Virus record (IMG/VR): IMGVR_UViG_3300009026_000007 | Span: 1-64,000 of that record | Source of the DNA: a virus | Length of the DNA stretch: 64,000 bases | Direction: 5' to 3' (one strand) | In this document: one piece after another, positions 1 through 64,000 of the stretch | Layout of the letters: each line of letters starts with the position of its first letter | Numbering within the stretch: position 1 is the stretch's first letter | The notes under the pieces: generated by a model | Seen by the model: the letters and a program-made list of their open reading frames with translations, nothing else | The model's database searches: none | What the model was told of the DNA's origin: nothing | Position numbers and translations under genes: made by a program

Positions 1-2
1 CT

Positions 3-383
3 ACAACATCTACCCCAGAAGAATTTCTAGCTGTACTTAACCTTGTTTTCGGGACTGATACGACAGTATTAACAGAAGAGGGAGACGCCTCTATTACTGT
101 ATTGTTATCAAGAACCTTGACCGACTTTGAAAGAGCGCTCCTCTTCTACATCAGTAATGAACCAGGTTATCCATCAAGACTTATTCCAAAAACAGTTGGT
201 GTAAGAATAAACTTTGGTGAATATGATGGAGACAACTTCTTTGGTTTTGATGGAGTGCCTGGAGCTAAGGGTTTTGGAGAATTTACAGGCACATATGGGT
301 ATGGTCTTGGTTACGGCCTCCATTATGGTGATAGTGATTTTGTAGTAACTGGCAATGGCGGAACTTTCGCCACCTTATTTTAA
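3..383 (+). CDS. Tail/baseplate-type structural protein, C-terminal part (DUF2612-like)
   Basis: The frame is open from the left edge, so the gene starts outside the window; 126 residues plus the stop are visible. The Gly/Phe-rich C-terminus (FFGFDGVPGAKGFGE, then repeated GYG motifs) resembles phage DUF2612 proteins, which lie at the tail tip or baseplate next to tail-fibre genes. It lies 32 bp upstream of a tail-fibre gene on the same strand, which agrees with a structural role in late transcription. The family match is by eye and no enzymatic motif is visible. It could be another kind of baseplate protein. Confidence 0.55.
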   Translation, partial: TTSTPEEFLAVLNLVFGTDTTVLTEEGDASITVLLSRTLTDFERALLFYISNEPGYPSRLIPKTVGVRINFGEYDGDNFFGFDGVPGAKGFGEFTGTYGYGLGYGLHYGDSDFVVTGNGGTFATLF

Positions 384-415
384 AGATTTTATTAATTATC
401 TAGGATAATACTTTT

Positions 416-1309
416 ATGGCAGAAATTAACAAACCCTCAGATATTAATAAAATCTGGGCAGCAGCAGGTGATGTCTTAGCTCCCTCCGACTCTAAAATTG
501 CCACGGGTTGGCAGGTTGAGATTCCCCCAAGACAGTATTTCAACTATATTGATAACAAACAAGACCAAGCTATTGCACACATCAACCAGCATGGTATTCC
601 TGTATGGGACAATACTACAGAGTACCAGTACAGCGTAAGCGGTACTAAGTCAATTTGTATGGGCTCTGATGGGACTATTTATCGAACCAAGCAAGTGAGT
701 ATTAACCAGAACCCAGTGACAGACACTACTGACACTTACTGGGAAATTGCTTTTGCTAACGTTGCAGACTTTTATACTCAGACTCAGAGTGATGTCAGAT
801 ACCTTCAAAAATCTGCAAACCTGTCTGATCTGACAAATACAGCAACCGCCCGTACAAATCTATCTGTTTACTCACAAGCGCAGACATACAACCAATCCCA
901 AATTGATGCGAAAACTACTGTTGCTTCTGCCGCACAGGCACAGGCACAAACCAGTGATGTTGTTTTGCTATCCGCATTAAAACTTGCTGCTGCTTTCCAA
1001 GGTGCAAACCAGTCTATAACACCCGCCCCTGGATTTCAAAAAGTTCCAGGCGGTTTAATCGTTCAATGGGGGACAGTAGCTGTTGCAGGTGGTAGCACTC
1101 CTGTATCTTTCCCAGTAGTATTTCCAAACAAGTGTCTAAGCGTCTTACAAGGAGAGGGAAGTTCCTCTGGGTGGGGGACAACCAGCCCAACAATTCACGG
1201 GGCAGATGCTGTTACTGTATCTGGCTTTACAGCAAAAGTTGTAAGGTGGGGTGGATCATCGTGGGTTACGGGTAATGCCTCGGCCTTTTGGATTGCTGTG
1301 GGATATTAA
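416..1309 (+). CDS. Tail fibre protein with gp53-like C-terminal domain
   Basis: A 297-residue virion protein, probably the receptor-contacting fibre. The middle (about 90-190) is Ser/Thr/Gln/Ala-rich and low in complexity, as in trimeric fibre shafts. The C-terminus from about residue 205 has PGGLIVQWGTV followed by Gly/Ser-rich beta segments and a final FWIAVGY, the hallmark of the gp53-like tail-fibre C-terminal domain, which trimerises and carries the receptor site in related fibres. The next gene is a fibre assembly chaperone, which supports the call. It is translated just after the structural gene upstream and belongs to the late operon. Confidence 0.82.
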   Translation: MAEINKPSDINKIWAAAGDVLAPSDSKIATGWQVEIPPRQYFNYIDNKQDQAIAHINQHGIPVWDNTTEYQYSVSGTKSICMGSDGTIYRTKQVSINQNPVTDTTDTYWEIAFANVADFYTQTQSDVRYLQKSANLSDLTNTATARTNLSVYSQAQTYNQSQIDAKTTVASAAQAQAQTSDVVLLSALKLAAAFQGANQSITPAPGFQKVPGGLIVQWGTVAVAGGSTPVSFPVVFPNKCLSVLQGEGSSSGWGTTSPTIHGADAVTVSGFTAKVVRWGGSSWVTGNASAFWIAVGY

Positions 1310-1310
1310 T

Positions 1311-1724
1311 ATGAAAGACATTAAATTTTATATTAACCCTGAAAATAGTGGATTTTACCAAACAGATATAAATACTTCTATCCCTGATAAAGCCATAGAA
1401 ATTTCAGTAGAGGAAAGACATGAAATACTAAACTGCATTCTTTCTGGCGGTGTTGTCACATTCAATAAAGATAAGTACCAATTAAGTTTTATTGAACAAA
1501 AAGAAATTGACAAGAAATCTGCAATTTATGCTGAAAGGTGCTGGAGAGATTCTGAACTTTCTAAAGCGGATGTACAGATTTTTAAACTAGAAGACTCGCC
1601 TAAAGACTGTAATAAGGAAATCTCTGTGTGGAGAGGCTATAGAACACTTTTAAGGGATTACCCCTCCACAACAAGATTTCCTTATGGGAAACGTCCTTCA
1701 CTTAATAAGGATCTGTTAAAATGA
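1311..1724 (+). CDS. Tail fibre assembly chaperone (Caudo_TAP/TfaE-like)
   Basis: 137 residues. The C-terminal half has the family signature CWRDSELSKADVQIFKLED, then a Trp-Arg-x-Tyr-Arg segment and a short Pro-rich end with FPYGKRPS, as in Caudo_TAP proteins, which help fibre C-termini trimerise and fold. The ATG at 1311 lies two bases after the fibre stop; a longer reading would overlap the fibre gene and was rejected. The stop overlaps the next start as ATGA, implying coupled translation with the tailspike. It probably acts on the fibre just upstream. It is too short for a virion component and shows no signal peptide. Confidence 0.8.
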   Translation: MKDIKFYINPENSGFYQTDINTSIPDKAIEISVEERHEILNCILSGGVVTFNKDKYQLSFIEQKEIDKKSAIYAERCWRDSELSKADVQIFKLEDSPKDCNKEISVWRGYRTLLRDYPSTTRFPYGKRPSLNKDLLK

Positions 1725-3898
1725 CTCAGCAAACTTCTCCTTTTGTTGAAGTAAACTATGGGTGGGCCTATGGGGAGTCTGGGTGGAATGGTGGTATGGA
1801 TGAAAACTTACTTCAATTTTCCTACCTATTCGATAGAAATGTTGATGGTGTCGTCAGCTCTTTACCTCCAGCAATTTCAGGATCTTCATATTATCTAACT
1901 GCCGATAATAGGTTTTATTTTGCAGTTGGTACAACATATTATTCTTCTCCAGTACCAAAGTGGTTTACTTTCTACATTAAAAGTAATGGTAATCCTTATC
2001 AATTTAATGGTACAACGGCTGTTCTTGTTAACTCTGAATCTCAACTAAACACTCGTCTAACTGCTGTAGAACTTACTTTATCTACATTAGGAACAGCGGC
2101 CTTTAGACCTGAGACATATTTTGCAACCCAATCTGCGCTAGATGTGGCAAGTTCTCAAAGTGCTTCTTACACAGACAGCTTAAGATCTGACCTATCCTCC
2201 AGTACAGGGTCAAGTAGGGTAGGTTTTAAACTCTCATCTTTACTCTCTAGTCTTAGGACTGTACAAGATAAGTTAGCTGAGAGCGTTTCAGTAAAAGATT
2301 TTGGTGCTGTTGGGGATGGTGTTGCGGATGACACAGCAGCCATTCAAGCAGCACTGGACGCAAGTAACAGTGTGTATGTTCCTCCTGGCGTCTATCTTTT
2401 GTCTGCTACTTTACACTCACGCCCCAGAACAGAATTTTATGGGAGTGTTGCAGAGATTACCCAACTTAAAAGAAATGGCGCTGACTACGGCCATACTTTG
2501 GAGTTGGGCACAGAGTCAAGTAACCCGGCAAACAACGCCAATCTCTGTCACGTACACGGACTTTGGTTTCAAAGGAACTTCTCCTACACCCCAGGTGTCA
2601 CAACCACAATACCAGACCCTTTGTCAGCAGGAACCTCACATATTAAGTTAAATGGTGGTCAAAAAGCCATTATTGAAGATAATATGTTGTGGAACGCGCC
2701 TATTCTTATTGACGTAGTTACTAGCTCTTTGGTAACTATTAGAAATAATGGTCTACTCTCAATGATCTGGGACAATAGGGTTTCGGGGTTAAGGGAGGGT
2801 TTTGCTGCGATACAAATACGTAATAGCAGTTTAATGGCGGGGGCAACTCAACTTGTTAACGTCTATGGAAACCATATTAATGGTGGGTACTTTTCTGCAT
2901 CCCGTGCAGTAACCACAGGAAGTGTCAGTACACCAATGGTCGAGTGTATCGGCGCCTTGTATGGGTTAAACGTAGAGGCTTGTGAAGGGTTAAGTGTTTA
3001 TGATAACTACTTAGGTGCATTTAACCAAAACAATATGTATATTAATGCCATTGGCTTAGTAACTAATGTTAGGTTTTGGGGTAATTTTGTTGATGGTTCA
3101 CGAGATTATGCTATTGTAACAAACTGTACAAACGGTAATCCAACAGTAGGGTTGCAAATTTTTGGTAATGATTTTAACTTGCAGCTTATCAACATGGGAG
3201 CTATATACGCACTTGGTGCTGGTTGGACCACAGTTGTAAAACTTATCATAGCTGATAACAACATAGAAAACTCAATACAGACACCTATTCTTCTGTTCAG
3301 TGTTTCTGGTGCAAGCATCAATTCTAATATGATCAGTGCCTACAACGTAAGAAGGGGTGGTGATGCAAATAGTTTATATGCTGCCGGTATTCTTGTTGGA
3401 GGTACATCAGACAGGGTTTTTGCAAGTGGTAATAGCTATGGTGGGAATGTTAATACCTTAGATGCAACAGGTAATGGCTGCACTTGGGGTATTTACTTCG
3501 ATAACAATACTGCTGGTTATGCTTTAAACGAGTACGACTTAGGCAGGTCATTGGCTGGGAGTTTCCCCCTTGTTGTGGGGGGCACGGCTATTCCTTTGTC
3601 TCCCGTTCAGGCTACTCATGTTGCATCAACTGGTAACTTTCAACTTCTACCAAGCCATCTTGTCTATATTCGGACAGGGATGGCTACTGGCGCAACTGTG
3701 GCGGCACTTCCTGCAAATCCGATTATTGGACAAGAACATGTGATCAAAGATCAGAGTAACGCAAGTTCATTTCCTATTGTTATAAACCCAACAGGGTCTG
3801 GTATTACAATTGACGGCGCAAGTAATTTGAATATTACCACTACTTATGGATTTGTAAGACTTAGGTTCAATGGCTCTATGTGGAACAGAATAGGATAA
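1721..3898 (+). CDS. Tailspike with right-handed beta-helix (pectate-lyase-like)
   Basis: 725 residues. The N-terminal ~110 residues (YGWAYGESGWNGGMDENLL) look like a virion-attachment domain. A Ser/Thr-rich linker then leads to SVKDFGAVGDGVADDTAAIQ near residue 192, the classic entry of Pectate_lyase_3 beta-helix proteins. Asn/Gly-rich repeats with many VYxNxI-type turns continue to about residue 610. The C-terminus is beta-rich and may be a trimerisation domain. Proteins of this class bind or cut surface polysaccharide. Together with the separate fibre, it gives the phage two candidate receptor-binding proteins. The exact glycan and catalytic residues cannot be read from sequence alone. Confidence 0.8.
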   Translation: MTQQTSPFVEVNYGWAYGESGWNGGMDENLLQFSYLFDRNVDGVVSSLPPAISGSSYYLTADNRFYFAVGTTYYSSPVPKWFTFYIKSNGNPYQFNGTTAVLVNSESQLNTRLTAVELTLSTLGTAAFRPETYFATQSALDVASSQSASYTDSLRSDLSSSTGSSRVGFKLSSLLSSLRTVQDKLAESVSVKDFGAVGDGVADDTAAIQAALDASNSVYVPPGVYLLSATLHSRPRTEFYGSVAEITQLKRNGADYGHTLELGTESSNPANNANLCHVHGLWFQRNFSYTPGVTTTIPDPLSAGTSHIKLNGGQKAIIEDNMLWNAPILIDVVTSSLVTIRNNGLLSMIWDNRVSGLREGFAAIQIRNSSLMAGATQLVNVYGNHINGGYFSASRAVTTGSVSTPMVECIGALYGLNVEACEGLSVYDNYLGAFNQNNMYINAIGLVTNVRFWGNFVDGSRDYAIVTNCTNGNPTVGLQIFGNDFNLQLINMGAIYALGAGWTTVVKLIIADNNIENSIQTPILLFSVSGASINSNMISAYNVRRGGDANSLYAAGILVGGTSDRVFASGNSYGGNVNTLDATGNGCTWGIYFDNNTAGYALNEYDLGRSLAGSFPLVVGGTAIPLSPVQATHVASTGNFQLLPSHLVYIRTGMATGATVAALPANPIIGQEHVIKDQSNASSFPIVINPTGSGITIDGASNLNITTTYGFVRLRFNGSMWNRIG

Positions 3899-3900
3899 TC

Positions 3901-4014
3901 ATGACAAACTATTCAGAAGCTGCAAAGCTCTTGGGTGTAGAGGAGGCAGCCGTAAAGGCTGTCGCTTCTGTCGAGAGTCAAGGATTCATATTTTTCTTGG
4001 ATATTTTGATGTAA
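3901..4014 (+). pseudogene. Remnant of an N-acetylmuramidase endolysin (N-terminus only)
   Basis: A 37-codon reading frame starts 3 bp after the tailspike stop. Its YSEAAKLLGVEEAAVKAVAS, followed by VESQG, matches the start of N-acetylmuramidase (DUF3380) endolysins, in which this helix ends in VESxGxGFL and continues with DGRPxILFERH. Here the match stops after VESQG; seven unrelated codons and a stop follow. An HNH endonuclease gene and then a different lysozyme (GH24 type) come next. I infer that the original endolysin was cut off and replaced. It might still be translated as a short peptide. Confidence 0.6.
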
Positions 4015-4025
4015 CATGCTATTAT
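3997..4025 (+). promoter_or_regulatory. Sigma70-like promoter before the HNH gene
   Basis: TTGGAT and TATTAT with a 17-bp spacer lie inside the broken endolysin remnant, 29 bp before the HNH start. This would give the endonuclease its own transcript, independent of the late operon. Confidence 0.5.
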
Positions 4026-4028
4026 TAT

Positions 4029-4053
4029 ACCTCAAATTAATTGTGAGGTTTTT
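4029..4053 (+). terminator. Hairpin with T-run that covers the HNH ribosome-binding site
   Basis: ACCTCA (4029-4034) pairs with TGAGGT (4044-4049), followed by five T residues. The 3' arm holds the GAGG Shine-Dalgarno sequence of the HNH gene at 4054. It may act as an attenuator or terminator, or it may hide the ribosome-binding site in long transcripts. Confidence 0.5.
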
Positions 4054-4617
4054 ATGTGTAAGGTCAGTGAGTGTTTAAAAATAGACGGAAACAAAGAGAA
4101 ACTTGTTAAACGGATTTCTCAGCGCACTAAAATTAATCCCGAAACTAGGTGTATTGAGTGGACAGCAAGGTCAAGAACATCTTTTGGCTACGGGCAAATT
4201 GGGTTGAAAGATTTTACGGGTCTACGTGTTCACAGGGTTGTTTGGACTATAGCTAACGGGGAAATACCCGAAAACCTGTTGATTATGCACTCTTGTGATA
4301 ACCCACTTTGTTGTAATTTAGAACACCTTTCTCTAGGCACTCATAAAGATAATACTGCCGATATGTGGACTAAAGGGCGTCAATCAGAGCCACCAATTCA
4401 CAAAGGTTTAGAGGAATATAGAGAACGAAACCCCGGAAAATTTCGTGGTGAAGAAAATGCTACATCTAAACTAAAAGAATTTCAGGTTTTAGAAATTCTT
4501 ACTTCCCCAAAAAGCCCGAAGTATTTTTGTGAAAAATTCAATATTTCTAAGCATACTATTTCTTTAATCAGAAAACGAAAAATATGGAAACATGTTGAGG
4601 TTCCTAGTGAATATTAG
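4054..4617 (+). CDS. HNH homing endonuclease with C-terminal DNA-binding helix-turn-helix
   Basis: 187 residues. The HNH_3-type core is around residues 60-105: HRVVWTIANGEIPENLLIMH, then CDNPLCCNLEHLSLGT and DNTADMW. A C-terminal segment (RGEENATSKL, then SKHTISLIRKRKIWKHV) is a typical resolvase-like DNA-recognition helix of phage homing endonucleases. The gene sits exactly between a truncated muramidase remnant and an intact lysozyme, and overlaps the lysozyme start by 11 bp. It has its own promoter and a hairpin over its ribosome-binding site. It probably spreads by cutting endolysin genes of competing phages; the target is inferred. Confidence 0.88.
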   Translation: MCKVSECLKIDGNKEKLVKRISQRTKINPETRCIEWTARSRTSFGYGQIGLKDFTGLRVHRVVWTIANGEIPENLLIMHSCDNPLCCNLEHLSLGTHKDNTADMWTKGRQSEPPIHKGLEEYRERNPGKFRGEENATSKLKEFQVLEILTSPKSPKYFCEKFNISKHTISLIRKRKIWKHVEVPSEY

Positions 4618-5035
4618 TCAAAAAGGCATTAGCCTAATTAAAAGTTTTGAAGGCTTGTCTCTTAAAGCTTATAAAGACTCTGTTGGTGTTGTGACAATTG
4701 GCTATGGTTCCACTGGTCCTCATGTTTCAATGGGACAAACCATCACTGAGACTCAAGCAGAGTCTTTGCTTAAGAGCGACATTTCAAGGTTTGAGAAAGG
4801 GGTAAGTGACCTAGTTACTGCCCCTTTAAATCAAAATCAGTTCGATGCTCTTGTTAGTTTTAGTTTCAATCTTGGACTTGGTAATCTTAAGTCCTCAACA
4901 CTACTTAGAAAGCTTAATTCCCTAGACTATGCAGGGACATCTAAAGAGTTTGAACGTTGGAACAAAGCTGGTGGTAAAGTTTTGGCTGGACTAACCTGTA
5001 GACGAATTGCAGAGAGGGATTTGTTTCTCTCCTAG
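4607..5035 (+). CDS. Endolysin, T4-lysozyme-type GH24 muramidase
   Basis: 142 residues from the GTG at 4607, chosen because TGAGG lies six bases upstream; an ATG 15 bases earlier lacks a site. The sequence GISLIKSFEGLSLKAYKDSV, then GVVTIGYG, shows the GH24 catalytic Glu, Asp and Thr in the right spacing, and NQFDALVSFSFNLG and RRIAERDLF are conserved later. It cleaves the beta-1,4 bond of peptidoglycan during lysis. No signal peptide or SAR anchor is visible, so release depends on the holin directly downstream. It seems to replace the DUF3380 enzyme whose remnant lies upstream. Confidence 0.92.
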   Translation: MNISQKGISLIKSFEGLSLKAYKDSVGVVTIGYGSTGPHVSMGQTITETQAESLLKSDISRFEKGVSDLVTAPLNQNQFDALVSFSFNLGLGNLKSSTLLRKLNSLDYAGTSKEFERWNKAGGKVLAGLTCRRIAERDLFLS

Positions 5036-5047
5036 GCAGATATAACA

Positions 5048-5389
5048 ATGACAGATGTAAAAGTTGAAGACCTTGTAACACCCATCACAAAAGATACAGC
5101 TGTTGAAGCAACAATCACTTCTACTCTGTCATCTACTCCTACTAAACTAACCCTCGTACCCAATTGGAAAAAAGTTCTCAAAACTTATTCCTTTTGGACC
5201 ACTGTATTGTCTGCTCTGTTGTCATTGGTTGAAATCATTCTTCCATTCTTCTCCCTTCTTGAGCCTACAATGTCTGTGGCTGCGTACGGCGTATCCATGT
5301 TCGTGCTCAACGTATCTGCTGCTGTCTTCAGGATGATCAAGCAACATAAGCTTTGGCAACCAGAAGAGGATAAGGACAATGTTCAGTAA
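5048..5389 (+). CDS. Holin
   Basis: 113 residues. A polar N-terminus of about 45 residues is followed by two hydrophobic segments (SFWTTVLSALLSLVEIILPF, and MSVAAYGVSMFVLNVSAAVF) and a charged tail ending PEEDKDNVQ. This is the pattern of a family of phage holins found beside lysozyme and spanin genes. It would form holes in the inner membrane that let the lysozyme reach peptidoglycan. It lies between the endolysin and the i-spanin, overlapping the latter by 11 bp. The N-terminal Thr/Val-rich part is unusually long but harmless to the call. Confidence 0.8.
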   Translation: MTDVKVEDLVTPITKDTAVEATITSTLSSTPTKLTLVPNWKKVLKTYSFWTTVLSALLSLVEIILPFFSLLEPTMSVAAYGVSMFVLNVSAAVFRMIKQHKLWQPEEDKDNVQ

Positions 5390-5822
5390 TATCTTCTCTG
5401 GTGCCACTCTGTACATCATCCTAGCTCTTCTGGCTTCAACAGCAGGGTTTGGCTACCTTTCGTATAAGCTGAGCAATGATAAGGCCGTAGCAGTAGCTCA
5501 GCTTAAGACTGCCAATGAAACGGCTGAAGGATATAAAAACTCCCTTAACTTAAAGGATTCTTCTTGTAAGATTGATGACACCTCAGTAGTTGAAGTTGAA
5601 ACAGACAAGAAAGACCTTCAAACTAAAGTTGATGCTGTATCTGATAAATTTGATAAGCTAAAAGTTATTACGGCTACTAAGCCTTCAGTCAAACAAGAGA
5701 TAATTAACCATGAAACTAATGTCTTGCCTGATGATGGGATTCTTAGTCCTAACATTACAAGCTTGCTCAAACTTGGGTGGTGTGACTCCTTCCCCACAGA
5801 TGACGTATGTCGGACCAAGTGA
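5379..5822 (+). CDS. Inner-membrane spanin (Rz-like)
   Basis: 147 residues. One N-terminal transmembrane helix (ATLYIILALLASTAGFGYLS) is followed by a periplasmic, charged, coiled-coil-prone region (about 30-110), the topology of i-spanins. It would pair with the outer-membrane lipoprotein encoded in another frame inside its 3' end, and fuse the two membranes in the last step of lysis. The start overlaps the holin end. The nested o-spanin gene is the strongest evidence for the assignment. Confidence 0.8.
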   Translation: MFSNIFSGATLYIILALLASTAGFGYLSYKLSNDKAVAVAQLKTANETAEGYKNSLNLKDSSCKIDDTSVVEVETDKKDLQTKVDAVSDKFDKLKVITATKPSVKQEIINHETNVLPDDGILSPNITSLLKLGWCDSFPTDDVCRTK

Positions 5823-5994
5823 CGCATTGTTGATGCGACCATGTAAGGCAACCCCTGCTGGTGAGAGTCTTATTGATCTAGCTAAAGCTCAGAACAAAAA
5901 TGTGTCTTGCATCAGTATGTATCAGAAACAGTTAGACGCAATCAAAAAGAATAGAGACAAGCAAAAGGAATTGTATAATGTCAAACCCAAGTGA
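5710..5994 (+). CDS. Outer-membrane spanin lipoprotein (Rz1-like)
   Basis: 94 residues, beginning inside the Rz-like gene in the +1 frame and sharing 113 bp with it. The signal peptide is MKLMSCLMMGFLVLTLQAC, with the lipobox LQAC giving an acylated Cys near residue 19. A Pro-containing linker (TPSPQMTYVGPS) and a Lys-rich end follow. Overlapping Rz/Rz1 genes are typical of Gram-negative phages. The tail after residue 60 is longer and more charged than in classic Rz1. Confidence 0.82.
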   Translation: MKLMSCLMMGFLVLTLQACSNLGGVTPSPQMTYVGPSDALLMRPCKATPAGESLIDLAKAQNKNVSCISMYQKQLDAIKKNRDKQKELYNVKPK

Positions 5995-6289
5995 TGCTGG
6001 GCATCGTATTAATAACTTAATGGAACGTTGTGCTATTGCATTGCTTGCGCTTCTGTTTTCTATCCTCTTCACTGTTTATCAGTATCAACGAGCCGACTTC
6101 AAAACTTTAGAAGAAAAAGTTTTAGTGATGCAGATGAATAAGGTAAACAAGGAAGATTTAAAAGATGTTGAGAGTAGGTTAAATTTGAAAATGGATGCAA
6201 TGGCTATCAACATGAGTCAAGAGGTAAGAAACACTCGTGCTGATATCATTGACAGGATTGAACTGCTGTTTGGGAAAATAAAGAAGTAG
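5978..6289 (+). CDS. Small single-pass membrane protein with coiled coil
   Basis: 103 residues. One transmembrane helix (CAIALLALLFSILFTVYQYQ, about 18-37) precedes a heptad-rich segment (TLEEKVLVMQMNKVNKEDL and beyond). The start overlaps the o-spanin end, with AAGGAATTG as ribosome-binding site. Its place at the end of the lysis cassette suggests a lysis or membrane role, for example an antiholin or a second spanin-like protein, but no family is recognised. Confidence 0.7.
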   Translation: MSNPSDAGHRINNLMERCAIALLALLFSILFTVYQYQRADFKTLEEKVLVMQMNKVNKEDLKDVESRLNLKMDAMAINMSQEVRNTRADIIDRIELLFGKIKK

Positions 6290-6293
6290 GGGA

Positions 6294-6641
6294 ATGTCAA
6301 TGGGGTGGGTGATCATCAGAAGGGTTGCAGATTTATTGACGTTAGTACTGCTGATTATAATGATTTCCATCGTAATGACAAACAGTAAAAGCTCAGAAGA
6401 TTTTGGTAACTTTGCATTAAAGCTTGATAAGTACAAACAAGAATCAGCTAAAGTTATGTCTTCCAATATTGAGTACATGGACAAAAGAGTTAATGGATTA
6501 GCGGAAACTCAGGATAGATATCAAGTTAGTACAGATCAAAGAGTATATGTGTTAGAGCAAAGGATTATTCAATTATTATCTGAGAAGAAAACTAATCAGA
6601 AAGTTATCAACAATAATATAAATACCCTCACTACTAACTAG
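6294..6641 (+). CDS. Small single-pass membrane protein, last gene of the late operon
   Basis: 115 residues with one N-terminal transmembrane helix (LLTLVLLIIMISIVM) and a long helical, coiled-coil-like region. The architecture is that of the preceding gene, so the two may be partners or diverged copies. An in-frame ATG at 6300 has slightly better spacing from AGGGG. A strong terminator follows 68 bp downstream. Function unknown. Confidence 0.68.
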   Translation: MSMGWVIIRRVADLLTLVLLIIMISIVMTNSKSSEDFGNFALKLDKYKQESAKVMSSNIEYMDKRVNGLAETQDRYQVSTDQRVYVLEQRIIQLLSEKKTNQKVINNNINTLTTN

Positions 6642-6708
6642 AAACAGAATAAATATAAGAAGCTCCCTAGAGCAAAGAGAGCTGCGCCATCAGCTTATCT
6701 CAGAATTT

Positions 6709-6745
6709 AGCCCAGCTATCCGTTTAGGACGCTGGGCTTTCTTTT
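6709..6745 (+). terminator. Rho-independent terminator of the late/lysis operon
   Basis: AGCCCAGC (6709-6716) and GCTGGGCT (6731-6738) form a perfect 8-bp stem followed by a T-rich run to 6745. It stands between convergent operons and stops rightward transcription. Confidence 0.85.
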
Positions 6746-6757
6746 ACCTAAATTTTG

Positions 6758-7132
6758 TCAGATATAACTTTCAGAGTAAAGTGTGTCACCCCACTCATGC
6801 CTATCATTCAATTGACCAGCCGCTTTTGCAATTACATAAGCATCTTTACGATTGTGGAATGTACCGTATTGGTCAGTGAAGCCTTGAACCATATCATCAG
6901 GATTACACCATTCATCAAGCACATCATCACCAATAGCAATCATCTGTAGTTGCATAATAGGACAACTGTGGCGTGTTCCTGTAACAATGTAACCGTTAAA
7001 ATCATAAGCTGCTTGAGCAATACGGAGTTGAACACCATAGTATTCTGCACGGTGACGACCATCCCCCATGATATTTCCAGCAGTCATTTTCTTATAGACT
7101 TCAATAGCTTCTTTGATCCTCTCGATGCTCAC
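6758..7132 (-). CDS. Conserved phage protein of unknown function
   Basis: 124 residues, GTG start with GGAGA eight bases upstream. Contains GYIVTGTRHSCPIM, QGFTDQYGTFHNRKDAYVIA and a final DTLYSESYI. This arrangement recurs in many tailed phages as a conserved family of unknown function, as far as I can recognise it. It is the last gene of the leftward operon; its start overlaps the stop of the small gene before it. Confidence 0.72.
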   Translation of the reverse strand: MSIERIKEAIEVYKKMTAGNIMGDGRHRAEYYGVQLRIAQAAYDFNGYIVTGTRHSCPIMQLQMIAIGDDVLDEWCNPDDMVQGFTDQYGTFHNRKDAYVIAKAAGQLNDRHEWGDTLYSESYI

Positions 7133-7266
7133 TTTGTATTCTCCACTTGTTTCTTAAAACAACCAAGAAAAATAGCCAACCGACTACGCAACTGTTGAGT
7201 ATCTTTGAACTTCAACACAAGCTCTTTAAGCTCATTCACTTGTTCTCTGAATTCATGGTCTTTCAT
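7129..7266 (-). CDS. Small helical hypothetical protein (45 aa)
   Basis: 45 codons with GGAGG just upstream of two adjacent ATGs (7269 and 7266). Sequence is charged and helical (EFREQVNELKELVLKFKDTQ). Its start overlaps the previous stop and its stop overlaps the next GTG, so it fits a chain of coupled genes. Function unknown. Confidence 0.6.
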   Translation of the reverse strand: MKDHEFREQVNELKELVLKFKDTQQLRSRLAIFLGCFKKQVENTK

Positions 7267-7475
7267 CATTCCTCCAAATTAGTCGTCTTAACGCTATTTT
7301 CAAAAGACTTTTCCAAATCTTTCAGACTCTTATTAATCGCTTGTTGCTTCTGTTTAATTACACTCACACCACCTTCAATCTGAGATTTTTTCCAGTCGAG
7401 CCAGAGATAACCACCTAGCAATACTGTGGCTAAGAGGAAGAGTGTGGCTGCAATGTCTACTAGAGGGCCTTTCAT
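7266..7475 (-). CDS. Small single-pass membrane protein
   Basis: 69 residues from the ATG at 7475, chosen because AGGAGA lies six bases upstream. One transmembrane helix (IAATLFLLATVLLGGYLWLD) is followed by a Lys/Gln-rich coiled-coil-like tail. Its stop overlaps the next start. Role unknown; small early membrane proteins of phages often target host envelope processes. Confidence 0.7.
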   Translation of the reverse strand: MKGPLVDIAATLFLLATVLLGGYLWLDWKKSQIEGGVSVIKQKQQAINKSLKDLEKSFENSVKTTNLEE

Positions 7476-7485
7476 ATTGTTCTCC

Positions 7486-7950
7486 TTACCAATCCAATGT
7501 GCTGTAAATTTCACCAAAGAGCTTGTAGCCAGCTTCTTTACGTTTCTCATATTCTAAACAATCTCTATGATAACGGTCTCGTTCTTCTTGGCCTTGAATA
7601 TCAAACGTACAAGGAATATTACCCCGCTCATTAGGTTCACCGTTAATCATTTTGATAGTGAAGTCATAAGCTCGCATATCAGGTTCTTCTGTGCCAAATA
7701 CCCACAGAAGCTCTTCTAGATCTTTTAGTCGAAGTAAATCAGCAGCATCAACATCTGCGTTCCATCCATCATCCAACCCTTCAATCACTGCCTGTTTATT
7801 CATATAGTACATTGGTACGCCATGACACTCACTGGCTTTAAGACAACTGTACAGCCTCTGAATATAAGCACAGATAATTTTGTTCAGAGCGCTATCTACT
7901 GACCAAGTATCTCTGTTGGATGCAACCCACCTACCTTTTGTGTAACGCAT
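7486..7950 (-). CDS. Hypothetical protein
   Basis: 154 residues, soluble and acidic in the centre. Near the end it has ERDRYHRDCLEYEKRKEAGY, a basic/aromatic helix. No recognised domain. It is closely spaced with its neighbours in the leftward operon. Confidence 0.62.
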   Translation of the reverse strand: MRYTKGRWVASNRDTWSVDSALNKIICAYIQRLYSCLKASECHGVPMYYMNKQAVIEGLDDGWNADVDAADLLRLKDLEELLWVFGTEEPDMRAYDFTIKMINGEPNERGNIPCTFDIQGQEERDRYHRDCLEYEKRKEAGYKLFGEIYSTLDW

Positions 7951-7951
7951 C

Positions 7952-8131
7952 TTACTCTCCTAATACTTTTGTAGTATATTTAAGAAACTCATCAGATTTC
8001 ACAAGCTTCTCTTCGTATTTATCTTTATACTCTTCTGGGAACATCCAGTCAACAAGATTCTCTGCTGTCATTCTAGACATTTTGTGAATGATAAGCCTGA
8101 TACAATATTCCCTAAAATCTTCGTAAGACAT
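7952..8131 (-). CDS. Small hypothetical protein (59 aa)
   Basis: The ATG at 8131 is preferred over an upstream start because GGAGGA lies six bases before it. Helical sequence with MTAENLVDWMFPEEYKDKY in the middle. No family recognised; operon member. Confidence 0.62.
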   Translation of the reverse strand: MSYEDFREYCIRLIIHKMSRMTAENLVDWMFPEEYKDKYEEKLVKSDEFLKYTTKVLGE

Positions 8132-8132
8132 A

Positions 8133-8225
8133 TCAGTTCCTCCGAGGATCTTTACTGTCATTCGTAGTTAGTGCTATACAGATTATCATGAAAGGGTAGA
8201 GTAGTAAACAGAATAGTAAGAACAT
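8133..8225 (-). CDS. Very small membrane peptide (30 aa)
   Basis: GAGGGG nine bases upstream of the ATG. The peptide is almost entirely one hydrophobic helix (FLLFCLLLYPFMIICIALTT) with a short charged tail. Its stop overlaps the ribosome-binding-site region of the next gene. Gene reality rests on the ribosome-binding site and packing. Confidence 0.5.
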   Translation of the reverse strand: MFLLFCLLLYPFMIICIALTTNDSKDPRRN

Positions 8226-8244
8226 TTTTAAATTCCCCTCAAGA

Positions 8245-8478
8245 TTAAATATGTTTGAAAGTAGAGCACTCGTCTTTATCTAGATAAAATGATCTACCGT
8301 CCGTAATGTGTTCATGACTAAAGTAAGGATCACCACGTTGGTTGAATCCTCGTACAATAAGTTTATCACCTTTCTCAGCACAGATACAGTGTCCGTGACA
8401 ATCATTCCACTCTGTGAGCTGTTTGAGTGCATAGACAACGCTTCCTACTTCTAGGTGGTTCCAATCTTCTGTTAACAT
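8245..8478 (-). CDS. Small hypothetical protein, beta-rich
   Basis: 77 residues with an AGGAGAG site. The pattern LEVGSVVYALKQLTEW, DKLIVRGFNQRGDP and a terminal Cys/His region resembles small SH3-like or KOW-like phage proteins. No firm family. It follows a terminator that separates it from the HNH gene upstream. Confidence 0.62.
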   Translation of the reverse strand: MLTEDWNHLEVGSVVYALKQLTEWNDCHGHCICAEKGDKLIVRGFNQRGDPYFSHEHITDGRSFYLDKDECSTFKHI

Positions 8479-8490
8479 TTATTCTCTCCT

Positions 8491-8526
8491 AATAAAAAGG
8501 CCCTACGCCCCGAAGAGCATAAGGCC
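8491..8526 (-). terminator. Terminator with UUCG tetraloop
   Basis: Read on the minus strand, GGCCTTATGCTC and GGGCGTAGGGCC form a 12-bp stem with G-U pairs around a TTCG loop, followed by TTTTTATT. The exceptionally stable tetraloop makes this a strong rho-independent terminator just after the HNH gene. Confidence 0.85.
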
Positions 8527-8542
8527 AATATATCACATTAGA

Positions 8543-9247
8543 TTATGTTGTCAAGCGAGCTTCGTAGAAATCTACAAAATCTTTCCAAATGCCTCCAGAC
8601 CTCAGCCTGGAAATACAGCTAGGTTCCATTTGGAGGGTGTCCGCAATCTTTTTATTTATAAGTCCTGCCTTGATCATTTCCCAAGCTTCTACTATTTTAA
8701 CAATAGAATACGCACCAACAGTAAACGACTTAGGAAAAACTTTACCTTCTCTCTTGTAAACGTGTTCCCATTTCTTGCCGTGACGAACTAGTGATATGTA
8801 ACGGGGGTGAAGATTAAACTTTTCACCTATGTAGTCGTTATTGTACCCCAGTTCAAACAGCTGGTACATCTCTAAAAGCTCTGCCTCAGTGATTTTACTG
8901 CCATGATTATCTTCTCCTCGCCTTCCTTTTGACAACCCCATATCATAGGCATGTTGGGTGTTATAACTCACGGTTACGACTTCAAGATTTGAAAGTATAT
9001 TATTTAATTTATTCCCGTCTTTATGGTTAACAACCAAATTCTCTGGTATAACTCCGAAGAACGCCTCCATCATTGCCCGATGCACACCTCTAGCCCTTGT
9101 TGTAACTCTTTTAGCAACGACCAGATAACCATGGGCATTAACAAAACACTTAATGAGTTTACCAGTTTTAGGGTTCTTTACACGCCCAATATTACTAATA
9201 AGGTAGTGAGTTAGTGGGTGCTTCTTCCAAATTTCAACATCTTCCAT
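8543..9247 (-). CDS. HNH homing endonuclease (NUMOD4-HNH type)
   Basis: 234 residues from the ATG at 9247 (GGAGA upstream). The N-terminus (VEIWKKHPLTHYLISNIGRV) is a NUMOD4 motif. The HNH core follows around 45-95 with GVHRAMMEAFFG, NHKDGNKLNN and NLEVVT. Two C-terminal helix-turn-helix-like repeats (HPRYISLVRHGKKWEHV and EPSCISRLRSGGIWKDF) should bind DNA. It lies between two terminators right after the ribonucleotide reductase gene, a common homing target; I infer that nrdA is its site. It is isolated transcriptionally from nrdA. Confidence 0.9.
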   Translation of the reverse strand: MEDVEIWKKHPLTHYLISNIGRVKNPKTGKLIKCFVNAHGYLVVAKRVTTRARGVHRAMMEAFFGVIPENLVVNHKDGNKLNNILSNLEVVTVSYNTQHAYDMGLSKGRRGEDNHGSKITEAELLEMYQLFELGYNNDYIGEKFNLHPRYISLVRHGKKWEHVYKREGKVFPKSFTVGAYSIVKIVEAWEMIKAGLINKKIADTLQMEPSCISRLRSGGIWKDFVDFYEARLTT

Positions 9248-9260
9248 AGTTTTCTCCAAA

Positions 9261-9285
9261 TAGAAACAGCCCCAATTAAGGGGCT
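9261..9285 (-). terminator. Hairpin terminator after nrdA
   Basis: AGCCCC and GGGGCT form a 6-bp stem around AATTAA, followed on the minus strand by GTTTCTA. The T-run is short, so termination may be partial. Confidence 0.55.
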
Positions 9286-9291
9286 TTAAAG

Positions 9292-10986
9292 CTACGCCTC
9301 ACATGAGACACAAACATTATTAACGATAATCCCTGAACGACTATAGATATAGTAGAGACTTAGGATATCTTCATCCAAGAAAGCTTTTGTGTGCAGTTCA
9401 GCAATCCGGTCTTCATCACCATCCTCTGAGACATAGAAGTTAATCGATTGTCCCTGACACAGATATTTCTGACGCTGTGATGCATAACGCAAGATTACAT
9501 TCTGATCAACTTCAAAAGCAGTTTTGAACACCATCTTTTCATGATCATCCAACCAAGTTACGTGCTGCACAGAACCAACATGAGAGATAATGTCATCCAG
9601 TGTTTCTTTGCTGTAAACACCACGTTCAACCATGATGTCATACATTTCAGGAACAATACGGAACATGCCTCCTGCTGCACTGCCTTGCTCAAACACCATA
9701 CCCGGATCAGGAGAAACAGACTCAGATACACCACCCATAATAAGGGCACTAGACTTATTAGGTGCAAGTGCTGTTCGGTGTGTCATCCGTTCACCATAAC
9801 CCCGTAACCATTCTGGTTCCCCAAACTCAGCCGCCAGCCACTGTGAAGCTTTCAAACTTTCGTCTTTAATCTTCTTAAAGATTTCCGAGTTAAGAAACTG
9901 AGCTTCAATACTTTCAAATGGAATACGTTTCTTTTGCAGCAGTGTACTAAACCCGAGCGCACCCAAACCTACGGCACGTCCCTTCTCTGTGAACTTACGA
10001 ACTTTAGTAAGTCCCGGAATGCCTTCACTGGCCTTCAAGAAATCACTTACTACACAATCCAAGAATACTGTTGCATCAAAGATTGCAGTTGTATCTTTCC
10101 ATTCTTCGTATTTCGAAAGATTCATACTACTCAGCACGCAAGAGTAAGAAAGATTCTCTGACGAATGAAGCATAATTTCCGAGCATAAATTTGAAGCTTT
10201 AATATCCAAATTCAAATCTTTGTACACTTGTGGACGGTGACGGTTTGCACGATCTACGAAGAAGTAATACCCTCGACCTGTAACCATCTTCACAAACAAA
10301 GCACGACTGAAACGACGATTAGCTTCTTCATCACCGGACTTCAGTTTAGCAATAAAACCATCAGAAACGACCCAGCCGATATTCAGGCCGTCGGGCGTTG
10401 CCTCAAGTGTGTCTACCAACTCATCAAAGTCTCCATGATCAATGGGCAAATAAGATGCTGTGCTGCCACGTCGTTGACTGCCTTGGCTAATCTCTGCTGC
10501 ATCTTGAGAGAACCCAAGGATAACAGGAACAACACCCGACGCTTGACCACCTACGCTAATACTTGTGCCACGAGAACGGATATCCCCAAAGTAGCCAGAA
10601 CAGCCAAACCCATACTTACCAAGCATTGCTGATTCATGGCGGTTCTTGTAGAAACTATCCACACTATCACCAACATACTGCCCAGAGCAACTAACTGTGA
10701 GGCCACGATCTGTCCCAGTATTTGCCAGCACCGGAGTGGCTGCGGACAGCCAACCCTTCCACAGAAGATTAAAGAACTTCTCTTCCCACTCTTGTTCAGC
10801 ACCTGCCATATATTGAGCAAGTGTCTTTGCAACTGTCTTGTGTCGTCCGTAAACCCCCAACTCTCCAGCAACAGCATACTTAGATTTAAACAACTGCCAT
10901 GAGTTAGTTGTGAACCAGTCTGGAATCAAACCTTTATCTTGTAACTCTTTACGTTCTGCACTAAGATCTTCAAAACCCTGTGTCAT
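9292..10986 (-). CDS. nrdA: Ribonucleoside-diphosphate reductase, large (alpha) subunit
   Basis: 564 residues. It reduces ribonucleoside diphosphates to deoxyribonucleotides with NrdB, whose gene overlaps by 4 bp upstream. Visible catalytic parts: the redox Cys in GLTVSCSGQ (about residue 100), the radical-site trio Asn266/Cys268/Glu270 in NLCSEI, the second redox Cys at about 283 (SYSCVLSS), and a C-terminal CxxC (CVSCEA) for electron delivery. It is far shorter than bacterial NrdA (about 760) and starts directly in the barrel-leading helices, so the N-terminal ATP cone for overall activity control is missing. That suits a phage wanting uncontrolled dNTP supply. An HNH gene follows it. Confidence 0.95.
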   Translation of the reverse strand: MTQGFEDLSAERKELQDKGLIPDWFTTNSWQLFKSKYAVAGELGVYGRHKTVAKTLAQYMAGAEQEWEEKFFNLLWKGWLSAATPVLANTGTDRGLTVSCSGQYVGDSVDSFYKNRHESAMLGKYGFGCSGYFGDIRSRGTSISVGGQASGVVPVILGFSQDAAEISQGSQRRGSTASYLPIDHGDFDELVDTLEATPDGLNIGWVVSDGFIAKLKSGDEEANRRFSRALFVKMVTGRGYYFFVDRANRHRPQVYKDLNLDIKASNLCSEIMLHSSENLSYSCVLSSMNLSKYEEWKDTTAIFDATVFLDCVVSDFLKASEGIPGLTKVRKFTEKGRAVGLGALGFSTLLQKKRIPFESIEAQFLNSEIFKKIKDESLKASQWLAAEFGEPEWLRGYGERMTHRTALAPNKSSALIMGGVSESVSPDPGMVFEQGSAAGGMFRIVPEMYDIMVERGVYSKETLDDIISHVGSVQHVTWLDDHEKMVFKTAFEVDQNVILRYASQRQKYLCQGQSINFYVSEDGDEDRIAELHTKAFLDEDILSLYYIYSRSGIIVNNVCVSCEA

Positions 10987-11978
10987 GCAATCTCCCCAAT
11001 AAATTTAAGTTTAGCTTTGTTCCAATTACGTGTGTACTGAACTTGTGAATTGCTAAAAAAGTCTGCATATTTGAATGTGGACAGTTGGTTGTAGAACCAT
11101 TCACTCACTACCCCTTGACCGTCTTTAAATAGCAACTTAGCCTTCAAGTAAGTAAGGACTACATCGATACGGTTGCGTACAAAGTGCAGCATATCTTCTT
11201 TAGTTACTGTTCGAATACCACCTTTTTCAAAGATCATATCACAAATCCGTGACTCGTGAAGATAAACCTCTTCTGCCATAAGTTTAATGTCTTCGTATAG
11301 TGCTTTAACATCTTTCTTAGTAATCTCTTTTGCTTCTTGTTTCTCTGACAGCAGTTGGTTGAACAACCAAGCACTTGCCATGCTATGAAAGTCCTCATCC
11401 TTACTTGAGGCGTCAATACCAGAAGTAATGTGTGGGATCATATTATAACCACCACAGTTAAAGCTCTTCAAGAATGCAAAGTTTGAGAATAATACAGCAC
11501 CTTCCATGAAAGCAAATGCTGCTGTTACACGAAGCTTATCATCACTGTCTGCAAACCGATTAATGAAGGAGATGCGCTCACACAATACTGGATCTTCTTT
11601 CCAGGACAAGTAAAACTCATCAGTAGCAATACTTAGTGACTTATTAATCAAGTCGTAAAACGGCGCGTGGATTCCAATTTCAACAAAGGAAAAAGTTGTA
11701 GCCATCCTTTGGATATCCGGGCGCGGGAACATCTTCTGTACCTTACCACCCCAAAACTCTTCCCCACCAAGCATCAATTCATACTGTGTAAACAATTTCA
11801 GTACTGTTGTAATACCGTGACGCTCCCCTTCTGTACATTTAGTTCGAATATCGTTTTCATCCTTTTCTACCCCAAGCTCTTCAGCGAACCAAATAATACT
11901 TGTCTGCTTCTTAGCTGCCTCAATTGCTTGTGGGTAGTCTACCGTATAACTTTCTTTTACTTCTTCAATACGTGCCAA
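10983..11978 (-). CDS. nrdB: Ribonucleoside-diphosphate reductase, small (beta) subunit
   Basis: 331 residues, TTG start with GGGGATATAGG upstream; no nearby in-frame ATG. It carries the di-iron centre and tyrosyl radical for NrdA. VEIGIHAPFY holds the iron-binding Glu/His and the probable radical Tyr. FMEGAVLFSNFAFLKSF and DEDFHSMASAW supply the second Glu and the Glu-x-x-His pair. The set is complete, so the enzyme is likely active. The HAPFY form of the motif is that of the non-enteric R2 subgroup. The stop overlaps nrdA. Confidence 0.93.
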   Translation of the reverse strand: MARIEEVKESYTVDYPQAIEAAKKQTSIIWFAEELGVEKDENDIRTKCTEGERHGITTVLKLFTQYELMLGGEEFWGGKVQKMFPRPDIQRMATTFSFVEIGIHAPFYDLINKSLSIATDEFYLSWKEDPVLCERISFINRFADSDDKLRVTAAFAFMEGAVLFSNFAFLKSFNCGGYNMIPHITSGIDASSKDEDFHSMASAWLFNQLLSEKQEAKEITKKDVKALYEDIKLMAEEVYLHESRICDMIFEKGGIRTVTKEDMLHFVRNRIDVVLTYLKAKLLFKDGQGVVSEWFYNQLSTFKYADFFSNSQVQYTRNWNKAKLKFIGEIA

Positions 11979-11992
11979 CCTATATCCCCTTA

Positions 11993-12361
11993 TTAATTAT
12001 CTGATTGAATCCCATGCTGTTGAGCATACTCGCAAAAATCACCAGTGTTCAGCATCTTACCCATTGTCTTTAGTTGGATACGTAAATCAAGACTTGAGTG
12101 TTCTAGAATATTTTCCCAACTCGCCGACCCTTGAGTTAGCCATTCACCAGTACGCTCATGACCCTGGTACATCAGACAGTCTACAACATTTCCACGAAGA
12201 TTACGATGCTTACAAACTACCTCATCAACCCCCATGCTAACATCCAGCCCGTTGTTAAAAAGAAACTTACTAATCTCTTCTTTATTATTTTCACCAAATG
12301 CTTGGGCAAAGCCTTCACAGAGAAGCAAGTCTGACAAACTCAAATTAAATCCTACGGCCAT
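11993..12361 (-). CDS. Hypothetical protein upstream of nrdB
   Basis: 122 residues with a GAGGGGGA site. Helical, with several Cys (VVCKHRN, DCLMYQGHERTGEWL). No recognised family. It is co-oriented and only 14 bp from nrdB, so it may be co-expressed with the reductase. Confidence 0.62.
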   Translation of the reverse strand: MAVGFNLSLSDLLLCEGFAQAFGENNKEEISKFLFNNGLDVSMGVDEVVCKHRNLRGNVVDCLMYQGHERTGEWLTQGSASWENILEHSSLDLRIQLKTMGKMLNTGDFCEYAQQHGIQSDN

Positions 12362-12362
12362 T

Positions 12363-12548
12363 TTATTCTTCCCCCTCTAGAAATGCAACTTCCATAACAC
12401 AACCCATCACATCATTCAAACAATCTTTATTGTCAATCAGACGCATTAGCTTAACTACTTGTTCGACCGTAAAACCACTCATTTGCAGTGAATCCATGAA
12501 TGACTCCCAAGCTATATTGTTTGCATCTTTAACTTGTTTGTAATTCAT
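12363..12548 (-). CDS. Small acidic hypothetical protein (61 aa)
   Basis: Helical and acidic (SLQMSGFTVEQVVKLMRLID). Its start overlaps the stop of the preceding gene by 4 bp, suggesting coupled translation. Function unknown. Confidence 0.6.
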   Translation of the reverse strand: MNYKQVKDANNIAWESFMDSLQMSGFTVEQVVKLMRLIDNKDCLNDVMGCVMEVAFLEGEE

Positions 12549-12742
12549 ACTTCTACCCCATTAGCCAAATCTTCTTGGAAGTACTCGAAAGCACTTACAT
12601 CATTATTAATTGCAATCTCAATATCTTCAATCGTGTCGATCAGATAGCGGCTGCTTTCACTGATACTCATACCCAAGCGAACCATGTAAAGATTTTGTAG
12701 CTCTTGGATGAAATTGGAAACTTTAAATTCTTCATTAATCAT
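12545..12742 (-). CDS. Small acidic hypothetical protein (65 aa)
   Basis: AGGAGAAATAT ribosome-binding site. Acidic helices with SSRYLIDTIEDIEIAINNDV. Member of the tight operon leading to nrdBA. No family recognised. Confidence 0.6.
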   Translation of the reverse strand: MINEEFKVSNFIQELQNLYMVRLGMSISESSRYLIDTIEDIEIAINNDVSAFEYFQEDLANGVEV

Positions 12743-12751
12743 ATATTTCTC

Positions 12752-13384
12752 CTAAGCTCTTTTAGTTTCAATACCTTGTTTATAATCTTCTTCGAGCAAC
12801 TTTGCGTGCAAGTATAAGCCTTCAATCACACGCTCGTCAACCGAGTTCTTATATTTCTTTGCGGAGTCAATAATACAGTCTACCTTAGCTTTCTGCCAAG
12901 CTCTGTGTGCTTCTATTTGAGTATGATACAGTCCCAAATATAGTTGCTTTTCATTGTAGTTTAATCTCCCTTGGAACTTAGTATTTCTTCCCGGATTAGA
13001 TACACCTATTAGAAACTTACCACCTCTCTCATGCCTAAAATTTAATAGTTTGTTTAATTCATTAGGTACAAACGCACAATCAATATCTGTGTAGTTCTGA
13101 TTGTAAGGTGTGATAATATCTTTATCCAGTTGCCAATATTTTCCCGATGCCTCTATGTTCCTGTATCCAACCTGTGTTTGACACCACTCAGCGAACACCT
13201 GAAAGCTTGGAAACAGATTCCTACTACTAGCATATTTAGGATACCTCTTAACGAATGCGCTTTCTGGGTTTGTCCTTGTAGTTACATCACACCATATTTT
13301 ACCTGCTCGTGTATCCACTTGAACGTTATTACTTGAGTAACTTTTTAACCATATACCATCAATCTGTCTGTCAAACTTCTCCAT
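12752..13384 (-). CDS. Homing-endonuclease-like protein, copy 1 of a three-member family
   Basis: 210 residues. The central motif FQVFAEWCQTQVGYRN, then YWQLDKDIITPYNQNYTDID and CAFVPNELNKLL, is shared with proteins at 47330-48055 and 56596-57270. Members of this phage family carry a degenerate HNH-like core (LDKD) and an AP2-like C-terminal DNA-binding part (here LGLYHTQIEAHRAWQKAKV). They are usually free-standing mobile genes. It is wedged between thyX and the nrdBA operon. Activity is inferred from family pattern only. Confidence 0.65.
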   Translation of the reverse strand: MEKFDRQIDGIWLKSYSSNNVQVDTRAGKIWCDVTTRTNPESAFVKRYPKYASSRNLFPSFQVFAEWCQTQVGYRNIEASGKYWQLDKDIITPYNQNYTDIDCAFVPNELNKLLNFRHERGGKFLIGVSNPGRNTKFQGRLNYNEKQLYLGLYHTQIEAHRAWQKAKVDCIIDSAKKYKNSVDERVIEGLYLHAKLLEEDYKQGIETKRA

Positions 13385-13396
13385 ACAAATTTCCTT

Positions 13397-14137
13397 TTAT
13401 TTCTCCACCAATGCTTTATAAGAAACTGGGAACAACTGTTTAACAATCTCTGCTACTTGCTGTGCAACCAGTCGTGTTTCATACTGAGTGTGTTCATCCA
13501 AACGCAACACTAGCATATCACAGAATGCCCCCAATGTGCCACTCCAAATCCATGTCGTCATCATTGACTGAGGAAGAACCATGCGGGCTTCTTCGGCACA
13601 CACACCTAGATCAAGAAGTGTATCATAAGTCTCAAGAGCAGCTTTATTTACTTCCTCTGGACGATAGATGCAATTACCTTCTTCGTTTGTCAGAGTATCA
13701 ATAATATCTAGGTTGACAGTCTCATCTTTACTACTACCCTGTTTCACATTTTCAGCAGCTTTACGCCAAGACTCAGGAGTATAGAACTCAGGCTCATCCT
13801 TTACATAGCGACGACTAACTTCATTCCAAGGCATAAACTTATGCTTTACAAGTTGACGTGCTACAAATACCGGAGCTTTTACACGGATGCTAATGAAGCT
13901 GTGATTGAATGGCGAAAGATGTTTGTGCATGGCAAGGTACTTAATTAGTTTAGAATCTGCTGGACTCAGTGTTTTGTAGACTCCAGCCCCAACATGTTTA
14001 CCACTCTCTGGCTTACCGTCTACTCGACCATCCACAATCAACCATTCGCTTTTCTTGTCAAAGCTGCAACGTGCCGCATCTACAACAGACAGGTCATCAC
14101 CACAATGATTGATGTACTCTACTTTAATCTCACTCAT
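13397..14137 (-). CDS. thyX: Flavin-dependent thymidylate synthase ThyX
   Basis: 246 residues from the ATG at 14137 (GGAGG nine bases upstream; a GTG six bases earlier is possible). It makes dTMP from dUMP using FAD and methylene-tetrahydrofolate. The ThyX motif appears as KHKFMPWNEVSRRY near residues 98-111, a variant of RHRxxSxNExSxRY in which the first Arg residues are Lys and the Ser is Pro/Trp. LSPFNHSFISIRVKAPVFVARQ before it and EEARMVLPQSMMTTWIWSGT later are family regions. It fits with dCMP deaminase and ribonucleotide reductase in supplying dTTP. Confidence 0.92.
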   Translation of the reverse strand: MSEIKVEYINHCGDDLSVVDAARCSFDKKSEWLIVDGRVDGKPESGKHVGAGVYKTLSPADSKLIKYLAMHKHLSPFNHSFISIRVKAPVFVARQLVKHKFMPWNEVSRRYVKDEPEFYTPESWRKAAENVKQGSSKDETVNLDIIDTLTNEEGNCIYRPEEVNKAALETYDTLLDLGVCAEEARMVLPQSMMTTWIWSGTLGAFCDMLVLRLDEHTQYETRLVAQQVAEIVKQLFPVSYKALVEK

Positions 14138-14285
14138 CCCCACTTTCCTCCAATTCTTCCAAACACCCTTCCCAACTCAACGGAAGATCTTTATAAAGTT
14201 CCCAAGCTAACCCTGTAGCAACTAATTCATTATAGTATTCTTTTGTTCTTACATCAAGCTGCCATACCATTGTTTGTTTAGTCAT
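14130..14285 (-). CDS. Small hypothetical protein between thyX and the MazG-like gene (51 aa)
   Basis: ATG overlaps the upstream stop (ATGA) and the stop lies inside the start region of thyX, so it is a link in a coupled chain. Sequence is acidic at the C-terminus (GCLEELEESGDE) with Trp residues spaced along it. No family. Confidence 0.6.
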   Translation of the reverse strand: MTKQTMVWQLDVRTKEYYNELVATGLAWELYKDLPLSWEGCLEELEESGDE

Positions 14286-14767
14286 ACTTTAAACTCTTCT
14301 GGAATACAAACACTGAGGTCCGGACGTTCATGATTCAACAGCTTCATTACTTTGTTGTCTGAACAACGCTTGACAGTAAACATTTGCTCACCTTCAAAAG
14401 TTGTCTCGTCTACATAACATTCTTCGCCAATTTCATATTCCCGATGTCCTTTACTTTGTTTTGCATAACTCAGGCTGTTGGTAATCTTCTGTGCATTGTT
14501 TGAACAAACAGTTTCCCAAGCAAGTTTAGTCTTACAACCATAAGCTTCAAGCAAATGTTCCAAATAAGTGTTGAGGTACTTAATATCCATACAAGCATCC
14601 AACACTTCTAAAAGTTCTTCCTCTGAACAGGCATCCTCAAGTTCATTCACTTCTTCTAGGATAAGTTTGGATTGGGCTTTAACTTGCTTCCAGACTTCCC
14701 AATGATCACCCATAGCCGGTTGATTACCAATTGCATAACCAAACTTAATACATTCTTTCTTTGACAC
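14282..14767 (-). CDS. MazG-like NTP pyrophosphohydrolase
   Basis: 161 residues from the GTG at 14767, chosen for AAGGAGA six bases upstream. The all-alpha pyrophosphatase motif is visible: ILEEVNELEDA (EExxE) followed by EELLEVLDACMDIKYLN, supplying the metal-binding acidic residues, near residues 35-75. Such enzymes hydrolyse (d)NTPs to monophosphates, or hydrolyse alarmones in some phages. The C-terminal third is an extra beta-rich domain (YEIGEECYVDETTFEGEQMF). It sits beside a deoxynucleotidase and a second pyrophosphohydrolase-like gene. Substrate is unknown. Confidence 0.72.
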   Translation of the reverse strand: MSKKECIKFGYAIGNQPAMGDHWEVWKQVKAQSKLILEEVNELEDACSEEELLEVLDACMDIKYLNTYLEHLLEAYGCKTKLAWETVCSNNAQKITNSLSYAKQSKGHREYEIGEECYVDETTFEGEQMFTVKRCSDNKVMKLLNHERPDLSVCIPEEFKV

Positions 14768-14778
14768 CAAAACTCTCC

Positions 14779-15228
14779 TTAATTTAAATATTGATCGCAG
14801 AAATCTTTCACACTGAAGCTTTCCCAATCTTTATACTCACCTTTACCAAACAGTACACGTTTCTCAGAATCAAACTTAACTAAATTATCCTCCAAGTCAT
14901 CAACCATTGCAACAAGAGAATCATTTAAAATATACTTCTCGTGTGTTCCTACAAAGCCAGTCATAAAGGGAAAATGTTTCTTTAAGAAGTATACCTTACT
15001 CCGGTGATGATTTCCTTTCAGCCTTGAAACAAACACAATACTAAAATACTGACTCAATGCTTCTAGCTTCTCTACAGCACACTTCATTGGCTCTAGGTTG
15101 TCATAAAGAGTTTCATCACGCCAGAAGTCCAATGGATCATCTAGGAATGGTGAAGCCTTTTGGTAGAGGGCTAGAGTATCAACTACCACACCATCTACGT
15201 CAATTCCAATTTGGCGTTTGTTTGTCAT
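14779..15228 (-). CDS. HAD-family 5'(3')-deoxyribonucleotidase-like protein
   Basis: 149 residues. HAD motif I is GIDVDGVVVDT (nucleophile and acid Asp, residues 8-18). SRLKGNHHRSKVYFLKK carries motif II/III residues, and AMVDDLEDNLVKF is motif IV with the metal-binding Asp pair. This is the pattern of small 5'(3')-nucleotidases that dephosphorylate dNMPs. It may trim host-derived or unwanted nucleotides. The stop is 12 bp from the MazG-like start; its own start overlaps the gene upstream by 4 bp. Confidence 0.75.
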   Translation of the reverse strand: MTNKRQIGIDVDGVVVDTLALYQKASPFLDDPLDFWRDETLYDNLEPMKCAVEKLEALSQYFSIVFVSRLKGNHHRSKVYFLKKHFPFMTGFVGTHEKYILNDSLVAMVDDLEDNLVKFDSEKRVLFGKGEYKDWESFSVKDFCDQYLN

Positions 15229-15800
15229 TTGATTTTTCCTGTCAATACAAGCTCAAGCTCCGCTAAACAATTGAAGCAAGTGTGAGCCAGATGAACAATA
15301 TTACTCTCTTCATCTGTACGCTCAATAGCCGGAACACCTTGAGCTTTCTGAATAAACCCCTTCACTCGGTGACGACTAGCAGCAGCAGAGAATTCAGTTT
15401 CAGCATTAGGAAGATTTTTAAAGTCATTAGGTTTGTAACCTTTATTCTCTTCAGCCCAACCCATAACTCTAGCAATCTCTAGGATAGCGTTAGGGAAACC
15501 TTCATCAAAGAGTTGCATCTTTACCTTACCAACTTTACGTTCTTCTAGTACTGGTCGAGCTATGCTTTCTAGTTCAGGTTTATCAAAGATGTTGAAAAGA
15601 ACAACAGGATTTTCACCAAAAGATGTCTCTGTGATTCCATACAAGTCTTCAGTTTTTAGTGTGCAATCATAAGCTTCAACTTCCCATTCAAAATATGAAT
15701 CTTGAGTAATAAGCTTAACAACTTTACCTTCGTCATCAGGCAAGAAGCCCCAACCACCTTGCACAATAGCTAACACGTCTCCTGCTCTTAGACTATTCAT
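15225..15800 (-). CDS. DUF5664 dATP/dGTP diphosphohydrolase-like protein (MazZ-like domain)
   Basis: 191 residues from the ATG at 15800 (GAGGAGAGGG upstream). The C-terminal ~100 residues carry the DUF5664 pattern: EIARVMGWAEENKGYKPNDF, then a helix with AAASRHRVKGFIQ, then DEESNIVHLAHTCFNCLAEL, giving the acidic and His residues of this pyrophosphohydrolase fold. In phages with 2-aminoadenine DNA a related protein (MazZ) removes dATP or makes dGMP for the modified base, but no PurZ gene is visible here. The N-terminal ~85 residues are an unassigned beta-rich domain. The family call is by eye. Confidence 0.65.
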   Translation of the reverse strand: MNSLRAGDVLAIVQGGWGFLPDDEGKVVKLITQDSYFEWEVEAYDCTLKTEDLYGITETSFGENPVVLFNIFDKPELESIARPVLEERKVGKVKMQLFDEGFPNAILEIARVMGWAEENKGYKPNDFKNLPNAETEFSAAASRHRVKGFIQKAQGVPAIERTDEESNIVHLAHTCFNCLAELELVLTGKIK

Positions 15801-15955
15801 CAACCCTCTCCTCATTCTGTTTAGCAGTATTCTTCAATTTCTGTATTTGATCGAGCATATTTTCTTGTTGCTGTCTAAGTTTGAACCAATTTCATAGTGT
15901 TGTCAAGCTCTTGTTCAAGAGTTTTTATTCGCTTATAAAGTCTGAAATCGTTTAT
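15793..15955 (-). pseudogene. Frameshifted remnant of a small coiled-coil gene beside an HNH insertion
   Basis: Reading leftward just after the HNH stop, one frame encodes INDFRLYKRIKTLEQELDNT and ends at a stop near MKLVQT. A second frame continues as LRQQQENMLDQIQKLKNTAK and ends with a stop overlapping the next start. Joined by one frameshift, the two give a single coiled coil. No start codon is visible, since the 5' end abuts the HNH gene. I read it as a gene damaged when the endonuclease arrived; a sequencing error is possible. Confidence 0.4.
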
Positions 15956-15956
15956 T

Positions 15957-16532
15957 TTAGTTCTCCTTGTTCATATGCCTATCAGTGTAACCAGCGCCTA
16001 GAGAGTTTAACTGTTCAATCATCTTTTGTCTGTACTCAACAGCTAATTTAAAAGCTTCTTCATCACCGTACTTTTTGATATTGAAAGCTTTACTTCTTTC
16101 TTTACCTTCCAAGTCAGTCCAGAAGGCTCTCCAGAGGAAGGCTTTATTACCACTTCTTAGCGTATTTATACATAGTGTGACGCCTACAGTCCCTGAAGTG
16201 TTGTCATGCCTTGGTGTACAGTTACGAGCGTTTCCAGACCTAGAAACAAGCCTCAAGTTGCTTAATTTGTTGTTTGTTCTATCACCGTCAACATGGTCAA
16301 TGAACTTCCCTTGTTCAATAGGTCCATAGTGTAGTTCCCAAATAACTCTGTGAACTAGTTGCAGTTTACGTTCTTTACGAACTTGATAATACCCACTGTT
16401 TCCTAGTCCACCAGCAACATCACCGATCCCTACGTTCTTAAAATTCTTCCAGCGTCCTGAGTAGATGTCTACAGCCCATCTAAGACAGGTAGGACTGGTT
16501 TCATCATAGACGTAAAGCTCGTTAATTTCCAT
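15957..16532 (-). CDS. HNH homing endonuclease with AP2 domain
   Basis: 191 residues. The HNH core spans about 58-100: LVHRVIWELHYGPIEQGKFI, DHVDGDRTNNKLSNLRLVS and NARNC. The C-terminal AP2 DNA-binding domain has NTSGTVGV, LWRAFWTDLEGKERSKAFN and a basic final helix with a YRQKMIEQL-type end. Its ATG lies inside the last codons of the metallophosphoesterase gene (11 bp overlap), and a damaged small gene follows it. It is a free-standing mobile gene. Confidence 0.9.
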   Translation of the reverse strand: MEINELYVYDETSPTCLRWAVDIYSGRWKNFKNVGIGDVAGGLGNSGYYQVRKERKLQLVHRVIWELHYGPIEQGKFIDHVDGDRTNNKLSNLRLVSRSGNARNCTPRHDNTSGTVGVTLCINTLRSGNKAFLWRAFWTDLEGKERSKAFNIKKYGDEEAFKLAVEYRQKMIEQLNSLGAGYTDRHMNKEN

Positions 16533-17289
16533 ACTTAGTCATAATATAATCAAGTGATACAAACGAAGGAAGTCCAAAGCCGTCTTTAACTTCATGTAGC
16601 ATGGTCAAACCACGAAAATGGAAGTTACCTTGATAACCCTTATAGGCTTCATCAAAAGGATAGCAAGCACCATTAATAATACCAATCTGCATCGTTCCGT
16701 CTAGTGTTGGTCGGATAGCGACATCGACCAATTGCTTATGTCCGACCACGAAGGATTTACCCACAGTTTTCAACTGACTAAGTGCGTTGCCCCCATAAGG
16801 CTTGCCAGTGAATGGGTTAGCTAAGTAATGGACATAATTAATACCATCTACCTCTGCTGGTTTAAGAAAGGGATAAACTTCCCAACCATACTGCTCTAGG
16901 TTCAGCAGTGCAGTGCCTACAACACCATCTAGCTCAGGCTGATCATTTGCCAAGCGATCAGCTCGGTATTCATGATTACCCGTGCAGAAGATCATTCGTG
17001 GATTGTAAGCTTTCTTCTTAGCCTTACGCTGATTTTCTTGAAGTTTCCAGATTGGCTCCATCATCAAGCGCATAGCCTCATGCCCAGCTTCAAGGTCTGC
17101 CTTCAAACGGCGTCCTTCAAAACTTTTCTTGCCCTTGTCATAACTAGAAAGTGATTCTAGGTCAAACGCATCCCCGATATGTACAATTACATCAGGTTTC
17201 TTTGCTGCAATGTAGTTACCAATTGCAGATAGATAACTCAAATCATGCCCAGGTTTCGCCTGAGTGTCTGCTACGATCAAATGTTTCAA
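16522..17289 (-). CDS. Calcineurin-like metallophosphoesterase
   Basis: 255 residues from the TTG at 17289, which has GAGGGG seven bases upstream; no suitable ATG is present. Metal-binding motifs: LIVADTQ (Asp and a Gln replacing the usual His), HIGDAFDLESLSSYD, CTGNHEYRADR and a late VVGHKQ. The order matches dinuclear metallophosphoesterases of phages. The substrate could be nucleic acid, cyclic nucleotides or a phosphoprotein and cannot be told. The gene sits among replication genes, which favours a nucleic-acid or nucleotide role. An HNH gene overlaps its 3' end. Confidence 0.82.
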   Translation of the reverse strand: MKHLIVADTQAKPGHDLSYLSAIGNYIAAKKPDVIVHIGDAFDLESLSSYDKGKKSFEGRRLKADLEAGHEAMRLMMEPIWKLQENQRKAKKKAYNPRMIFCTGNHEYRADRLANDQPELDGVVGTALLNLEQYGWEVYPFLKPAEVDGINYVHYLANPFTGKPYGGNALSQLKTVGKSFVVGHKQLVDVAIRPTLDGTMQIGIINGACYPFDEAYKGYQGNFHFRGLTMLHEVKDGFGLPSFVSLDYIMTKYGN

Positions 17290-17300
17290 ACCAATTCCCC

Positions 17301-17540
17301 TCAATTATTCAAATGAAATTCATGACGTTTACGTAAATCCATATACAATTTGAATAGATCCTTATTCATAACCGACAAGCTCTCTGCAACTTCGTACTTA
17401 TTTCTAACAGACAGTGTATTAAACTCATCCAGCACTTCGTCAAGTTTATTGTGGAAGTCTGTAATGATTTCCTGTGGTTCTCTGTTAGATGCAGCAGCTT
17501 GTACCACCTTCTTAGAAAATAACTCTCTAATCTCGCCCAT
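17301..17540 (-). CDS. Small helical hypothetical protein (79 aa)
   Basis: Charged, mostly helical (DFHNKLDEVLDEFNTLSVRN). The start overlaps the previous gene by 14 bp. No family recognised. Confidence 0.62.
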   Translation of the reverse strand: MGEIRELFSKKVVQAAASNREPQEIITDFHNKLDEVLDEFNTLSVRNKYEVAESLSVMNKDLFKLYMDLRKRHEFHLNN

Positions 17541-17697
17541 CTTCTTTTCTCTCCAAGACTACTACAAGTTCATTGGTCAAAGAATCTATAGCTGTATCTT
17601 TAACAACATAATCATCGTTTTGGTAATCTTCAGTCCAATAATCAATAACAGTTTGAAGTTTAATCCTATGAACTAGACAAGGAAGTTTGTTAGTCAT
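17527..17697 (-). CDS. Small hypothetical protein (56 aa)
   Basis: The ATG at 17697 lies two bases after the stop of the preceding small gene, so translation is probably by re-initiation; no clear ribosome-binding site is seen. An upstream ATG at 17739 would overlap that gene. Sequence LPCLVHRIKLQTVIDYWTED then a beta-strand pair. Function unknown. Confidence 0.52.
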   Translation of the reverse strand: MTNKLPCLVHRIKLQTVIDYWTEDYQNDDYVVKDTAIDSLTNELVVVLERKEDGRD

Positions 17698-17699
17698 AG

Positions 17700-17810
17700 C
17701 TAAAACCCAAACACAGAGGTGTCGATACAAGTGAGCCATACATAAAAGAATGTATAGTATTGAACTGACATCTCAATATAGGTTGCAAGAGTGAATCGAT
17801 CTTTAAGCAT
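17700..17810 (-). CDS. Very small aromatic hydrophobic peptide (36 aa)
   Basis: ATG at 17810 with GAGGAG about ten bases upstream, inside the end of the previous gene. The C-terminal half is hydrophobic and aromatic (YYTFFYVWLTCIDTSVFGF) and may enter membranes. Its reality rests on packing and the ribosome-binding site. Confidence 0.45.
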   Translation of the reverse strand: MLKDRFTLATYIEMSVQYYTFFYVWLTCIDTSVFGF

Positions 17811-17812
17811 GA

Positions 17813-17995
17813 TTATTTAAGCTCCTCACGAAAGGTTTCATCATCAAGAATATTAACAGTCTGGTTGATAGTGTAAGGTTTCTGTTCTTCAAGAAGAAGT
17901 TCCAAAATCTTATCCACTTTAGCAGTCAGTGAACCAATTTGAATACTTAATTCTGTATAAGCCGTGTTTCCAACTTTCAGTTTCTTGTCAGTCAT
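17813..17995 (-). CDS. Small coiled-coil hypothetical protein (60 aa)
   Basis: Contains YTELSIQIGSLTAKVDKILE, a short heptad pattern. Its start overlaps the upstream stop by 8 bp. No family recognised. Confidence 0.6.
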   Translation of the reverse strand: MTDKKLKVGNTAYTELSIQIGSLTAKVDKILELLLEEQKPYTINQTVNILDDETFREELK

Positions 17996-18194
17996 TTTTA
18001 TAACTCCAGTGGGTAATACTTAAAAGCTCTAATTTACCATCTTCTGTAAACCAACGAGGTCCGGTTGTTGTTCTCGCTAGGAAACCAATACCCTGAAAAC
18101 CTGAATCTGAATTCTTAACATGAACATTGTCTGTTGTACAACCATATGCTTGTGTTTCTTCTGGAAGACCCTCTTCTACGCTAGTCCATTCCAC
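17988..18194 (-). CDS. DUF551-like small protein
   Basis: 68 residues. EWTSVEEGLPEE at the start and SITHWSY at the end resemble the WISV..LPE and VTHWMPLP signatures of DUF551 phage/prophage proteins. A second one is encoded at 39342-39608. Function unknown for the family. Confidence 0.6.
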   Translation of the reverse strand: MEWTSVEEGLPEETQAYGCTTDNVHVKNSDSGFQGIGFLARTTTGPRWFTEDGKLELLSITHWSYKND

Positions 18195-18777
18195 GTTTCA
18201 TCTCCTCTTCTAGCACTTTACGAACAGCATCACGTCTGCTTTTCGGGTTCTTAGCTACTACAACATTACGCTCTTTTAGCCAAGAATCAATCTGTGATGC
18301 TTTCAGTTTACAGATTTTAATTACTTCACGTTCAATTTTAGCAGATTCGAAAGATATGTCAAGCTTTTCTGCCAAAGTCTTTGTGAGGTGGTCTTCTTTA
18401 CAAAGTACCTGTAAATCATCAAAACTAACCATGAGAATATTATCGAAGTAATCTTGAAAATGCTCAACCTTTGTAAATGGAAACTTATTACCTGTGTGTT
18501 TGTGGTCGATTTCAATATCAGATATCTTAAAGAATGCTTGACAAATCTCACACTGAACTAACCATTTGGTACGTGTTGTTTCATCCATATCAGGAATTGT
18601 CTTACTGTACAGATAAGCCAGTTTCACATCAGACCTCATCCATGCTTGTCTGATGGCTGAACGTACAACAGCTACAACATCCTTTTCTTGTGGTGAGCCG
18701 TCTTCATTGAGCTTCTTCATAAACTCTTTAAGCTTGTCTTCACGTTTCTTTATATCAGCTTGGGTTGGCAGTGTCAT
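18181..18777 (-). CDS. HNH-fold nuclease-like protein
   Basis: 198 residues. CEICQAFFKISDIEIDHKHT, followed about 40 residues later by DLQVLCKEDHLTKTL, gives the Cys pair, the catalytic-type His and the C-terminal Cys/His of an HNH/zinc fold. Similar proteins occur in the replication regions of many phages and are probably resident rather than mobile. The C-terminal part is basic (RRDAVRKVLEEEMKRG). It lies next to the 5' nuclease operon. It could be a recombination or nicking endonuclease, or a homing enzyme. Confidence 0.65.
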   Translation of the reverse strand: MTLPTQADIKKREDKLKEFMKKLNEDGSPQEKDVVAVVRSAIRQAWMRSDVKLAYLYSKTIPDMDETTRTKWLVQCEICQAFFKISDIEIDHKHTGNKFPFTKVEHFQDYFDNILMVSFDDLQVLCKEDHLTKTLAEKLDISFESAKIEREVIKICKLKASQIDSWLKERNVVVAKNPKSRRDAVRKVLEEEMKRGMD

Positions 18778-19025
18778 GTTTTGTCTTCCATGTACTTAAC
18801 ACAAGCTCCAGTCATTATGATCACATACCTATTGAAACATGGTGTGTGAGGTTTTACTCTCAAGTCTGAACCTAGGTATTCATAGCACCAGTTAATATAC
18901 TGATAAGGTAGGTAGATACACTGTGTATTGCCTTCTGAGCATTCCTTAATCCAGACTTCACTTGGTTTGATTATATCCTCGATCTTAGATTCAGGTTTCT
19001 TTTTGTTAAAAGGCCACTTAAACAT
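18774..19025 (-). CDS. Small hypothetical protein with many Cys (83 aa)
   Basis: GGGAG site six bases upstream. The basic start MFKWPFNKKKPESK is followed by a Tyr/Cys-rich part (YLPYQYINWCYEYLG). Overlaps both neighbours by a few bases. No family recognised. Confidence 0.6.
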   Translation of the reverse strand: MFKWPFNKKKPESKIEDIIKPSEVWIKECSEGNTQCIYLPYQYINWCYEYLGSDLRVKPHTPCFNRYVIIMTGACVKYMEDKT

Positions 19026-20016
19026 AGGCTACTCCCAACTTATCCATCACATCATAAGCATTCAAGTTCTCACCCTCAAACCGTAGCATCCGGGCCATTA
19101 CAAACATCTCATTTAAGACATAATCCCAAGTAAGGTTGGTAGGGTCATTTCTCCACCCTAAAACAGTCTTTTCTTCGGGATAAAGGTACTGGAAAACCCC
19201 TTTAAGCTTCTCCCATGCCTCGTTGTCTGTCTTAGCTTCTACAAGGCTTTTGTAGGCTGATTTACCCGCCCACTTAATGTCTGAGAAGCAATTAGCTGCA
19301 TAGTTGTCAGAGGTGTCGTTTGAAGCTACTTGCCAATACAGGTGCATTCTGCCAATACCACGAACATCACCTTTGTCGTCTAACCACAAACTACCGAATT
19401 GATTACAATCTTGAATACCTTCATCTGGACGGTTGACGTTAAAGAACCTTACTGGAGCTGAATAATAGTCTTTATCGAGACCTTGAATTACAGCATTAGG
19501 GTTATTGTAAGCCTCAATCACACATCGGTCATCTGCCTCAATGCCTGTCACAATCTCAGCTTTAAACTTTCGTTCAAGATATTCTGTTACAGCATCCATA
19601 TGAAGAGGGCGTAACATATCCTTTCTGTTATCTTTGTACTTTTTAAGCGTAGATAGTTCAACACGAAAGCTATCACCTTTACCCAAGAATGCCTTGTATT
19701 TGTTTGTACCAAGTCGCTTTAGATCACCCTCAACTTGAGTCTTTGCAATCTGCAATACATGATCAATTGGTTCTGCAATCTGTTGATCTACAATCTCAAA
19801 CTCATCTACAGCAAAAGGACTATCTCTTTTAGAGTTTAGCTCACCAAGCCAACCACCTGTCTTAGCTTTGTCACGTCCGTAGAACTCTGTTCGTGTATTA
19901 AACTCTTTCTCACGTCCTGATGATTTGTGAGTGACGATGATAGAACGTTTTTCACCAACTGATGCAGAAGCATACTTTACGTAATCTAGGTCAATTATTG
20001 ATGTTAGTTTTGTCAC
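19018..20016 (-). CDS. 5'-3' exonuclease / flap endonuclease (PIN-like)
   Basis: 332 residues from the GTG at 20016 (GGGAG upstream). The start IIDLDYVKYASAS gives the first metal-binding Asp. YKDNRKDMLRPLHMDAVTEY is the helical-arch basic region. EADDRCVIEAYNN is the EADD motif of FEN-type nucleases, VIQGLDKDYY supplies further acidic residues, and TSDNYA replaces the GDxxDN motif. It would remove primers and degrade host DNA, like T7 gp6. A terminator separates it from the upstream gene, though the operon continues. Motif D is weak, but the overall order is clear. Confidence 0.82.
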   Translation of the reverse strand: MTKLTSIIDLDYVKYASASVGEKRSIIVTHKSSGREKEFNTRTEFYGRDKAKTGGWLGELNSKRDSPFAVDEFEIVDQQIAEPIDHVLQIAKTQVEGDLKRLGTNKYKAFLGKGDSFRVELSTLKKYKDNRKDMLRPLHMDAVTEYLERKFKAEIVTGIEADDRCVIEAYNNPNAVIQGLDKDYYSAPVRFFNVNRPDEGIQDCNQFGSLWLDDKGDVRGIGRMHLYWQVASNDTSDNYAANCFSDIKWAGKSAYKSLVEAKTDNEAWEKLKGVFQYLYPEEKTVLGWRNDPTNLTWDYVLNEMFVMARMLRFEGENLNAYDVMDKLGVAYV

Positions 20017-20030
20017 TCCGTTCTCCCACT

Positions 20031-20056
20031 TAAACAAAAGGGAGCAAAAAGCTCCC
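20031..20056 (-). terminator. Terminator upstream of the 5' nuclease
   Basis: On the minus strand GGGAGC, loop TTTTT, GCTCCC is followed by TTTTGTTTA. The U-rich tail is good. It would reduce transcription of the nuclease from the SSB side; the T-run lies just before the chosen GTG start. Confidence 0.75.
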
Positions 20057-20067
20057 CTCAGTAAATC

Positions 20068-20340
20068 TTATTGATACTCACCAGAAAGCTCTTTGTAAAA
20101 TTCCAAGAATTCCTGATCCTTGACAATCTTCTCTTCTACTTTCTCTACATTGTTACGGACATATGTTTCAGCAGCTTTAAGGGTTGCTTTGACAATATCT
20201 TTCTTCAGGCCATTTACATTCTCATCTTTCTGGAAAGTAAATTCATCAGCAAGTGCTTCAAGGTCTTGTTCCAGAGTTACTACTTCGTTATACAGAGCTT
20301 TAGCTCTGGTGTAGAGTGCTTCTTTATTCAGTGCGGTCAT
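20068..20340 (-). CDS. Small helical protein (90 aa), possible DNA-binding protein
   Basis: ATG at 20340 with AAGGAGAAACAT upstream. Highly charged and helical (LYNEVVTLEQDLEALADEFT; VEEKIVKDQEFLEFYKELSG). It faintly recalls small double-strand-DNA-binding proteins of T4-like phages, but this is not secure. It lies between the SSB-side HNH gene and the 5' nuclease, so a replication role is plausible. Confidence 0.6.
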   Translation of the reverse strand: MTALNKEALYTRAKALYNEVVTLEQDLEALADEFTFQKDENVNGLKKDIVKATLKAAETYVRNNVEKVEEKIVKDQEFLEFYKELSGEYQ

Positions 20341-20845
20341 ATGTTTCTCCTTTGATTTGTTTGTCGGGATCACGTCCCAGTTCATTTAAGCGTTTGTGTT
20401 CTTTACCATGACAACTTGTACAGAGCCAAATAACATCGAACCAATGTTCGGGCAAATAAGACCAATGATGACCTTGTATTTCCTTTTCAGAAGTTCCGCA
20501 ATGTGCACAAGAATCTGGTCTTACTAAATCACCGTCCCTAAGCGCATTACTTATAGCATATTGGGCTTTACGTTTGTCTTGGTTTCTTTCAGCCCAAGCC
20601 CTTTTAGTCTCCTGAATCTTTTGCTTAAACTCAAGATCTTCAGAGTAATTCTTATTCACTCGTTGAATAGTCTGCTGGTTCCGTTCTTCTTTGTTTGGCC
20701 TGTTTCTGTCATATTCCTGATAATACGCTAACTTCTCTTGCCTATTACGTTTAGTCCGAGTCTTAACACACTCTTTACATTCAGACTTTATACCATTATA
20801 GAAAAGAGAAGGGTCTTTTTCAAGACCACAACTATTACACTTCAT
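20324..20845 (-). CDS. HNH endonuclease with zinc ribbon
   Basis: 173 residues. The N-terminal zinc ribbon is CNSCGLEKDPSLFYNG then ECKECVKTRT. A long basic helix follows. The C-terminal HNH has CAHCGTSEKEIQGHHWSY, PEHWFDVIWLCTSCHGKEHK. The His-His and paired Cys residues are intact. This is a known phage homing-type enzyme family. It directly follows the SSB gene and overlaps the next gene by 17 bp, so SSB or its neighbour is the likely homing locus. Confidence 0.85.
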   Translation of the reverse strand: MKCNSCGLEKDPSLFYNGIKSECKECVKTRTKRNRQEKLAYYQEYDRNRPNKEERNQQTIQRVNKNYSEDLEFKQKIQETKRAWAERNQDKRKAQYAISNALRDGDLVRPDSCAHCGTSEKEIQGHHWSYLPEHWFDVIWLCTSCHGKEHKRLNELGRDPDKQIKGETYDRTE

Positions 20846-20860
20846 TTAAACTTTCTACTC

Positions 20861-21586
20861 CTAAAATGGGATTTCTGAATCAAAGCTGTCAAAGTCTTGT
20901 GCTGGTTGTGGAGCAGCTTTTGCTTTTGGCTTAGCTGCTGGAGTTGGAACTTCTTGTTCCTCTTCTTTTTCAGCAGGCTTAGCTTCAGTCTTCTTAACTT
21001 TGTAACTTACACCCAAAACATCATCATCTACCGAATCAGACGAACCTTTACCTTCATAAGCTACGTGCTCAATCACTTGAACAGTGTCCAGAGTCACAGT
21101 GAGTTGACCGTCCTGATTCTTGTACCCAAACAGCTTCAGGTTAACTACCGAGCCATTACCTACGTTCTCGGTGAATGCATTACCCTCGGTGTCAATCACG
21201 TTGACGTTCATGGGCAAACCTTTCTTTGAGAACTCAGGCTTGGCAATGTTAAAGCCCCACAGACCATCTACCAGATCATAATTTGCTTTACCTTCTTCAA
21301 CTTGCGAAGACAATGCGAATTTAATTTTTCGAGGTGGCTTACTGGTTTTTGTGATACCTACTTGGGAGAAGGACTTGTTAACCATCACTTCATCTAGCAA
21401 ACGATCCTTAGCTTCCTCATCCACAAAGACTGTTGCGCTGAATTCTTTGTCCACGCTTTGATATTTGAGCTTTGGTTCATGTACTGCTGCATAGAACACT
21501 ACAGCATTTTTAATGTATACGTTAGCCGTCTCTAGAGTGCCAGATTTAGGCAAGTCACGTACAATCACTTCAGTTTTGTTAGTCAT
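20861..21586 (-). CDS. ssb: Single-stranded DNA-binding protein
   Basis: 241 residues. The N-terminal ~165 residues are beta-rich (TANVYIKNAVVFYAAVHEPK; GYKNQDGQLTVTLDTVQVIE), consistent with an OB fold. A Lys/Pro/Ala linker and an acidic tip DFDSFDSEIPF follow. That tip matches the C-terminal protein-interaction tail of bacterial SSBs. It would coat single strands at the fork and recruit polymerase, nuclease and primase-helicase encoded nearby. Two small palindromes lie just upstream of the start. Confidence 0.85.
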   Translation of the reverse strand: MTNKTEVIVRDLPKSGTLETANVYIKNAVVFYAAVHEPKLKYQSVDKEFSATVFVDEEAKDRLLDEVMVNKSFSQVGITKTSKPPRKIKFALSSQVEEGKANYDLVDGLWGFNIAKPEFSKKGLPMNVNVIDTEGNAFTENVGNGSVVNLKLFGYKNQDGQLTVTLDTVQVIEHVAYEGKGSSDSVDDDVLGVSYKVKKTEAKPAEKEEEQEVPTPAAKPKAKAAPQPAQDFDSFDSEIPF

Positions 21587-21620
21587 TTATTTCTCTCTAT
21601 TAGTCGTGTATTTTATATGT

Positions 21621-21651
21621 TCACATTGTTGTGAGATATATGTTGCAACAT
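21621..21651 (-). repeat. Two adjacent inverted repeats upstream of ssb
   Basis: TCACATTGTTGTG (with the final A at 21634, a TCACA/TGTGA dyad) and ATGTTGCAACAT (21640-21651, a perfect 12-bp palindrome) lie in the 85-bp gap before ssb. They could be an operator or an RNA element controlling SSB. No clear promoter is superimposed. Confidence 0.5.
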
Positions 21652-21671
21652 CCTATCACTAGGAATTCTTC

Positions 21672-21983
21672 TTAGTGCCATTGTTCAAAAGATTCTACTT
21701 CGGCATCATCACCAGTAATCTCTTTAAACTTAGCAATCAATCCATCAAAATCTTTATAACTAAAGGGATGAGTCTCAAACCCTACGTAGTATCCTTGAGC
21801 TGAATAGTAACTAACAGCTTGAACTTGCAGAGGACAGCTAACCTCTTGCATAGCGTATTCAAAATCACCGTCATATTTATCATCAAGATCACCATCTTGA
21901 AGGATACCCTTCTTTACAAGATATGCTTCAGCATCATCTGCATAAACACCAACATAAGTCATCGAACTAACATCTACGCCCAT
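21672..21983 (-). CDS. Hypothetical protein (103 aa)
   Basis: Acidic, with SSMTYVGVYADDAEAYLVKK at the start and AVSYYSAQGYYVGFETHPFS later. AGGAGAG site upstream. The pattern suggests a compact alpha/beta fold but no family is recognised. It lies in the replication operon just before ssb. Confidence 0.65.
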   Translation of the reverse strand: MGVDVSSMTYVGVYADDAEAYLVKKGILQDGDLDDKYDGDFEYAMQEVSCPLQVQAVSYYSAQGYYVGFETHPFSYKDFDGLIAKFKEITGDDAEVESFEQWH

Positions 21984-21997
21984 AATACTCTCCTTAA

Positions 21998-22234
21998 TTA
22001 ATGTTTCGTTGGCTCAGTTTTCTTCTTCCCAACAGAAATATCTACAATCTCTGCCTGCTGTTCTTCCCCTGGAATCTCCCCAAGTCCACCAAAGATATCC
22101 ATCAGAGAATCTTTCAGTTGTTTACTTTGCAGGTTACGCCAAGAGATATAATCTTGGAAGTCACTGAATTCATATTCAACTGTGGAGGATAATCCTTGTG
22201 ACTGAGATGTTTCAGTGATCTTGATTGAGCCCAT
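21998..22234 (-). CDS. Small acidic hypothetical protein (78 aa)
   Basis: No strong ribosome-binding site; the start is 3 bp after the upstream stop, so re-initiation is likely. Contains FSDFQDYISWRNLQSKQLKD and a basic C-terminus GKKKTEPTKH. Function unknown. Confidence 0.58.
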   Translation of the reverse strand: MGSIKITETSQSQGLSSTVEYEFSDFQDYISWRNLQSKQLKDSLMDIFGGLGEIPGEEQQAEIVDISVGKKKTEPTKH

Positions 22235-22237
22235 GAT

Positions 22238-22402
22238 TCAGCGTACTACCTTAGTCTGTACACATTGCACAATCTGGAAAGTATTACCAGAGTTATAACT
22301 TTCAAACTCCCGTTTAATTTCACGGGCATGTTCTCGTGTAGTGGTTGCTTCAAGAGTCAGACCAGTTGCTTTCTCGATTACTGCGTAGGTATATTTGCTC
22401 AT
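22238..22402 (-). CDS. Small hypothetical protein (54 aa)
   Basis: GGAGAAACAAA precedes the ATG. The sequence MSKYTYAVIEKATGLTLEAT, followed by a helix (TREHAREIKREFES) and a strand, looks like a small alpha/beta protein. No family recognised. Confidence 0.62.
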   Translation of the reverse strand: MSKYTYAVIEKATGLTLEATTTREHAREIKREFESYNSGNTFQIVQCVQTKVVR

Positions 22403-22413
22403 TTTGTTTCTCC

Positions 22414-22659
22414 TCAGTGGTTATTGACATAAAATTTAATTGCTTCAAGAATGAATTCAGCATTCTCTTTACTACTTTCATCCAGTGGTACAAAAAATAG
22501 CTGACCACCTGTATCGCCAACACTCACAGTTTCAAATGTGAACAATTCAGGATTGATTTCTTTAACCCATGATTCATGATCTGTCTGTGGGATAGCTTCA
22601 TACTTCCCAACTCGTGGCGCGATAGAAGCTCCCGACATTCGTTCTGCTGACCAATTCAT
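22414..22659 (-). CDS. Small hypothetical protein, first gene after a promoter (81 aa)
   Basis: GAAGGAGAGG site; 44 bp downstream of a sigma70-like promoter. Contains FETVSVGDTGGQLFFVPLDE and a C-terminal helix. No family recognised. It starts the transcription unit leading to ssb and the 5' nuclease. Confidence 0.62.
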   Translation of the reverse strand: MNWSAERMSGASIAPRVGKYEAIPQTDHESWVKEINPELFTFETVSVGDTGGQLFFVPLDESSKENAEFILEAIKFYVNNH

Positions 22660-22702
22660 AATTCCTCTCCTTCATTCAGCTTGATATTTAATTTACACGT
22701 AT

Positions 22703-22731
22703 ATTATCGCATGATAAGAGTGTTGTGTAAA
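22703..22731 (-). promoter_or_regulatory. Sigma70-like promoter for the ssb/nuclease operon
   Basis: TTTACA, 17 bp, GATAAT on the minus strand in the 81-bp gap between the polymerase stop and the next gene. Confidence 0.6.
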
Positions 22732-22740
22732 GCTTTTATT

Positions 22741-24894
22741 TTAGTGAATTTCAGAATATCTGTAACCTACCTGTGTGTCACAGCCAAGGTTTCGTCTTAC
22801 CTTAAATGTCACGTTCACCTTATCAATAGCATCTGTAATGATTTGTGCAAACTCATCTTGAAATTTATCTGTGTCTTTTACACACAAAATGCACTCATCG
22901 TGAAATGAGCCTGTCAAGGTTTTCTTGCCATATCGCTTTTCAGTCTCTGTCAGAATGTTATCAACCCACACATCAAAGAAATAGGAGCCTGTGCCCTGTG
23001 CTAATGTTGAAAACCTGTCAGCCTCAGAACGTAGAGCATAACACATACCGTTGATAGGGTTGATCAACCACTTACGTCCACGACTATCCTTAATCACAAC
23101 TTGCTCATCTGCAATAGCTTTTACAGACCAATTCAGTTTCCAGTAAGCCTCATGCAGAGTTTTACCTTTTTTAAGGTCTACACCTGCTGCCTGTGCAATC
23201 TTAGCTGGTCCAGCATTATATACAGATGCATAGTTTGTTGTTTTACCATCCTTACGACCTTTCTTAACGTGGGCCGGATGATGACCTTTAGGGTCTGCTT
23301 TGAAAGCTTCAAACTCTTTTTGAGTAACCATCCCCGCAGTGAGGGCCATCAAAATGTGAGCGTCATAATCTGGTGCCTGCATTGTAGCAACATACTCAGG
23401 GTCATGTGGAAGCATGAACATGTGTTTTACACGATCTTCCACGCCTTTGAGGTCAGAACCCAATAAAACCTTACCTTTACCTGCCACTAAACCTCCACGA
23501 ATCAGTTCACCATGTGGCTTGTCCACTCCAGGCAAATTTACAATTTCACGATGCATCACCCTTAAGGTATTAGTAAAGCCCCCAATACGCGCTTGCAGCC
23601 ACTTACCGTCTTTAAGGTCACGGATAAATCCCTTGATAACCCCTAAGCGGTGTTTAGCTACGTTATACTCTGCATACTTACGAATGGCAGGTACTTCTTC
23701 AGCCAATTCAAGTACAGACTCACATAGTTCTTTACCGTCATCCCCACCAACACTAATCTGAGGAATAGCCCGCTCTTCAGGTTTACCGTTCTTCCATTCA
23801 GTCCATTTACTATTATGGCTGCCTTCCTTCGGCTTTCTGTCAATCCATGCATTAAAGGCTTCTTCATCTTTCTCATAACGGAACGAAGTTGGAACCCAAC
23901 CATGCGAATAAAGTAGAGCTTTCACTTGGGCTGGTGATGATGCCTTTGGTTCCTCATAACCGTTTAATACCTTGAAAACTCCCTTAACTTCTGTGCTTTC
24001 AACCTTAAGAGTGCCGTACTCATCCACCTCTTTAGCATTGTATACATCCATAAGGGCGTTCCACTTAATTCCATAAGAATTTAAGGTGGTATCCTTCTTA
24101 TACATCTTCTTTGGAGCTTCTTTCTTTACATACTGAGGAACCTTTGGCATTACAGCCTCAAGCGCTACAGTTGTCTCATTCACAATAGATTCCAGTTTCT
24201 TTTCAGATTCCAGAAGCAGTTCTGTATCAACTTCCCAACGTGTTTTCTCTTGAAGACGTGCACAGTCCATCTTGAACATCAGGAATGTCAGAAGACGGTT
24301 AATATGTTCTTCTACAGACAAACCTTTTAACTCATCAATAGCCAGCACTTCATCATCAGAGATACGTTTGCCACCAACAGCCCCTGCATCAATTTCTGTC
24401 TTGGCTGTTGTGTAAAGTTCAATCATCCGTCGCTTAAGATCCTTCCACAAAGCTTGGTTAATCTTGACATCCTCGATTACCCGATTTTGGTACACTTCAT
24501 AAGGTTGCTCAGACCAATCGTCTACAGGAGGTTTTTCAATTCCATAATCTTCGTGGAATGTCCCAAGACCGTGGGCTTTACGTTCTGGATTGAGATACCA
24601 ACTCAAAGCCAATGTATCAATCAACATAAGCTTTGACAAATCTACACCAAACAGTTTTTCCATCAAAGATACGTCAAATGAGATACCGTTGTGCATAACA
24701 ATTGGTGTTTCGTTGTCAATGTGCCACTGAAAGAATTTAACAATCCTCTGTGATTCATCAGAACCTCGGAAAGTAAGAATATCTTTCATATCCATTTGAA
24801 AGCCAAGAACATGTAGCTTGGTAGCCTTATCAAGAAGGTTATCACTTTCCAAGTCAGCTACTGTTGCTTTCTTCCAATTGTAAATATTTTTCAA
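22741..24894 (-). CDS. Family A DNA polymerase, T7-like, with 3'-5' exonuclease
   Basis: 717 residues from the TTG at 24894 (AAGGAGA seven bases upstream; no in-frame ATG fits). Exonuclease motifs are VADLESD (about 12-18), VMHNGISFDVSL (about 66-77) and the IEDVKIN region. Polymerase motif A is GSDLKGVEDRV (about 479-489), motif B GKTTNYASVYN (about 550-560) and motif C GSFHDECI (about 662-669). The O-helix aromatic is Tyr, as in T7 polymerase. Motif A has Glu-Asp-Arg where most relatives have Glu-Leu-Arg. There is no 5' nuclease domain; that is the separate gene at 19018. It copies the genome with the primase-helicase just upstream. Confidence 0.95.
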   Translation of the reverse strand: MKNIYNWKKATVADLESDNLLDKATKLHVLGFQMDMKDILTFRGSDESQRIVKFFQWHIDNETPIVMHNGISFDVSLMEKLFGVDLSKLMLIDTLALSWYLNPERKAHGLGTFHEDYGIEKPPVDDWSEQPYEVYQNRVIEDVKINQALWKDLKRRMIELYTTAKTEIDAGAVGGKRISDDEVLAIDELKGLSVEEHINRLLTFLMFKMDCARLQEKTRWEVDTELLLESEKKLESIVNETTVALEAVMPKVPQYVKKEAPKKMYKKDTTLNSYGIKWNALMDVYNAKEVDEYGTLKVESTEVKGVFKVLNGYEEPKASSPAQVKALLYSHGWVPTSFRYEKDEEAFNAWIDRKPKEGSHNSKWTEWKNGKPEERAIPQISVGGDDGKELCESVLELAEEVPAIRKYAEYNVAKHRLGVIKGFIRDLKDGKWLQARIGGFTNTLRVMHREIVNLPGVDKPHGELIRGGLVAGKGKVLLGSDLKGVEDRVKHMFMLPHDPEYVATMQAPDYDAHILMALTAGMVTQKEFEAFKADPKGHHPAHVKKGRKDGKTTNYASVYNAGPAKIAQAAGVDLKKGKTLHEAYWKLNWSVKAIADEQVVIKDSRGRKWLINPINGMCYALRSEADRFSTLAQGTGSYFFDVWVDNILTETEKRYGKKTLTGSFHDECILCVKDTDKFQDEFAQIITDAIDKVNVTFKVRRNLGCDTQVGYRYSEIH

Positions 24895-24905
24895 ACCATA
24901 TCTCC

Positions 24906-26624
24906 TTAAAGTGAATCTCCTTCCCATTCATACTGAAGGAGCAAACCTGTACTTTGTTGATACTGAGTCTTAAACTTGTCTTCGCCGCCAAACATTCGAT
25001 TCTTAATACAACTAATAAAGCTGTTTGCCTTAAGATCGCCAAGGGCATGCTTGTTACGTTGAAAACCCATTAGCAACGGGAATGCACGCATAATACCACG
25101 ACTACCTGTGAATTGTGAAGCAAATACTTCACCACCATTTTCGTGGTCCCGTGTGTCCTTTCCTTTTGGTGGGTTCAAGTGACTGTATACACCAATGTGA
25201 ATATCAAGCTCTGCTGCAAGGTTGGCAATCTCAGACGACCATTTGTTGATGAACTCGTTAGCTTCTGCACTTGACAAGTGATCGACAAGACGTGTCATGT
25301 TGTCGATCTCAACAAAGCGTACACCATACTCCATAGCATTATATCGAATAGCTTTTACAATCTCTTCAATATCAAAGCGGTTCTGTGCAGCTTGTCCATC
25401 GCTCTCCCAAAGAAATAGCTTGCCTTCAAGGCTATAGGCTGTCTCTAGATATTGTTCTCGGTTTTCTTGATGAATGCTTGGTACATGATAAGGTACACCA
25501 TCAATCTTACCAGCAATATTGTACAAGGTTGAACGGTTAGGTTCCTCCAACAACACAGAAAACACTTTCTCTTTGTGTTCAATAATGTTGTGTGCAGACT
25601 TCATATGTGATAACAGAGTTTTACCTAGGCCAACACCAGCACCAGTACACGTAGCTTCACCCATTCGCTGAGTGCAGTTCATATCTGTCAGTGCTTGCCA
25701 AGGATAGGCAAAACCTGGAGTAGGTGGTGTGTCATCACGGGACAGTACAGTACTTACCCCAACAACGCCCTCTGAAGTTGGCTTAGCACTTTTCCAAATA
25801 CAGAAGTCTGCAAACAAATCCCCATCACCCTTCAACAAAGCTTCGTTAGCATCCTTAGCGTTTGTTGGGTATGTAGCAACTTTAATGTCTGGAATAATCT
25901 TCTGTACATCTTTTACAGCCTTTTTGCCAGCCTCATCGTTATCAAATACCAAAACTATTTCAGTAAAGAATTTGTCAATCTCTTTACGCATACGGCCAAG
26001 GGTAGTTACAGCACTGCCTACACCATGTGGCAAACTTGTTACCGCAAACTTGTTATACTGGTTATTACGTTTCTTGGCATGCGCTTCTAGCATCATCTCA
26101 AGGGCTCGTGAGTCAAACTCTCCCTCTGTAATATACAATCTTGGCTTTGGTCCATTAGCAGATTTCTTTGCAATCTCCCAGTTAAAAAGATCAGCACCTT
26201 TAATATCACCATGTGACCACATAGCTTTCTTATCAAGCATGATAGATTTATAGCCAAGAAGTTTTCCCTCAAGTGTGTAAGGGAAATTCAAGGTAAAAGG
26301 TGTTTTACCGTCATACTCACTGTACGCAAGTTTTACACCAGCTTTAGCAAAGTAAGTTGGATCAATACCTCGGTGTACAAAAGTAGGAGATTTTAGGTTA
26401 CGAATCTCTTGTACTTCTTCGTAAATTTCGTCTTCTGACTTACGTACTGGTGGCTTAGGTTTAGCTCCGTTGTAAGGGTCTAGGACATAAGCTTCCAATC
26501 CTTTTGAAGCACAACTGAAACAGTAACCAGTGAATAGGTTCTTCCCGTCATCATAGAATACTTGCAAACCTTTATCAGATGTGCAGTGTGGTACATCATG
26601 TTTAATTCGTTCTACGCAGCTCAA
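24906..26624 (-). CDS. Primase-helicase, T7 gp4-like
   Basis: 572 residues, TTG start with GGAGAG upstream. An N-terminal zinc-binding region (HDVPHCTSDKG ... GYCFSC) precedes the Toprim primase core with YITEGEFDSR (about 164-173) and VFDNDEAGKKA (about 226-236). The DnaB-like helicase domain has the Walker A CTGAGVGLGKT (about 326-336), and later FVEIDNMTRL as Walker B. It makes primers and unwinds the fork for the polymerase encoded 11 bp downstream. The zinc motif has fewer Cys than T7 gp4, so primer-site recognition may differ. Confidence 0.93.
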   Translation of the reverse strand: MSCVERIKHDVPHCTSDKGLQVFYDDGKNLFTGYCFSCASKGLEAYVLDPYNGAKPKPPVRKSEDEIYEEVQEIRNLKSPTFVHRGIDPTYFAKAGVKLAYSEYDGKTPFTLNFPYTLEGKLLGYKSIMLDKKAMWSHGDIKGADLFNWEIAKKSANGPKPRLYITEGEFDSRALEMMLEAHAKKRNNQYNKFAVTSLPHGVGSAVTTLGRMRKEIDKFFTEIVLVFDNDEAGKKAVKDVQKIIPDIKVATYPTNAKDANEALLKGDGDLFADFCIWKSAKPTSEGVVGVSTVLSRDDTPPTPGFAYPWQALTDMNCTQRMGEATCTGAGVGLGKTLLSHMKSAHNIIEHKEKVFSVLLEEPNRSTLYNIAGKIDGVPYHVPSIHQENREQYLETAYSLEGKLFLWESDGQAAQNRFDIEEIVKAIRYNAMEYGVRFVEIDNMTRLVDHLSSAEANEFINKWSSEIANLAAELDIHIGVYSHLNPPKGKDTRDHENGGEVFASQFTGSRGIMRAFPLLMGFQRNKHALGDLKANSFISCIKNRMFGGEDKFKTQYQQSTGLLLQYEWEGDSL

Positions 26625-26659
26625 ATCATCTCTCCCATAATCTCTAATCCCACCTTAAT

Positions 26660-26914
26660 TCAAATGCTTTCAAGAATAGCTAATGCTTCCTTAACACGCT
26701 CACGTACATTCTCAAGAGTGTCTTCTGCATCTTGCCCTTCCTCAATAGCCCTGTCTAATTCCTCTTGACTATACATACCCTCCATAATCTTACTGACAAA
26801 CTCAGTCAAATCCATATTCCCACAAAACAGAATACCAGAATTAGAGAAACTTAGCAACTCATCTTTGGAATAAATGTTTAGGTTAATTTGTGAGATGTCA
26901 ATCATTTTCTTCAT
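26660..26914 (-). CDS. Small acidic helical protein (84 aa)
   Basis: Overlaps the upstream gene by 17 bp. The acidic C-terminus (YSQEELDRAIEEGQDAEDTL) is followed by a helix. An in-frame second ATG (MIDISQ) is possible. Function unknown; co-transcribed with the primase-helicase. Confidence 0.6.
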   Translation of the reverse strand: MKKMIDISQINLNIYSKDELLSFSNSGILFCGNMDLTEFVSKIMEGMYSQEELDRAIEEGQDAEDTLENVRERVKEALAILESI

Positions 26915-27296
26915 ACCAACTCATAGCCTGTTCAAACAATTTCTCTGCATCATAGAATATAGACCCAGCTTCGTCAACACTGTCAATCGAATTGTAATAA
27001 CTGTCACCATCATGATTGTAATCCCAACCAAGCTGATAGTTGCATACTTCACCAGTCTTGAAAGCGATATGAGCATTAAAATAACTCACATAGCTGTGAC
27101 AATCAAAGTGTGGTTGATCCCACATTGTACCATCTCGATTGAATCGTGCAAATGCTGGATGTTTAGGATAGATGTATAGGTAGACACACCACTTGTTCTC
27201 ACCAACATAGCCAATGTGTTTAGTCACAGACACTAGAAAGTTCTTACCCTCTTTCTTCCACTCTTGCTTTGGTTTCCATCCTTCTAGATTTGCCAT
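26898..27296 (-). CDS. Hypothetical protein at the head of the replication operon
   Basis: 132 residues from the ATG at 27296 (GAGGAGAGATGTG upstream). Aromatic, His/Tyr-rich middle (HFDCHSYVSYFNAHIAF; GDSYYNSIDSVD). It follows a near-consensus promoter by about 40 bp. No family recognised. Confidence 0.65.
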   Translation of the reverse strand: MANLEGWKPKQEWKKEGKNFLVSVTKHIGYVGENKWCVYLYIYPKHPAFARFNRDGTMWDQPHFDCHSYVSYFNAHIAFKTGEVCNYQLGWDYNHDGDSYYNSIDSVDEAGSIFYDAEKLFEQAMSWYEEND

Positions 27297-27333
27297 CACA
27301 TCTCTCCTCATCAATTAATTTCAATACGATAAA

Positions 27334-27362
27334 ATAATACTCGTAAAATTCTGTGCAGTCAA
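27334..27362 (-). promoter_or_regulatory. Sigma70-like promoter for the replication operon
   Basis: TTGACT, 17 bp, TATTAT on the minus strand, partly within the end of the frameshifted gene. It should drive the primase-helicase and polymerase genes. Confidence 0.72.
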
Positions 27363-27773
27363 GGCATTTTGATTTCAAGACCGTTGTCTGTCAGGTAGTA
27401 CATTGTAGGCTCATCGTCCTCTTCATAAAGTTCATAGCCAATGAATTGTTTATCTGAATTCTTCTCAGCATATGGAGCAACCCAGTCAAAGAAAGATTCA
27501 ATTTCACCCTCGTAATTTTTAAGATCACTCCGGTTCAACAGAAACCATTGCTTTGTAATATCATCATACCAGAATTTACCCACACATCGGCATATGATAG
27601 AATGAGCTGCAACGTAGCATAAAGTACCAGCGACCTTTTGTGAATAATTCATGATCCGGTAATGTTTCAGGGGCTTCTTTCTCACCCATCATTGCAGCAA
27701 TTGTGTCAATTACGCTTTGTGGAGTCTCTGGTTTAAAGCTAATTTTTACATAGATTTCTGTGTACATGCCCAT
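27359..27773 (-). pseudogene. Conserved phage protein split by a +1 frameshift
   Basis: The first frame begins MGMYTEIYVKISFKPETPQS (start 27773, GGGAGAG upstream), runs through RWYFMLRCSSFYHMPMCG and stops at 27576. The second frame continues seamlessly with KFWYDDITKQWFLLNRSDLK, then FFDWVAPYAE and IGYELYEEDDEPTMYYL. Together they form the full length of a common phage protein family that begins MGMYTE and has RCSSYYH, SRSDLKNYDGEIEKFFDW. The shift lies at a GGG just before TAA (27576-27581). It may be a recent one-base insertion, a sequencing error, or programmed +1 frameshifting. Confidence 0.7.
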
Positions 27774-27807
27774 ATTGTCTCTCCCACCTATTGATTAACG
27801 TAGACCA

Positions 27808-27836
27808 AGATTACACCCCATCCTCAGACCTGTCAA
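27808..27836 (-). promoter_or_regulatory. Leftward early promoter of a divergent pair
   Basis: Consensus TTGACA, 17 bp, TAATCT on the minus strand, directed at the 27773 gene and the leftward block. Confidence 0.75.
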
Positions 27837-27871
27837 GCTTCTTATGCAAAATAATTTCTCTAAATTTCCTC

Positions 27872-27900
27872 TTGACTCCTGTGGATTTGTTGGATAGGAT
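27872..27900 (+). promoter_or_regulatory. Rightward early promoter of a divergent pair
   Basis: TTGACT, 17 bp, TAGGAT, 36 bp before the first plus-strand gene. The -35 boxes of the two divergent promoters lie back to back, 35 bp apart. Confidence 0.7.
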
Positions 27901-27935
27901 GAGGGCTGTTGGATAAATTGATGAGGAGAAAGGCC

Positions 27936-28085
27936 ATGAACATTACAACCGAGCAAGCTAAAGAAATTCTAGAGCTTTTGTCATACGTAGCTGATGAGGT
28001 TTGGGGTAAAACTCGCAAAGAGCTAGAACTACGTACAGCTAAGATTGAACATGTAATTAAAGAAGGCTTGGAGGATGAGAAATGA
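27936..28085 (+). CDS. Small helical protein (49 aa), first gene of the rightward early block
   Basis: GAGGAGAAAGGCC upstream. Helical (TTEQAKEILELLSYVADEVW) and charged. Its stop overlaps the next ATG. No family recognised. Confidence 0.6.
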   Translation: MNITTEQAKEILELLSYVADEVWGKTRKELELRTAKIEHVIKEGLEDEK

Positions 28086-28315
28086 CACCAACATTTGATT
28101 CGGAACACTATAACGAAGACTTGACACCAAAGAAGTGTTATGAATGTGGTTGTACGACTTTCCACAAGAAAGTGATAGACACCCTAGACGGACACGTTAT
28201 GGCTTTCAAGCTTTCGTGCTTGGACTGTGGTATTTTGCTACAATATTGGGATACAGGACATTACGATCCAGAAATGGCTTGGTTGTCTAATGGTAGTAAG
28301 GAGTTTGGTAGATGA
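28082..28315 (+). CDS. Small zinc-ribbon protein
   Basis: 77 residues. CYECGCTTFHKK and, about 25 residues later, CLDCGILLQYW form a two-knuckle zinc site. The stop overlaps the next start. Zinc ribbons of this type occur in many unassigned early phage proteins that bind nucleic acid or host polymerase; the role here is unknown. Confidence 0.68.
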   Translation: MTPTFDSEHYNEDLTPKKCYECGCTTFHKKVIDTLDGHVMAFKLSCLDCGILLQYWDTGHYDPEMAWLSNGSKEFGR

Positions 28316-28497
28316 AAAAGAAATTCAAAATCATTGACGCGGGCTCTGGCGAGAAATTCAAGCTTAAAGATGGGCAAATGCTTGTCATGAATAATCAAGG
28401 AGTGTTCTTCTTGGTTGGTAATTTTAGAGATTATGACACTTATGTGCATAGGCTGTCTGATGTGTGTCCTAAGTATGAGGTGATTTGGAATGAATAA
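28312..28497 (+). CDS. Small beta-rich hypothetical protein (61 aa)
   Basis: Basic start (MKKKFKIIDAGSGEKFKLKD) and alternating strands. Overlaps both neighbours (4 and 8 bp). No family recognised. Confidence 0.6.
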   Translation: MKKKFKIIDAGSGEKFKLKDGQMLVMNNQGVFFLVGNFRDYDTYVHRLSDVCPKYEVIWNE

Positions 28498-28774
28498 TCT
28501 TAAAGCATACACGGTGCATCACTTAGTTGGTAAAGGTTCGTGGCAACGTGAGGACACATCTGTTATCATTGCTTCGTCCAAATATGAAGCCAGCACCTTT
28601 GTAGAGGGAACTGTACTGAATGTTTATGATGGCAGAAGCTTACGTAAAGGCGAGTGCCTAAGTCATTCCAGTTGGAGCCTAGATGGATGGGCTAACAAGA
28701 AGACTCCACAAGTGAGTGAAGAGTGGAGACAATATTTGATTCGTAGGCATTTTGATGATGGGATTGAGGATTAA
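28490..28774 (+). CDS. Hypothetical protein (94 aa)
   Basis: Contains VHHLVGKGSWQREDTSVIIA and a terminal helix EEWRQYLIRRHFDD. It starts inside the preceding gene. No family recognised. Confidence 0.62.
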   Translation: MNNLKAYTVHHLVGKGSWQREDTSVIIASSKYEASTFVEGTVLNVYDGRSLRKGECLSHSSWSLDGWANKKTPQVSEEWRQYLIRRHFDDGIED

Positions 28775-28792
28775 ATTGATGATGAGATTTTT

Positions 28793-29065
28793 ATGAAACT
28801 TAGTGCTTGGGTTATGCAAGATCACTGTTCTCTGCGGTATGTGTTGGGCACAGACAAGGAAGCTATTGGTAATCGAGTAGCTTTTATTGAGAAGACTCCA
28901 CGTGTACGTGTTGCTGAGTTTAATGGTAATTGGGCAGAGGATCAGAATAATTGGTTACAAGGTCCAAAAGGCTGTGCTCCAGAATACGGGCAGTATCAAC
29001 CTAGCAGAGATTGGTGTGATATGCAATTGATTGAAATGGGCTACATTTTGACGGAAGAAGAATAA
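28793..29065 (+). CDS. Hypothetical protein (90 aa)
   Basis: Contains SAWVMQDHCSLRYVLGTDKE and an unusual Trp/Gln/Tyr-rich middle. Followed directly by the next ATG. No family recognised. Confidence 0.6.
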   Translation: MKLSAWVMQDHCSLRYVLGTDKEAIGNRVAFIEKTPRVRVAEFNGNWAEDQNNWLQGPKGCAPEYGQYQPSRDWCDMQLIEMGYILTEEE

Positions 29066-29221
29066 ATGAACGTTAAAGAACTTAAAGAGTTTCTAGAAAA
29101 TTTGCCAGATGATGCTGAATGTTTGGCTTATGAAAGTCATTGCACCTATACAGGTAAAATTTACTATGAGGAATTGAGTGTTGGTTATGACAAAGAACAC
29201 AAGGAGGTTAAATTTTCATGA
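29066..29221 (+). CDS. Small conserved phage protein (51 aa)
   Basis: The start MNVKELKEFLENLPDDAECL follows a pattern common in small phage proteins (VKELIEFLxxLPxDA). It begins right after the previous stop and overlaps the next start by 4 bp. Function unknown. Confidence 0.62.
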   Translation: MNVKELKEFLENLPDDAECLAYESHCTYTGKIYYEELSVGYDKEHKEVKFS

Positions 29222-29628
29222 TTGAAGCAATCGTAGAAGTATGGTGTTCACCTCTTCGCCAAGAAGATTATTCTGTAAAGATCATCCCGCTTTGTGCTGG
29301 AGATTTGTTCAACGTAGAGGATGACATTAGAGACTATATAAATTGGGATTTCTACCTGAATACTTTTGGTGTGGATTATCTTGAGGTTAAAGGATTGTGG
29401 AAGGTTGTCTTTAAGATTTCTGTAAGCTATTCAACTTACTACACCTATGATGGCCCTGATGATGACGTAGATATTGGGCAAGAAGTTTTGTTCAAAGGTC
29501 AGTGTCAAGAGTGGTCTGAAATGAAATACATTTGGCTTGAGTTGAACGGTAAGATTGATGAGTATTTCAAGAAGCCTTGGAAGAAACACTTAGGCTTATA
29601 TCAAGATAATTTGTTAGTTAGTGATTGA
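29218..29628 (+). CDS. Hypothetical protein (136 aa)
   Basis: AAGGAGG upstream, within the previous gene. Acidic and aromatic (FKISVSYSTYYTYDGPDDDV). Last of a cluster before a 128-bp gap that precedes the helicase gene. No family recognised. Confidence 0.63.
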   Translation: MIEAIVEVWCSPLRQEDYSVKIIPLCAGDLFNVEDDIRDYINWDFYLNTFGVDYLEVKGLWKVVFKISVSYSTYYTYDGPDDDVDIGQEVLFKGQCQEWSEMKYIWLELNGKIDEYFKKPWKKHLGLYQDNLLVSD

Positions 29629-29756
29629 CAATCTCGGAAGAGTAGTGTCCGAAAAAATTCCGAAAAGTTTTCTGCAGGCCACGATTTACAAGGGCTGTAG
29701 AGATTTGCCCTTAGGACTAGGTACTATCTAAATAACACAGAAAAAGAGAAGAAAAT

Positions 29757-30998
29757 ATGGCAACTAAAATTGAAGTTTTAGATAAGATTATGGGCAGCGG
29801 TAAGACTACAGCGATCTTAAAATGGTGTGAACAAAACCCCACTACTGCGTTCCTGTATGTGACACCTTTGTTAAGTGAAAGTGAGAAACGTGTAGTTGAT
29901 GCTTGTGTAGAAGCTAAGTTCATTGCACCTAATACAGAAGAATTTGAAACTAAAGGGGAACATCTTTTAGATTTGTTACAATCTGGTGTTAACATCTCTA
30001 TTACTCATGCTCTTTACTCTAGTTTAAAAGAAACACATTTACAGTGGATCACACTAAATAAATATACTATCATTCTTGATGAAGAAGTTAGTTTTATTGA
30101 ACCATTTACAAGCAGCTATAAAAAACAAGATTTTGATTATCTCCGTTCTTTGAAACAAATTGAAGTTGCAGAAGATGGTAAACTTCTATGGTTGAATGAT
30201 GATATTGATAATGGTGCTAAGTACTCTAAACTTGCTAATATGTGCCGCCTAGGCATGATTTATCAAGCTAAGCGCAGTGAGAATATGTTTGTAACCCAAC
30301 TGCCTATGGGATTGATTCATTCTGCTAATCGTGTAATCTTGTTAACTTATTTGTTTAAGGGAAGCATTCTTTCTTCTTTCTTGCAACTAAAAGGAATTCA
30401 TGTTGTTGATTTTAAAGATGTGGAAGTAAAAGAGGTTTCTAAGAAGTCTTTAATTCCTTTGATTGAGTATGTAGGAGAAAAGCAAGTTAAAGACTGGGCT
30501 GGTGAATCTCTATCTTCTTCATGGTATTCTAAGAAGAACCAGAAAGATTTAACACAACTTAGTAACTCAATTAGATATATTGGAGATGCAAATAAGGCTA
30601 AAAGTACAGACTTAGTTTGGTGTGTACCATCTACACTTGTTAACCCTACAAAGAAGGGAGCTAACAAAATTAGTCCTAAAGGTTATAGTGCAGGTACTGG
30701 TGAGATTGATGAAGATGGGATTGCTCACGGTTGTTTCCTAGCCTGTACAGCTCGTGCTACTAACGCCTATCGTGATCGTTCTGTATTGGTGCATGCTTAT
30801 AACCGTTTTCCTCATGTCTCTGTTTCTTCATTCCTACAAGATTATGGTGTGGATGTTGACAACAATCAATTTGCATTGTCTGAGCTAGTCCAGTTTGTGT
30901 GGCGATCACAGATTCGTGATGGAAAACCAATTAAGATTTGCATTTTGTCAAAAAGGATGCGATCATTGTTTCAGAACTGGTTAGCTCAAGAGGACTAA
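29757..30998 (+). CDS. Helicase-like P-loop ATPase
   Basis: 413 residues. Walker A KIMGSGKTTAILKW (about 10-23), Walker B TIILDEEVSFIEPF (about 105), an ACTARATNAYRDRS segment like motif V, and LVQFVWRSQIRDGKPI as the arginine-finger motif VI. The order fits superfamily 1/2 helicases that are short and phage-specific. It may help replication, recombination or translocation. It is the largest gene of the rightward early block, and the 128-bp gap before it may hold a promoter I cannot define. No accessory DNA-binding domain is recognised. Confidence 0.75.
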   Translation: MATKIEVLDKIMGSGKTTAILKWCEQNPTTAFLYVTPLLSESEKRVVDACVEAKFIAPNTEEFETKGEHLLDLLQSGVNISITHALYSSLKETHLQWITLNKYTIILDEEVSFIEPFTSSYKKQDFDYLRSLKQIEVAEDGKLLWLNDDIDNGAKYSKLANMCRLGMIYQAKRSENMFVTQLPMGLIHSANRVILLTYLFKGSILSSFLQLKGIHVVDFKDVEVKEVSKKSLIPLIEYVGEKQVKDWAGESLSSSWYSKKNQKDLTQLSNSIRYIGDANKAKSTDLVWCVPSTLVNPTKKGANKISPKGYSAGTGEIDEDGIAHGCFLACTARATNAYRDRSVLVHAYNRFPHVSVSSFLQDYGVDVDNNQFALSELVQFVWRSQIRDGKPIKICILSKRMRSLFQNWLAQED

Positions 30999-31001
30999 GA
31001 A

Positions 31002-31202
31002 ATGAACACCCAACAACTAAAACAATTTGATGAATCCTATCAATGGTGGGCTGACTTTCTAGCTGCTCGGCGGGAGGCTATACATGCTATGCATCGTCTA
31101 GGTAAATCGTTTGAGGATATTCAATCCACTTTAGGTTTTACCTATCCAGATCACGCTAAGGCTATTTGGACTGGTACACGTTCTATTTATGAGGAAAAAT
31201 AA
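31002..31202 (+). CDS. Small helical protein, possible helix-turn-helix (66 aa)
   Basis: AMHRLGKSFEDIQSTLGFTY resembles a compact HTH (GKSxEDIQxxLGF). It follows the helicase gene by 3 bp. It might be a DNA-binding protein, but this is not secure. Confidence 0.58.
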   Translation: MNTQQLKQFDESYQWWADFLAARREAIHAMHRLGKSFEDIQSTLGFTYPDHAKAIWTGTRSIYEEK

Positions 31203-31457
31203 ATGAAAGTTTGGATAGTGACATACGAAGTGAATGCTTATGACCAAGAAGGTGAATACTTCCAGTGTGGTTTTGTAAATAAACCGACCTACGAACAAGC
31301 TTTAAACTTGCTTGATGGTCTTGGTGTGATTAATAAAAACTATTCTGGCTATGCCGGGGATTACATTGAGAAATGTGTTAATAAATTCCTAGATGGTGGT
31401 GGACGTATTAGTACAGAGCATTGTTGGTACAATCTGAGAGAAGAGGATTTTAAATAG
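31203..31457 (+). CDS. Hypothetical protein (84 aa)
   Basis: Starts MKVWIVTYEVNAYDQEGEYF, a strand-rich opening seen in small ferredoxin-like phage proteins. Directly follows the preceding stop. No firm family. Confidence 0.6.
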   Translation: MKVWIVTYEVNAYDQEGEYFQCGFVNKPTYEQALNLLDGLGVINKNYSGYAGDYIEKCVNKFLDGGGRISTEHCWYNLREEDFK

Positions 31458-31505
31458 TGCACAACCTAACAACAAACCATATTATCGTCAGAAGGAGAGG
31501 TACTG

Positions 31506-31838
31506 ATGAAAGTAGAAAAATTCACAGATGAAGTTGTAAAGATAGGGGATGCTTTTCTAGCTTTATCTACGATCCATTCTATTAGCCCCGTGTACTTGAA
31601 TGGTATACGTGGATATGGATCTGTTTGGTATTCATTTGATGTACAAAGTGCATTAGGTGGTAGTATAGGTACAAAAATAGGTGGTGAAGCGATTGAGTAT
31701 TGGGAGCTGCCATCAGAGACTTTTAGACAGATTGATCAAGAAGAGCATGAGATGTTTATTAATAAGAAGATTGAACTACTTGTTGTCAGAGATGAGTTAG
31801 TACAGTTATGGTGTGAGTATTTGGAGAATAATAAATGA
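31506..31838 (+). CDS. Hypothetical protein (110 aa)
   Basis: GAAGGAGAGG upstream. Beta-rich N-terminal half with Gly/Tyr (NGIRGYGSVWYSFDVQ) and an acidic helical C-terminus. Stop overlaps the next start. No family recognised. Confidence 0.6.
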   Translation: MKVEKFTDEVVKIGDAFLALSTIHSISPVYLNGIRGYGSVWYSFDVQSALGGSIGTKIGGEAIEYWELPSETFRQIDQEEHEMFINKKIELLVVRDELVQLWCEYLENNK

Positions 31839-32110
31839 AAATGAAACAAGTCTCACAAAAAGACTGTGAACACATTATGAATTTATGTGGAGCTTACAAG
31901 TATGGTAATCAATATTATCGAAATGTCAGCGACTGGAGATTAGATACTCTTGTAGGAGAATATAAACAAGGTCAGTGGGAAGTTCCAAACTACCTCTACG
32001 AAGCCTACATTAGGCCGGGTTATGCAGTAAAAAGTACCCCAGAAACCTTGCAAAGCTATTCTCTATGGGATAGACTGTGTTGGTCAATTAAACGTATTTG
32101 GGAGGTATGA
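31835..32110 (+). CDS. Hypothetical protein (91 aa)
   Basis: Tyr/Trp-rich (CGAYKYGNQYYRNVSDWR; LWDRLCWSIKRIW). Possibly a compact soluble fold. Overlaps the previous gene by 4 bp. No family recognised. Confidence 0.6.
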   Translation: MKMKQVSQKDCEHIMNLCGAYKYGNQYYRNVSDWRLDTLVGEYKQGQWEVPNYLYEAYIRPGYAVKSTPETLQSYSLWDRLCWSIKRIWEV

Positions 32111-32111
32111 A

Positions 32112-32357
32112 ATGCTGGTATATAAAAACATTACCCTTGTAAAATCATCTGATGGTGATTGGGAAGGGTTGTATCTTGATAACCAACTGTACACAGAAAA
32201 TCACAGCCTACGTCTAGAAGATGTGTTTGAAATTATTAATGATCACCACATCTCAGAAGCTGTGTCATTTGAGATTGATTGTGATTGGTTAGTTGAGGAC
32301 CAGGGCGGACTCTTACCAAATTTTCTTAGTGATATTCCTGAAGGTGCAAGGGTGTAA
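32112..32357 (+). CDS. Small acidic hypothetical protein (81 aa)
   Basis: GGGAGGTATGAA upstream. Acidic alpha/beta sequence (LVKSSDGDWEGLYLDNQLYT). One-base overlap with the next gene. No family recognised. Confidence 0.6.
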   Translation: MLVYKNITLVKSSDGDWEGLYLDNQLYTENHSLRLEDVFEIINDHHISEAVSFEIDCDWLVEDQGGLLPNFLSDIPEGARV

Positions 32358-32539
32358 TGTCTCTATCAAAATGTGACGGCACATCCTGCCCTGTAAAACA
32401 CAAATGTCAACGCTTCCTACAAACCCCTCTTGTGAAATATCAGAGTTATTTATGCATGATTATAGCTTGTAAGGATATGGACGAAGATGGGTGTAAATTC
32501 TTTATAGAGAGTGAGGAGAAAGAGAATGAATTGGTATAA
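32357..32539 (+). CDS. Cysteine-rich small protein (60 aa)
   Basis: CDGTSCPVKHKCQRF and then CMIIACKDMDEDGCKFF give six Cys in a spacing seen in small phage metal-binding proteins. Metal (zinc or iron-sulfur) and role are unknown. Confidence 0.62.
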   Translation: MSLSKCDGTSCPVKHKCQRFLQTPLVKYQSYLCMIIACKDMDEDGCKFFIESEEKENELV

Positions 32540-32738
32540 TGAGATTTGTGCTAATGGACTTACTGAGAAACCCCCTAAAGATATACCTAAACCTAAATGG
32601 GCAACACACTCATTTAAAAGAATGGGAAGGATTCTTTATGGCAACCTTTACGGTGAAAGTTTGATTTGGGTTAATGAAGAAAGAACCTTGTATTATACAA
32701 ATGAAGATATAGACCAAGGGTCTTTGTTAAAATTCTAA
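32526..32738 (+). CDS. Small basic hypothetical protein (70 aa)
   Basis: ATG at 32526 with GAGGAG six bases upstream; it starts inside the preceding gene. Pro/Lys-rich start (EKPPKDIPKPKWATHSFKRM). No family recognised. Confidence 0.6.
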   Translation: MNWYNEICANGLTEKPPKDIPKPKWATHSFKRMGRILYGNLYGESLIWVNEERTLYYTNEDIDQGSLLKF

Positions 32739-32747
32739 GAAAATGCC

Positions 32748-32776
32748 TTGACACACCTCTAAAAACCACCTAAGCT
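32748..32776 (+). promoter_or_regulatory. Sigma70-like promoter
   Basis: Consensus TTGACA, 17 bp, TAAGCT, 34 bp before the 32810 gene. Confidence 0.65.
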
Positions 32777-32809
32777 ATCCCTACACACAGAATATTGAGG
32801 AGAGATGTT

Positions 32810-33025
32810 ATGAAGAGTCAATTTAACCTACGTCTGAATGAGAGATGTGAATCTCACTCTTGCTCAGAAGGTGATCATGCTAACCGCTGCCCCAAAGATG
32901 GTAAGTTATATGCTGTGTGGGGAATTGGTATTGAGTACAATGATCGGCACGAGTATTATCTTTGCGAAGAGGGTGTCAGTATTGATGTAAATCATGGGTT
33001 TACAGTTCAGGAGATTACAGAATGA
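32810..33025 (+). CDS. Small Cys/His-containing protein (71 aa)
   Basis: GAGGAGAGATGTT upstream of the ATG. CESHSCSEGDHANRCPKDGK is a possible metal site. First gene after a consensus promoter. No family recognised. Confidence 0.6.
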   Translation: MKSQFNLRLNERCESHSCSEGDHANRCPKDGKLYAVWGIGIEYNDRHEYYLCEEGVSIDVNHGFTVQEITE

Positions 33026-33243
33026 AGCAACCAAAGAAATCAGCCACTGTATCGGTGAAAGCATCCCAACAACAAATCCTAGACGCACAGAAATGGCTAC
33101 AGTTTGTAGCCCATTGCCAAATCAAGTGGGAATGTCTCTCACCAGATTGGCAAGAGTTCTATTACAATATGGGTGATACGGGCTCTTCTAGTGAACTGTT
33201 GAATGAGTCTATTAGTAAAGCTATTGAAGGAGATAAAGAATGA
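33022..33243 (+). CDS. Small basic hypothetical protein (73 aa)
   Basis: Lys/Ser/Gln-rich start then helices (ILDAQKWLQFVAHCQIKWEC). Overlaps both neighbours by 4 bp. No family recognised. Confidence 0.6.
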   Translation: MKQPKKSATVSVKASQQQILDAQKWLQFVAHCQIKWECLSPDWQEFYYNMGDTGSSSELLNESISKAIEGDKE

Positions 33244-33461
33244 GTAAAATTAAGCTGTTATACTTCAAACCAAGTGGTAAGTGGGGTTATGAAGGTGAAC
33301 TTGAATGGGTTGATCATAGTTCTATGTTTTCGCTAAGGGAGCATGTAAGAAATCTAACTGCTACTAATAATCTTCCAGGCTTATCTTCTGGTTCTTGGGA
33401 AGGGCCAATTTACATTGATGCATCTGAACACCCTCTAGGGTTTCCGCAATTAATTATTTAA
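33240..33461 (+). CDS. Small beta-rich hypothetical protein (73 aa)
   Basis: Starts MSKIKLLYFKPSGKWGYEGE, with a central helix and GPIYIDASEHPLGFPQLII at the end. No family recognised; coupled to the gene before it. Confidence 0.6.
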   Translation: MSKIKLLYFKPSGKWGYEGELEWVDHSSMFSLREHVRNLTATNNLPGLSSGSWEGPIYIDASEHPLGFPQLII

Positions 33462-33473
33462 GGTCAATTAAAC

Positions 33474-33662
33474 ATGAACATCCTACAATTACGTGACACA
33501 CTCCGCCAAGCAGAACAAGCTTACACTAAAGCTAAAACTAGCTTGGACGGGAGTATTGAATTAATCCAAGCAAAGTCAGCTTTGAAAGATGCAAGGTTTA
33601 ATTATGCAGAGGCTTGCCAAGATCTTGTTGAGGAAATGATAATGATGGGAGAATTGAAATGA
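33474..33662 (+). CDS. Small coiled-coil protein (62 aa)
   Basis: Fully helical (LRDTLRQAEQAYTKAKTSLD) with heptad spacing. Stop overlaps the next start. No family recognised. Confidence 0.6.
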   Translation: MNILQLRDTLRQAEQAYTKAKTSLDGSIELIQAKSALKDARFNYAEACQDLVEEMIMMGELK

Positions 33663-33979
33663 ATCCTAAATATTCACAAGGTGAATCTATTATTTTGCAA
33701 AGTCTCTCTTCACCAGAAAGTAATGGTGAGTATACAATTCGTCAGGTAGTAAAACAGGGTGAAATGTATAAGTGTAGACATGCTGGCTGGGATGTTATAA
33801 ACGTTGAAGGATTGGGATATATTCTTGAGGAAATTGTAACACTTTCAGAAGCTGACGACGACACACCGATTGAAGGCATGTGGGCAGAATCAGCCTTACG
33901 TAAACGTCATGAACCTTCCCAAATGTCTTTCCAATCCCTTATCCAAAGTATCAATAGTCCAGTGAAACAAGAGAGTTAG
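33659..33979 (+). CDS. Hypothetical protein (106 aa)
   Basis: The first half resembles a small SH3/KOW-like domain (YSQGESIILQSLSSPESNGE; GEMYKCRHAGWDVI), the second is acidic and helical. No firm family. Confidence 0.6.
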   Translation: MNPKYSQGESIILQSLSSPESNGEYTIRQVVKQGEMYKCRHAGWDVINVEGLGYILEEIVTLSEADDDTPIEGMWAESALRKRHEPSQMSFQSLIQSINSPVKQES

Positions 33980-33981
33980 CC

Positions 33982-34152
33982 ATGAAACTCCTAAAAGATA
34001 TAACAACAATATTCATTATTCTATTCACATCTATCATAGCCTTTGGAGCAATTATTGTTCTCTTCAAGGCGATCTTTGGTTCAATGGCTAATTTATTTGG
34101 GTGTATTGTCCAGCCCTTGCCAAGAATGGGTAGAGTCTGTAAAAGTACCTAA
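33982..34152 (+). CDS. Small membrane protein (56 aa)
   Basis: One long hydrophobic helix (TTIFIILFTSIIAFGAIIVL) with a short basic tail. It lies 2 bp after the previous stop; the ribosome-binding site is weak (GAGAG). It is followed by a large inverted repeat. Confidence 0.55.
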   Translation: MKLLKDITTIFIILFTSIIAFGAIIVLFKAIFGSMANLFGCIVQPLPRMGRVCKST

Positions 34153-34168
34153 GCTTGAAAATATCTGA

Positions 34169-34220
34169 ATAATCTTACCAGAAACCTCTTGACGGCTTGA
34201 GAGGTTTCGATTAAGATTAT
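34169..34220 (+). repeat. Large two-tier inverted repeat containing a promoter
   Basis: Outer arms ATAATCTTA (34169-34177) and TAAGATTAT (34212-34220) and inner arms GAAACCTCT (34181-34189) and AGAGGTTTC (34200-34208) are all perfect. They are separated by only 3 nt on each side and a 10-nt loop. The -35 box falls in the loop and the -10 box in the outer right arm of the promoter at 34189-34217. It could be an operator, a cruciform or an RNA hairpin. Confidence 0.75.
34189..34217 (+). promoter_or_regulatory. Sigma70-like promoter inside the inverted repeat
   Basis: TTGACG, 17 bp, TAAGAT, wholly within the 52-bp inverted repeat and 58 bp before the next gene. Confidence 0.6.
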
Positions 34221-34274
34221 GCTTGTATCCGAGCACACATAAGAAGTAAGACAAACAGATATTGGAGAGATAAC

Positions 34275-34526
34275 ATGAAATACCCAATTGCAAATATCCC
34301 TTATGCTGGTGATGCTGGTTATCGAGTAGTGGGCTTCAAGATTCAAGAAGGTGATGAGGCTTATGGTCTTTATGGCCTATCAGAACCTGCAACATGGTTC
34401 AATAAATTTATCAAACAAGGCATCAAAAATCATGACGGACAAAAGCTTTTGGTTGAGCATATACTGAATACAGACAAGGGTATCTCTGACACAACACGTC
34501 AAATTCTTGAGGGGTTTTTGAAATGA
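34275..34526 (+). CDS. Hypothetical protein (83 aa)
   Basis: TTGGAGAGATAAC upstream. Gly/Tyr-rich (YGLYGLSEPATWFNKFIKQG). Its stop overlaps the next start. No family recognised. Confidence 0.6.
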   Translation: MKYPIANIPYAGDAGYRVVGFKIQEGDEAYGLYGLSEPATWFNKFIKQGIKNHDGQKLLVEHILNTDKGISDTTRQILEGFLK

Positions 34527-34810
34527 AATATTCAATTGAACAAAAGCGTCAACTACTCGATTCCTTCGCTGGTAAATATTACAGCATTGATTGGGTAAAA
34601 TCTAACGGTGAGTCCCGTCAAGCAACAGTTCAACACATGCAACACAAGATGTTTGTAGGTGGTCACGCAACCAAGGCTAATGTCAGCACTGTTGCACACA
34701 AAATCGAGATGTATACGGCAGTGGATGTGGTTAAACAGGGCTGGATTAATGTGAATTTAAACACACTGAAACGTGTAAAGTGTGGTAATTTAGAAGTGGA
34801 ATTTGAGTAA
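34523..34810 (+). CDS. Conserved small phage protein (95 aa)
   Basis: Contains KMFVGGHATKANVSTVAHKI, then VDVVKQGWINVNLNTLKRVK, a pattern I associate with a conserved early phage protein of unknown function. It is the last gene before the GC-rich insert. Role unknown. Confidence 0.62.
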   Translation: MKYSIEQKRQLLDSFAGKYYSIDWVKSNGESRQATVQHMQHKMFVGGHATKANVSTVAHKIEMYTAVDVVKQGWINVNLNTLKRVKCGNLEVEFE

Positions 34811-34875
34811 AATTACTTATGCCGGTTGCCTACAGAGGCCGTCGGTCGTGATTTCTGATTATTTGGAGTTGGGTC

Positions 34876-35439
34876 ATGAATGAAGTGAAGCGGTATGACG
34901 AATATGAGTGCGGCGTGCGTGAATGTGCAGAATATGGCGAGTACGTTAAATCAGAAGACTTCGACCGGGTAACCGCCGAGCGTGACGCGGCGCTGGGGCG
35001 CGAGGATGCGTTGACCTTTGCATGTAACTCGTGCGCCCTAGAGGTAACCCAAATCAAAGAAAGCATGGCCTATCGCGGAAGCCTGCTATGCCGAGTTCAA
35101 GCTGAGCGTGACGCCCTGCAACAGCACCTGACCGCTGCGGATGAGCGGGCGGATGTGCTGGAGGGGTTGTTGCGTGAGGTTCAGAAGTCCGCGCGCAAGC
35201 AAGACTGGGCAAGTGGCTATCCGACACTGTTCGCAAGTGTTGATGCCGCACTCAAGCCAGCAGAGGCCAAGCTGTGCAAGACCTGCAACGGTACGGGCAT
35301 TGTGAGTGAAGGCGCCATGTACTGCTCTTCTGGCGGAATCCCTTTTGAGTGCGGCCCCATTGAGTGCGTGAAGGACTGCCCGGAGTGCACAAAACCATGG
35401 CCCAACTCCCCGCCTACTGCCAGTGCCTACTGGCAGTAG
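34876..35439 (+). CDS. Pseudomonas-phage-type protein with coiled coil and zinc site
   Basis: 187 residues. An acidic start, a central coiled coil (RVQAERDALQQHLTAADERA) and a C-terminal zinc-ribbon-like part (CKTCNGTGIVSEGAMYCSSG; CVKDCPECTKPW). The combination VTAERDAALGRE...LREVQKSA with a CxTCNGTG end resembles small genes in the early regions of Pseudomonas phages. GGAGTTGGGTC upstream. Codon use is GC-rich, unlike its neighbours. Function unknown. Confidence 0.68.
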   Translation: MNEVKRYDEYECGVRECAEYGEYVKSEDFDRVTAERDAALGREDALTFACNSCALEVTQIKESMAYRGSLLCRVQAERDALQQHLTAADERADVLEGLLREVQKSARKQDWASGYPTLFASVDAALKPAEAKLCKTCNGTGIVSEGAMYCSSGGIPFECGPIECVKDCPECTKPWPNSPPTASAYWQ

Positions 35440-35443
35440 GCAC
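35413..35443 (+). repeat. GC-rich element with two mutually exclusive hairpins
   Basis: CCTACTGCCAG (35413-35423) pairs perfectly with CTGGCAGTAGG (35430-35440), an 11-bp stem. Alternatively GTGCCTAC (35423-35430) pairs with GTAGGCAC (35436-35443). It spans the stop of the 34876 gene. No T-run follows, so it is not a standard terminator; a REP-like element is possible. Confidence 0.6.
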
Positions 35444-35465
35444 AACTGATTTGCTGAGGTGATTT

Positions 35466-35612
35466 ATGAATAAGCCGGTCTGGTATTACGAGAGGGGGGC
35501 GCTTCGCGTCCTAATCGGAAATCTTGAGGTTATATGCCCCGATATAGGTCTGCCTCTAGTCAGGATGGTCGCCCTGACTATCCAGCACTGCAAGGAGTCG
35601 AAACTGTTATGA
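35466..35612 (+). CDS. Small protein in the GC-rich insert (48 aa)
   Basis: GAGGTGATTT upstream of the ATG. Sequence MNKPVWYYERGALRVLIGNL then hydrophobic residues and a Cys/Lys end. Its stop overlaps the next ATG (ATGA). Function unknown. Confidence 0.55.
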   Translation: MNKPVWYYERGALRVLIGNLEVICPDIGLPLVRMVALTIQHCKESKLL

Positions 35613-36016
35613 CCACCAACCAAACGATTGACGGCGTGCCGCGTGAGGCATTCAAGTGGGCGTTAGAGCAGCTTGAGGAAGACGGGAACAAAGGCTGCGG
35701 CTACTTCGACAGTCTGCGCGCCCTGCTGGATTCGCCTGCCGTGCATCCTGATTTGGGCTCTAGTCCAGCCAACCACATGGCATGGCTACTGGACAAGGTA
35801 GTTAACCCTGGCGAATACCCGGTCCATGTTCTGCATGAGCAGATACGCTCAACATTGGAAGTTCTCGGTAAGCCAGCCGCCCAGCCCCAGGGCGAGCCGG
35901 TAGAACTGGCGGTGCTGCCAGAAAGAGCTGATCACAAAAGCGACAATGCCCCAACCCGGCATTCTGCGAAGATGAAGATTTCGCACATGGCTGGAACGCC
36001 TGCCTCGACGAAGTAA
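35609..36016 (+). pseudogene. Pseudomonas-phage-type early protein with a shifted C-terminus
   Basis: The opening MTTNQTIDGVPREAFKWALE and the stretch GKPAAQPQGEPVELAVLPER are typical of a family common in Pseudomonas phages. After LPERADHKSD the reading frame gives an atypical end (THSAK-like sequence to KISHMAGTPASTK). Another frame over the same bases reads EDEDFAHGWNACLDEVKRLN, the family's usual ending. A frameshift between about 35930 and 35970 therefore seems to have replaced the natural C-terminus. It may be a decaying import or a sequencing error. Confidence 0.62.
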
Positions 36017-36039
36017 AGAGGCTGAATACCAAGTAACCG

Positions 36040-36067
36040 TTGACAACACCTAAATCTATGCTAATAT
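36040..36067 (+). promoter_or_regulatory. Sigma70-like promoter after the GC-rich insert
   Basis: TTGACA, 16 bp, TAATAT at the right border of the insert; drives the two membrane-protein genes that follow. Confidence 0.68.
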
Positions 36068-36132
36068 CTACACAAAGGAGAAGGAAATAAGTCTTTCTCT
36101 GTTTGTTGATAATATAGGTTTAGGAGGTTTTT

Positions 36133-36333
36133 GTGTCACTTAAAATGTGTAAGTGCAAATCATGTGGGGTGCAGATTGGCGTTAAGTCTGGGTTGTCTGG
36201 TGGTGGGCATTGTGTTGCCTTGTTGCTTACATTGTTCACTGGGTTGCTATTTGCTCCAGTGTATTTGTTGATGATTCTGGTTAGTGGCAACACTCGTTGT
36301 TCACAATGTGGCAGTGTTGCTAAAGCTATTTAA
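36133..36333 (+). CDS. Zinc-ribbon membrane protein (66 aa)
   Basis: GTG start with TAGGAGG upstream. CKCKSCGVQIG and TRCSQCGSVAK are the two knuckles of a zinc ribbon, interrupted by one membrane segment (VALLLTLFTGLLFAPVYLLM). An unusual arrangement placing both metal ligands on the same side only if the hydrophobic part is a hairpin. Function unknown. Confidence 0.65.
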   Translation: MSLKMCKCKSCGVQIGVKSGLSGGGHCVALLLTLFTGLLFAPVYLLMILVSGNTRCSQCGSVAKAI

Positions 36334-36344
36334 AGGAGAAATAT

Positions 36345-36788
36345 ATGGAATGGTTTTTGATTTATCTATTTGTAATGGTTGAACGCGTTGGTTCAATGCT
36401 TATGTTTGGTTGGCTGTTTTTCTGGCTAGGCATTGGTTTGATTGTATTTGCTTGTATTGTTTCAGCTTGTTTAACTGAAGGTTGGGATAATAAAACAACG
36501 TTTAAAGATCATTGGACAGAGCACGCTTTCATTAAGTTACTCAAACGAAGCGCTAAGATTCTTATTCCCTTTGGTTTTCTCATTGGAACAATTGGTTTTC
36601 TCATGCCAAGCCAGAAGGACGCAGCTATCATTGTAGGCAGTGGAGTCACTTACAATGTTTTGACAAGTGAAACAGGTAAACGCCTTGGCGGGAAGGCTGT
36701 TGAATTGCTGGAGCAGAAGATTGACAATGCTTTGAATGATAAACCTATAGAGCCAGAAAAACCTAAGACCAAGGGTCAATCACTATAA
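36345..36788 (+). CDS. Multi-pass membrane protein (147 aa)
   Basis: AAAGGAGAAATAT upstream. Three hydrophobic segments: MEWFLIYLFVMVE.., GWLFFWLGIGLIVFACIVSA and ILIPFGFLIGTIGFLMPS. A soluble C-terminus (GGKAVELLEQKIDNALNDK) follows. It could be a superinfection-exclusion or host-envelope protein, but no family is recognised. It ends just before a combined terminator/promoter. Confidence 0.65.
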   Translation: MEWFLIYLFVMVERVGSMLMFGWLFFWLGIGLIVFACIVSACLTEGWDNKTTFKDHWTEHAFIKLLKRSAKILIPFGFLIGTIGFLMPSQKDAAIIVGSGVTYNVLTSETGKRLGGKAVELLEQKIDNALNDKPIEPEKPKTKGQSL

Positions 36789-36807
36789 ATAATCTGAAAT
36801 TTCTTTC

Positions 36808-36834
36808 AAAGGCCCTTGACGGGCCTTTTCTTTT
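36808..36834 (+). terminator. Terminator whose loop holds the next promoter's -35 box
   Basis: AAAGGCCC, loop TTGAC, GGGCCTTT is followed by TTCTTTT. It ends the membrane-protein transcript. Confidence 0.78.
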
Positions 36835-36844
36835 GCCTTAGAAT
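36816..36844 (+). promoter_or_regulatory. Sigma70-like promoter overlapping the terminator
   Basis: TTGACG, 17 bp, TAGAAT. The -35 box is the terminator loop plus one base and the spacer contains the T-run. Confidence 0.65.
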
Positions 36845-36881
36845 TGACCTAACGAAACAGATAAAGCCTTTGAGGTGTATC

Positions 36882-37460
36882 ATGAGAAATTACATTGTAG
36901 CAAGCTGGAACGACGCTGATCAATATGACTACTCTGGTCAGATGGTCGGTAATCGCCAGTCTAAATCTCAGAAGGTACACTTCAATCCTGATGGATCAGC
37001 TTGTACAGCCTCTTATGCTGATCCTACAGATAAAGTAGCCCGCAAAACATCTATCCCACTTCGTCAACGTATCCTCCCACAAGAAGTGCGTTTGAACACT
37101 CTTGACACTCAAATAGAAGAACTCAATCAAGAGTATAATTCTAATAGAATGTCTTATGGTGAATATGTACAACTCAAGACAATCCTTGACAAAAAGAGAG
37201 CAAGGGCTTGGGAGTTGTATGTAAAAGCTGGTGGGGTTGTCCAAGAATCAATTGAAGAGGATGAATTATCGATAGAATCAGCCTATGAAATCAACGATAG
37301 TTATTCAGCTAACTCCGTGTGTGGGGTAGGGATTATCGACGATTTGAGTGATGAAAATTGCCTGAAAGTATTTTTACAAAAGGCTTGCACGATAGCTAAA
37401 AGTTTAGTAAAGTTGTCTCAACGGGCAAAAGCCTATTACCAAGAATTAAAAGAGGTGTAA
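36882..37460 (+). CDS. Hypothetical protein (192 aa)
   Basis: ATG at 36882 with GAGGTG upstream; a longer frame runs back through the promoter and is rejected. The middle is a coiled-coil-like region (LDTQIEELNQEYNSNRMSYG), with basic and acidic flanks. No family recognised. Confidence 0.65.
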   Translation: MRNYIVASWNDADQYDYSGQMVGNRQSKSQKVHFNPDGSACTASYADPTDKVARKTSIPLRQRILPQEVRLNTLDTQIEELNQEYNSNRMSYGEYVQLKTILDKKRARAWELYVKAGGVVQESIEEDELSIESAYEINDSYSANSVCGVGIIDDLSDENCLKVFLQKACTIAKSLVKLSQRAKAYYQELKEV

Positions 37461-37461
37461 G

Positions 37462-37707
37462 ATGATTACTGTAAATGAAAAACAAGCAAACGTAGAAGAG
37501 TTTGAAGTTGGTACAGTTATTTACGATTCAAAAGCGGGAAAAGATCCTAAAGATTGTCTTATTCTGATTGTAGAGGGTTACGACACAATCAACGAAGGTT
37601 GCTTTGCTGGTATTTACTTGAAAAGTCTTCGATACAGCGATGGACTAAGTAAAACCCACGCCGACTGGAAACTTTTTACTGGTAGTATCACAATTCAAAA
37701 CGATTAG
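37462..37707 (+). CDS. Small hypothetical protein (81 aa)
   Basis: AGAGGTGTAAG upstream. Contains VGTVIYDSKAGKDPKDCLIL and a beta-rich rest; possibly SH3-like. One base separates it from the previous stop. Confidence 0.6.
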   Translation: MITVNEKQANVEEFEVGTVIYDSKAGKDPKDCLILIVEGYDTINEGCFAGIYLKSLRYSDGLSKTHADWKLFTGSITIQND

Positions 37708-37715
37708 GTGATATC

Positions 37716-37907
37716 ATGAACATCCTCCCAAATGACATTGTATACGTCTTAAATAAATCCTCTACAGCTATTGTATTGTGTACGTATGGGCGTGACATCA
37801 AGTCGTCATCACCTTACAGTAAGCATAACAAGACACAAGCTTGCCTTAAGAGTCCAATTGAAGGTAAGCGTTATTGGAGCATTAACGATTTGAATAAGGT
37901 GGTGTGA
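37716..37907 (+). CDS. Small basic hypothetical protein (63 aa)
   Basis: TTAGGTGATATC upstream. Starts MNILPNDIVYVLNKSSTAIV, then is rich in Lys/Ser/Tyr. No family recognised. Confidence 0.58.
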   Translation: MNILPNDIVYVLNKSSTAIVLCTYGRDIKSSSPYSKHNKTQACLKSPIEGKRYWSINDLNKVV

Positions 37908-37908
37908 G

Positions 37909-38238
37909 ATGGACAAATACCAAGCTTTGTTTGTACGAGCAATTAAAAGTAAATCTCCCGATTTTCGTGTTAAACGTCTTTACTCTAGGTTTTATTGTTC
38001 ACAGGTAGCTGAAATCCACATCTGTCGAGTAGTAAGTAAAATCGTAGAACATAACAACTTAATGTCTACTAAAGATTGGATTGATGGACTTAACCCCATT
38101 AATGGTTGGATGTACGGTATTGATGAGAATACAAGCTACTACGAACGCTGCAACAAGTTAATGTATAGCTTTATTCGATTAACCGAAATCAGCAAGTTTG
38201 ATAAATTTCCTCTACCAGCATTCTGGAGAAACAAATGA
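37909..38238 (+). CDS. Hypothetical protein (109 aa)
   Basis: Helical and Cys-containing (FYCSQVAEIHICRVVSKIVE). GGTGGTGTG upstream. Overlaps the next small gene by 4 bp. No family recognised. Confidence 0.6.
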   Translation: MDKYQALFVRAIKSKSPDFRVKRLYSRFYCSQVAEIHICRVVSKIVEHNNLMSTKDWIDGLNPINGWMYGIDENTSYYERCNKLMYSFIRLTEISKFDKFPLPAFWRNK

Positions 38239-38342
38239 CAAACACACAAGCATTCACTAAAGCTTTCTCCTTGCTTGAGAAGGGGATTAAGGCTAAGCTG
38301 TATAAATCTAATGGAATGTGGGTTTGTGAGGAAGTGAAATGA
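38235..38342 (+). CDS. Very small hypothetical protein (35 aa)
   Basis: TGGAGAAACAA upstream; stop overlaps the next ATG. Sequence TQAFTKAFSLLEKGIKAKLY followed by a short Trp/Cys end. Supported by ribosome-binding site and coupling. Confidence 0.5.
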   Translation: MTNTQAFTKAFSLLEKGIKAKLYKSNGMWVCEEVK

Positions 38343-38518
38343 ATAAGTATGATGACAGTGTAATAAGCCAAGCTTACTTAAATGGCTATCAAGACTTTGA
38401 GAATCATGGTTATGATGTACCTTGTCCATATCACCCTGAGACAAAAGAATCAAGTTATTGGACTATCGGTTTTAACGATGCTGTTAAAGACCATTCTGAA
38501 TATAAGAGTAGCTACTAA
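38339..38518 (+). CDS. Small hypothetical protein (59 aa)
   Basis: Asp/Tyr/His-rich (NGYQDFENHGYDVPCPYHPE). It starts in the preceding stop and ends in TAATG with the next start. A GAGGAAG site precedes it. Confidence 0.55.
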   Translation: MNKYDDSVISQAYLNGYQDFENHGYDVPCPYHPETKESSYWTIGFNDAVKDHSEYKSSY

Positions 38519-38679
38519 TGAAACATATCCAACAACACAATGAACAAACATCTTTCCAGAAATTCGTTAAGACATCTAAGCGAGAAGTCTTTGAGGGATT
38601 GTATCCTAAAGAAGATAACCCTAAGAAAAGTTATAGTAAGCAACGATCATTTAAACGAGATATGTGGAGTGTTGAGTGA
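38518..38679 (+). CDS. Small basic protein (53 aa)
   Basis: Gln/Lys/Arg-rich, strongly basic C-terminus (KKSYSKQRSFKRDMWSVE), which could bind nucleic acid. Coupled at both ends by 1-bp overlaps. Confidence 0.52.
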   Translation: MKHIQQHNEQTSFQKFVKTSKREVFEGLYPKEDNPKKSYSKQRSFKRDMWSVE

Positions 38680-38852
38680 TGGAAAGTTTTGAGGTTCTTA
38701 AATTTCATGTCGCCAAGTTTAATTACTCGCTTGATGACTACGAACAAATGTCTAATTCCATGAACTTAACAGCTTGCAGACTCTTTATTAAAAATTGTCG
38801 AGAGAAGTACCCCAACGCAGAATATGTTATTATTGCTGTCCTTGACGAGTGA
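38679..38852 (+). CDS. Small protein related to the 40857 gene (57 aa)
   Basis: The C-terminal half (FIKNCREKYPNAEYVIIAVLDE read in two parts: FIKNCREKYPNAEY and VIIAVLDE) matches the protein encoded at 40857-41030 (FIKNSRECEPKVEF, YIIAVLEE). The two are paralogues about 2 kb apart. Function unknown. Confidence 0.6.
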   Translation: MESFEVLKFHVAKFNYSLDDYEQMSNSMNLTACRLFIKNCREKYPNAEYVIIAVLDE

Positions 38853-38858
38853 TTAAAT

Positions 38859-39035
38859 ATGAACCCTTTTAATGTTGGTGCAAAGGTATTGTGTGTCCAA
38901 GGTACTGCTGATCTTAAGTCTGGAGATTATTACACTGTTAAGGTTATCTATGAAAGTGTCTATAATTATACATATGAACTAGAAGAACTTCCAGATATGT
39001 ATTGGAGTCATTTACGTTTCGTAGAGGTTGATTAG
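38859..39035 (+). CDS. Small SH3/KOW-like protein (58 aa)
   Basis: FNVGAKVLCVQGTADLKSGD then YYTVKVIYES is the usual opening of small SH3-like phage proteins that begin with a KOW-type strand. Function unknown. Confidence 0.6.
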   Translation: MNPFNVGAKVLCVQGTADLKSGDYYTVKVIYESVYNYTYELEELPDMYWSHLRFVEVD

Positions 39036-39037
39036 AC

Positions 39038-39349
39038 ATGAAATTCATTGAAAACAATACATACACTCTACAAACTGACTATTACAACAGTGTTAAAGTA
39101 GTGTGTACTTATATTGAGGATAATACTGTTTGGTTAGTTCAACACTCATCATTCAGTTTTGTAGGTAATCTGTCAGAGTATAAGCTTGATAGGAAGACTG
39201 ATAAGCTGTATAAATGGGACTGTAAGTTTCCGGGTTGGGAAGCTATTGAGAACACGTTGTCTGAAGAGACAGTGGAGGATGTGTGGTCTAAAGAATGGGC
39301 AATAGCTCTGACTATTATTCTGGGGTTGGTCAGGATTGAATATGAATAA
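39038..39349 (+). CDS. Hypothetical protein with C-terminal membrane segment (103 aa)
   Basis: An SH3-like opening (FIENNTYTLQTDYYNSVKVV) like the preceding gene, with a final hydrophobic helix (AIALTIILGLVRIEYE). The next gene starts inside it. Confidence 0.6.
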   Translation: MKFIENNTYTLQTDYYNSVKVVCTYIEDNTVWLVQHSSFSFVGNLSEYKLDRKTDKLYKWDCKFPGWEAIENTLSEETVEDVWSKEWAIALTIILGLVRIEYE

Positions 39350-39608
39350 TTGGATTGATGTAAACCATAAGCTACCATTTACACCTAAAGATCTAGAAGA
39401 ATCAAAAACATTAGGGATGAACTGGTATAGCAGTGATCCTGTTCTTTGTGTAGTAGATTCTCCGTTTACACCTAAGCTTGTAATAGCTATCTTACAGTTT
39501 GATGGTTATGCAAAGAAGTGGGGAGATATAGACAGAGACGAATATCGAGGAACAGCGAAGGTCACTCACTGGCAACCGCTGCCAGGGCTACCAAACAAGT
39601 CAAAATAA
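39342..39608 (+). CDS. DUF551-like small protein
   Basis: 88 residues. NNWIDVNHKLPF at the start and VTHWQPLPGLP at the end match the DUF551 signature, better than the second copy at 17988. Function of the family is unknown. Confidence 0.68.
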   Translation: MNNWIDVNHKLPFTPKDLEESKTLGMNWYSSDPVLCVVDSPFTPKLVIAILQFDGYAKKWGDIDRDEYRGTAKVTHWQPLPGLPNKSK

Positions 39609-39612
39609 ACCC

Positions 39613-39641
39613 TTGACGGGATACTAACAACCCTGTAAACT
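39613..39641 (+). promoter_or_regulatory. Sigma70-like promoter
   Basis: TTGACG, 17 bp, TAAACT, 37 bp before the 39679 gene. As at 36816, the -35 box sits between CCC and GGG (CCCTTGACGGG). Confidence 0.65.
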
Positions 39642-39678
39642 CAATCCTAACAGAACGACATTCTCTAGGAACACAGCC

Positions 39679-39822
39679 ATGAAGCAATTAAGAACACCAA
39701 TGTTTACAATGCTTGATGGATCAGAGGTTGTTTTGTTACAGCCCTATTGGAATGCTTATACACATAAGCTGTTCTTGGTGCTTGGTGACCATGGGATGTA
39801 TTGTCCTGTGGTTTTTGATTAA
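39679..39822 (+). CDS. Small duplicated protein, copy 1 (47 aa)
   Basis: Almost identical to the protein at 41666-41809 (differences near residues 16-20 and 37-40). Shares MKQLRTPMFTMLDGS and QPYWNAYTHKLFLVLG. Each copy has its own promoter. Function unknown. Confidence 0.62.
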   Translation: MKQLRTPMFTMLDGSEVVLLQPYWNAYTHKLFLVLGDHGMYCPVVFD

Positions 39823-39832
39823 GGTGAATGTT

Positions 39833-40081
39833 ATGTCTACTTGGCAAACAAGCATAGTGAAAGCCAGAGCCTATGCCAAAGAGTTGGGTGTATCTCACAT
39901 TAAAGACAGAAGTCACATATCATTAATAAATGCGATTAATGATTGCTTGAATGATGAAGTAGATGTAGAATCAATTAAACGCAATATGCTTGATGTTGAT
40001 TACACACAAAACCTTATGTCAAACATCCTCAATGAAGTTAGCCTTCAGACAGGAATTTCTGTAGATAACCTAAAAGGATAA
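39833..40081 (+). CDS. Hypothetical protein (82 aa)
   Basis: ATG at 39833 with AAGGTGA upstream; a longer frame through the preceding gene is rejected. Helical (TWQTSIVKARAYAKELGVSH), acidic C-terminus. No family recognised. Confidence 0.6.
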   Translation: MSTWQTSIVKARAYAKELGVSHIKDRSHISLINAINDCLNDEVDVESIKRNMLDVDYTQNLMSNILNEVSLQTGISVDNLKG

Positions 40082-40087
40082 TTAAAT

Positions 40088-40279
40088 ATGAAAGGTGAAG
40101 ATCTTAAAAAGCTTCTGTGTTATGTTTATAACAATGGTTACCAGGCAGGACATTACGATACTGTTGAAGGGGGCTACACAGATGTTATGTTTGTTGACTT
40201 TACAGATTATTACGAAAAGGAAACTCAAGAGTTATTGGCTGAATTCCTTAGTGCTTACGTTTATTGCAAAGTTACATAA
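40088..40279 (+). CDS. Small hypothetical protein (63 aa)
   Basis: AAAGGATAATTAAAT upstream. Contains YNNGYQAGHYDTVEGGYTDV and an acidic helix. No family recognised. Confidence 0.58.
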   Translation: MKGEDLKKLLCYVYNNGYQAGHYDTVEGGYTDVMFVDFTDYYEKETQELLAEFLSAYVYCKVT

Positions 40280-40293
40280 TTAAGGAATATTAT

Positions 40294-40833
40294 ATGCATT
40301 CTGGATTAGATAATATAAGTCTGCAAAAACAAACAGCAGAACTGTTATATAAGCAAATAACCATCATTGACCCAGAATGCATTCTGGTAGGAGGTGCCCC
40401 AAGAGATTGGTACTTTAACCAAGAAGCCACCGATCTAGATTTTTTCTTTGTTCCTAGTGCAGAAATTTCTATCCAGTATTTAATGTCACTATTAGGAATA
40501 TCCTTAGTTAGTCGTAGAGGAACAACAGCACACCATCTCTGTGAGAAAATGCCAGGACCACTAAAGATATGGGAAGCTGTGTTTAACAGTATTAAGATAC
40601 AGTTGGTTGAAATATCTTCCAAAGAGATTATGAGTGTTGCTGTTGATGAACTTCATTTATCAATATCTAAGATTGTCTGGTTGCCCTCAGATAACTTCAA
40701 AATCCATAAAGATTTTAGTAAGACACTTGAAACAAGTATTATCTATGGTAAGAGTGGCTATGATTTAAATAGCCCATACGCACAGAAAATACTAGCTAAA
40801 TATAGCCCTTTAGGGTATTCTCTAGACTTATAA
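40294..40833 (+). CDS. Nucleotidyltransferase of the CCA/poly(A) polymerase head-domain type
   Basis: 179 residues from the ATG at 40294 (AAGGA upstream). ILVGGAPRDWYFNQEATDLD gives the Gly-Gly, Arg-Asp and Asp-x-Asp catalytic pattern of class II pol-beta nucleotidyltransferases, followed by a strand FFFVPS. A third acidic residue may lie near IQLVEIS. Only the head domain is present; the usual tRNA-binding body is missing. It could repair tRNA ends during infection or modify another nucleic acid or protein. No tRNA genes were seen in the window. Confidence 0.72.
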   Translation: MHSGLDNISLQKQTAELLYKQITIIDPECILVGGAPRDWYFNQEATDLDFFFVPSAEISIQYLMSLLGISLVSRRGTTAHHLCEKMPGPLKIWEAVFNSIKIQLVEISSKEIMSVAVDELHLSISKIVWLPSDNFKIHKDFSKTLETSIIYGKSGYDLNSPYAQKILAKYSPLGYSLDL

Positions 40834-40856
40834 ACTCTAAATTGAAAAGGTGTAAA

Positions 40857-41030
40857 ATGAATAGAGATAATTTTGAAGTTATGCGCTATCTGGTTGTTGA
40901 GTACGTGGGTGACTCCATGGTTCAGATTAGCCCGTCTTTGAGTTTGGAAAATGCACGTAATTTTATCAAAAATAGTCGTGAATGCGAACCAAAGGTAGAG
41001 TTTTACATTATCGCAGTTCTTGAGGAATAA
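40857..41030 (+). CDS. Small protein related to the 38679 gene (57 aa)
   Basis: ATG at 40857 with AAAAGGTG upstream. FIKNSRECEPKVEFYIIAV matches the 38679 protein. N-termini differ. Function unknown. Confidence 0.6.
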   Translation: MNRDNFEVMRYLVVEYVGDSMVQISPSLSLENARNFIKNSRECEPKVEFYIIAVLEE

Positions 41031-41033
41031 CCT

Positions 41034-41135
41034 ATGTACTCCCTAAAAGACATTGTACGAATCAATGATATCCTTTCTGAATATCATGGTGTTAAATGTG
41101 TTGTTGTGAAGAAAGGAAGAGAAAAACTCTTCTAA
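41034..41135 (+). pseudogene. Truncated copy of the 42605 gene
   Basis: The first 28 codons (MYSLKDIVRINDILSEYHGV then KCVVVKKG) are nearly identical, at DNA level too, to the gene at 42605. After AAGAAAGGA the copies diverge and this one stops after 33 codons. It looks like the left part of a duplication. Confidence 0.65.
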
Positions 41136-41153
41136 AGACAAAGAGTAGCATAC

Positions 41154-41585
41154 ATGAACGCAAACATCGGCAAACTGAACAGCGGTAAATGCTATGTCTA
41201 CCTGAACGGTTACAAAGATGAACCCTTCTATGGTACTGAACAAGAATGTGAACAAGCAATTATTGAGTATGGTGTTGCTGATCCAATCCCTGTCTTTTGT
41301 GATGGTGTAGACCTAACTACCAGCAAAACAGGTACAAAGCAAGCTCAAGCTGAAAAGATCAATACACCTACAAAAGCTGTCTATAAGATTGTAGAGACTT
41401 TCCGATACACCTTGACAAGTAAAGAGTGGTATGGTGGCGATCAGTATGGTGTAATCGAAGCTTACAACAAAACAGAAGCTCGTAAGTTGATTGCGGAAGC
41501 TTATCGTCAGGATACACCGCGTAATGCTAAAGCTTGTGGGTTTGTTCCTTGGAGTCAAGTTAAAATTATATGGGAAGAGGAGTAA
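41154..41585 (+). CDS. Hypothetical protein (143 aa)
   Basis: Contains NSGKCYVYLNGYKDEPFYGT and, after a linker, YKIVETFRYTLTSKEWYGGD. Two small alpha/beta units seem likely. Codon use is close to that of conserved genes. No family recognised. Confidence 0.63.
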   Translation: MNANIGKLNSGKCYVYLNGYKDEPFYGTEQECEQAIIEYGVADPIPVFCDGVDLTTSKTGTKQAQAEKINTPTKAVYKIVETFRYTLTSKEWYGGDQYGVIEAYNKTEARKLIAEAYRQDTPRNAKACGFVPWSQVKIIWEEE

Positions 41586-41602
41586 TTTTACAGAATCTCT
41601 TC

Positions 41603-41631
41603 TTGACACATTGAGGAGACTCCAATAATAT
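41603..41631 (+). promoter_or_regulatory. Sigma70-like promoter
   Basis: Consensus TTGACA, 17 bp, TAATAT, 34 bp before the 41666 gene. Confidence 0.7.
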
Positions 41632-41665
41632 TGTTATATAGACAAAGCAAAAGAGAACAATAACC

Positions 41666-41809
41666 ATGAAGCAATTAAGAACCCCAATGTTTACAATGCT
41701 TGATGGCTCAGTAGTTGTTCTGTTCCAACCCTATTGGAATGCTTATACACATAAGCTGTTCTTAGTGTTAGGCGATTATAGGATGTATTGTCCAGTGGTT
41801 TTTGATTAA
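41666..41809 (+). CDS. Small duplicated protein, copy 2 (47 aa)
   Basis: Near-identical to 39679-39822; DNA similarity also covers most of the coding region. Stands alone behind its own promoter. Function unknown. Confidence 0.62.
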   Translation: MKQLRTPMFTMLDGSVVVLFQPYWNAYTHKLFLVLGDYRMYCPVVFD

Positions 41810-41823
41810 CTAGGAGAGACAAA

Positions 41824-42144
41824 ATGAAAGTATCAATGTCAGCAGGCGGTACAGTTAAGTGGTTTGCAGTGACTGTAGCCTCTAGTGAAGGTGAAACCAC
41901 ACATCTTCCAGGTTCTAAGTTCAACCAACTTATTGAGCACCCTGATTGGGATTCTGATAACATTGAGCTTAAGATTAGTCTAAACGGTGTTGAATTTGAA
42001 AATCTTGACGATATCTTTGAACGTTTAGACAAACACATTGAAAAAGAAGCTCAGCAAATGAGTGAAGATAATACATTGATTTTGGCTAAACTTCATGCTA
42101 TTCAGGATATAATCAATAAATCCTCTATTGAAGAGTTTGAGTAA
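41824..42144 (+). CDS. Hypothetical protein (106 aa)
   Basis: AGGAGAGACAAA upstream. N-terminal beta-rich part (SAGGTVKWFAVTVASSEGET), C-terminal coiled coil (IFERLDKHIEKEAQQMSEDN). No family recognised. Confidence 0.62.
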   Translation: MKVSMSAGGTVKWFAVTVASSEGETTHLPGSKFNQLIEHPDWDSDNIELKISLNGVEFENLDDIFERLDKHIEKEAQQMSEDNTLILAKLHAIQDIINKSSIEEFE

Positions 42145-42151
42145 TAATCCA

Positions 42152-42331
42152 ATGAAAGTAGTAGACCTCCATTCAGCAGAGAAACCCTTGATGACTCTAA
42201 AGCAAATAAATGATGCTATTGAAGGCTTTAAAGTGTTTGCACAATTGAATCATGGCTATTATACTAGTCTTATTGAGCAAGGGTTTACAGAAGCCCAAGC
42301 GTTAGAGATTGTTAAGGCTTATAAATTCTAA
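42152..42331 (+). CDS. Small UBA-like helical protein (59 aa)
   Basis: Ends LIEQGFTEAQALEIVKAYKF, a UBA-like three-helix pattern seen in small phage proteins. Weak ribosome-binding site; start chosen after the previous stop. Function unknown. Confidence 0.55.
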   Translation: MKVVDLHSAEKPLMTLKQINDAIEGFKVFAQLNHGYYTSLIEQGFTEAQALEIVKAYKF

Positions 42332-42345
42332 CTTGAGGTGTGATT

Positions 42346-42600
42346 ATGGCTTGGCAAGAGATTGAAGATAAGATACAGGCTTTAGGTTTTGCTCTTTTTA
42401 AAGATTCTAAACCAGATGTTGGTAAGACTTTTGAAGGTGTACGCATGTGGCAACCAAAGGGTTTTGGTGGGGTTATCTTGAGGACTGAATATCTATCAGT
42501 AGATGCTCTACGTGATTCTGAATTTAATTACACTGACCTTACTAATAAAGACAAAGGTTTAGCTTCTTCTGAATGGGTTGGTTGGAAATATAAGGAATAA
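42346..42600 (+). CDS. Hypothetical protein (84 aa)
   Basis: TTGAGGTG upstream of the ATG. Contains KTFEGVRMWQPKGFGGVILR. No family recognised. Confidence 0.6.
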   Translation: MAWQEIEDKIQALGFALFKDSKPDVGKTFEGVRMWQPKGFGGVILRTEYLSVDALRDSEFNYTDLTNKDKGLASSEWVGWKYKE

Positions 42601-42604
42601 GCCC

Positions 42605-42799
42605 ATGTACTCCCTAAAAGACATTGTACGAATCAATGACATCCTTTCTGAATATCATAGTGTTAAATGTGTTGTTGTGAAGAAAGGGAAGAAGTATTAT
42701 GATGTAGAGACATTGAACACAAAGACTAGAATTCGAGTGGTGCAAGAACAGATTATTGGGATGGTCCGTACTAACGTACTTGGGAGTGTTAACAAATGA
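42605..42799 (+). CDS. Small SH3-like protein, full-length parent of the 41034 copy (64 aa)
   Basis: MYSLKDIVRINDILSEYHSV, KKGKKYYDVETLNTKTRIRV: a basic, beta-rich protein. The truncated copy at 41034 shares the first ~85 bp. Function unknown. Confidence 0.6.
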   Translation: MYSLKDIVRINDILSEYHSVKCVVVKKGKKYYDVETLNTKTRIRVVQEQIIGMVRTNVLGSVNK

Positions 42800-43008
42800 G
42801 GTATAAGTATGAATACGCCTGTCTTCAAAGCCATCTAGGGGATAATGGCACTTGGTTCGATGCTTGGAGTTTTATTGAAACGTCTGATCCATTAAAGGCT
42901 GTTTTATTGGCACAAGAAAAGACTTACAATAAAACACTACTTGGTAAAGTCAAGAAAATTGAACTTTATTCAACACCAATTCTGGAGAACAATCATGACA
43001 CACAATAG
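42796..43008 (+). CDS. Small hypothetical protein (70 aa)
   Basis: Overlaps the previous gene by 4 bp. Contains GDNGTWFDAWSFIETSDPLK and a C-terminal strand. No family recognised. Confidence 0.58.
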   Translation: MRYKYEYACLQSHLGDNGTWFDAWSFIETSDPLKAVLLAQEKTYNKTLLGKVKKIELYSTPILENNHDTQ

Positions 43009-43075
43009 AGAAGACGTTACAGATTATGGGATCTTGTTTATCATTGGCTTTATTGCTTTGTGTGTGCTGTTGTAA
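42995..43075 (+). CDS. Tiny membrane peptide (26 aa)
   Basis: CTGGAGAACAATC upstream of the ATG, inside the preceding gene. The peptide is a polar start followed by one hydrophobic helix (YGILFIIGFIALCVLL). Confidence 0.42.
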   Translation: MTHNREDVTDYGILFIIGFIALCVLL

Positions 43076-43105
43076 GCATAAACAATATCTATAAGGAAAT
43101 ACAAG

Positions 43106-43207
43106 ATGATAGCTTTAGTGTGCTTTACAGTCTTTATGACAAGGGATGCTAAAAGTCCTAAATTGCTAGACGTTTATGGTGTTACCAGTTACGAGAAGCT
43201 GAAATAA
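43106..43207 (+). CDS. Tiny hypothetical protein (33 aa)
   Basis: ATAAGGAAATACAAG upstream. Hydrophobic start (MIALVCFTVFM) and Lys-rich end. Weak evidence apart from the ribosome-binding site. Confidence 0.38.
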   Translation: MIALVCFTVFMTRDAKSPKLLDVYGVTSYEKLK

Positions 43208-43221
43208 ATCAAAATAAACAG

Positions 43222-43249
43222 TTGACACACAAAGCCATTAATGTAGAAT
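43222..43249 (+). promoter_or_regulatory. Sigma70-like promoter
   Basis: TTGACA, 16 bp, TAGAAT, 46 bp before the 43295 gene. Confidence 0.65.
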
Positions 43250-43294
43250 AGACACATAGGAAGCAGAAAGCTTCTACAGAGGGAGATTAAAACC

Positions 43295-43501
43295 ATGATT
43301 TACTTCTACCACATTCGACTTGGTAATGCAACCTTAAACAAAATGGATTCCCAAGGTAATGATCTTGATAAAAAGCCTAAACTGATTGGTAAATTCAAGA
43401 GTGAAGAGGAAGCCAAAAAAGCTTGTCTTGAGCACTTCAATAAATCTGTCACATTAGCTCAGCGTGTTGGTCGCGAAATTCCTACAATGGTGTTTAATTG
43501 A
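43295..43501 (+). CDS. Small hypothetical protein (68 aa)
   Basis: GAGGGAGATTAAAACC upstream. Contains LIGKFKSEEEAKKACLEHFN, an alpha/beta opening. First gene after a promoter. No family recognised. Confidence 0.6.
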   Translation: MIYFYHIRLGNATLNKMDSQGNDLDKKPKLIGKFKSEEEAKKACLEHFNKSVTLAQRVGREIPTMVFN

Positions 43502-43522
43502 ATTTTTAAAGGTGGGTGTCTA

Positions 43523-43786
43523 ATGAGTGTTTGGAGTAGCCTAGAGGGGACATTAGTTATTCACCCTCGTGAAAGCTTTTCAATAAAGAAATATACACAT
43601 GCTATGTTTGATGAGCATAGCCTGTCAATTGTAGACAGAGTGGTATCAAAAGATAATGAGATTTTCTATAAGATCGAGCTTTCAGTTTGCCTAGATGGTG
43701 ATGAGGCTTATAGGATGCTTTCTTATTGGCTTTCCGGTATCCCCGGACGTGCCGATGTTGAAATTATTGTTAGGAAGTTAAAATGA
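43523..43786 (+). CDS. Hypothetical protein (87 aa)
   Basis: AAAGGTGGGTGTCTA upstream. Contains SVWSSLEGTLVIHPRESFSI, HAMFDEHSLS and a C-terminal GIPGRADVEIIVRKLK. It resembles a small family found beside homologous-end or antirestriction genes, but I cannot name it. Confidence 0.6.
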   Translation: MSVWSSLEGTLVIHPRESFSIKKYTHAMFDEHSLSIVDRVVSKDNEIFYKIELSVCLDGDEAYRMLSYWLSGIPGRADVEIIVRKLK

Positions 43787-43989
43787 AAATTGACAATTTA
43801 ATCTTGATGGATTATAAAATTCTTAAGTGTCCTTGTTGTGATGGTGTTGCTAAACTGATAGAAAATAAATGTGATTATCATGTCGGTCCAACGTATTACT
43901 ATGTAGAGTGCTCAGAATGTTGGTTGGCTACTCACACAAATCAAGACTCATCTGAATCTATAGAAAATTGGAACAGGCGGGTAAAATAG
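43783..43989 (+). CDS. Lar-like restriction-alleviation zinc protein
   Basis: 68 residues. LKCPCCDGVAKLIEN, then YYVECSECWLATHT, and the ending SSESIENWNRRVK match the Lar family layout (CPFCG, YYVxCxxCG, AxxxWNxR). Lar proteins modulate type I restriction in E. coli prophage Rac, and many phage Lar-like proteins are untested. It overlaps the preceding gene by 4 bp. It could defend phage DNA; this is inference. Confidence 0.65.
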   Translation: MKIDNLILMDYKILKCPCCDGVAKLIENKCDYHVGPTYYYVECSECWLATHTNQDSSESIENWNRRVK

Positions 43990-44002
43990 TTTAAGTAAAT
44001 TC

Positions 44003-44031
44003 TTGACAAAACTTTCTGATAAATTTATACT
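44003..44031 (+). promoter_or_regulatory. Near-consensus sigma70 promoter of a possible small RNA
   Basis: TTGACA, 17 bp, TATACT, the best promoter of the rightward block. Transcription would start near 44038. Confidence 0.75.
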
Positions 44032-44037
44032 GAAAGA

Positions 44038-44116
44038 TTGTCTTTTATCTCAGGCACACTGCTTAACATTTACTTTCATTAATTTGAATCTAGCTGTTGT
44101 CAGTGTGCTTTTATTT
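44038..44116 (+). ncRNA. Candidate small RNA ending in a hairpin with U-tail
   Basis: Between the promoter at 44003 and the gene at 44164 lies a closed unit: GCACACTG (44054-44061) pairs with CAGTGTGC (44101-44108), followed by TTTTATTT. No reading frame of note is inside. A transcript of about 80 nt is predicted. The loop of about 39 nt is AU-rich. Termination efficiency with so long a loop is uncertain. Confidence 0.45.
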
Positions 44117-44163
44117 GTGTAAAATAAACTCATTGAAACGAACAACACACAGGAAGAAAGAAC

Positions 44164-44352
44164 ATGACTACTAACATATTGAACGATCAATTCAAAATTA
44201 TCCGCCGAGAAGGTAAGATCCTAGAACGCTTTGACTGGGAGAATGACAAAGGATCTAACAGTGGATTCTATGTTGAATGGCAAGGTTATGAGTATAGAGC
44301 CACTATGAGGAATGGTGAAGTGGTTAGTCTCAGGAAGCTTTGGGAAGTATAA
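44164..44352 (+). CDS. Small hypothetical protein (62 aa)
   Basis: CAGGAAGAAAGAAC upstream. Contains KIIRREGKILERFDWENDKG and a beta-rich end. No family recognised. Confidence 0.58.
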   Translation: MTTNILNDQFKIIRREGKILERFDWENDKGSNSGFYVEWQGYEYRATMRNGEVVSLRKLWEV

Positions 44353-44831
44353 TCTAAGCAGGCTGCATAATGCCCATCAAATGATGGGCATAAGTGTATC
44401 AACAAGATTAATAGATTGGGAAATAAATCATCTTCTGGTTAATAGTATAATTTCCTATGGAAGCCTTATAGAATCTAGTCAAAATGACTACAGGGAGTAA
44501 ACTGATTAGTGTACTTTTAGGTGATGTGAGAGTGGGTGAAGATATGTGTTATGGCTAAGCTCACACACTTTTCCCTCCAATCTTCACCCACAAACTGCCC
44601 CAACACAATCATTTAGTGCACTAAACATTAGCTTCTTTACACTCTAGCTACAAATAATCCTGTACAACACACTGAAAGTGTGAACTCTGAACACGATAGG
44701 TTTTCTCTACTTGTAGCCAAAGGTCTGATAGAAATCTTTGTTAGGGAATGTTGGAAATAAATGGAGACAGGCGTACTGAAAGTGTTATACTAACCACACA
44801 GAACGAAACACTACTTACAGGAAGAATGATC
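44353..44831 (+). other. Non-coding stretch with several hairpins
   Basis: No supported gene in about 480 bp. Visible structures: ATGCCCATC/GATGGGCAT (44370-44391), the long-range GTGGGTGAAGAT/ATCTTCACCCAC pair (44532-44591), and CACACT/AGTGTG near 44670. A TGTTATACT extended -10-like box lies near 44780, before the next gene. Confidence 0.6.
44532..44591 (+). repeat. 12-bp perfect inverted repeat with a 36-nt loop
   Basis: GTGGGTGAAGAT (44532-44543) and ATCTTCACCCAC (44580-44591). An inner GTGT/ACAC pairing may stack on it. There is no T-run, so it is more likely a regulatory or structural RNA element than a terminator. Confidence 0.65.
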
Positions 44832-45050
44832 ATGGCTAACATGAAGACAGTAAACCAGTACATCAAGACTAACTTCCCACAATGGGATATCAAAGCTTAT
44901 CGTGGTGACTGCTACGTCTACTTTGAGTTTGGTGCTCATGAGATTGATATCCTATATGTACACCCTGTCAGCACAGACACCAACACACTGACTGACCTTG
45001 TGTTGGAACAGATTCAAGACTACTTAATCTCTAATGATATGGTTGTCTAA
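44832..45050 (+). CDS. Small conserved-type phage protein (72 aa)
   Basis: ATG at 44832 (or 44826) with AGGAAG upstream; a longer frame lacks a site. Contains KTVNQYIKTNFPQWDIKAYR and GDCYVYFEFG, then a helix, an arrangement common in small early phage proteins. Followed by a terminator. Function unknown. Confidence 0.65.
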   Translation: MANMKTVNQYIKTNFPQWDIKAYRGDCYVYFEFGAHEIDILYVHPVSTDTNTLTDLVLEQIQDYLISNDMVV

Positions 45051-45120
45051 GATAGGCTAGTATCAGACCATCTGAGCAACGTTAGCTGTCTACCCATACA
45101 CGCTGTTAGCTTGACCAATA

Positions 45121-45144
45121 GAGCCCCTTAAGTGGGGCTTTTCT
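45121..45144 (+). terminator. Rho-independent terminator of the rightward early block
   Basis: AGCCCC (45122-45127) pairs with GGGGCT (45134-45139) around TTAAGT, followed by TTTTCT. Confidence 0.75.
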
Positions 45145-45619
45145 GTGCCTGTTGTTTATCTAATCTTATTACCATTGACATATACTCCATCTTATGAGTT
45201 AGCCTATAAACTACATTACGCATAATAGCCATTATGTTAAATGGCTGATCTAGATAGTGTTTAGATGGTGTTGTCAAGTGCATTATTTGATGAGGGTGTG
45301 GGCTAGACCATTGGTCAGAGTATTGTCAGATATTTTGATATTATAGTTGACATATTAGGGTGGGTATCTTAGAGTGTTAAACCCCTCAGATACCGAGACA
45401 GTATTATTTGAAACTAGCTTTTAGCCTACACCCCTCACAAATAAAGGCTTTCACATATTTCCAGACATAAAAATAGACACCTACTAATACAAGCTAAGTG
45501 TCTTTCTAGAGGGTTGGGGAATTATTATACCCAGAACTCACTCTTATATTATATATGTCTATTTGCTCTGTCACAGAATACGTGGCTTACAGACACTTTA
45601 GGGGATTTTCAAAATCCCT
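45145..45619 (+). other. Non-coding region between convergent blocks, with dyads and a promoter
   Basis: No supported gene. It contains a sigma70-like promoter (45347-45375) and a dyad over its -10 (GGTATCT 45363-45369, AGATACC 45388-45394). A long-range near-complementary pair, GAGGGTGTGGGCTA (from about 45293) and TAGCCTACACCCCTC (from about 45423), also lies here, as do an AGACAC/GTGTCT pair and GGGATTTTCAAAATCCC at the right end. It may encode a structured RNA or hold a replication or packaging signal. Confidence 0.5.
45347..45375 (+). promoter_or_regulatory. Sigma70-like promoter in the non-coding region
   Basis: TTGACA, 17 bp, TAGAGT. No plus-strand gene lies downstream, so it would make a non-coding RNA or an antisense RNA to the 45620 gene. 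Confidence 0.5.
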
Positions 45620-46261
45620 TTAGCTCATTTCTATATCCTCCCCATATTCGTAACTGAGACCAATAGCCACAGCCCATGCACTGTATCTACCTTTCCAGTA
45701 AAGCTTTGGGTGTACTTTAATCAAAGACTTCCATGCGCCGCCTAAGTCAAACCTGTCATGGAGCAATTTGACAAGTCCTTTTTCTTCAAGGGATTTAAAT
45801 ACTCTACCTGCATGTTTCTTACTCTTAAGCTTTAGTGCATCTTTGAAGGATTCTTGGTCCACCACAGAGTAGTTCCAAACAATAACATTCTCACACAGAT
45901 ATTTGAACAGCTTAGTTTCAGTTAGAGTGCAGTCTTCATTCCACAAGAAGTCCAGAAGGAATCCATCATCACCTTTACGATGTCTAGTCTTATCCGAACA
46001 CAGCTTGTGTAACTCAGGTAAATCTTTAGCTGTATCCGGATGATTCTTTGGGATTGAATACCCTTGCGTATAAAAGTCTCTAAACGTTGTATTATTGTTC
46101 CACTCATAATCCCATATTTCTATGTATTCATCTAGGGTAACTTTCTTATATATTTCACCTGTGTGTTTATCAGTTACGAATAGAAAATCCCCATCTCTGA
46201 TATAGAGTATGGGGTAATTTGGTATATCGTCTGTTATAAATTCTATCTTGTATCTGGTCAC
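45620..46261 (-). CDS. Winged-helix protein, possibly replication or transcription related
   Basis: 213 residues, GTG start with GAGGAC upstream. The C-terminal half has SFKDALKLKSKKHAGRVFKS followed by LEEKGLVKLLHD, a winged-helix core, and then IKVHPKLYWKGRYSAW. The last motif is typical of plasmid and phage replication or regulatory proteins (NPKLFWKG). The N-terminal ~90 residues are unassigned. It is the last gene of a long leftward block and borders the 0.5-kb non-coding region, a suggestive place for a DNA-binding protein. Confidence 0.62.
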   Translation of the reverse strand: MTRYKIEFITDDIPNYPILYIRDGDFLFVTDKHTGEIYKKVTLDEYIEIWDYEWNNNTTFRDFYTQGYSIPKNHPDTAKDLPELHKLCSDKTRHRKGDDGFLLDFLWNEDCTLTETKLFKYLCENVIVWNYSVVDQESFKDALKLKSKKHAGRVFKSLEEKGLVKLLHDRFDLGGAWKSLIKVHPKLYWKGRYSAWAVAIGLSYEYGEDIEMS

Positions 46262-46395
46262 TCATAGTCCTCTTCACTGTACATCATTGATATTTTAATC
46301 TCCCAGTCAAGTATAGTTTCTTTAGAAGGGTAGCGGTTGTACATATCCATGAAATCATCAATCCACTGTTGCATTAATTCTTGTGGTCCGCTCAT
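46258..46395 (-). CDS. Small acidic protein (45 aa)
   Basis: ATG overlaps the upstream stop (ATGA); stop overlaps the next GTG. Sequence ELMQQWIDDFMDMYNRYPSK is helical and acidic. Supported by coupling. Confidence 0.52.
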   Translation of the reverse strand: MSGPQELMQQWIDDFMDMYNRYPSKETILDWEIKISMMYSEEDYE

Positions 46396-46565
46396 TCAGA
46401 CCACTCCACAGTAGTGAATAAGAACCCATCTTCAATGTAAAGAGACTGTTCATCTTCATATGCAATAGCATCTTCAACTTTATCAAAGCTTGCCAAAACA
46501 TCCCAACGTTCATCATCGTAATCTTTTCGATAGCAGTGTGTCACCACATATCTAATGTCCATCAT
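46392..46565 (-). CDS. Small acidic protein (57 aa)
   Basis: TAGGAGAGAAG before two adjacent ATGs. Alpha/beta pattern (DIRYVVTHCYRKDYDDERWD). Stop coupled to the next gene. No family recognised. Confidence 0.58.
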   Translation of the reverse strand: MMDIRYVVTHCYRKDYDDERWDVLASFDKVEDAIAYEDEQSLYIEDGFLFTTVEWSE

Positions 46566-46663
46566 TCTTCTCTCCTAGAAAACCTAACATTATATTTCAT
46601 ACCAAAAGATTCTACTTGTAGAACAGTATTCCCAACCATGAACATAGTGTAGGCAATAGGCAT
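46562..46663 (-). CDS. Possible very small protein (33 aa or longer)
   Basis: Ends in an ATGA overlap with the next start, which argues for a real gene. The ATG at 46663 has no clear site; an in-frame TTG at 46684 would add LRKNILK. Sequence MPIAYTMFMVGNTVLQVESF. Weak call. Confidence 0.35.
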   Translation of the reverse strand: MPIAYTMFMVGNTVLQVESFGMKYNVRFSRREE

Positions 46664-46695
46664 CTTGAGGATGTTCTTTCTCAATGTCAATTCAC

Positions 46696-46920
46696 TTAAC
46701 TTGTCTCATGCTCATATCTACCCCCCCATAAAGCCTTTCTTTCTAAATATTTAGAAAAGTCTTTCTCAACAAAAACCTTATACCAATTACCGGAACAATA
46801 ACCTTCAGTAAACGCATCATTATTTTTTAACCAAAACTCAACCCCTTCAAGATCATTAAAATATAGAATGTTTTCATAGTTATCACCACTACCACTAAGT
46901 AGAAGTATAGTTTTATTCAT
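46696..46920 (-). CDS. Small hypothetical protein (74 aa)
   Basis: ATG at 46920 with GAGGAG upstream. Contains NKTILLLSGSGDNYENILYF and a Trp/Tyr-rich end. No family recognised. Confidence 0.58.
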   Translation of the reverse strand: MNKTILLLSGSGDNYENILYFNDLEGVEFWLKNNDAFTEGYCSGNWYKVFVEKDFSKYLERKALWGGRYEHETS

Positions 46921-47098
46921 ATTTATACTCCTCTTCTTCATTTTCTATGCCTAAGGCATCAAGTAGTTCTGGCACATCACTTAGGAAATTAAAATCCCAG
47001 TAATTACCCTCTGCCCAACATTTACCGTTGATCCAAATTTCTAACATTTCACAAGATTCATCATTTTTGAACACCACTTTATTCTTTTTAGCACTCAT
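46913..47098 (-). CDS. Small acidic hypothetical protein (61 aa)
   Basis: ATG at 47098 with AGGAG seven bases upstream, overlapping the previous stop. Acidic tail (IENEEEEYKYE). No family recognised. Confidence 0.58.
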   Translation of the reverse strand: MSAKKNKVVFKNDESCEMLEIWINGKCWAEGNYWDFNFLSDVPELLDALGIENEEEEYKYE

Positions 47099-47286
47099 CA
47101 CTTAACTCCTATGTTTTCAATCATATTCCACACTTTTTCGTAAATAGGCCAATCAGACTCTACTACAACACATTCTCTTTGTTCAATACTTCTACTTTCT
47201 ATGTAGCTATCAATATAATCATACTCGTCATCAGATAGATCAGATAATTTTAATACGATGTAACGTTCTTCTCTCTTAAAATTCAT
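47098..47286 (-). CDS. Small acidic hypothetical protein (62 aa)
   Basis: TTGAGGAAAGACT upstream. Contains LKLSDLSDDEYDYIDSYIES. Coupled to the next gene by a 1-bp overlap. No family recognised. Confidence 0.58.
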   Translation of the reverse strand: MNFKREERYIVLKLSDLSDDEYDYIDSYIESRSIEQRECVVVESDWPIYEKVWNMIENIGVK

Positions 47287-47329
47287 AGTCTTTCCTCAAC
47301 AATAAGCCGAACACTTGTTATTTTATAGG

Positions 47330-48055
47330 TCACATACTTTTTGTAACGTCAAATAACCTAAACTTTTCAATTACTCGGTACTCCATATTTTCATGGTACC
47401 TTTCAATTAGGACTTTGACACATTCAATTTTCCAATCTCGGTAGATGGTAAAAGCTTCTTCTGGCGTTTCACAAGCTTTCGCTCTAACCTTATCCGTCAA
47501 TTTGTAATTAATCCTAGGAATATATTTATTACAATGTTCGTATATTCCTAGAAAATTCATTCCACGTTGCTTTGTATTTACATTTAGAAAAGTGTTGATA
47601 TCTTTGTGGACAAAGCAACAAGTACTGGGCGAATAAGATTTAATATCTAATGAAAGAATGTCTTTGTCTAGGTGGTAATCTTTTTCTTTGAACCCTTTCT
47701 GCCACTGACACCATTCAGCAAATTCCTGAAAATTGTGCCATTGTTCATCTACTGAACATCCAATGTAGGTTGGGAATTTTCCCTGGTATGCTGCTGAATA
47801 ACACCTTTCCAGCATACCAGTCCACAGCCTATATTCTTTAGTATGTTTTTGATTATCGGATACTTTGTGTGGGCCTGCGCCTACAAAACCAACACCATAC
47901 ACAGATGGATTGAACAAATCCTTAACTGAACCTGTTTTTATATTACCGTTTGAGGCAATACATTCATAACCTGTCTCAATAAAACGAATATAAGACCTTT
48001 TACCCTTTTCTTTCGAAATTATTACAAATTCCTGACCTGCATTATTATAAGGCAT
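47330..48055 (-). CDS. Homing-endonuclease-like protein, copy 2 of the three-member family
   Basis: 241 residues from the ATG at 48055 (GGAGGTG upstream). The core EYRLWTGMLERCYSAAYQGK, then FQEFAEWCQWQKGFKEKDYH, LDKDIL, YSPSTCCFVHKDINTFLN, is shared with the copies at 12752 and 56596. The N-terminal ~65 residues form a beta-rich extra domain (GQEFVIISKEKGKRSYIRFI) resembling the NUMOD-like part of AP2/HNH mobile proteins. The C-terminus is an AP2-like region (NFLGIYEHCNKYIPRINYK). It is probably mobile. Confidence 0.66.
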   Translation of the reverse strand: MPYNNAGQEFVIISKEKGKRSYIRFIETGYECIASNGNIKTGSVKDLFNPSVYGVGFVGAGPHKVSDNQKHTKEYRLWTGMLERCYSAAYQGKFPTYIGCSVDEQWHNFQEFAEWCQWQKGFKEKDYHLDKDILSLDIKSYSPSTCCFVHKDINTFLNVNTKQRGMNFLGIYEHCNKYIPRINYKLTDKVRAKACETPEEAFTIYRDWKIECVKVLIERYHENMEYRVIEKFRLFDVTKSM

Positions 48056-48293
48056 ATGGTGTACACCTCCGACATCCACACGATAAACCCATAGGCTTCA
48101 TACGGTCTTCTGGAGATAGATTCTCCATGCTCTCCCACAGACACTTAGTTTCACGAGTAATATCATACTTAGGTTGTTCTTGACTCAACCACCCAAATCT
48201 TTTATACCGTGCAATACTTTCTTCCGTCTCTTTGCGAAGTTGTTTTAGTTCATCTTCTACGTTCTGCATACGATCTTCTAGTGTAATGTTCAT
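48045..48293 (-). CDS. Coiled-coil protein related to the 48778 gene (82 aa)
   Basis: Starts MNITLEDRMQNVEDELKQLR, matching MKQSIEDRMSNVDKELKKLR of the protein at 48778-48936; the two flank the nuclease gene. The C-terminus is Cys-containing (LSCGCRRC). Function unknown. Confidence 0.6.
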   Translation of the reverse strand: MNITLEDRMQNVEDELKQLRKETEESIARYKRFGWLSQEQPKYDITRETKCLWESMENLSPEDRMKPMGLSCGCRRCTPYAL

Positions 48294-48781
48294 TTCAATT
48301 CCTTCGGTAATCCATCATAAACCTCTTTAAAGTGTCCGCGTATCACCATCCTACGTAGAGCACTATACATATAATCACATTCACCCTGTTTGTCACCTGT
48401 AAAGGGCTTACCACTTATCCAATCTGTGTTTGTAGGCCATCCTACCATTTTCTTAACACGTTTGCCATCAGTTTCAAGTAACCCCCAACCATTAGGCAAT
48501 TCATATGGTGTAATTAGTCCGCTGGGTGTAAGAAAAAACCTCCAATCGCCTAGTCCTATACTTGGATCAAGCCTAAACTTCTTTCTACGATCTACAAGGA
48601 AATCACTTCTAGATGTTTTACACTCGATCAGACACGACACCCTGTTACGAAAACCTAAACAGTCTGGTTGTTCTCCAGACGTAGTAGATGCTTTGAATTT
48701 ATCATGGAAGACAACACCAAATCCATTTTTAAATAAGAATTTTTCTGCAATTAGGCAAAGCTCTGAGTGTGTGATAGTCAT
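48290..48781 (-). CDS. PD-(D/E)XK-type nuclease-like protein
   Basis: 163 residues. EQPDCLGFRNRVSCLIECKT followed by SRSDFLVDRRKKFR gives the Asp and Glu-x-Lys of the PD-(D/E)XK fold with a typical helix. The pattern resembles MmcB-like and other small phage proteins of this superfamily. It could act in repair or in degrading foreign DNA. A His at HSELCLIAEKFL may also belong to the site. It is flanked by two paralogous coiled-coil genes. Confidence 0.66.
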   Translation of the reverse strand: MTITHSELCLIAEKFLFKNGFGVVFHDKFKASTTSGEQPDCLGFRNRVSCLIECKTSRSDFLVDRRKKFRLDPSIGLGDWRFFLTPSGLITPYELPNGWGLLETDGKRVKKMVGWPTNTDWISGKPFTGDKQGECDYMYSALRRMVIRGHFKEVYDGLPKELK

Positions 48782-48936
48782 TCTTCATCCTTTAAGTCTT
48801 CCACGTAAGCTTTCAGAACCCTTTGCTGCTGTTCTGGTGTCAAGTATTTAGGTAAAAGTTCTACACGTAACTCTTCTCGTAGTTTCTTAAGTTCTTTGTC
48901 AACATTAGACATGCGATCTTCAATTGATTGTTTCAT
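48778..48936 (-). CDS. Small coiled-coil protein related to the 48045 gene (52 aa)
   Basis: Starts MKQSIEDRMSNVDKELKKLR; helical throughout. Coupled by overlaps at both ends. Function unknown. Confidence 0.58.
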   Translation of the reverse strand: MKQSIEDRMSNVDKELKKLREELRVELLPKYLTPEQQQRVLKAYVEDLKDEE

Positions 48937-49127
48937 TTTTCACTAAGCTCCTTTAAAGCATGTTGGTATCTACCAAACATAATATCAAAAGTATCTTCAA
49001 CAATCAAGTTGTTCGGTTTAGGTTCTCCACGAAGGCACATTTTCCCACTCCCATGCTCATTCTCCTCATAGCATTTATGTTTAGGTCTTTTACCACATGT
49101 GCATAAGTAGGCATGTCCATTATCCAT
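48933..49127 (-). CDS. Small Cys/His-rich protein (64 aa)
   Basis: YLCTCGKRPKHKCYEENEHG then GKMCLRGEP looks like a compact zinc site. Overlaps the next gene by 4 bp. Function unknown. Confidence 0.6.
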   Translation of the reverse strand: MDNGHAYLCTCGKRPKHKCYEENEHGSGKMCLRGEPKPNNLIVEDTFDIMFGRYQHALKELSEK

Positions 49128-49326
49128 TGATTATCTTCTCCATCCAACAAAAGAGTTGATAAATCAGGTAGCAAGTTAAGCCTAAAGGCCAAATTAAGGA
49201 ACCAAAAGTTATGAAAAATAAATCCTCTTTATTAACATAACCCCAATCCTTCTTACCTTTCTTTACGAGAAACAGAAAAGAGCCTAGACAAGACACCAGA
49301 TATAAGATAATTGCTAATGTAATCAT
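49120..49326 (-). CDS. Small two-pass membrane protein (68 aa)
   Basis: ITLAIILYLVSCLGSFLFLV and FFITFGSLIWPLGLTCYLIY are two membrane helices joined by a short basic loop. AATT-rich start with GGAGG upstream. Function unknown. Confidence 0.65.
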   Translation of the reverse strand: MITLAIILYLVSCLGSFLFLVKKGKKDWGYVNKEDLFFITFGSLIWPLGLTCYLIYQLFCWMEKIING

Positions 49327-49529
49327 TTATTCCTCCAATAATTCTCACACTCAGATTGATAACAACCTTTTGATTTAAAGAATAGCCAATTGTGCTTCAT
49401 CCCACTACCACATAGCGGACATGGATCACCATTGCAGCCTACACGCATTAGTGGTGGCTTAGGCGGTGCAGATGGAGCTTTAGGTCTAATAATACCCTCT
49501 GGCATGGGTGTAACTGCTTTAGCTGTCAT
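49323..49529 (-). CDS. Small proline-rich zinc-ribbon protein (68 aa)
   Basis: PEGIIRPKAPSAPPKPPLMR is followed by CNGDPCPLCGSGMKH and YQSECENYW. The Pro-rich opening plus zinc knuckles is a known small phage protein type of unknown function. Confidence 0.62.
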   Translation of the reverse strand: MTAKAVTPMPEGIIRPKAPSAPPKPPLMRVGCNGDPCPLCGSGMKHNWLFFKSKGCYQSECENYWRNK

Positions 49530-49696
49530 TTTATAACACTCCTTTTGTCAATACAAATTTCTTGCTCACCTCGTGCATGGTATAAAACACCACCTTTCTT
49601 TTCACAATCCGTATGTTCCTTCTCTACTTGTCTAATATTCCAAGGCAACCAAATACAAAATAAGATTATAGCGCAAATAATAGCAAATGTTTTCAT
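49526..49696 (-). CDS. Small exported or membrane protein with two Cys (56 aa)
   Basis: AGGACGG upstream. A hydrophobic start (KTFAIICAIILFCIWLPW) could be a signal anchor; CEKKGGVLYHARGEQEICID follows a common phage pattern (CEKxGG...xxCV). Function unknown. Confidence 0.6.
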   Translation of the reverse strand: MKTFAIICAIILFCIWLPWNIRQVEKEHTDCEKKGGVLYHARGEQEICIDKRSVIK

Positions 49697-49705
49697 AAAT
49701 CCGTC

Positions 49706-49909
49706 CTATTTAAATTTCTTTCCACGATTATAACTAGCCTTCTTCCACTTGTACAGTAATCTTTCCTCTTCTTTCTGATAATCGTCAGCATATTTTAAAT
49801 ATTGACTTGCTAGAAGGGTCGTATCTGGAGATTCTGGGTTAAGGGAGGCTGCTAGCTTTCTGTAGTAGGCTGGAACACTTGGTTGTGGTAGGTCTCTTTT
49901 ACCGCTCAA
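49706..49909 (-). CDS. Small helical basic protein (67 aa)
   Basis: Contains PSVPAYYRKLAASLNPESPD and a Lys-rich end. Overlaps the previous gene by 11 bp. No family recognised. Confidence 0.57.
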   Translation of the reverse strand: MSGKRDLPQPSVPAYYRKLAASLNPESPDTTLLASQYLKYADDYQKEEERLLYKWKKASYNRGKKFK

Positions 49910-50090
49910 TGTCCAAAACCTCCAACACCCAACATGGATTAATTAATCCTCGTGTTTCTTTCATAACAAGGCTCATAGCTTCTTCTTTGGATGTGTATGT
50001 TTGAGACTGTAGGTACTTACCAATCCAATCTTTCCAGTTCTGTGCATACTCTTTATCATGCAAAGCGGTAGTAGGCTTTTCAAGATCCAT
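49899..50090 (-). CDS. Small hypothetical protein (63 aa)
   Basis: Contains DKEYAQNWKDWIGKYLQSQT. One base separates it from the previous stop. No family recognised. Confidence 0.57.
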   Translation of the reverse strand: MDLEKPTTALHDKEYAQNWKDWIGKYLQSQTYTSKEEAMSLVMKETRGLINPCWVLEVLDIER

Positions 50091-50091
50091 A

Positions 50092-50328
50092 TCAACTCAC
50101 CTTGTAAATCAAGTAACCCTTCTCGATAGCCTCAGCAAGCTTTACAAGCTGCATATTTCGCTGTGGAAGGTATGTGTAATACTCACCATCTTTCTTAACG
50201 ATACTAAATACAGCATTCTCAACATCTGCAAAGCGAATAGATGAGATTGATTTCAATACAACTCCATCTTGTGCTGTGTAGAACGATGTTACTCCGTTAA
50301 TTGTACGTACTTTGATGTGATTACTCAT
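50092..50328 (-). CDS. Small beta-rich protein (78 aa)
   Basis: Starts MSNHIKVRTINGVTSFYTAQ, strand-rich, with a terminal helix. Coupled to the gene before by a 4-bp overlap. No family recognised. Confidence 0.6.
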   Translation of the reverse strand: MSNHIKVRTINGVTSFYTAQDGVVLKSISSIRFADVENAVFSIVKKDGEYYTYLPQRNMQLVKLAEAIEKGYLIYKVS

Positions 50329-50882
50329 TTGTATAACTCCATTAGTCGATCACGCTCTCTTTGTTTAGTTAATTGTGCAAATTTGTTTTGCTGATTAAGT
50401 TGACGATCTTTACGGTACTCAATAAGTTCAACATATCTCTCACAGCGTTTTTTATAGTAAGGTAAGATGTTATTTTCTAGGTATTCAACTTCAGCATCAG
50501 TCATCCAAGATGGAGTTGACTTCAAAATATATCCCAAGCATACATAAAGCCCATGGTCCCCAAACTTAGGTTTGAATAGAAGCGATGAATAATCCTTTAC
50601 AGCGGTATGTTGTATATGAACACCAAACTCAAAAGTCTCTCCTGAAACAACATCATAAAACTCTGATTGTACCAGACTTTGGTTTGGTCTGTTAACATTA
50701 ACATAAATACTTTCAAAATTATGTTCTTCTGAAAATATAAACCTCTTTGGATCTTCTTTCCAAGCTTTCAAGATTGCGTATACTGGTTCAGAGATATTAG
50801 GAAGTTTCACAACTAAATGCTCTGGGTGGTACTCTTCTGATGATCTATCACCAAACAAACTCTCTTTAATCCATTTAAACAT
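50325..50882 (-). CDS. Hypothetical protein (185 aa)
   Basis: ATG at 50882 with AAGGGGA upstream. Alpha/beta N-terminal part (EYHPEHLVVKLPNISEPVYA) and a strongly basic helical C-terminus (LNQQNKFAQLTKQRERDRLM). No family recognised. Confidence 0.64.
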   Translation of the reverse strand: MFKWIKESLFGDRSSEEYHPEHLVVKLPNISEPVYAILKAWKEDPKRFIFSEEHNFESIYVNVNRPNQSLVQSEFYDVVSGETFEFGVHIQHTAVKDYSSLLFKPKFGDHGLYVCLGYILKSTPSWMTDAEVEYLENNILPYYKKRCERYVELIEYRKDRQLNQQNKFAQLTKQRERDRLMELYK

Positions 50883-51096
50883 AATAAATCCCCTTCTCTC
50901 GTCGTTCAGTGTCAGCATCTATAACACCCTTCCAATAAGCATTGGTGAACATCATCCAGCTTGTTTGGGTATTCAAGTCTTGGAAATATTTATCCAGTGT
51001 AGGGTGTAGCTTCACATTCATCAATGTGGTATCCATTCCCCAAGACTGCGCAAGAGATACGAATGTCTGGAATTGATCTTCGTGTGATTTAACCAT
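50875..51096 (-). CDS. Small hypothetical protein (73 aa)
   Basis: Helical with Trp and Met (TSWMMFTNAYWKGVIDADTE). The ending resembles the FxxAWxAR-type motif of many small phage proteins. Start overlaps the previous stop (TAATG). Confidence 0.58.
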   Translation of the reverse strand: MVKSHEDQFQTFVSLAQSWGMDTTLMNVKLHPTLDKYFQDLNTQTSWMMFTNAYWKGVIDADTERREKGIYYV

Positions 51097-51272
51097 TATG
51101 GCTTGTCCTGCATCTTGTACACTGAAAGAATTGTAAGAGGAACACTGACAGGAAAGAACAAAGCTGCAATAAAGCTACCTTTTAGACTAAATTTATGCTT
51201 GGCTGCATAGCAACACAAAGCATCATTGTGAATTGTTAACAGAACACCTACAACATAGATTATAAATAACAT
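51096..51272 (-). CDS. Small membrane protein (58 aa)
   Basis: TTAGGAGAGGAAT upstream. Two hydrophobic segments (LFIIYVVGVLLTIHN; SFIAALFFPVSVPLTILSVY). First gene behind the promoter at 51316-51344. Function unknown. Confidence 0.62.
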   Translation of the reverse strand: MLFIIYVVGVLLTIHNDALCCYAAKHKFSLKGSFIAALFFPVSVPLTILSVYKMQDKP

Positions 51273-51315
51273 ATTCCTCTCCTAAAACAATCGGTAAAAT
51301 TCATATAACAAACAT

Positions 51316-51344
51316 AGCTTATCATATGAACCTATGCAATGCAA
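51316..51344 (-). promoter_or_regulatory. Sigma70-like promoter for the 51272-45620 block
   Basis: TTGCAT, 17 bp, TAAGCT on the minus strand, 44 bp before the membrane-protein start. Confidence 0.55.
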
Positions 51345-51390
51345 CCCCTTTACTAATAAAACGTCTCCAGCATGCTAAAACACCGCATAA

Positions 51391-51735
51391 CTATTCACTT
51401 TTCTGCGAGAATTCAAGTACAAGCCCCACCATAGCTACAGCAGTCCATGTACAATTAGCATTTACAAGCTGATTTAGGTTACTAAAACCCGTTGACTCAA
51501 TAAATGCCTCCATGTCTACTCCAGTCTTCTTGCAAGCTCGACGGATGTACTTTGTAGCTGATGCTGGAATGTACCAATGTGGCATAGTTAGCTTGTACTT
51601 TGAGGCAATTTCACGCCAATATGGTTCATCTGCATAATCTGTTTTGAGGTTAGCTTTAGCATATTCTTGAGCTTCCAGTCGTTTCTGTTTAGCTTGCTCT
51701 CGTTGTTCTTCAGTCATCGGAACTAGATGTGTCAT
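51391..51735 (-). CDS. Hypothetical protein (114 aa)
   Basis: AAGGAGACAAA upstream. Basic, helical (EQREQAKQKRLEAQEYAKAN) then WYIPASATKYIRRACKKTGV. May bind nucleic acid; no family recognised. Confidence 0.62.
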   Translation of the reverse strand: MTHLVPMTEEQREQAKQKRLEAQEYAKANLKTDYADEPYWREIASKYKLTMPHWYIPASATKYIRRACKKTGVDMEAFIESTGFSNLNQLVNANCTWTAVAMVGLVLEFSQKSE

Positions 51736-51757
51736 TTTGTCTCCTTACGCATTCTTT

Positions 51758-51792
51758 TGCAGACCTTAGACGATTTTAGCCGAAGATCTGCA
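51758..51792 (-). repeat. 10-bp hairpin in a 5' leader
   Basis: TGCAGACCTT (51758-51767) and AAGATCTGCA (51783-51792) pair with one G-U. It lies 22 bp before the 51735 start, with no T-run. It may be a translational control element or a weak terminator of the lipoprotein gene. Confidence 0.5.
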
Positions 51793-51803
51793 CTATATTT
51801 CAC

Positions 51804-52091
51804 TTATATGGTGATACCGCTGTTCATAGAACATTTCTTAACCAAATAACTATGAATATCTTTAATGGTTTCTTCTGTAAAGCTATACCCTTCCTTAGAT
51901 TTCTCAATCACAAGCTCTCGTGTAACATCCCAAGCTTTAGATTGACATTCCTTGAACACAGCATCATGCCAATTGTTATACATTGTACCACTTCCCACAA
52001 TAACGTTCTGCTTTGGTGGGCTAATTGTACAGCCTGTTATCACAACAGTCAATGATATTGTCAGGATAAGCTTTACAGAAGAAATATTCAT
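51804..52091 (-). CDS. Small lipoprotein (95 aa)
   Basis: The signal peptide SVKLILTISLTVVITGCTIS has the lipobox ITGC, giving an acylated Cys near residue 21. The mature part is soluble and contains a second and third Cys (FKECQSKAWDVTRELV; VKKCSM). An early, leftward lipoprotein outside the lysis cassette could act in superinfection exclusion or receptor masking; this is inference. Confidence 0.7.
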   Translation of the reverse strand: MNISSVKLILTISLTVVITGCTISPPKQNVIVGSGTMYNNWHDAVFKECQSKAWDVTRELVIEKSKEGYSFTEETIKDIHSYLVKKCSMNSGITI

Positions 52092-52127
52092 TTTGGTTTG
52101 TCCTTGAGGGGCTTCCTCAGTGAGACT

Positions 52128-52550
52128 TTATGGAAACATATATTCAAATTCCTGAATTATAATTTTCTTACGTTTTACAAATTGATCAAAGATAGTGTCT
52201 TCTAGTTTTGGTGTACCCCAATCAAATTCATCTGGAACATTCAAAACAGAAATGATTTTATCTAAATCTGAAATCAAGACTTTCTCCTCTCCGTCTAATT
52301 CAATAAGATTATCAGCATTCACAAACACAATCTCATCTGCCCATGTGATAAGGGCTTCACTGATAGGGATGAGTGCAAAATCCTTACAGCTACCACACGC
52401 ACGAGTGTTTAGACCAAGGCGTTTATGGATTACATTGGCAGCAGTAGGTGAACGAAGAAGTCCCGCACTACAAACACACAGAATCTTCTTGGTGGTCCCT
52501 TGGAACTGGTTTCCAACGTTTACTAGCTGGTTTCTGTTAGCCTTGATCAT
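52128..52550 (-). CDS. Low-molecular-weight protein tyrosine phosphatase-like protein
   Basis: 140 residues. KILCVCSAGLLRSPTAANVI carries the CxxxxxR(S/T) phosphatase loop near residues 26-33, right after the first strand as in LMW-PTPs. LGLNTRACGSCKDFALIPIS and ITWADEIVFVNADN match later family regions. A DP-type general acid is not obvious; the loop near FDWGTPKLEDTI may provide it. It might dephosphorylate host proteins or be an arsenate-reductase-like relic. It is unusual in a lytic phage early region, though such genes do occur. Confidence 0.75.
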   Translation of the reverse strand: MIKANRNQLVNVGNQFQGTTKKILCVCSAGLLRSPTAANVIHKRLGLNTRACGSCKDFALIPISEALITWADEIVFVNADNLIELDGEEKVLISDLDKIISVLNVPDEFDWGTPKLEDTIFDQFVKRKKIIIQEFEYMFP

Positions 52551-52731
52551 TTTCTTTCTCCTTTATTGATTCAATGTACTCTAATACATCTTGAGTCTGT
52601 TGTACGGCATAGGAAATAAGTTCATTTGGCTCAACACCACAAGCTTTAGATATGCGCTTGCAACGACGATCACATTTATCAAGATCACGTTTAAGGAATT
52701 CAAGTTCTTTTACCAACTTATCTTTAGTCAT
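52537..52731 (-). CDS. Small coiled-coil protein (64 aa)
   Basis: Helical, with LEFLKRDLDKCDRRCKRISK and an acidic end. Overlaps the phosphatase start by 14 bp. No family recognised. Confidence 0.58.
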   Translation of the reverse strand: MTKDKLVKELEFLKRDLDKCDRRCKRISKACGVEPNELISYAVQQTQDVLEYIESIKEKENDQG

Positions 52732-52879
52732 TAATCACCTTTATTTTCTTACGTTCATATTTTTTAGCTTTCCATTCTTTACAAACGTAATCACTAGAAC
52801 ATCTTAACTCTTTAGCTTCACAGAGGCCATCTTCAGGCCACTTAAACCAGAATTTACAACCGCCACAAGATTTATTCAC
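52724..52879 (-). CDS. Small zinc-finger-like protein (51 aa)
   Basis: GTG start with AGGAGG seven bases upstream. CGGCKFWFKWPEDGLCEAKE, then YVCKEWKAKKYERKK: Cys spacing and the VCxEWK ending follow a common small phage protein type. Function unknown. Confidence 0.62.
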   Translation of the reverse strand: MNKSCGGCKFWFKWPEDGLCEAKELRCSSDYVCKEWKAKKYERKKIKVIND

Positions 52880-52911
52880 TGAAGATCCTCCTAATTAATT
52901 TATAAATCCAT

Positions 52912-52952
52912 AATAACAAAAAGAGCAACCAATCACAAGGACTGGCTGCTCT
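52912..52952 (-). terminator. Rho-independent terminator
   Basis: On the minus strand AGAGCAGCCA pairs with TGGTTGCTCT (one G-U), followed by TTTTTGTT. It ends transcripts coming from the dCMP deaminase side. Confidence 0.78.
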
Positions 52953-52963
52953 ATAAATATCTA

Positions 52964-53152
52964 TCAACTCTTATCTTGAAATAGGGTCTCGCTATTTTCC
53001 TCATAGTACTCTCTGATCATCTGATTAATATCTCTGTCAGACCAGTTCGTTCCTACAATAATCTTGACTGCATTTGTAGGGCTTCCAGATTGCCAATCAA
53101 ACATGTCAACCCAGCACCAATTGCCATTTGGGAATAAGAATACTCTGTCCAT
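52964..53152 (-). CDS. Small hypothetical protein (62 aa)
   Basis: Contains FLFPNGNWCWVDMFDWQSGS and DRDINQMIREYYEE. Directly precedes a terminator. No family recognised. Confidence 0.58.
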   Translation of the reverse strand: MDRVFLFPNGNWCWVDMFDWQSGSPTNAVKIIVGTNWSDRDINQMIREYYEENSETLFQDKS

Positions 53153-53161
53153 AAATACTCC

Positions 53162-53572
53162 TCACAGATATTTAGAGTAAAGCATGTATTCATAAGCCTT
53201 GTCTACAAAGTTTACAAGATTACTTGTAGTGCGAATATGTCCAGTTTTCTTGTTTAGTTGGATATTGACAATGTTTACAATCTTAGCAGCTTTAGCTTTA
53301 CGGATTTTGTAGTGGGTGAAGTCAAAGGGAGCTTTGAAGTCTTTACCATGCCAATCTGTGTAAGCACCATTGTGCAGAAGACAAGCAGTGTGCACAGAAA
53401 TACTCTTACGAGCTTTGTTCTCGTAGTCGTAGCTTACGAAATGTGGTGAACCGAACAGACGCCCTTCGTATTCATAATTAAGTCCACGCATGAATTCTAT
53501 CAAAGATTTGAACTGAAGCTTATATGTGTCAATGATTTCTTCTGGTAGAAGGATATTTTCTGTAGCTGTCAT
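53162..53572 (-). CDS. Hypothetical protein (136 aa)
   Basis: AAGGAGAAACTAA upstream. Contains FGSPHFVSYDYENKARKSIS, HTACLLHNGAYTDW and a basic middle. No family recognised; 12 bp after the dCMP deaminase. Confidence 0.63.
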   Translation of the reverse strand: MTATENILLPEEIIDTYKLQFKSLIEFMRGLNYEYEGRLFGSPHFVSYDYENKARKSISVHTACLLHNGAYTDWHGKDFKAPFDFTHYKIRKAKAAKIVNIVNIQLNKKTGHIRTTSNLVNFVDKAYEYMLYSKYL

Positions 53573-53584
53573 TTAGTTTCTCCT

Positions 53585-53989
53585 TTAAATTTTAATTACT
53601 TCAACATTATTCGCACGAAGGTAGTCAAGACCCTCTGTGCTACGATATTCGTTACGATAGTAAACTTTGGTGATCCCTGCGTCAATAATATCAATTGAAC
53701 AAAACTTGCAACATCCATGCGTGCAGAATAGCACGCTTCCAATAGAACTTTCATTGCTTTTTACTAAGGCAAGTAGCGCATTCTTTTCACTGTGACGTGT
53801 CTCAGGTTTAGTATTACCACTCTCATCCTCAAGAGGACCACTAAGGAAAGCTGGCAGAGCATTATACCCTGTAGCAATAATGTTGTTATTCTTTACAATA
53901 ACACTACCAACCTTAAGCCTTTGTGCAGAAGAGGTTTCAGCAACAGCTTCTGCAATCCTCATATACATAAGCTGATGTTTTAGTTTCAT
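53585..53989 (-). CDS. Deoxycytidylate (dCMP) deaminase-like protein
   Basis: 134 residues. The zinc-deaminase signature is visible: RHSEKNALLALV (His and the proton-shuttling Glu) and HGCCKFCSIDIIDAGI (two zinc Cys; the usual Pro before the first Cys is Cys). KVGSVIVKNNNIIATGYNAL at the start is typical. It would make dUMP from dCMP for ThyX. It is unusual in lying far from thyX, in the other leftward block. Overlaps the next gene by one base. Confidence 0.85.
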   Translation of the reverse strand: MKLKHQLMYMRIAEAVAETSSAQRLKVGSVIVKNNNIIATGYNALPAFLSGPLEDESGNTKPETRHSEKNALLALVKSNESSIGSVLFCTHGCCKFCSIDIIDAGITKVYYRNEYRSTEGLDYLRANNVEVIKI

Positions 53990-54396
53990 TAAATCTCCCC
54001 TTCCAAATAAACCCTTGCTGCAAATGTCACAAATCTTCTAGGTCCATCTTTGTAATCATACACCACCCCATCTTTAACACAAAGTGCATGACCCCTGACT
54101 AGGATGTAATATCTCCCTTTATTATGCTTCTCACAGAAGGCTTTAAGATTTATCCTCTCAGTAGTACCATATGGACCAACCTTAATCTTAGCTTTCTTGC
54201 AACTGTCTAAAGCCTTTTCAATATCTTTAAGCAGCATACCTCTACGGTTTATTCTACCATGTTTCTTCAACCAAGCATGCGCAGCTTCATAAGAACAATC
54301 GAAAGTATTAACCCAAGCTTTCACGGTACAGTCATTATGCTCTTTAAGAGATTTACTTTTACTTATAAGTTCCTCCGAGTATTTTATATGTTCCAT
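53989..54396 (-). CDS. Papain-like cysteine peptidase-fold protein
   Basis: 135 residues from the ATG at 54396 (GGAGAG upstream). NDCTVKAWVNTFDCSYEAAH, then KKHGRINRRGM, FCEKHNKGRYYILVRGHALC and VKDGVVYDYKDG follow a widespread phage family (DCxVRA...YEEVHxxL...GR...GRYxxxxxHAxxxxDGxxxD). The Cys, His and Asp fit a papain-like triad. Peptidase activity has not, to my knowledge, been shown for the family. A host protein target is possible. Confidence 0.62.
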   Translation of the reverse strand: MEHIKYSEELISKSKSLKEHNDCTVKAWVNTFDCSYEAAHAWLKKHGRINRRGMLLKDIEKALDSCKKAKIKVGPYGTTERINLKAFCEKHNKGRYYILVRGHALCVKDGVVYDYKDGPRRFVTFAARVYLEGEI

Positions 54397-54406
54397 TAAG
54401 TCTCTC

Positions 54407-54700
54407 CTAATTTGGTGCCTTTTGACCTTTTCGACAAGAAGTTCCCGTAGCTGATAGGCCGCCAGACTCAAGCTTCGACTTGCTTACAATATTCTTAGAT
54501 GTCTTCACAACATACCTACCAACACCAAATAGCTCATCACACTTATCTTGCGCTAACTTCCTATCACTTGTCTTATAGAAATAATAGTCTTGCATAGCAC
54601 TCATTGAAAAGAAACTTCCAGGCTCAACGAAGTCATATGACGTGTAGTCGGTGAATGAGACGATAACCACTTCGATATCTTTAGGTTTCTTTTCAGTCAC
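54407..54700 (-). CDS. Hypothetical protein (97 aa)
   Basis: Starts with DIEVVIVSFTDYTSYDFVEP and ends in a Lys/Ser/Gly-rich tail. Beta-rich. Overlaps the next small gene by 4 bp. No family recognised. Confidence 0.6.
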   Translation of the reverse strand: MTEKKPKDIEVVIVSFTDYTSYDFVEPGSFFSMSAMQDYYFYKTSDRKLAQDKCDELFGVGRYVVKTSKNIVSKSKLESGGLSATGTSCRKGQKAPN

Positions 54701-54855
54701 TCTACTTCCCTCTTGCTAACTGAAATAAATGCAAAACCTTCTGTTAAATAACAATCTGAATCTTTAAACTCCTCAGCTTTTTCTTCTGTATTAAATACAC
54801 CTAGGATATCTGTACCACCTGAATCAAAACCTTGCACAATCCATACATAACTCAT
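54697..54855 (-). CDS. Small alpha/beta protein (52 aa)
   Basis: MSYVWIVQGFDSGGTDILGV then NTEEKAEEFKDSDC and FAFISVSK: a strand-helix-strand pattern. Weak site; coupled by overlaps at both ends. Confidence 0.57.
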   Translation of the reverse strand: MSYVWIVQGFDSGGTDILGVFNTEEKAEEFKDSDCYLTEGFAFISVSKREVE

Positions 54856-54989
54856 TGCCAATCCCCTTGAGCGTATTCCAAGTCTACTTCTTGATTCCAG
54901 AAAGGATCTACATCAAAATTGTGCTCATGTATACACAAAAAATCTTCGTAGTCATCACCAAGCTCATAAACCAAATCATTCAAATTCAT
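54852..54989 (-). CDS. Small acidic protein (45 aa)
   Basis: AAGGAGACTAAA upstream. Very acidic (VYELGDDYEDFLCIHEHNFD). First gene behind the promoter at 55019. Such small acidic phage proteins can act as DNA mimics; this is a guess. Confidence 0.55.
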   Translation of the reverse strand: MNLNDLVYELGDDYEDFLCIHEHNFDVDPFWNQEVDLEYAQGDWQ

Positions 54990-55007
54990 TTTAGTCTCCT
55001 TTGTGTT

Positions 55008-55036
55008 AATCTGTCGCTATTGTAAGCCGACAGATT
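55008..55036 (-). promoter_or_regulatory. Operator-like dyad over the -10 box
   Basis: AATCTGTCG (55008-55016) and CGACAGATT (55028-55036) form a perfect 9-bp dyad with an 11-bp centre that contains the TACAAT -10 box of the promoter at 55019-55047. Confidence 0.65.
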
Positions 55037-55047
55037 GTTTAAGTCAA
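55019..55047 (-). promoter_or_regulatory. Near-consensus sigma70 promoter
   Basis: TTGACT, 17 bp, TACAAT on the minus strand, just after the ClpP-like gene; drives the dCMP deaminase cluster. Confidence 0.75.
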
Positions 55048-55050
55048 CAA

Positions 55051-55842
55051 CTATTTTACAATTACTTCGTCAGCATCGTCTACTTTGACTGGTTTTGGTT
55101 TAGATTTCCGGGCTAACTTCTTAGCAGCTTCGTCTTTTTGTTTGTCGTATGCAATTAGAGCTTTTGTCACAGCTTGTTCAACGATTTCATCAATTGTAGG
55201 CATGTCGTCAAAGCTTTCTTCTTCCTCAAGAGCAGCTAGGCGTTGATTCTGGGGGCAGTCAGATGATCCGCAATCACAAGGTTGTGACTTTTGGTACTCA
55301 TAGAAGTTTTCCATTCGCCGCTCAAGTTCTTTAGCGCCAAACCAGAACTCCTTGCCTTCATTACAGAGTTCTAACTCACGATCATCCAGTAGGCCACTAT
55401 AGGTTGAGATAATTTCCTCTTCCATTTGTTTCAAACCAAACTCAGTCTGACTCTTGATATCAGGATTTTTACCAATTGCACCCCACCATGCGCAATGTGC
55501 CATAAACTGAATGTGTGGTGCCCAACCATGCTGTTTACAAGCCAAAAAGATACCTGTTGCAGCGCTCATGCAGTCATACTCAATGAAACCTACAACATTC
55601 GCTTCTGATTCTTGAACTGCGTTTACGATCATCCGTTCCGATGCAACAGATCCACCTCTTGAATTTATACGGATCAAAATTTCGTCTTGTGAACCTGAGC
55701 TACGAAGGATATTGCACAAGTCTACATAGTTTTCTGGTTCGGTAATTGGACCTGTCAAATAGTAAGTATGCTGTGAGCCTCGAACCTCTGTTGTAAAGAT
55801 GTTCTTAGGTGAGAACATTGGGATAAAACTTTCTTCACTCAT
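55051..55842 (-). CDS. ClpP-like serine peptidase
   Basis: 263 residues from the ATG at 55842 (GGGAGAATAAATAAT upstream). The crotonase/ClpP fold is recognisable: YYLTGPITEPENYVDLCNIL, ILIRINSRGGSVASERMIVN (the glycine-rich oxyanion strand), YDCMSAATGIFLACKQHG with the candidate nucleophile Ser, and FMAHCAWWG with the candidate His. Phage ClpP-like enzymes are often capsid proteases, but this one lies in an early block beside a PhoH-like gene. It may degrade host proteins instead. The C-terminal ~60 residues are an acidic/basic tail. Confidence 0.78.
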   Translation of the reverse strand: MSEESFIPMFSPKNIFTTEVRGSQHTYYLTGPITEPENYVDLCNILRSSGSQDEILIRINSRGGSVASERMIVNAVQESEANVVGFIEYDCMSAATGIFLACKQHGWAPHIQFMAHCAWWGAIGKNPDIKSQTEFGLKQMEEEIISTYSGLLDDRELELCNEGKEFWFGAKELERRMENFYEYQKSQPCDCGSSDCPQNQRLAALEEEESFDDMPTIDEIVEQAVTKALIAYDKQKDEAAKKLARKSKPKPVKVDDADEVIVK

Positions 55843-55843
55843 A

Positions 55844-56584
55844 TTATTTATTCTCCCGTTCTTTAGCTTTAACCATGGCTTTACAAAGGCCCGACCTAAC
55901 AATATCGTTACTGTCTGCTTTGATCACTTTAATATGTTTGGTGAGTTCAGGGTTATTTTCAACAAACCCCTCTAGCCAATCAATTGCATTCAATCCACGA
56001 ATATCGCTCTGGTTGGGGTCTCCGATGACTATGAGTTTTGAGCCAGTCTCCATTCGAGTAAGTAGTGTGTAAAGCTCATCTGGATGCAAGCTTTGTCCTT
56101 CATCGATAATCATCACCCCTTCAACACTACGACCACGGCTATATTCCGGGGCCAGAAGCTCAATTGAACCATTTGCAAGGCAGTTCTCGTAGTAACTTTT
56201 ACCGTAACGCTTCCACAGCACCTCCAGAAGAGGCATTAAGTACGGTTCAAACTTTTGCTGAAGTGTAGAAGGAAGCATACCAAGGCTACGACCCATAGGA
56301 ATTACAGCCCGAGTTAATGTAATCTTGTCATAAACACCTTTCTTCAACCAATCAGCAGCTTCACTCATGGTCAGATAGCTTTTACCTACGCCTGCGGGAG
56401 CTGAGAAGACAACAACATCAAACTCCTTAAGCGCGTTTAAGAACAACTTCTGTACATCTGTCTTTGCAGTTACTGGAACAGCAAGATAACTTTCATCTTG
56501 AAACTTACTCTTAATAACACGACCAACTTCTGATTTCTTTTCCCAGCGTTGTTGTACAGTTTGTTCCAAGCTGCGCTTAGCCAT
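55844..56584 (-). CDS. PhoH-like ATPase
   Basis: 246 residues. Walker A SAPAGVGKSYL (about 61-71), Walker B MIIDEGQSLH (about 158-167), and IGDPNQSDIRGLN are the hallmark of PhoH proteins. SAPAGVGK and the later arginine-rich end are intact, so it should bind and hydrolyse ATP. Phage PhoH is frequent but of uncertain role, possibly in RNA metabolism. It is followed with 1 bp spacing by the ClpP-like gene, so an ATPase-protease functional pair is conceivable. Confidence 0.9.
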   Translation of the reverse strand: MAKRSLEQTVQQRWEKKSEVGRVIKSKFQDESYLAVPVTAKTDVQKLFLNALKEFDVVVFSAPAGVGKSYLTMSEAADWLKKGVYDKITLTRAVIPMGRSLGMLPSTLQQKFEPYLMPLLEVLWKRYGKSYYENCLANGSIELLAPEYSRGRSVEGVMIIDEGQSLHPDELYTLLTRMETGSKLIVIGDPNQSDIRGLNAIDWLEGFVENNPELTKHIKVIKADSNDIVRSGLCKAMVKAKERENK

Positions 56585-56595
56585 AATTTAATTCC

Positions 56596-57270
56596 TTACA
56601 GTGATTTAGTTTCTACGCCGTTTGCATTTTCCAGCCTCAAATTCCAAACTCTTTTCATTAAAGCCTCAGCAACATCTGTACGAAAACACTCCTCCTGTGC
56701 GTATTTTGAGATATATTTTTCTAGCTCTCTAGTCCTTGCAAGCTGCCAAACAGCGTGTGCTTCTTTTTCAGTATGAAACTGACCTAAGAATTCTCTTTTA
56801 CCATTTAACAAATTAACATCAGAACGAAACTTTTTAGATTTTTCTTTCTTGACACGTTTGTCTATTTGTACACCAAAAGCAAGACCATTGTTGTTTCCAT
56901 TGTTCACAGAAAGACAAGTGTTTAACCATGCTGGCACAAATGCACAAGTGTTAGGTCCATACTGTTTGTTACCCTTCACCAATATATCCTTGTCTAAATG
57001 TAGACCTTTCCAGTTCTGTGTTTCCATCCAACCTTTGAAATTGGAAGCATATAGCCAAGACTCGTGAACACTAGAACCTAAATAGTTATTACCAGATTTT
57101 CGTGTGTAGTCTGGGTGGGTTCTTGTTAAAACATCTTTCCATCTATTGTAAAATGGACATAGCTTTTGCTTATTTTTGCCATTAACTTGTTCATAAATTC
57201 CTACTGGGTAAGGTAAATCATTTACTCCTACACCAGCAACCAATTTATTTGAACTTTTCTTCCCTCCCAA
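56596..57270 (-). CDS. Homing-endonuclease-like protein, copy 3 of the three-member family
   Basis: 224 residues, TTG start with GAGGTGG upstream. FYNRWKDVLTRTHPDYTRKS, then FKGWMETQNWKGLHLDKDIL, NKQYGPNTCAFVPAWLNTCL and the AP2-like LGQFHTEKEAHAVWQLARTR match the copies at 12752 and 47330. It is wedged directly upstream of the phoH-like gene, a place consistent with insertion. Confidence 0.66.
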   Translation of the reverse strand: MGGKKSSNKLVAGVGVNDLPYPVGIYEQVNGKNKQKLCPFYNRWKDVLTRTHPDYTRKSGNNYLGSSVHESWLYASNFKGWMETQNWKGLHLDKDILVKGNKQYGPNTCAFVPAWLNTCLSVNNGNNNGLAFGVQIDKRVKKEKSKKFRSDVNLLNGKREFLGQFHTEKEAHAVWQLARTRELEKYISKYAQEECFRTDVAEALMKRVWNLRLENANGVETKSL

Positions 57271-57310
57271 GATACCACCTCACTACGTTAATTAATATTA
57301 CCAACCACTC

Positions 57311-57568
57311 CTACCCTACCACAAACACAATCTCACCACTTTCCTCTACACTATCCCACCAACTCTGCCTTTCCTTGTGTTTCTCAGTACACCTCATCTC
57401 GGTCTCAATCGTCGCAATAGCCTTCTCAAAAGAGACATCACCTTCCACTAGTATAGCAACAGTTGCAATTATATTCAAGAGATATTCTTTACCACCGCCA
57501 ACATAATACACTAAACCAGATTCTGATGTGTATACTCCGTTTGATAGGGTTCCTCGTACTGTGTCCAT
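57311..57568 (-). CDS. Hypothetical protein (85 aa)
   Basis: Contains TSESGLVYYVGGGKEYLLNI and a helical C-terminal half. One-base overlap with the previous gene. No family recognised. Confidence 0.6.
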   Translation of the reverse strand: MDTVRGTLSNGVYTSESGLVYYVGGGKEYLLNIIATVAILVEGDVSFEKAIATIETEMRCTEKHKERQSWWDSVEESGEIVFVVG

Positions 57569-57864
57569 TATTTGTTCTCCTTGATCAACTCAAGAGACTT
57601 CTTAGCAGCTTTAAGAGATTCTTCAGCTTTCTTTACAGCTTCAGTAGCAGCAAGCTCTTCTTTGGTTGGGATTTTAACAACATCAAGCTTCACTAATCTG
57701 GTTTCCCAGTATACTCCCTCATAACCTTGAAAATATGTTTCACCTATAATATAATATTTACAGATTTTATCTGATGCTATCATTCCTTCATATACACCAT
57801 TACGACTAGGTAAACGTTCTTCTGTTTGTATCACATTGGTCAGTTGCTTTTGTGGCCTAAACAT
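57568..57864 (-). CDS. Hypothetical protein (98 aa)
   Basis: AAGGAGAGATAA upstream. Beta-rich first half, then a Lys/Glu/Ala-rich coiled coil (AATEAVKKAEESLKAAKKSL). No family recognised. Confidence 0.62.
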   Translation of the reverse strand: MFRPQKQLTNVIQTEERLPSRNGVYEGMIASDKICKYYIIGETYFQGYEGVYWETRLVKLDVVKIPTKEELAATEAVKKAEESLKAAKKSLELIKENK

Positions 57865-57874
57865 TTATCTCTCC

Positions 57875-58210
57875 TTAAAAGTCTTCAACAATCTGCTGAT
57901 AACTAGCAGCACTCTTCAACACAGATTCTAGCACTTTCCCTTGATAAGTCAAGCCATTGTGAATAATCACTAAGAATTCTTTTTCAAAAGGTACTTGCAA
58001 GCAATTACCTGTGTACTTAAGCTTCTTCAAAGGAAGCCCTTCAATATTCCCATACTTTGCATCAAAGGCTATGACACCCGATACGCTGCGGATATTACCT
58101 TCGTAGAAATAGAGAAATCCAGAGGTCGTTCTGAAGACAAGTGATGTACGCTCATCGTTGATGATGAGGCTGTCTAGTGTTTCTCGTTTAAGTTCTTTGA
58201 AATCTGTCAC
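57875..58210 (-). CDS. Hypothetical protein (111 aa)
   Basis: Alpha/beta (TSLVFRTTSGFLYFYEGNIR; KEFLVIIHNGLTYQGKVLES). Overlaps the previous gene by 4 bp. No family recognised. Confidence 0.62.
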   Translation of the reverse strand: MTDFKELKRETLDSLIINDERTSLVFRTTSGFLYFYEGNIRSVSGVIAFDAKYGNIEGLPLKKLKYTGNCLQVPFEKEFLVIIHNGLTYQGKVLESVLKSAASYQQIVEDF

Positions 58211-58449
58211 TCTTGTTCTCCGTGAAGTTCTGCATAATACTCATCTGCAAGAGAACAAACAACCTCTACATGAGTAAGTGGTTTAGTGCAAGCACCACCA
58301 GTCACATGTTCAAAGATACGTGGGACATTTTGAATGAGACGATGGAAGTCATGAAGCTCTTTCTTTATTTGGTCAAAGTCAATTATCCCATCCACCTCAA
58401 CTAAATCTTTCCAAAAGTCTTCATACGTTTGTTCGTAATCTTTAAGCAT
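58207..58449 (-). CDS. Conserved-type small phage protein (80 aa)
   Basis: ATG at 58449 with GAGGAGAAG upstream. Contains KKELHDFHRLIQNVPRIFEH, VTGGACTKPLTH and VCSLADEYYAELHGEQE, a pattern that recurs in early phage proteins. Function unknown. Confidence 0.65.
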   Translation of the reverse strand: MLKDYEQTYEDFWKDLVEVDGIIDFDQIKKELHDFHRLIQNVPRIFEHVTGGACTKPLTHVEVVCSLADEYYAELHGEQE

Positions 58450-58450
58450 C

Positions 58451-58699
58451 TTACTTCTCCTCATGATTTGGTAGGACATTATCTCTATGGTATAAATTAT
58501 TCGCTTTCAAGACTGAGGATAGCACACGATTCTCTTCTGTCAAAGCTTTCTTTTCCTCTAATGTCTGTTTGACCAAATACTCCAATGCTTTGTGGTAAGG
58601 CATATTCAGGATATTTGGGCGCATAAGTAGTTCCTGAATCGTTCCCGAGAGGCGATCTGGATCAAGACCAACAAGGAAGCGTATCTCGTTTTCTTTCAT
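58451..58699 (-). CDS. Small helical protein (82 aa)
   Basis: Helical (MKENEIRFLVGLDPDRLSGT; YLVKQTLEEKKALTEENRVL). One base from its neighbour. No family recognised. Confidence 0.6.
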   Translation of the reverse strand: MKENEIRFLVGLDPDRLSGTIQELLMRPNILNMPYHKALEYLVKQTLEEKKALTEENRVLSSVLKANNLYHRDNVLPNHEEK

Positions 58700-58727
58700 G
58701 TGTTTTCCTCGGTAACTCTGGATTTAT

Positions 58728-59036
58728 TCATACTTCCCTGCCATGTACACGAATGCACCCATCAATGAAACTCTGATACTCAGCCTGATCTACTGAAACA
58801 AGCTCTGCTTGAGAAACAGCATATTCAACATCACCACGAATATAGTCATTAAACCATTGAGTAAGGTGATGTTCATCATTAATGATTTTATGCTTAAGTT
58901 GTTCATGAGTTTGAGGCTCAGCGATGTCATCTTCATCCTGCCACTGAATAGCTGTATCTGCATAATCCTCAGCAATCCGTTCAGGAGACCACCGATAGGT
59001 GTGTCCGAAATTAGTCTTAACAATAAATTCTTTCAT
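58728..59036 (-). CDS. Acidic hypothetical protein (102 aa)
   Basis: GGAGGGTTTG upstream of the ATG at 59036. Acidic and His-rich middle (QWQDEDDIAEPQTHEQLKHK). Start overlaps the upstream stop. No family recognised. Confidence 0.62.
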   Translation of the reverse strand: MKEFIVKTNFGHTYRWSPERIAEDYADTAIQWQDEDDIAEPQTHEQLKHKIINDEHHLTQWFNDYIRGDVEYAVSQAELVSVDQAEYQSFIDGCIRVHGREV

Positions 59037-59200
59037 CAAACCCTCCAGCAGCTATTCATATTGTACGGTGGTACAAGGTAAATTTCAGCAAATGCGTTAG
59101 CAGACTCTCTTGTAGAGAACTCGGCTAGCTTCTCACGTTTATAGAATATTGCAAAGCGTTTCTTGCCATAGGGTTTTTCTATTAGCTTTAGTTTGGTCAT
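59036..59200 (-). CDS. Small basic protein (54 aa)
   Basis: ATG at 59200 with GGAAG upstream. Strand-helix pattern (KLIEKPYGKKRFAIFYKREK; FSTRESANAFAEIYLVPPYN), a common small double-strand fold in phages. Function unknown. Confidence 0.6.
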   Translation of the reverse strand: MTKLKLIEKPYGKKRFAIFYKREKLAEFSTRESANAFAEIYLVPPYNMNSCWRV

Positions 59201-59553
59201 TTTGATACTTCCAGAAGATCTGTCAACCAAGATAGTTTAGATTCTTCTGTCTCTCCACACAAATCCATCCAAACGTTGACAATTTCTTCTGTTGTCATGT
59301 CACAGAAATCTTTTGGTGGGGAAATGATCAGAGTCTTGTCAGTCCAGTTAAGAATTCCACCCTCATAACAGTCTGGCCAATAAAACATCTTACCTTCACT
59401 ATAATCCGCGATACCGTGGCAGTGATAACCATCCATACTCAGATAAGTAAGTTTAGGATATTTCTGGTTTAGAATAAGGTATGCCATCCACTGTGGTTTG
59501 TCTTGATCAGGAAATAATGTTTGTTGTATAAGGTGCGTTGCCAGATTACTCAT
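59197..59553 (-). CDS. Hypothetical protein, first gene of the leftward block (118 aa)
   Basis: GGAGATATAGAAA upstream. Contains DGYHCHGIADYSEGKMFYWP and a C-terminal acidic helix. It is the first gene behind the promoter at 59586, so probably expressed immediately on infection. No family recognised. Confidence 0.63.
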   Translation of the reverse strand: MSNLATHLIQQTLFPDQDKPQWMAYLILNQKYPKLTYLSMDGYHCHGIADYSEGKMFYWPDCYEGGILNWTDKTLIISPPKDFCDMTTEEIVNVWMDLCGETEESKLSWLTDLLEVSK

Positions 59554-59585
59554 TTTCTATATCTCCTTCTGTATTTGATATAAGA

Positions 59586-59614
59586 ATCATAGCATAGTGA
59601 TCGATAGATTGCAA
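59586..59614 (-). promoter_or_regulatory. Sigma70-like leftward early promoter
   Basis: TTGCAA, 17 bp, TATGAT on the minus strand, 33 bp before the 59553 start. Confidence 0.65.
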
Positions 59615-59664
59615 GGGTATTTTTGAGTAATTTATGTGTGGTTAGATTTTATTGGAATAGGTGG

Positions 59665-59693
59665 TTGACATGGGGATATTTTAGGAGTAGTCT
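59665..59693 (+). promoter_or_regulatory. Sigma70-like promoter
   Basis: TTGACA, 17 bp, TAGTCT, upstream of the first TGTCCTATA repeat. Confidence 0.55.
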
Positions 59694-59721
59694 TGTTGGT
59701 GTGGATTAAAGCTACTTAATT

Positions 59722-59988
59722 TGTCCTATAGTATGGGACATTTGAGGTCATATGTATAGGACAAAAGGTCTCTTTATATAGAATGATTGAGATAGAAAGA
59801 AAATATAGATTTTAAAAGCTTTATAGGTCTTAACATCCTATACTTGACAAACAGAGAAGCGAAGCGTAAGATTGTAGTATTCAGCAAGCTTTTGATTTGA
59901 GAGTGCAGGGCTTTTGTTCTTTTATCATGCTTGGTGCAAGAACGAAGTGATAGAGAAAGAAACGAGTATGGGATCTTTTGTCCTATAC
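59722..59988 (+). repeat. Three TGTCCTATA repeats, two in a 14-bp inverted pair
   Basis: TGTCCTATA occurs at 59722-59730 and 59979-59987; its reverse TATAGGACA is at 59755-59763. The last two extend to an exact 14-bp inverted pair, GTATAGGACAAAAG (59754-59767) and CTTTTGTCCTATAC (59975-59988). The first is followed at once by TATGGGACA, giving a local dyad. The right copy overlaps a TATACT box (59984-59989) just before the ribbon-helix-helix gene. Confidence 0.75.
59844..59872 (+). promoter_or_regulatory. Sigma70-like promoter
   Basis: Consensus TTGACA, 17 bp, TAAGAT, about 150 bp before the ribbon-helix-helix gene. Confidence 0.65.
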
Positions 59989-60018
59989 TAATGAGATAAA
60001 TAACGTAGGAGATACAAA

Positions 60019-60144
60019 ATGAGTCTGATTATCCCTCGACCACTGCTTTCTTGGATTGATGAGAATCGTGGCGAGATGAGCCGACAATCCTTTATTCTGA
60101 AATGTATGTTCAAACTAAAGGAGATTCAAGACATGAATAAGTAA
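60019..60144 (+). CDS. Small ribbon-helix-helix DNA-binding protein (41 aa)
   Basis: TAGGAGATACAAA upstream of the ATG. SLIIPRPLLSWIDENRGEMS then RQSFILKCMFKLKE matches the strand, helix, G-x-S-R-Q/S, helix layout of Arc/CopG/MetJ-like repressors. It is downstream of inverted TGTCCTATA sites, the kind of repeat such dimers bind. I infer that it regulates its own and the leftward promoters. Confidence 0.65.
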   Translation: MSLIIPRPLLSWIDENRGEMSRQSFILKCMFKLKEIQDMNK

Positions 60145-60203
60145 AAGCAAAGCTTCATAAAAACTATAGATTTACAAGACTAAATAACTAAAGGTGTACA
60201 AAT

Positions 60204-60686
60204 GTGAACACAGATGAATTCTACAAGCTACCCAAGAGCCTAGCATTGGCAGATGGGTATATCAGCAAGAAGACAGGAGAAGCTGTAAAGCTGTCCGCAA
60301 GCAGTAAGATTATCTATGCTTACATGCTAAGTAAAAATGAGTTCTTTACTGAAACTCTGAAAGGTCAGCACTACGAAGCACAATCTACTATTGCTAAATG
60401 TTGTGGTGTGGAATACAAAGCAGCAGGAAAAATCCTAAGATCCTTTCTTGATCATAATATTATGGAAGGTAGAAAGTTGAGACCCGATTCTGGTCAATGG
60501 CGATGGTTTTATTACAAGGTGCATTCTGATTTAGTGTTGTGGGAAGGTAGTGTTGCAGACTTCAATATACTTGAGGAAGAAAAGCCTAAGTATTCGGAGA
60601 AAGTAGTGCCTAAAGCTACGCAAACAAATAAACCATATCACCATCAACCCATTGATGATTGGGATGATTCACAACTACCTTTTTAG
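60204..60686 (+). CDS. Winged-helix protein with an SSB-like C-terminal tail
   Basis: 160 residues, GTG start with AAAGGTG upstream. KLSASSKIIYAYMLSKNEFF, then STIAKCCGVEYKAAGKILRS and FLDHNIMEGRK form a winged helix like that of phage replication-initiation proteins. The end DDWDDSQLPF copies the acidic SSB tip (the phage SSB here ends DSFDSEIPF). It may compete for or recruit SSB-binding host proteins such as primase or helicase loaders. Family assignment is uncertain. Confidence 0.68.
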   Translation: MNTDEFYKLPKSLALADGYISKKTGEAVKLSASSKIIYAYMLSKNEFFTETLKGQHYEAQSTIAKCCGVEYKAAGKILRSFLDHNIMEGRKLRPDSGQWRWFYYKVHSDLVLWEGSVADFNILEEEKPKYSEKVVPKATQTNKPYHHQPIDDWDDSQLPF

Positions 60687-60694
60687 GATAAAAT

Positions 60695-61225
60695 ATGAAA
60701 TTTGTAGAGTATATGAAAATCAGAAATACCAACCCCAAGAAAAAGAATAGTCTTAGTACAGCCGAGGCAAACATTTTGGGAGTTGATATGAGTATCAGAG
60801 GCTGGATGACCAAAGATACCAATCTAACAGACGATCAGGTAGAGAGGGCAGTTGACTTCGCACTTAAGTCTAAATTTATGAGGCAAGGTGTTAAAGATAA
60901 CCTGCGTCCACTGTATATGAAACAACTTGACGGTATGGACTCACAGTGCGTGTATCTCATGGAAAATGAACTAGGTATGTTGAAAATTGGCATTAGTAAT
61001 AATCCAATAAAACGTGCAAGGTCACTAAGCACAGGCAGTGGATTATCTGTAAATCTGCTTTGTTATTGGCAGATAGCTAATCCGGCAAGAAGTACAGAGG
61101 CAAAACTTCATAGACTATTCAATCAATTCAAAGTAAGTGGTGAATGGTTTAAGAGGGATAGTTTCGACAAAGAAGACATTGAATCAAACTTTAATTTTTC
61201 TTTTATTAGAAAAGATTTTGATTGA
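60695..61225 (+). CDS. GIY-YIG superfamily protein, T5orf172-type domain
   Basis: 176 residues. The C-terminal ~95 residues have CVYLMENELGMLKIGISNNP, IKRARSLSTGSG, then EAKLHRLFNQFKVSGEWFKR, the layout of T5orf172/MUG113 domains (YLM...KIGIS...R...L...E..LH..F......EWF). The N-terminal part is basic and Asn/Lys-rich. The domain is related to GIY-YIG nucleases and appears in mobile and regulatory phage proteins. It lies 8 bp after the preceding gene. Confidence 0.78.
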   Translation: MKFVEYMKIRNTNPKKKNSLSTAEANILGVDMSIRGWMTKDTNLTDDQVERAVDFALKSKFMRQGVKDNLRPLYMKQLDGMDSQCVYLMENELGMLKIGISNNPIKRARSLSTGSGLSVNLLCYWQIANPARSTEAKLHRLFNQFKVSGEWFKRDSFDKEDIESNFNFSFIRKDFD

Positions 61226-61228
61226 TGC

Positions 61229-61257
61229 TTGACAAATAGCATTTGAGTATGTTTTAC
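61229..61257 (+). promoter_or_regulatory. Possible promoter with weak -10
   Basis: TTGACA followed at 17-18 bp by TTTTACT; 35 bp before the 61292 gene. Confidence 0.4.
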
Positions 61258-61291
61258 TAACAACTTGAACTTAAACAACGGAGTCCACATT

Positions 61292-61468
61292 ATGGGCGAG
61301 ATTTGCTTTTGCTCACAATGTGGGCGTATTAATAACTATTGTGTATGTGATATCATTGTTGAGTATTTGGAAGATAATGACCCCGACTTCAAATTTGAGT
61401 GGGCTCATGAGTCAACGACAGAATTGAAGTCAACATCATTTAGAATTATTTTACCAATCTATGAATAA
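61292..61468 (+). CDS. Small Cys-rich protein (58 aa)
   Basis: CGGAG upstream of the ATG. CFCSQCGRINNYCVCDIIVE is a zinc-type cluster; the rest is acidic. Last gene before the long structured region. Function unknown. Confidence 0.58.
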   Translation: MGEICFCSQCGRINNYCVCDIIVEYLEDNDPDFKFEWAHESTTELKSTSFRIILPIYE

Positions 61469-61472
61469 ATAC

Positions 61473-61501
61473 TTGACAAATAACTATTATTCATATAAAC
61501 T
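61473..61501 (+). promoter_or_regulatory. Sigma70-like promoter at the head of the structured region
   Basis: Consensus TTGACA, 17 bp, TAAACT. Transcription would start near 61508 and enter about 400 nt without a gene. Confidence 0.7.
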
Positions 61502-61507
61502 AAAAGA

Positions 61508-61905
61508 ACTGAATCAGAAAAGATTTATGAGAAGTCAGATAGCCTTCCCCTCTTAGACATACGAGCTTTGAGATTCGTGAGGTTATCGAAAGGTCAGAAC
61601 ACCACTGACGGAAGCCACCGGTGTAGATGTATTTATACATACTATCTGGTCTGTCGCTGACACAGCCTCTCACTTAACACATTCAATCTTGACGAAGATT
61701 GTCTAATTCCCTTAAAGGGGCTTGAAGAATTCTGACGAGAGTTTAAAGTCTTCCCTTTGTGTGACGGGGAGCAATGAATTATGGGCTGCGCAACAGCCAT
61801 TAAAAACAAGTAACGGTAAGACCTTTTCAGCAAGTCTCCCTTTGTGGGGTTTGTTACATTGTCCCTGTTGCGACATCCGGCGACTTGACTAAAGAGGTCT
61901 TATTT
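61508..61905 (+). ncRNA. Structured non-coding RNA candidate, part 1 (before the HNH gene)
   Basis: Helices seen by eye: CAGATAG (61536-61542) with CTATCTG (61642-61648) closing a multibranch; GTCAG/CTGAC (61593-61609), whose loop ACACC pairs with GGTGT (61620-61624), an H-type pseudoknot; ATGTA/TACAT (61627-61640); CAATCTT/AAGATTG (61684-61701); GGCTG/CAGCC (61784-61798); and AAGACCT (61818-61824) with AGGTCTT (61895-61901) enclosing CAAGTC/GACTTG (61831-61887). The last helix covers the HNH ribosome-binding site. No protein-coding signal is present. Confidence 0.65.
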
Positions 61906-62472
61906 ATGAAAATTGAGCTAAAAGAGCCTTATTCTTCTGATTGGAAACTTGGTTATTTGAGAATTTCTAGTTTAGATGGAAGAAAAAGATTAGATTTATT
62001 TAATTCAAGTACAGAAAGAACGACTACAGCTTTTGCTAGATATTTAATGTCAGTTAAAATTGGAAGGTATTTGACAGAAGATGAAGAAGCTGATCACATA
62101 GATAATGATGCAACAAATGATTCAATAGAAAATCTACAAGTACTTAGTGTAGAGGAACATAAAGCTAAGACTAAAAGATTCGTTGAGGGTCGAATATTTA
62201 AAACCTGTGTTTGTAGTTATTGTGGTATAGAATTTGAAAGGGAAGTCAGACAAATTAAGTCTGATAAAACCTTGTGTTCAAGGTCTTGTAATGCAAAATA
62301 CAACAGGGAGTTTGGGTCTTGGACCGGAAAGCTCAAAAAGCACACCCAAGAAGAAGTAGATAAAATAGTGGAGCTAAGAGCTTCGGGTTTATCAGACTAT
62401 AAAATATCCGATATAATTGGTATTCATAGGTCTAAAATACAAAGACTTCGTATTGAGCTTGGTATTAAATAG
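61906..62472 (+). CDS. HNH homing endonuclease inside the structured region
   Basis: 188 residues from the ATG at 61906 (AAAGAGG upstream). HNH part: TTAFARYLMSVKIGRYLTED, then EEADHIDNDATNDSIENLQV. A zinc finger follows (CVCSYCGIEF, then CSRSCNAKYN), and a C-terminal resolvase-like helix-turn-helix (SGLSDYKISDIIGIHRSKIQ). AT-rich codon use. GAGGTCTT occurs just before the start (61894) and again just after the stop (62487), and GTCCCT at 61861 and 62479, as if the gene were inserted within one RNA domain. This is how endonuclease genes sit in group I introns and other structured RNAs. Confidence 0.88.
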   Translation: MKIELKEPYSSDWKLGYLRISSLDGRKRLDLFNSSTERTTTAFARYLMSVKIGRYLTEDEEADHIDNDATNDSIENLQVLSVEEHKAKTKRFVEGRIFKTCVCSYCGIEFEREVRQIKSDKTLCSRSCNAKYNREFGSWTGKLKKHTQEEVDKIVELRASGLSDYKISDIIGIHRSKIQRLRIELGIK

Positions 62473-63102
62473 TCTCTGTCCCTCACGAGGTCTTCTAAGC
62501 CTTTGACATTAAACTAGAGGATGGATGTCACGGAGTTCGATACTTCCAGAGACTACCAGTTTCACCCACAATCACTAAGATTAACTCTAAAAAGATTGTG
62601 GTATTCACGCTGTCATTTTCCTCTCCTAAGACAGCACTTAAGATATTCTCTGTTCCTCCTCTCTCTCCTCGCAGAGAATATCTTCTGGCCTTGGATAGAT
62701 TATACTAGTACTCTCCTTCTAGTGTAATCTTCGCTAACAGGGCCATTTCTAAATAATCTTGTTGTTCTTTAACGATAATGTCAGTGGTCTGATCAGGATT
62801 ATTTAGAAATTAATAGTAAGTAATATTTCTCATGTGTTTTAAAACCTAGAGCTAACTAGGAAGTTCGAATACTTATCTCCGCAAGCGGCTTCTGATGACT
62901 AAAGTAGGATTAATTACCCGAAAAGGTTGGTAGGAAGCTCTATTCATTAGAATTGAAGACAATAGCCAGAGTTAATCACTGTGCCGTACTGGAGTTGTGA
63001 AGCTAATGTAGGTTGGGGACGGTTGATTACCTAAAAGAGATAGAGTTGGAGATGAGCACCAACTAAAACACAGCAGAAATATTATTTATAGGAATATATG
63101 AC
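62473..63102 (+). ncRNA. Structured non-coding RNA candidate, part 2 (after the HNH gene)
   Basis: A dense series of perfect helices: TGACAT/ATGTCA (62504-62530); CCACAATC/GATTGTGG (62566-62601); GCTGTC/GACAGC (62609-62635); AAGATATTCTCTG/CAGAGAATATCTT, 13 bp (62640-62684); GGCCTTG/CAGGGCC (62687-62744) enclosing ATTATACTAG/CTAGTGTAAT (62699-62728); and ATTTCTAAATAATC/GATTATTTAGAAAT, 14 bp (62745-62810). Later come CCTAG/CTAGG, TAATCA..CCGT with ACGG..TGATTA (about 62973-63027), and AGTTGG/CCAACT near 63045. The helices follow each other without gaps, unlike intergenic DNA. Confidence 0.72.
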
Positions 63103-63510
63103 ATGGCTAATAAGCAGCCCCATACAGATAAACAAAAAGCAACACGCTTTGATGGTGAAAAAAGTAATAGAAATAACAAAGGCAATTCTTCTACTCGTAT
63201 CAAGAAAAGTAAGTTGCGTGAACTGGCTGACAAACTTATTGAACGTCAGGATATTGCCTTGCAATTGATTGACAAGAGTTTAAAGAGCGAAGAAGTTAAC
63301 CCGGACGCTGTAGCAAGTGCTAAGTGGATCATTACTTCAATCAATTCCGTTGTCAAGAGTGCTTCAGCAGAAGAGCTTGGTAGCTTCAATGCTCGCTTGA
63401 AAGGTAAGCGGGATGATGAAGAAGCTGAACAAACTCCTACTGAAATCAGTAAAGAATTGAAACCCCGTTTGAGTTTGGTTTATGTTGACCCCGGCGAAGA
63501 CGATGATTAA
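63103..63510 (+). CDS. Terminase small subunit-like protein
   Basis: 135 residues; TAGGA upstream. A basic, disordered start (NKQPHTDKQKATRFDGEKSN) is followed by a helical core with KLRELADKLIERQDIALQLI and ASAKWIITSINSVVKSAS, then an acidic tail. This matches the size and layout of small-terminase proteins of several phage groups, in which a helical oligomer presents DNA to the large subunit. The large-subunit gene is not in the window but could follow. It stands between two structured non-coding segments, which might include the packaging signal. The call is moderate. Confidence 0.5.
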   Translation: MANKQPHTDKQKATRFDGEKSNRNNKGNSSTRIKKSKLRELADKLIERQDIALQLIDKSLKSEEVNPDAVASAKWIITSINSVVKSASAEELGSFNARLKGKRDDEEAEQTPTEISKELKPRLSLVYVDPGEDDD

Positions 63511-64000
63511 GATTTAAAGAACGTCCTACAGAGCGAGTGAATATCGAAACTGGACCTTAGAGGTCGTTCTCTGTAAGAAATAGGTAAATACCTTTGGTTT
63601 GTGAGGAGCCACCACTAAAGTACAGAAAGCCCTAGACGTGAGTTTAGGCGAGCTACTGATACATACTTAAATGGGTAACTTTTCACGCTAAGCCCTAGGC
63701 TGAAGCCACTTTATGTGGGGGTGGTTTAGAGTTGTTTACCGACCTTATTAATTCCTTGTGTGTGCAGACGTACCCCAGCAATTTCTGCATGTTTGTTGCT
63801 GTAGGGTGAGAGCAAGGAAACCTAACTAGATCGCAAGGTCTGGTATCTCAGCTAGTTCCTGAGACCCCGGCATTCTGGCGGATGCCTGTTGTAAGACACT
63901 ACGGACAGACGTGTAGGGTTGTGAATCCCGTCATGAATCTGAGTAGGGCACTCATACTAATTTCACCTCAGAAAATGCCCACCTATTCCAAGGGTCTATA
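63511..64000 (+). ncRNA. Structured non-coding RNA candidate, part 3, with interleaved helices; runs off the window
   Basis: No gene in 490 bp. AGCCACC (63607-63613) with GGTGGTT (63720-63726) closes a domain containing CCTAG/CTAGG and CGTGA/TCACG. Three interleaved pairs imply pseudoknots: TGCAGA/TCTGCA (63763-63789) with CAGCAA/TTGCTG (63776-63801); AACTAG/CTAGTT (63824-63857) with CTCAG/CTGAG (63847-63863); and CTGAG/CTCAG (63939-63971) with GGGCA/TGCCC (63946-63980). CCTTG/CAAGG (63754-63817) encloses the first. GGCAT/ATGCC (63869-63886) is a simple hairpin. The 3' end lies beyond the window. Confidence 0.68.

Follow-up and report, generated by a model that had tools for sequence, protein, structure and literature searches.

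The genes between the tailspike and holin of this virus probably record a finished exchange of one essential lysis gene for a non-homologous one, in which an HNH homing endonuclease cut a rival endolysin gene and brought in a substitute. The window (the whole stretch of DNA analysed, 64 kb of an 88.5-kb virus record) encodes a DNA polymerase that is closest, at ~58% identity, to those of Pseudomonas phages of the KIL/phiPsa/M5.1 type. The muramidase of the window's relatives has a 53-54% identical counterpart in several Pseudomonas phages of similar size. Between a tailspike-like gene on the left (1721-3898, +; Pect-lyase_RHGA_epim, 8e-16) and a holin gene on the right (5048-5389, +; phrog_1356, 9e-12), three open reading frames were found in the order 37-codon frame (3901-4014), HNH ORF (4054-4617) and GH24 ORF (4592-5035). 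The holin is 92-95% identical at the amino acid level to those of L003-L005, so that the right flank is common to the window and to relatives that carry a muramidase. It is followed by two overlapping Rz/Rz1-like spanin genes (5379-5822 and 5710-5994, both +; phrog_4349, 3e-11, and phrog_456, 4e-5).

The remnant, the HNH gene and the lysozyme gene

An initial annotation had read the 37-codon frame as the start of a DUF3380 N-acetylmuramidase that then breaks off. Two PHROG muramidase endolysin families were matched: residues 3-32 of the peptide aligned with phrog_1224 (E = 3e-6), and a second match, to phrog_2860 (E = 1e-4), covered profile positions 7-36 of 189. Both matches lie where the catalytic domain begins. 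Both families are filed in PHROGs under 'head and packaging' and not under lysis. The suggested check against PF11860 gave no Pfam match, because the Pfam model begins at about residue 15 of the full protein and no more than ~14 positions could overlap. At the DNA level, positions 3901-3985 (+) are identical at 83 of 85 nt to the 5' end of the intact muramidase gene found at the same site in L004, whose product counts as a full member of PF11860 (E = 9e-58); over the first 78 nt there is no difference (78/78) from the intact gene at the same site in L005. This DNA identity settles the matter, and the reading was borne out: as judged from sequence, the peptide is the product of the first 28 codons of a predicted DUF3380/PF11860-type N-acetylmuramidase endolysin gene. 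Muramidase homology ends at ~3985, after codon 28 (VESQG), and codons 29-37 of the frame are leader sequence of the HNH gene. In the DUF3380 endolysin AP3gp15, Glu101 is catalytic, and the E101A substitution lowered activity by 99.4% (PMC5674055). The glutamate of the VES motif in the stub corresponds to Glu101, hence the break falls three codons past the catalytic residue. No remaining muramidase sequence was found in the whole 88.5-kb record.

The remnant is followed directly by an HNH gene and an unrelated GH24 lysozyme gene, as had been proposed. The HNH ORF (4054-4617, +) matched HNH_3 (PF13392, 1.1e-14) and phrog_59 (2e-32), and codes for a putative I-HmuI-like endonuclease in which the H-N-H residues H79, N88 and H91, invariant in 53 proteins, are conserved. 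The AlphaFold model (pLDDT 88) has predicted C-terminal helices, and its top match among solved structures was I-HmuI, a weak one (probability 0.96, E = 0.017, TM 0.32); comparison with the PDB by sequence gave chance matches alone. The gene stands free, since Rfam and whole-record searches detected no surrounding intron or intein. Related alleles that lack the HNH gene exist, and the cassette that carries it is ~99% identical, sharply bounded and recently shared by horizontal transfer, as is expected of a homing-type endonuclease. Synonymous changes between the HNH genes were saturated (dS), and codon evolution was thus too saturated for a firm selection test. The leader of the gene (3986-4053, +) contains a weak sigma-70-like promoter at ~3998-4025, whose 9/12 match is no better than chance there, and a hairpin (CCTCA...TGAGG) that, as folded, covers the HNH ribosome-binding site. 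Two other HNH genes were seen in the window. One, at 8543-9259 (-), carries HNH_3 and NUMOD4, adjoins ribonucleotide reductase genes and is not close to the endolysin-site HNH; the other, a putative endonuclease gene at 47330-48079 (-), matched phrog_953 (1e-51) and had no Pfam match.

The last codons of the HNH gene overlap the start of the lysozyme gene. By comparison with L003 and L220, the lysozyme gene was placed at 4607-5035 (+), where a GTG at 4607, within the longer ORF from 4592, aligns with the ATG start of the L003 gene. It codes for a complete replacement endolysin: the GH24 match is full length (PF00959, positions 1-125 of 125, 1.6e-50), and the catalytic triad of the family, spaced Glu-8-Asp-5-Thr (PMC5674055), can be read in the segment FEGLSLKAYKDSVGVVTIG.

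Endolysin genes at the same site in relatives

Relatives were defined as viral-contig loci that share the holin, spanins or tailspike with the window. The initial annotation had suggested that some relatives may keep the complete muramidase at this site. At least 11 related contigs do, exactly here, between tail genes and a homologous holin gene, and with no 5' stub (L004, L005, L006, L009, L010, L142, L144, L145, L219, L231 and L232). A complete GH24 gene with no 5' stub was found in L011, L222, L229 and L230, and a complete SAR-type GH24 gene, also with no stub, in L367 and L376. In other relatives a stub was present and the HNH gene was not: a muramidase stub precedes a GH24 gene in L003 and L220 (23 codons) and in L012 (11 codons), the same 23-codon stub precedes a SAR lysozyme gene in L366, and a SAR-lysozyme stub precedes a GH24 gene in L227.

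The layout in which the first ~30 codons of an endolysin A are followed by an HNH gene and a complete endolysin B was seen in four A/B forms. The window and L092 carry a muramidase stub, the HNH gene and GH24. L007/L008 show the mirror image, with a GH24 stub of 32 codons, an HNH gene (44% amino acid identity) and a complete muramidase. In L223 a GH24 stub and an HNH gene precede a GH19 endolysin, and in L236 a SAR-lysozyme stub of 30 codons and an HNH gene precede another GH24 SAR lysozyme. For the L236 stub, an intact gene occurs in L367, and named phages yielded none. L007 and L223 share the break in the GH24 gene, which falls after codon 32 (TIG), immediately beyond the catalytic triad. 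Their HNHs are 67% identical, yet the downstream endolysins differ (muramidase and GH19, respectively). Where a record was searched whole, it never contained more than one complete endolysin of the families covered, and the truncated endolysin had no intact counterpart in it.

A stub lies directly upstream in 5/5 contigs with the HNH gene and in 5/22 without it (Fisher p = 0.003; p = 0.008 when the window and L092 are counted once). Furthermore, in all four layout types the HNH leader begins at the break or within ~15 nt of it, and the HNH gene runs up to endolysin B without a gap, its stop codon touching or overlapping the start of B; therefore, the HNH gene and B behave as one compact unit joined to the A stub. 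In L007 and L223 the leader carries a near-consensus promoter, TTGACA-17-TAAAAT (11/12), that begins exactly at the break. The HNHs of all five slot contigs fall on one side of a branch (SH-aLRT 83) in a tree of 52 sequences, which comprised these five and 47 others, the window's long-branch second HNH being left out. An HNH gene that adjoins endolysin B without an A stub, the presumed donor, was found in none of the loci compared. A scan of genome contigs returned distant HNH genes only, none of them within 2.5 kb of an endolysin recognised by the queries.

The window and L092 are ~85% identical over the 10.8 kb that align. In the 49.5 kb of L092's record that was sampled (L092, L384 and L385), stretches of 300 nt with at least 97% identity were confined to positions 3901-4700. 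High identity has its left limit exactly at the stub's ATG; just left of 3901 it collapses, and the tailspike ends are unrelated. On the other side it drops at ~4770, inside the lysozyme gene, which gives a high-identity block of ~0.87 kb with a single homing endonuclease gene (HEG). Right of ~4770, L092 has a lysozyme like that of the HNH-less L003 and L220 (90-97%) and another holin type, and the spanin region further right is again window-like; L092 is therefore a mosaic. The HNH gene may have entered an L220-like phage or may have moved in the reverse direction. In the relatives generally, the N-terminal part of the tailspike (1721-3898 in the window) is conserved and the C-terminal part differs in every one, with the border of exchange at the endolysin start codon.

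The 5' segment of the muramidase gene recombines on its own, as deduced from codons 3-28, where 21-22 of 26 third positions agree between L007 and L004/L005, versus 87 of 163 in the rest of the gene. The stubs of L003, L220 and L366 break five codons shorter than that of the window; the window stub therefore cannot derive from theirs without new muramidase DNA, and a window-like allele could yield theirs by deletion. Stubs that lack the HNH gene may thus be HNH losses or independent events. Eight relatives (L009, L011, L142, L144, L145, L229, L231 and L232) share a leader with the inverted repeat GCACAAGGAYGTGC, or close variants of it, ~40 nt before the endolysin start. This leader precedes both GH24 and muramidase genes, and the swaps across it are clean and leave no remnant; it is likely to be a boundary sequence for such swaps.

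Other oddities were noted at or near endolysin genes. L232 (3569-4978) has a complete muramidase followed by a 272-amino acid ORF without a Pfam match, nuclease-like by eye (Cys-rich). The end of this ORF is formed, in frame, by the final codons of a different muramidase (EAYEKFSKES), a 3' remnant that mirrors the 5' stubs. Behind the complete GH24 gene of L229 (4346-4878) lies another stub, the C-terminal 19 codons of a second GH24 gene, 89% identical to the C-terminus of the window's. In L230 an ORF between the GH24 and holin genes (4364-4900, opposite strand) has a weak Pfam match to the AP2 domain and probably codes for an HNH-AP2-type endonuclease. Pseudomonas phage vB_PsaM_M1 (L313, OP714164) has two adjacent 'lysozyme' genes, of which the first is DUF7338 and only the second is a GH24 SAR lysozyme.

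A proposed nuclease-linked replacement and its alternatives

Under the reading that we favour, an ancestral DUF3380 muramidase gene would have been broken after codon 28, and its 3' part replaced by a cassette of the HNH homing endonuclease gene and a complete GH24 lysozyme gene, the downstream holin being kept. The HNH enzyme would nick or cut the resident endolysin gene of a co-infecting relative, and the HNH phage would supply the template for repair. The left homology arm would be the upstream gene or the 5' end of the endolysin gene, and the right arm the holin gene or endolysin B. Repair would copy in the HNH gene together with a substitute endolysin that lacks the target, so that the recipient would remain able to lyse its host. 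What is left of endolysin A, its 5' stub, could serve as left homology arm in later transfers. Three points of this account are inferred: the activity of the HNH enzyme, the position of its cut site at the break, and cutting, as opposed to later insertion, as the link between enzyme and swap.

The initial annotation had described the replacement as driven, or at least accompanied, by the endonuclease. That the HNH gene accompanied the swap is strongly supported by the distribution of stubs. That it drove the swap is the likelier case yet is unproven, because remnants also occur without an HNH gene (the five stub-bearing loci listed above). These five loci and the clean leader-to-leader swaps indicate that the HNH gene is not the sole route, and it may sometimes merely accompany the exchange.

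These observations also count in favour of an undirected process. Illegitimate or short-homology recombination, which is common where tail and lysis genes meet in these phages, could truncate and swap endolysins, and the HNH gene could then insert, without a causal part, into a harmless stub-spacer. We consider this unlikely, though it is the most serious of the competing explanations. It accommodates the muramidase breaks at 11 or 23 codons in HNH-less loci, the clean exchange of GH24 and muramidase genes across the shared leader, and the position of the breaks outside conserved DNA; the idea that they fall in unusually conserved DNA was not supported (rank 67/135 in GH24 and 137/187 in muramidase). 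It does not readily explain why a stub stands beside every HNH gene at the slot, or why one HNH sublineage sits at an identical GH24 codon in front of two different endolysins. Moreover, a late HNH insertion would usually leave stub or linker DNA before endolysin B, whereas in all four types the two genes abut or overlap.

It is quite improbable that selection maintains the stub itself, either because it couples translation as a leader ORF or because it offers a short block of homology through which tailspike and lysis modules are exchanged, with the HNH gene doing no more than exploiting it. Stub lengths vary (11, 23 and 28 codons) and many relatives have no stub. The identity with L092 and with L004/L005, which begins at the stub ATG or the tailspike stop while the tailspikes differ, would fit such a role, but recent shared ancestry explains it too. 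The third-position island in codons 3-28, and the L012 stub, which ends as ATGA on the GH24 start, are also in line with selection on the stub.

HNH genes are frequent passengers of introns, and a short 5' exon can readily be overlooked (PMC10448857), hence a spliced muramidase gene interrupted by an HNH-bearing intron, as in the ICP1 tape measure and terminase genes, was considered. A group I intron was rejected and the explanation is very improbable: Rfam searches gave no group I intron match, no second exon was found for the muramidase in the 88.5-kb record or for GH24 in the L007 record, and the next gene is a complete, unrelated lysozyme. The compared records are metagenome-derived viral contigs, but a chimeric assembly can be dismissed, as L002 repeats the 10 kb at 99.99%, L092 has the same junction in another metagenome, and L007 and L008 repeat each other at the locus. 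A transposon was likewise rejected, the junctions having no terminal or direct repeats.

If the nuclease-linked reading is extended to all four forms, a phage HNH lineage might have specialised on the endolysin slot as a natural cleave-and-rescue system. Each member would destroy one endolysin type in co-infecting phages and spread with a non-homologous, uncuttable one, driving phages back and forth between muramidase, GH24, SAR-GH24 and GH19. We offer this wider proposal tentatively, as somewhat less likely than not to hold in full. It is probable that the cutting enzymes help phages to trade this essential lysis gene.

Comparison with known systems

The free-standing homing endonucleases SegF, SegG and MobE of T4, known alongside T2/T4 marker exclusion, convert flanking DNA (reviewed in PMC2988022). 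As with these enzymes, an intron-less nuclease gene here adjoins an essential gene, and cutting of the rival allele with co-conversion of the flank is predicted. Cutting has been shown for several of the T4 enzymes; here it is presumed. In T4 a homologue takes the place of the flanking gene, whereas here the replacement is an unrelated enzyme of like function and a 5' stub is left. In the HEG islands of ICP1-like and other phages, HEGs also mark the limits of recently exchanged DNA and adjoin essential genes (Barth et al. 2023, PMC10448857; endolysins and lysozymes are not mentioned there). Those islands exceed 10 kb and have HEGs on both sides; the present block, with ~0.87 kb and one HEG, is therefore not classed as one.

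That endolysin types are interchangeable, and that a nuclease cut in the endolysin gene can select natural swaps, is known from lactococcal phages, where a Cas9 cut in a P335 endolysin gene yielded survivors with a different, prophage endolysin in 12/16 cases (Oechslin et al. 2022, PMC9371310). In that system Cas9 was plasmid-borne, exchange relied on flank homology, and no homing endonuclease is mentioned. In PhiPA3, the HNH enzyme gp210 targets a gene that a co-infecting phage cannot do without (Birkholz et al. 2024, PMC11620839), as we presume for the endolysin-slot HNHs; unlike them, gp210 is intron-encoded and interfering, and no analogue replaces its target gene.

The literature accessible without subscription yielded no report in which a HEG is linked to the exchange of one endolysin for another that is not homologous, and none of reciprocal exchanges. 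Mosaicism of phage lysis cassettes is usually ascribed to undirected recombination. The recurrent and reciprocal layout of stub, HNH gene and substitute suggests that the process can be directed, with selfish nucleases exchanging an essential gene for an unrelated analogue. This reading predicts that each HNH enzyme cuts the endolysin gene of its adjoining stub and spares its travelling partner, and the stubs offer an easily recognised mark by which similar events could be sought in other phage genes. Engineered cleave-and-rescue or homing-rescue drives link a nuclease against an essential gene to an uncuttable substitute, a recoded copy of the same gene. The endolysin slot would be their natural counterpart: it likewise combines a nuclease, whose cleavage of an essential gene is presumed, with a substitute that escapes it, but the drives are synthetic and carry the same gene recoded, whereas here the system is natural and the substitute is a non-homologous enzyme.
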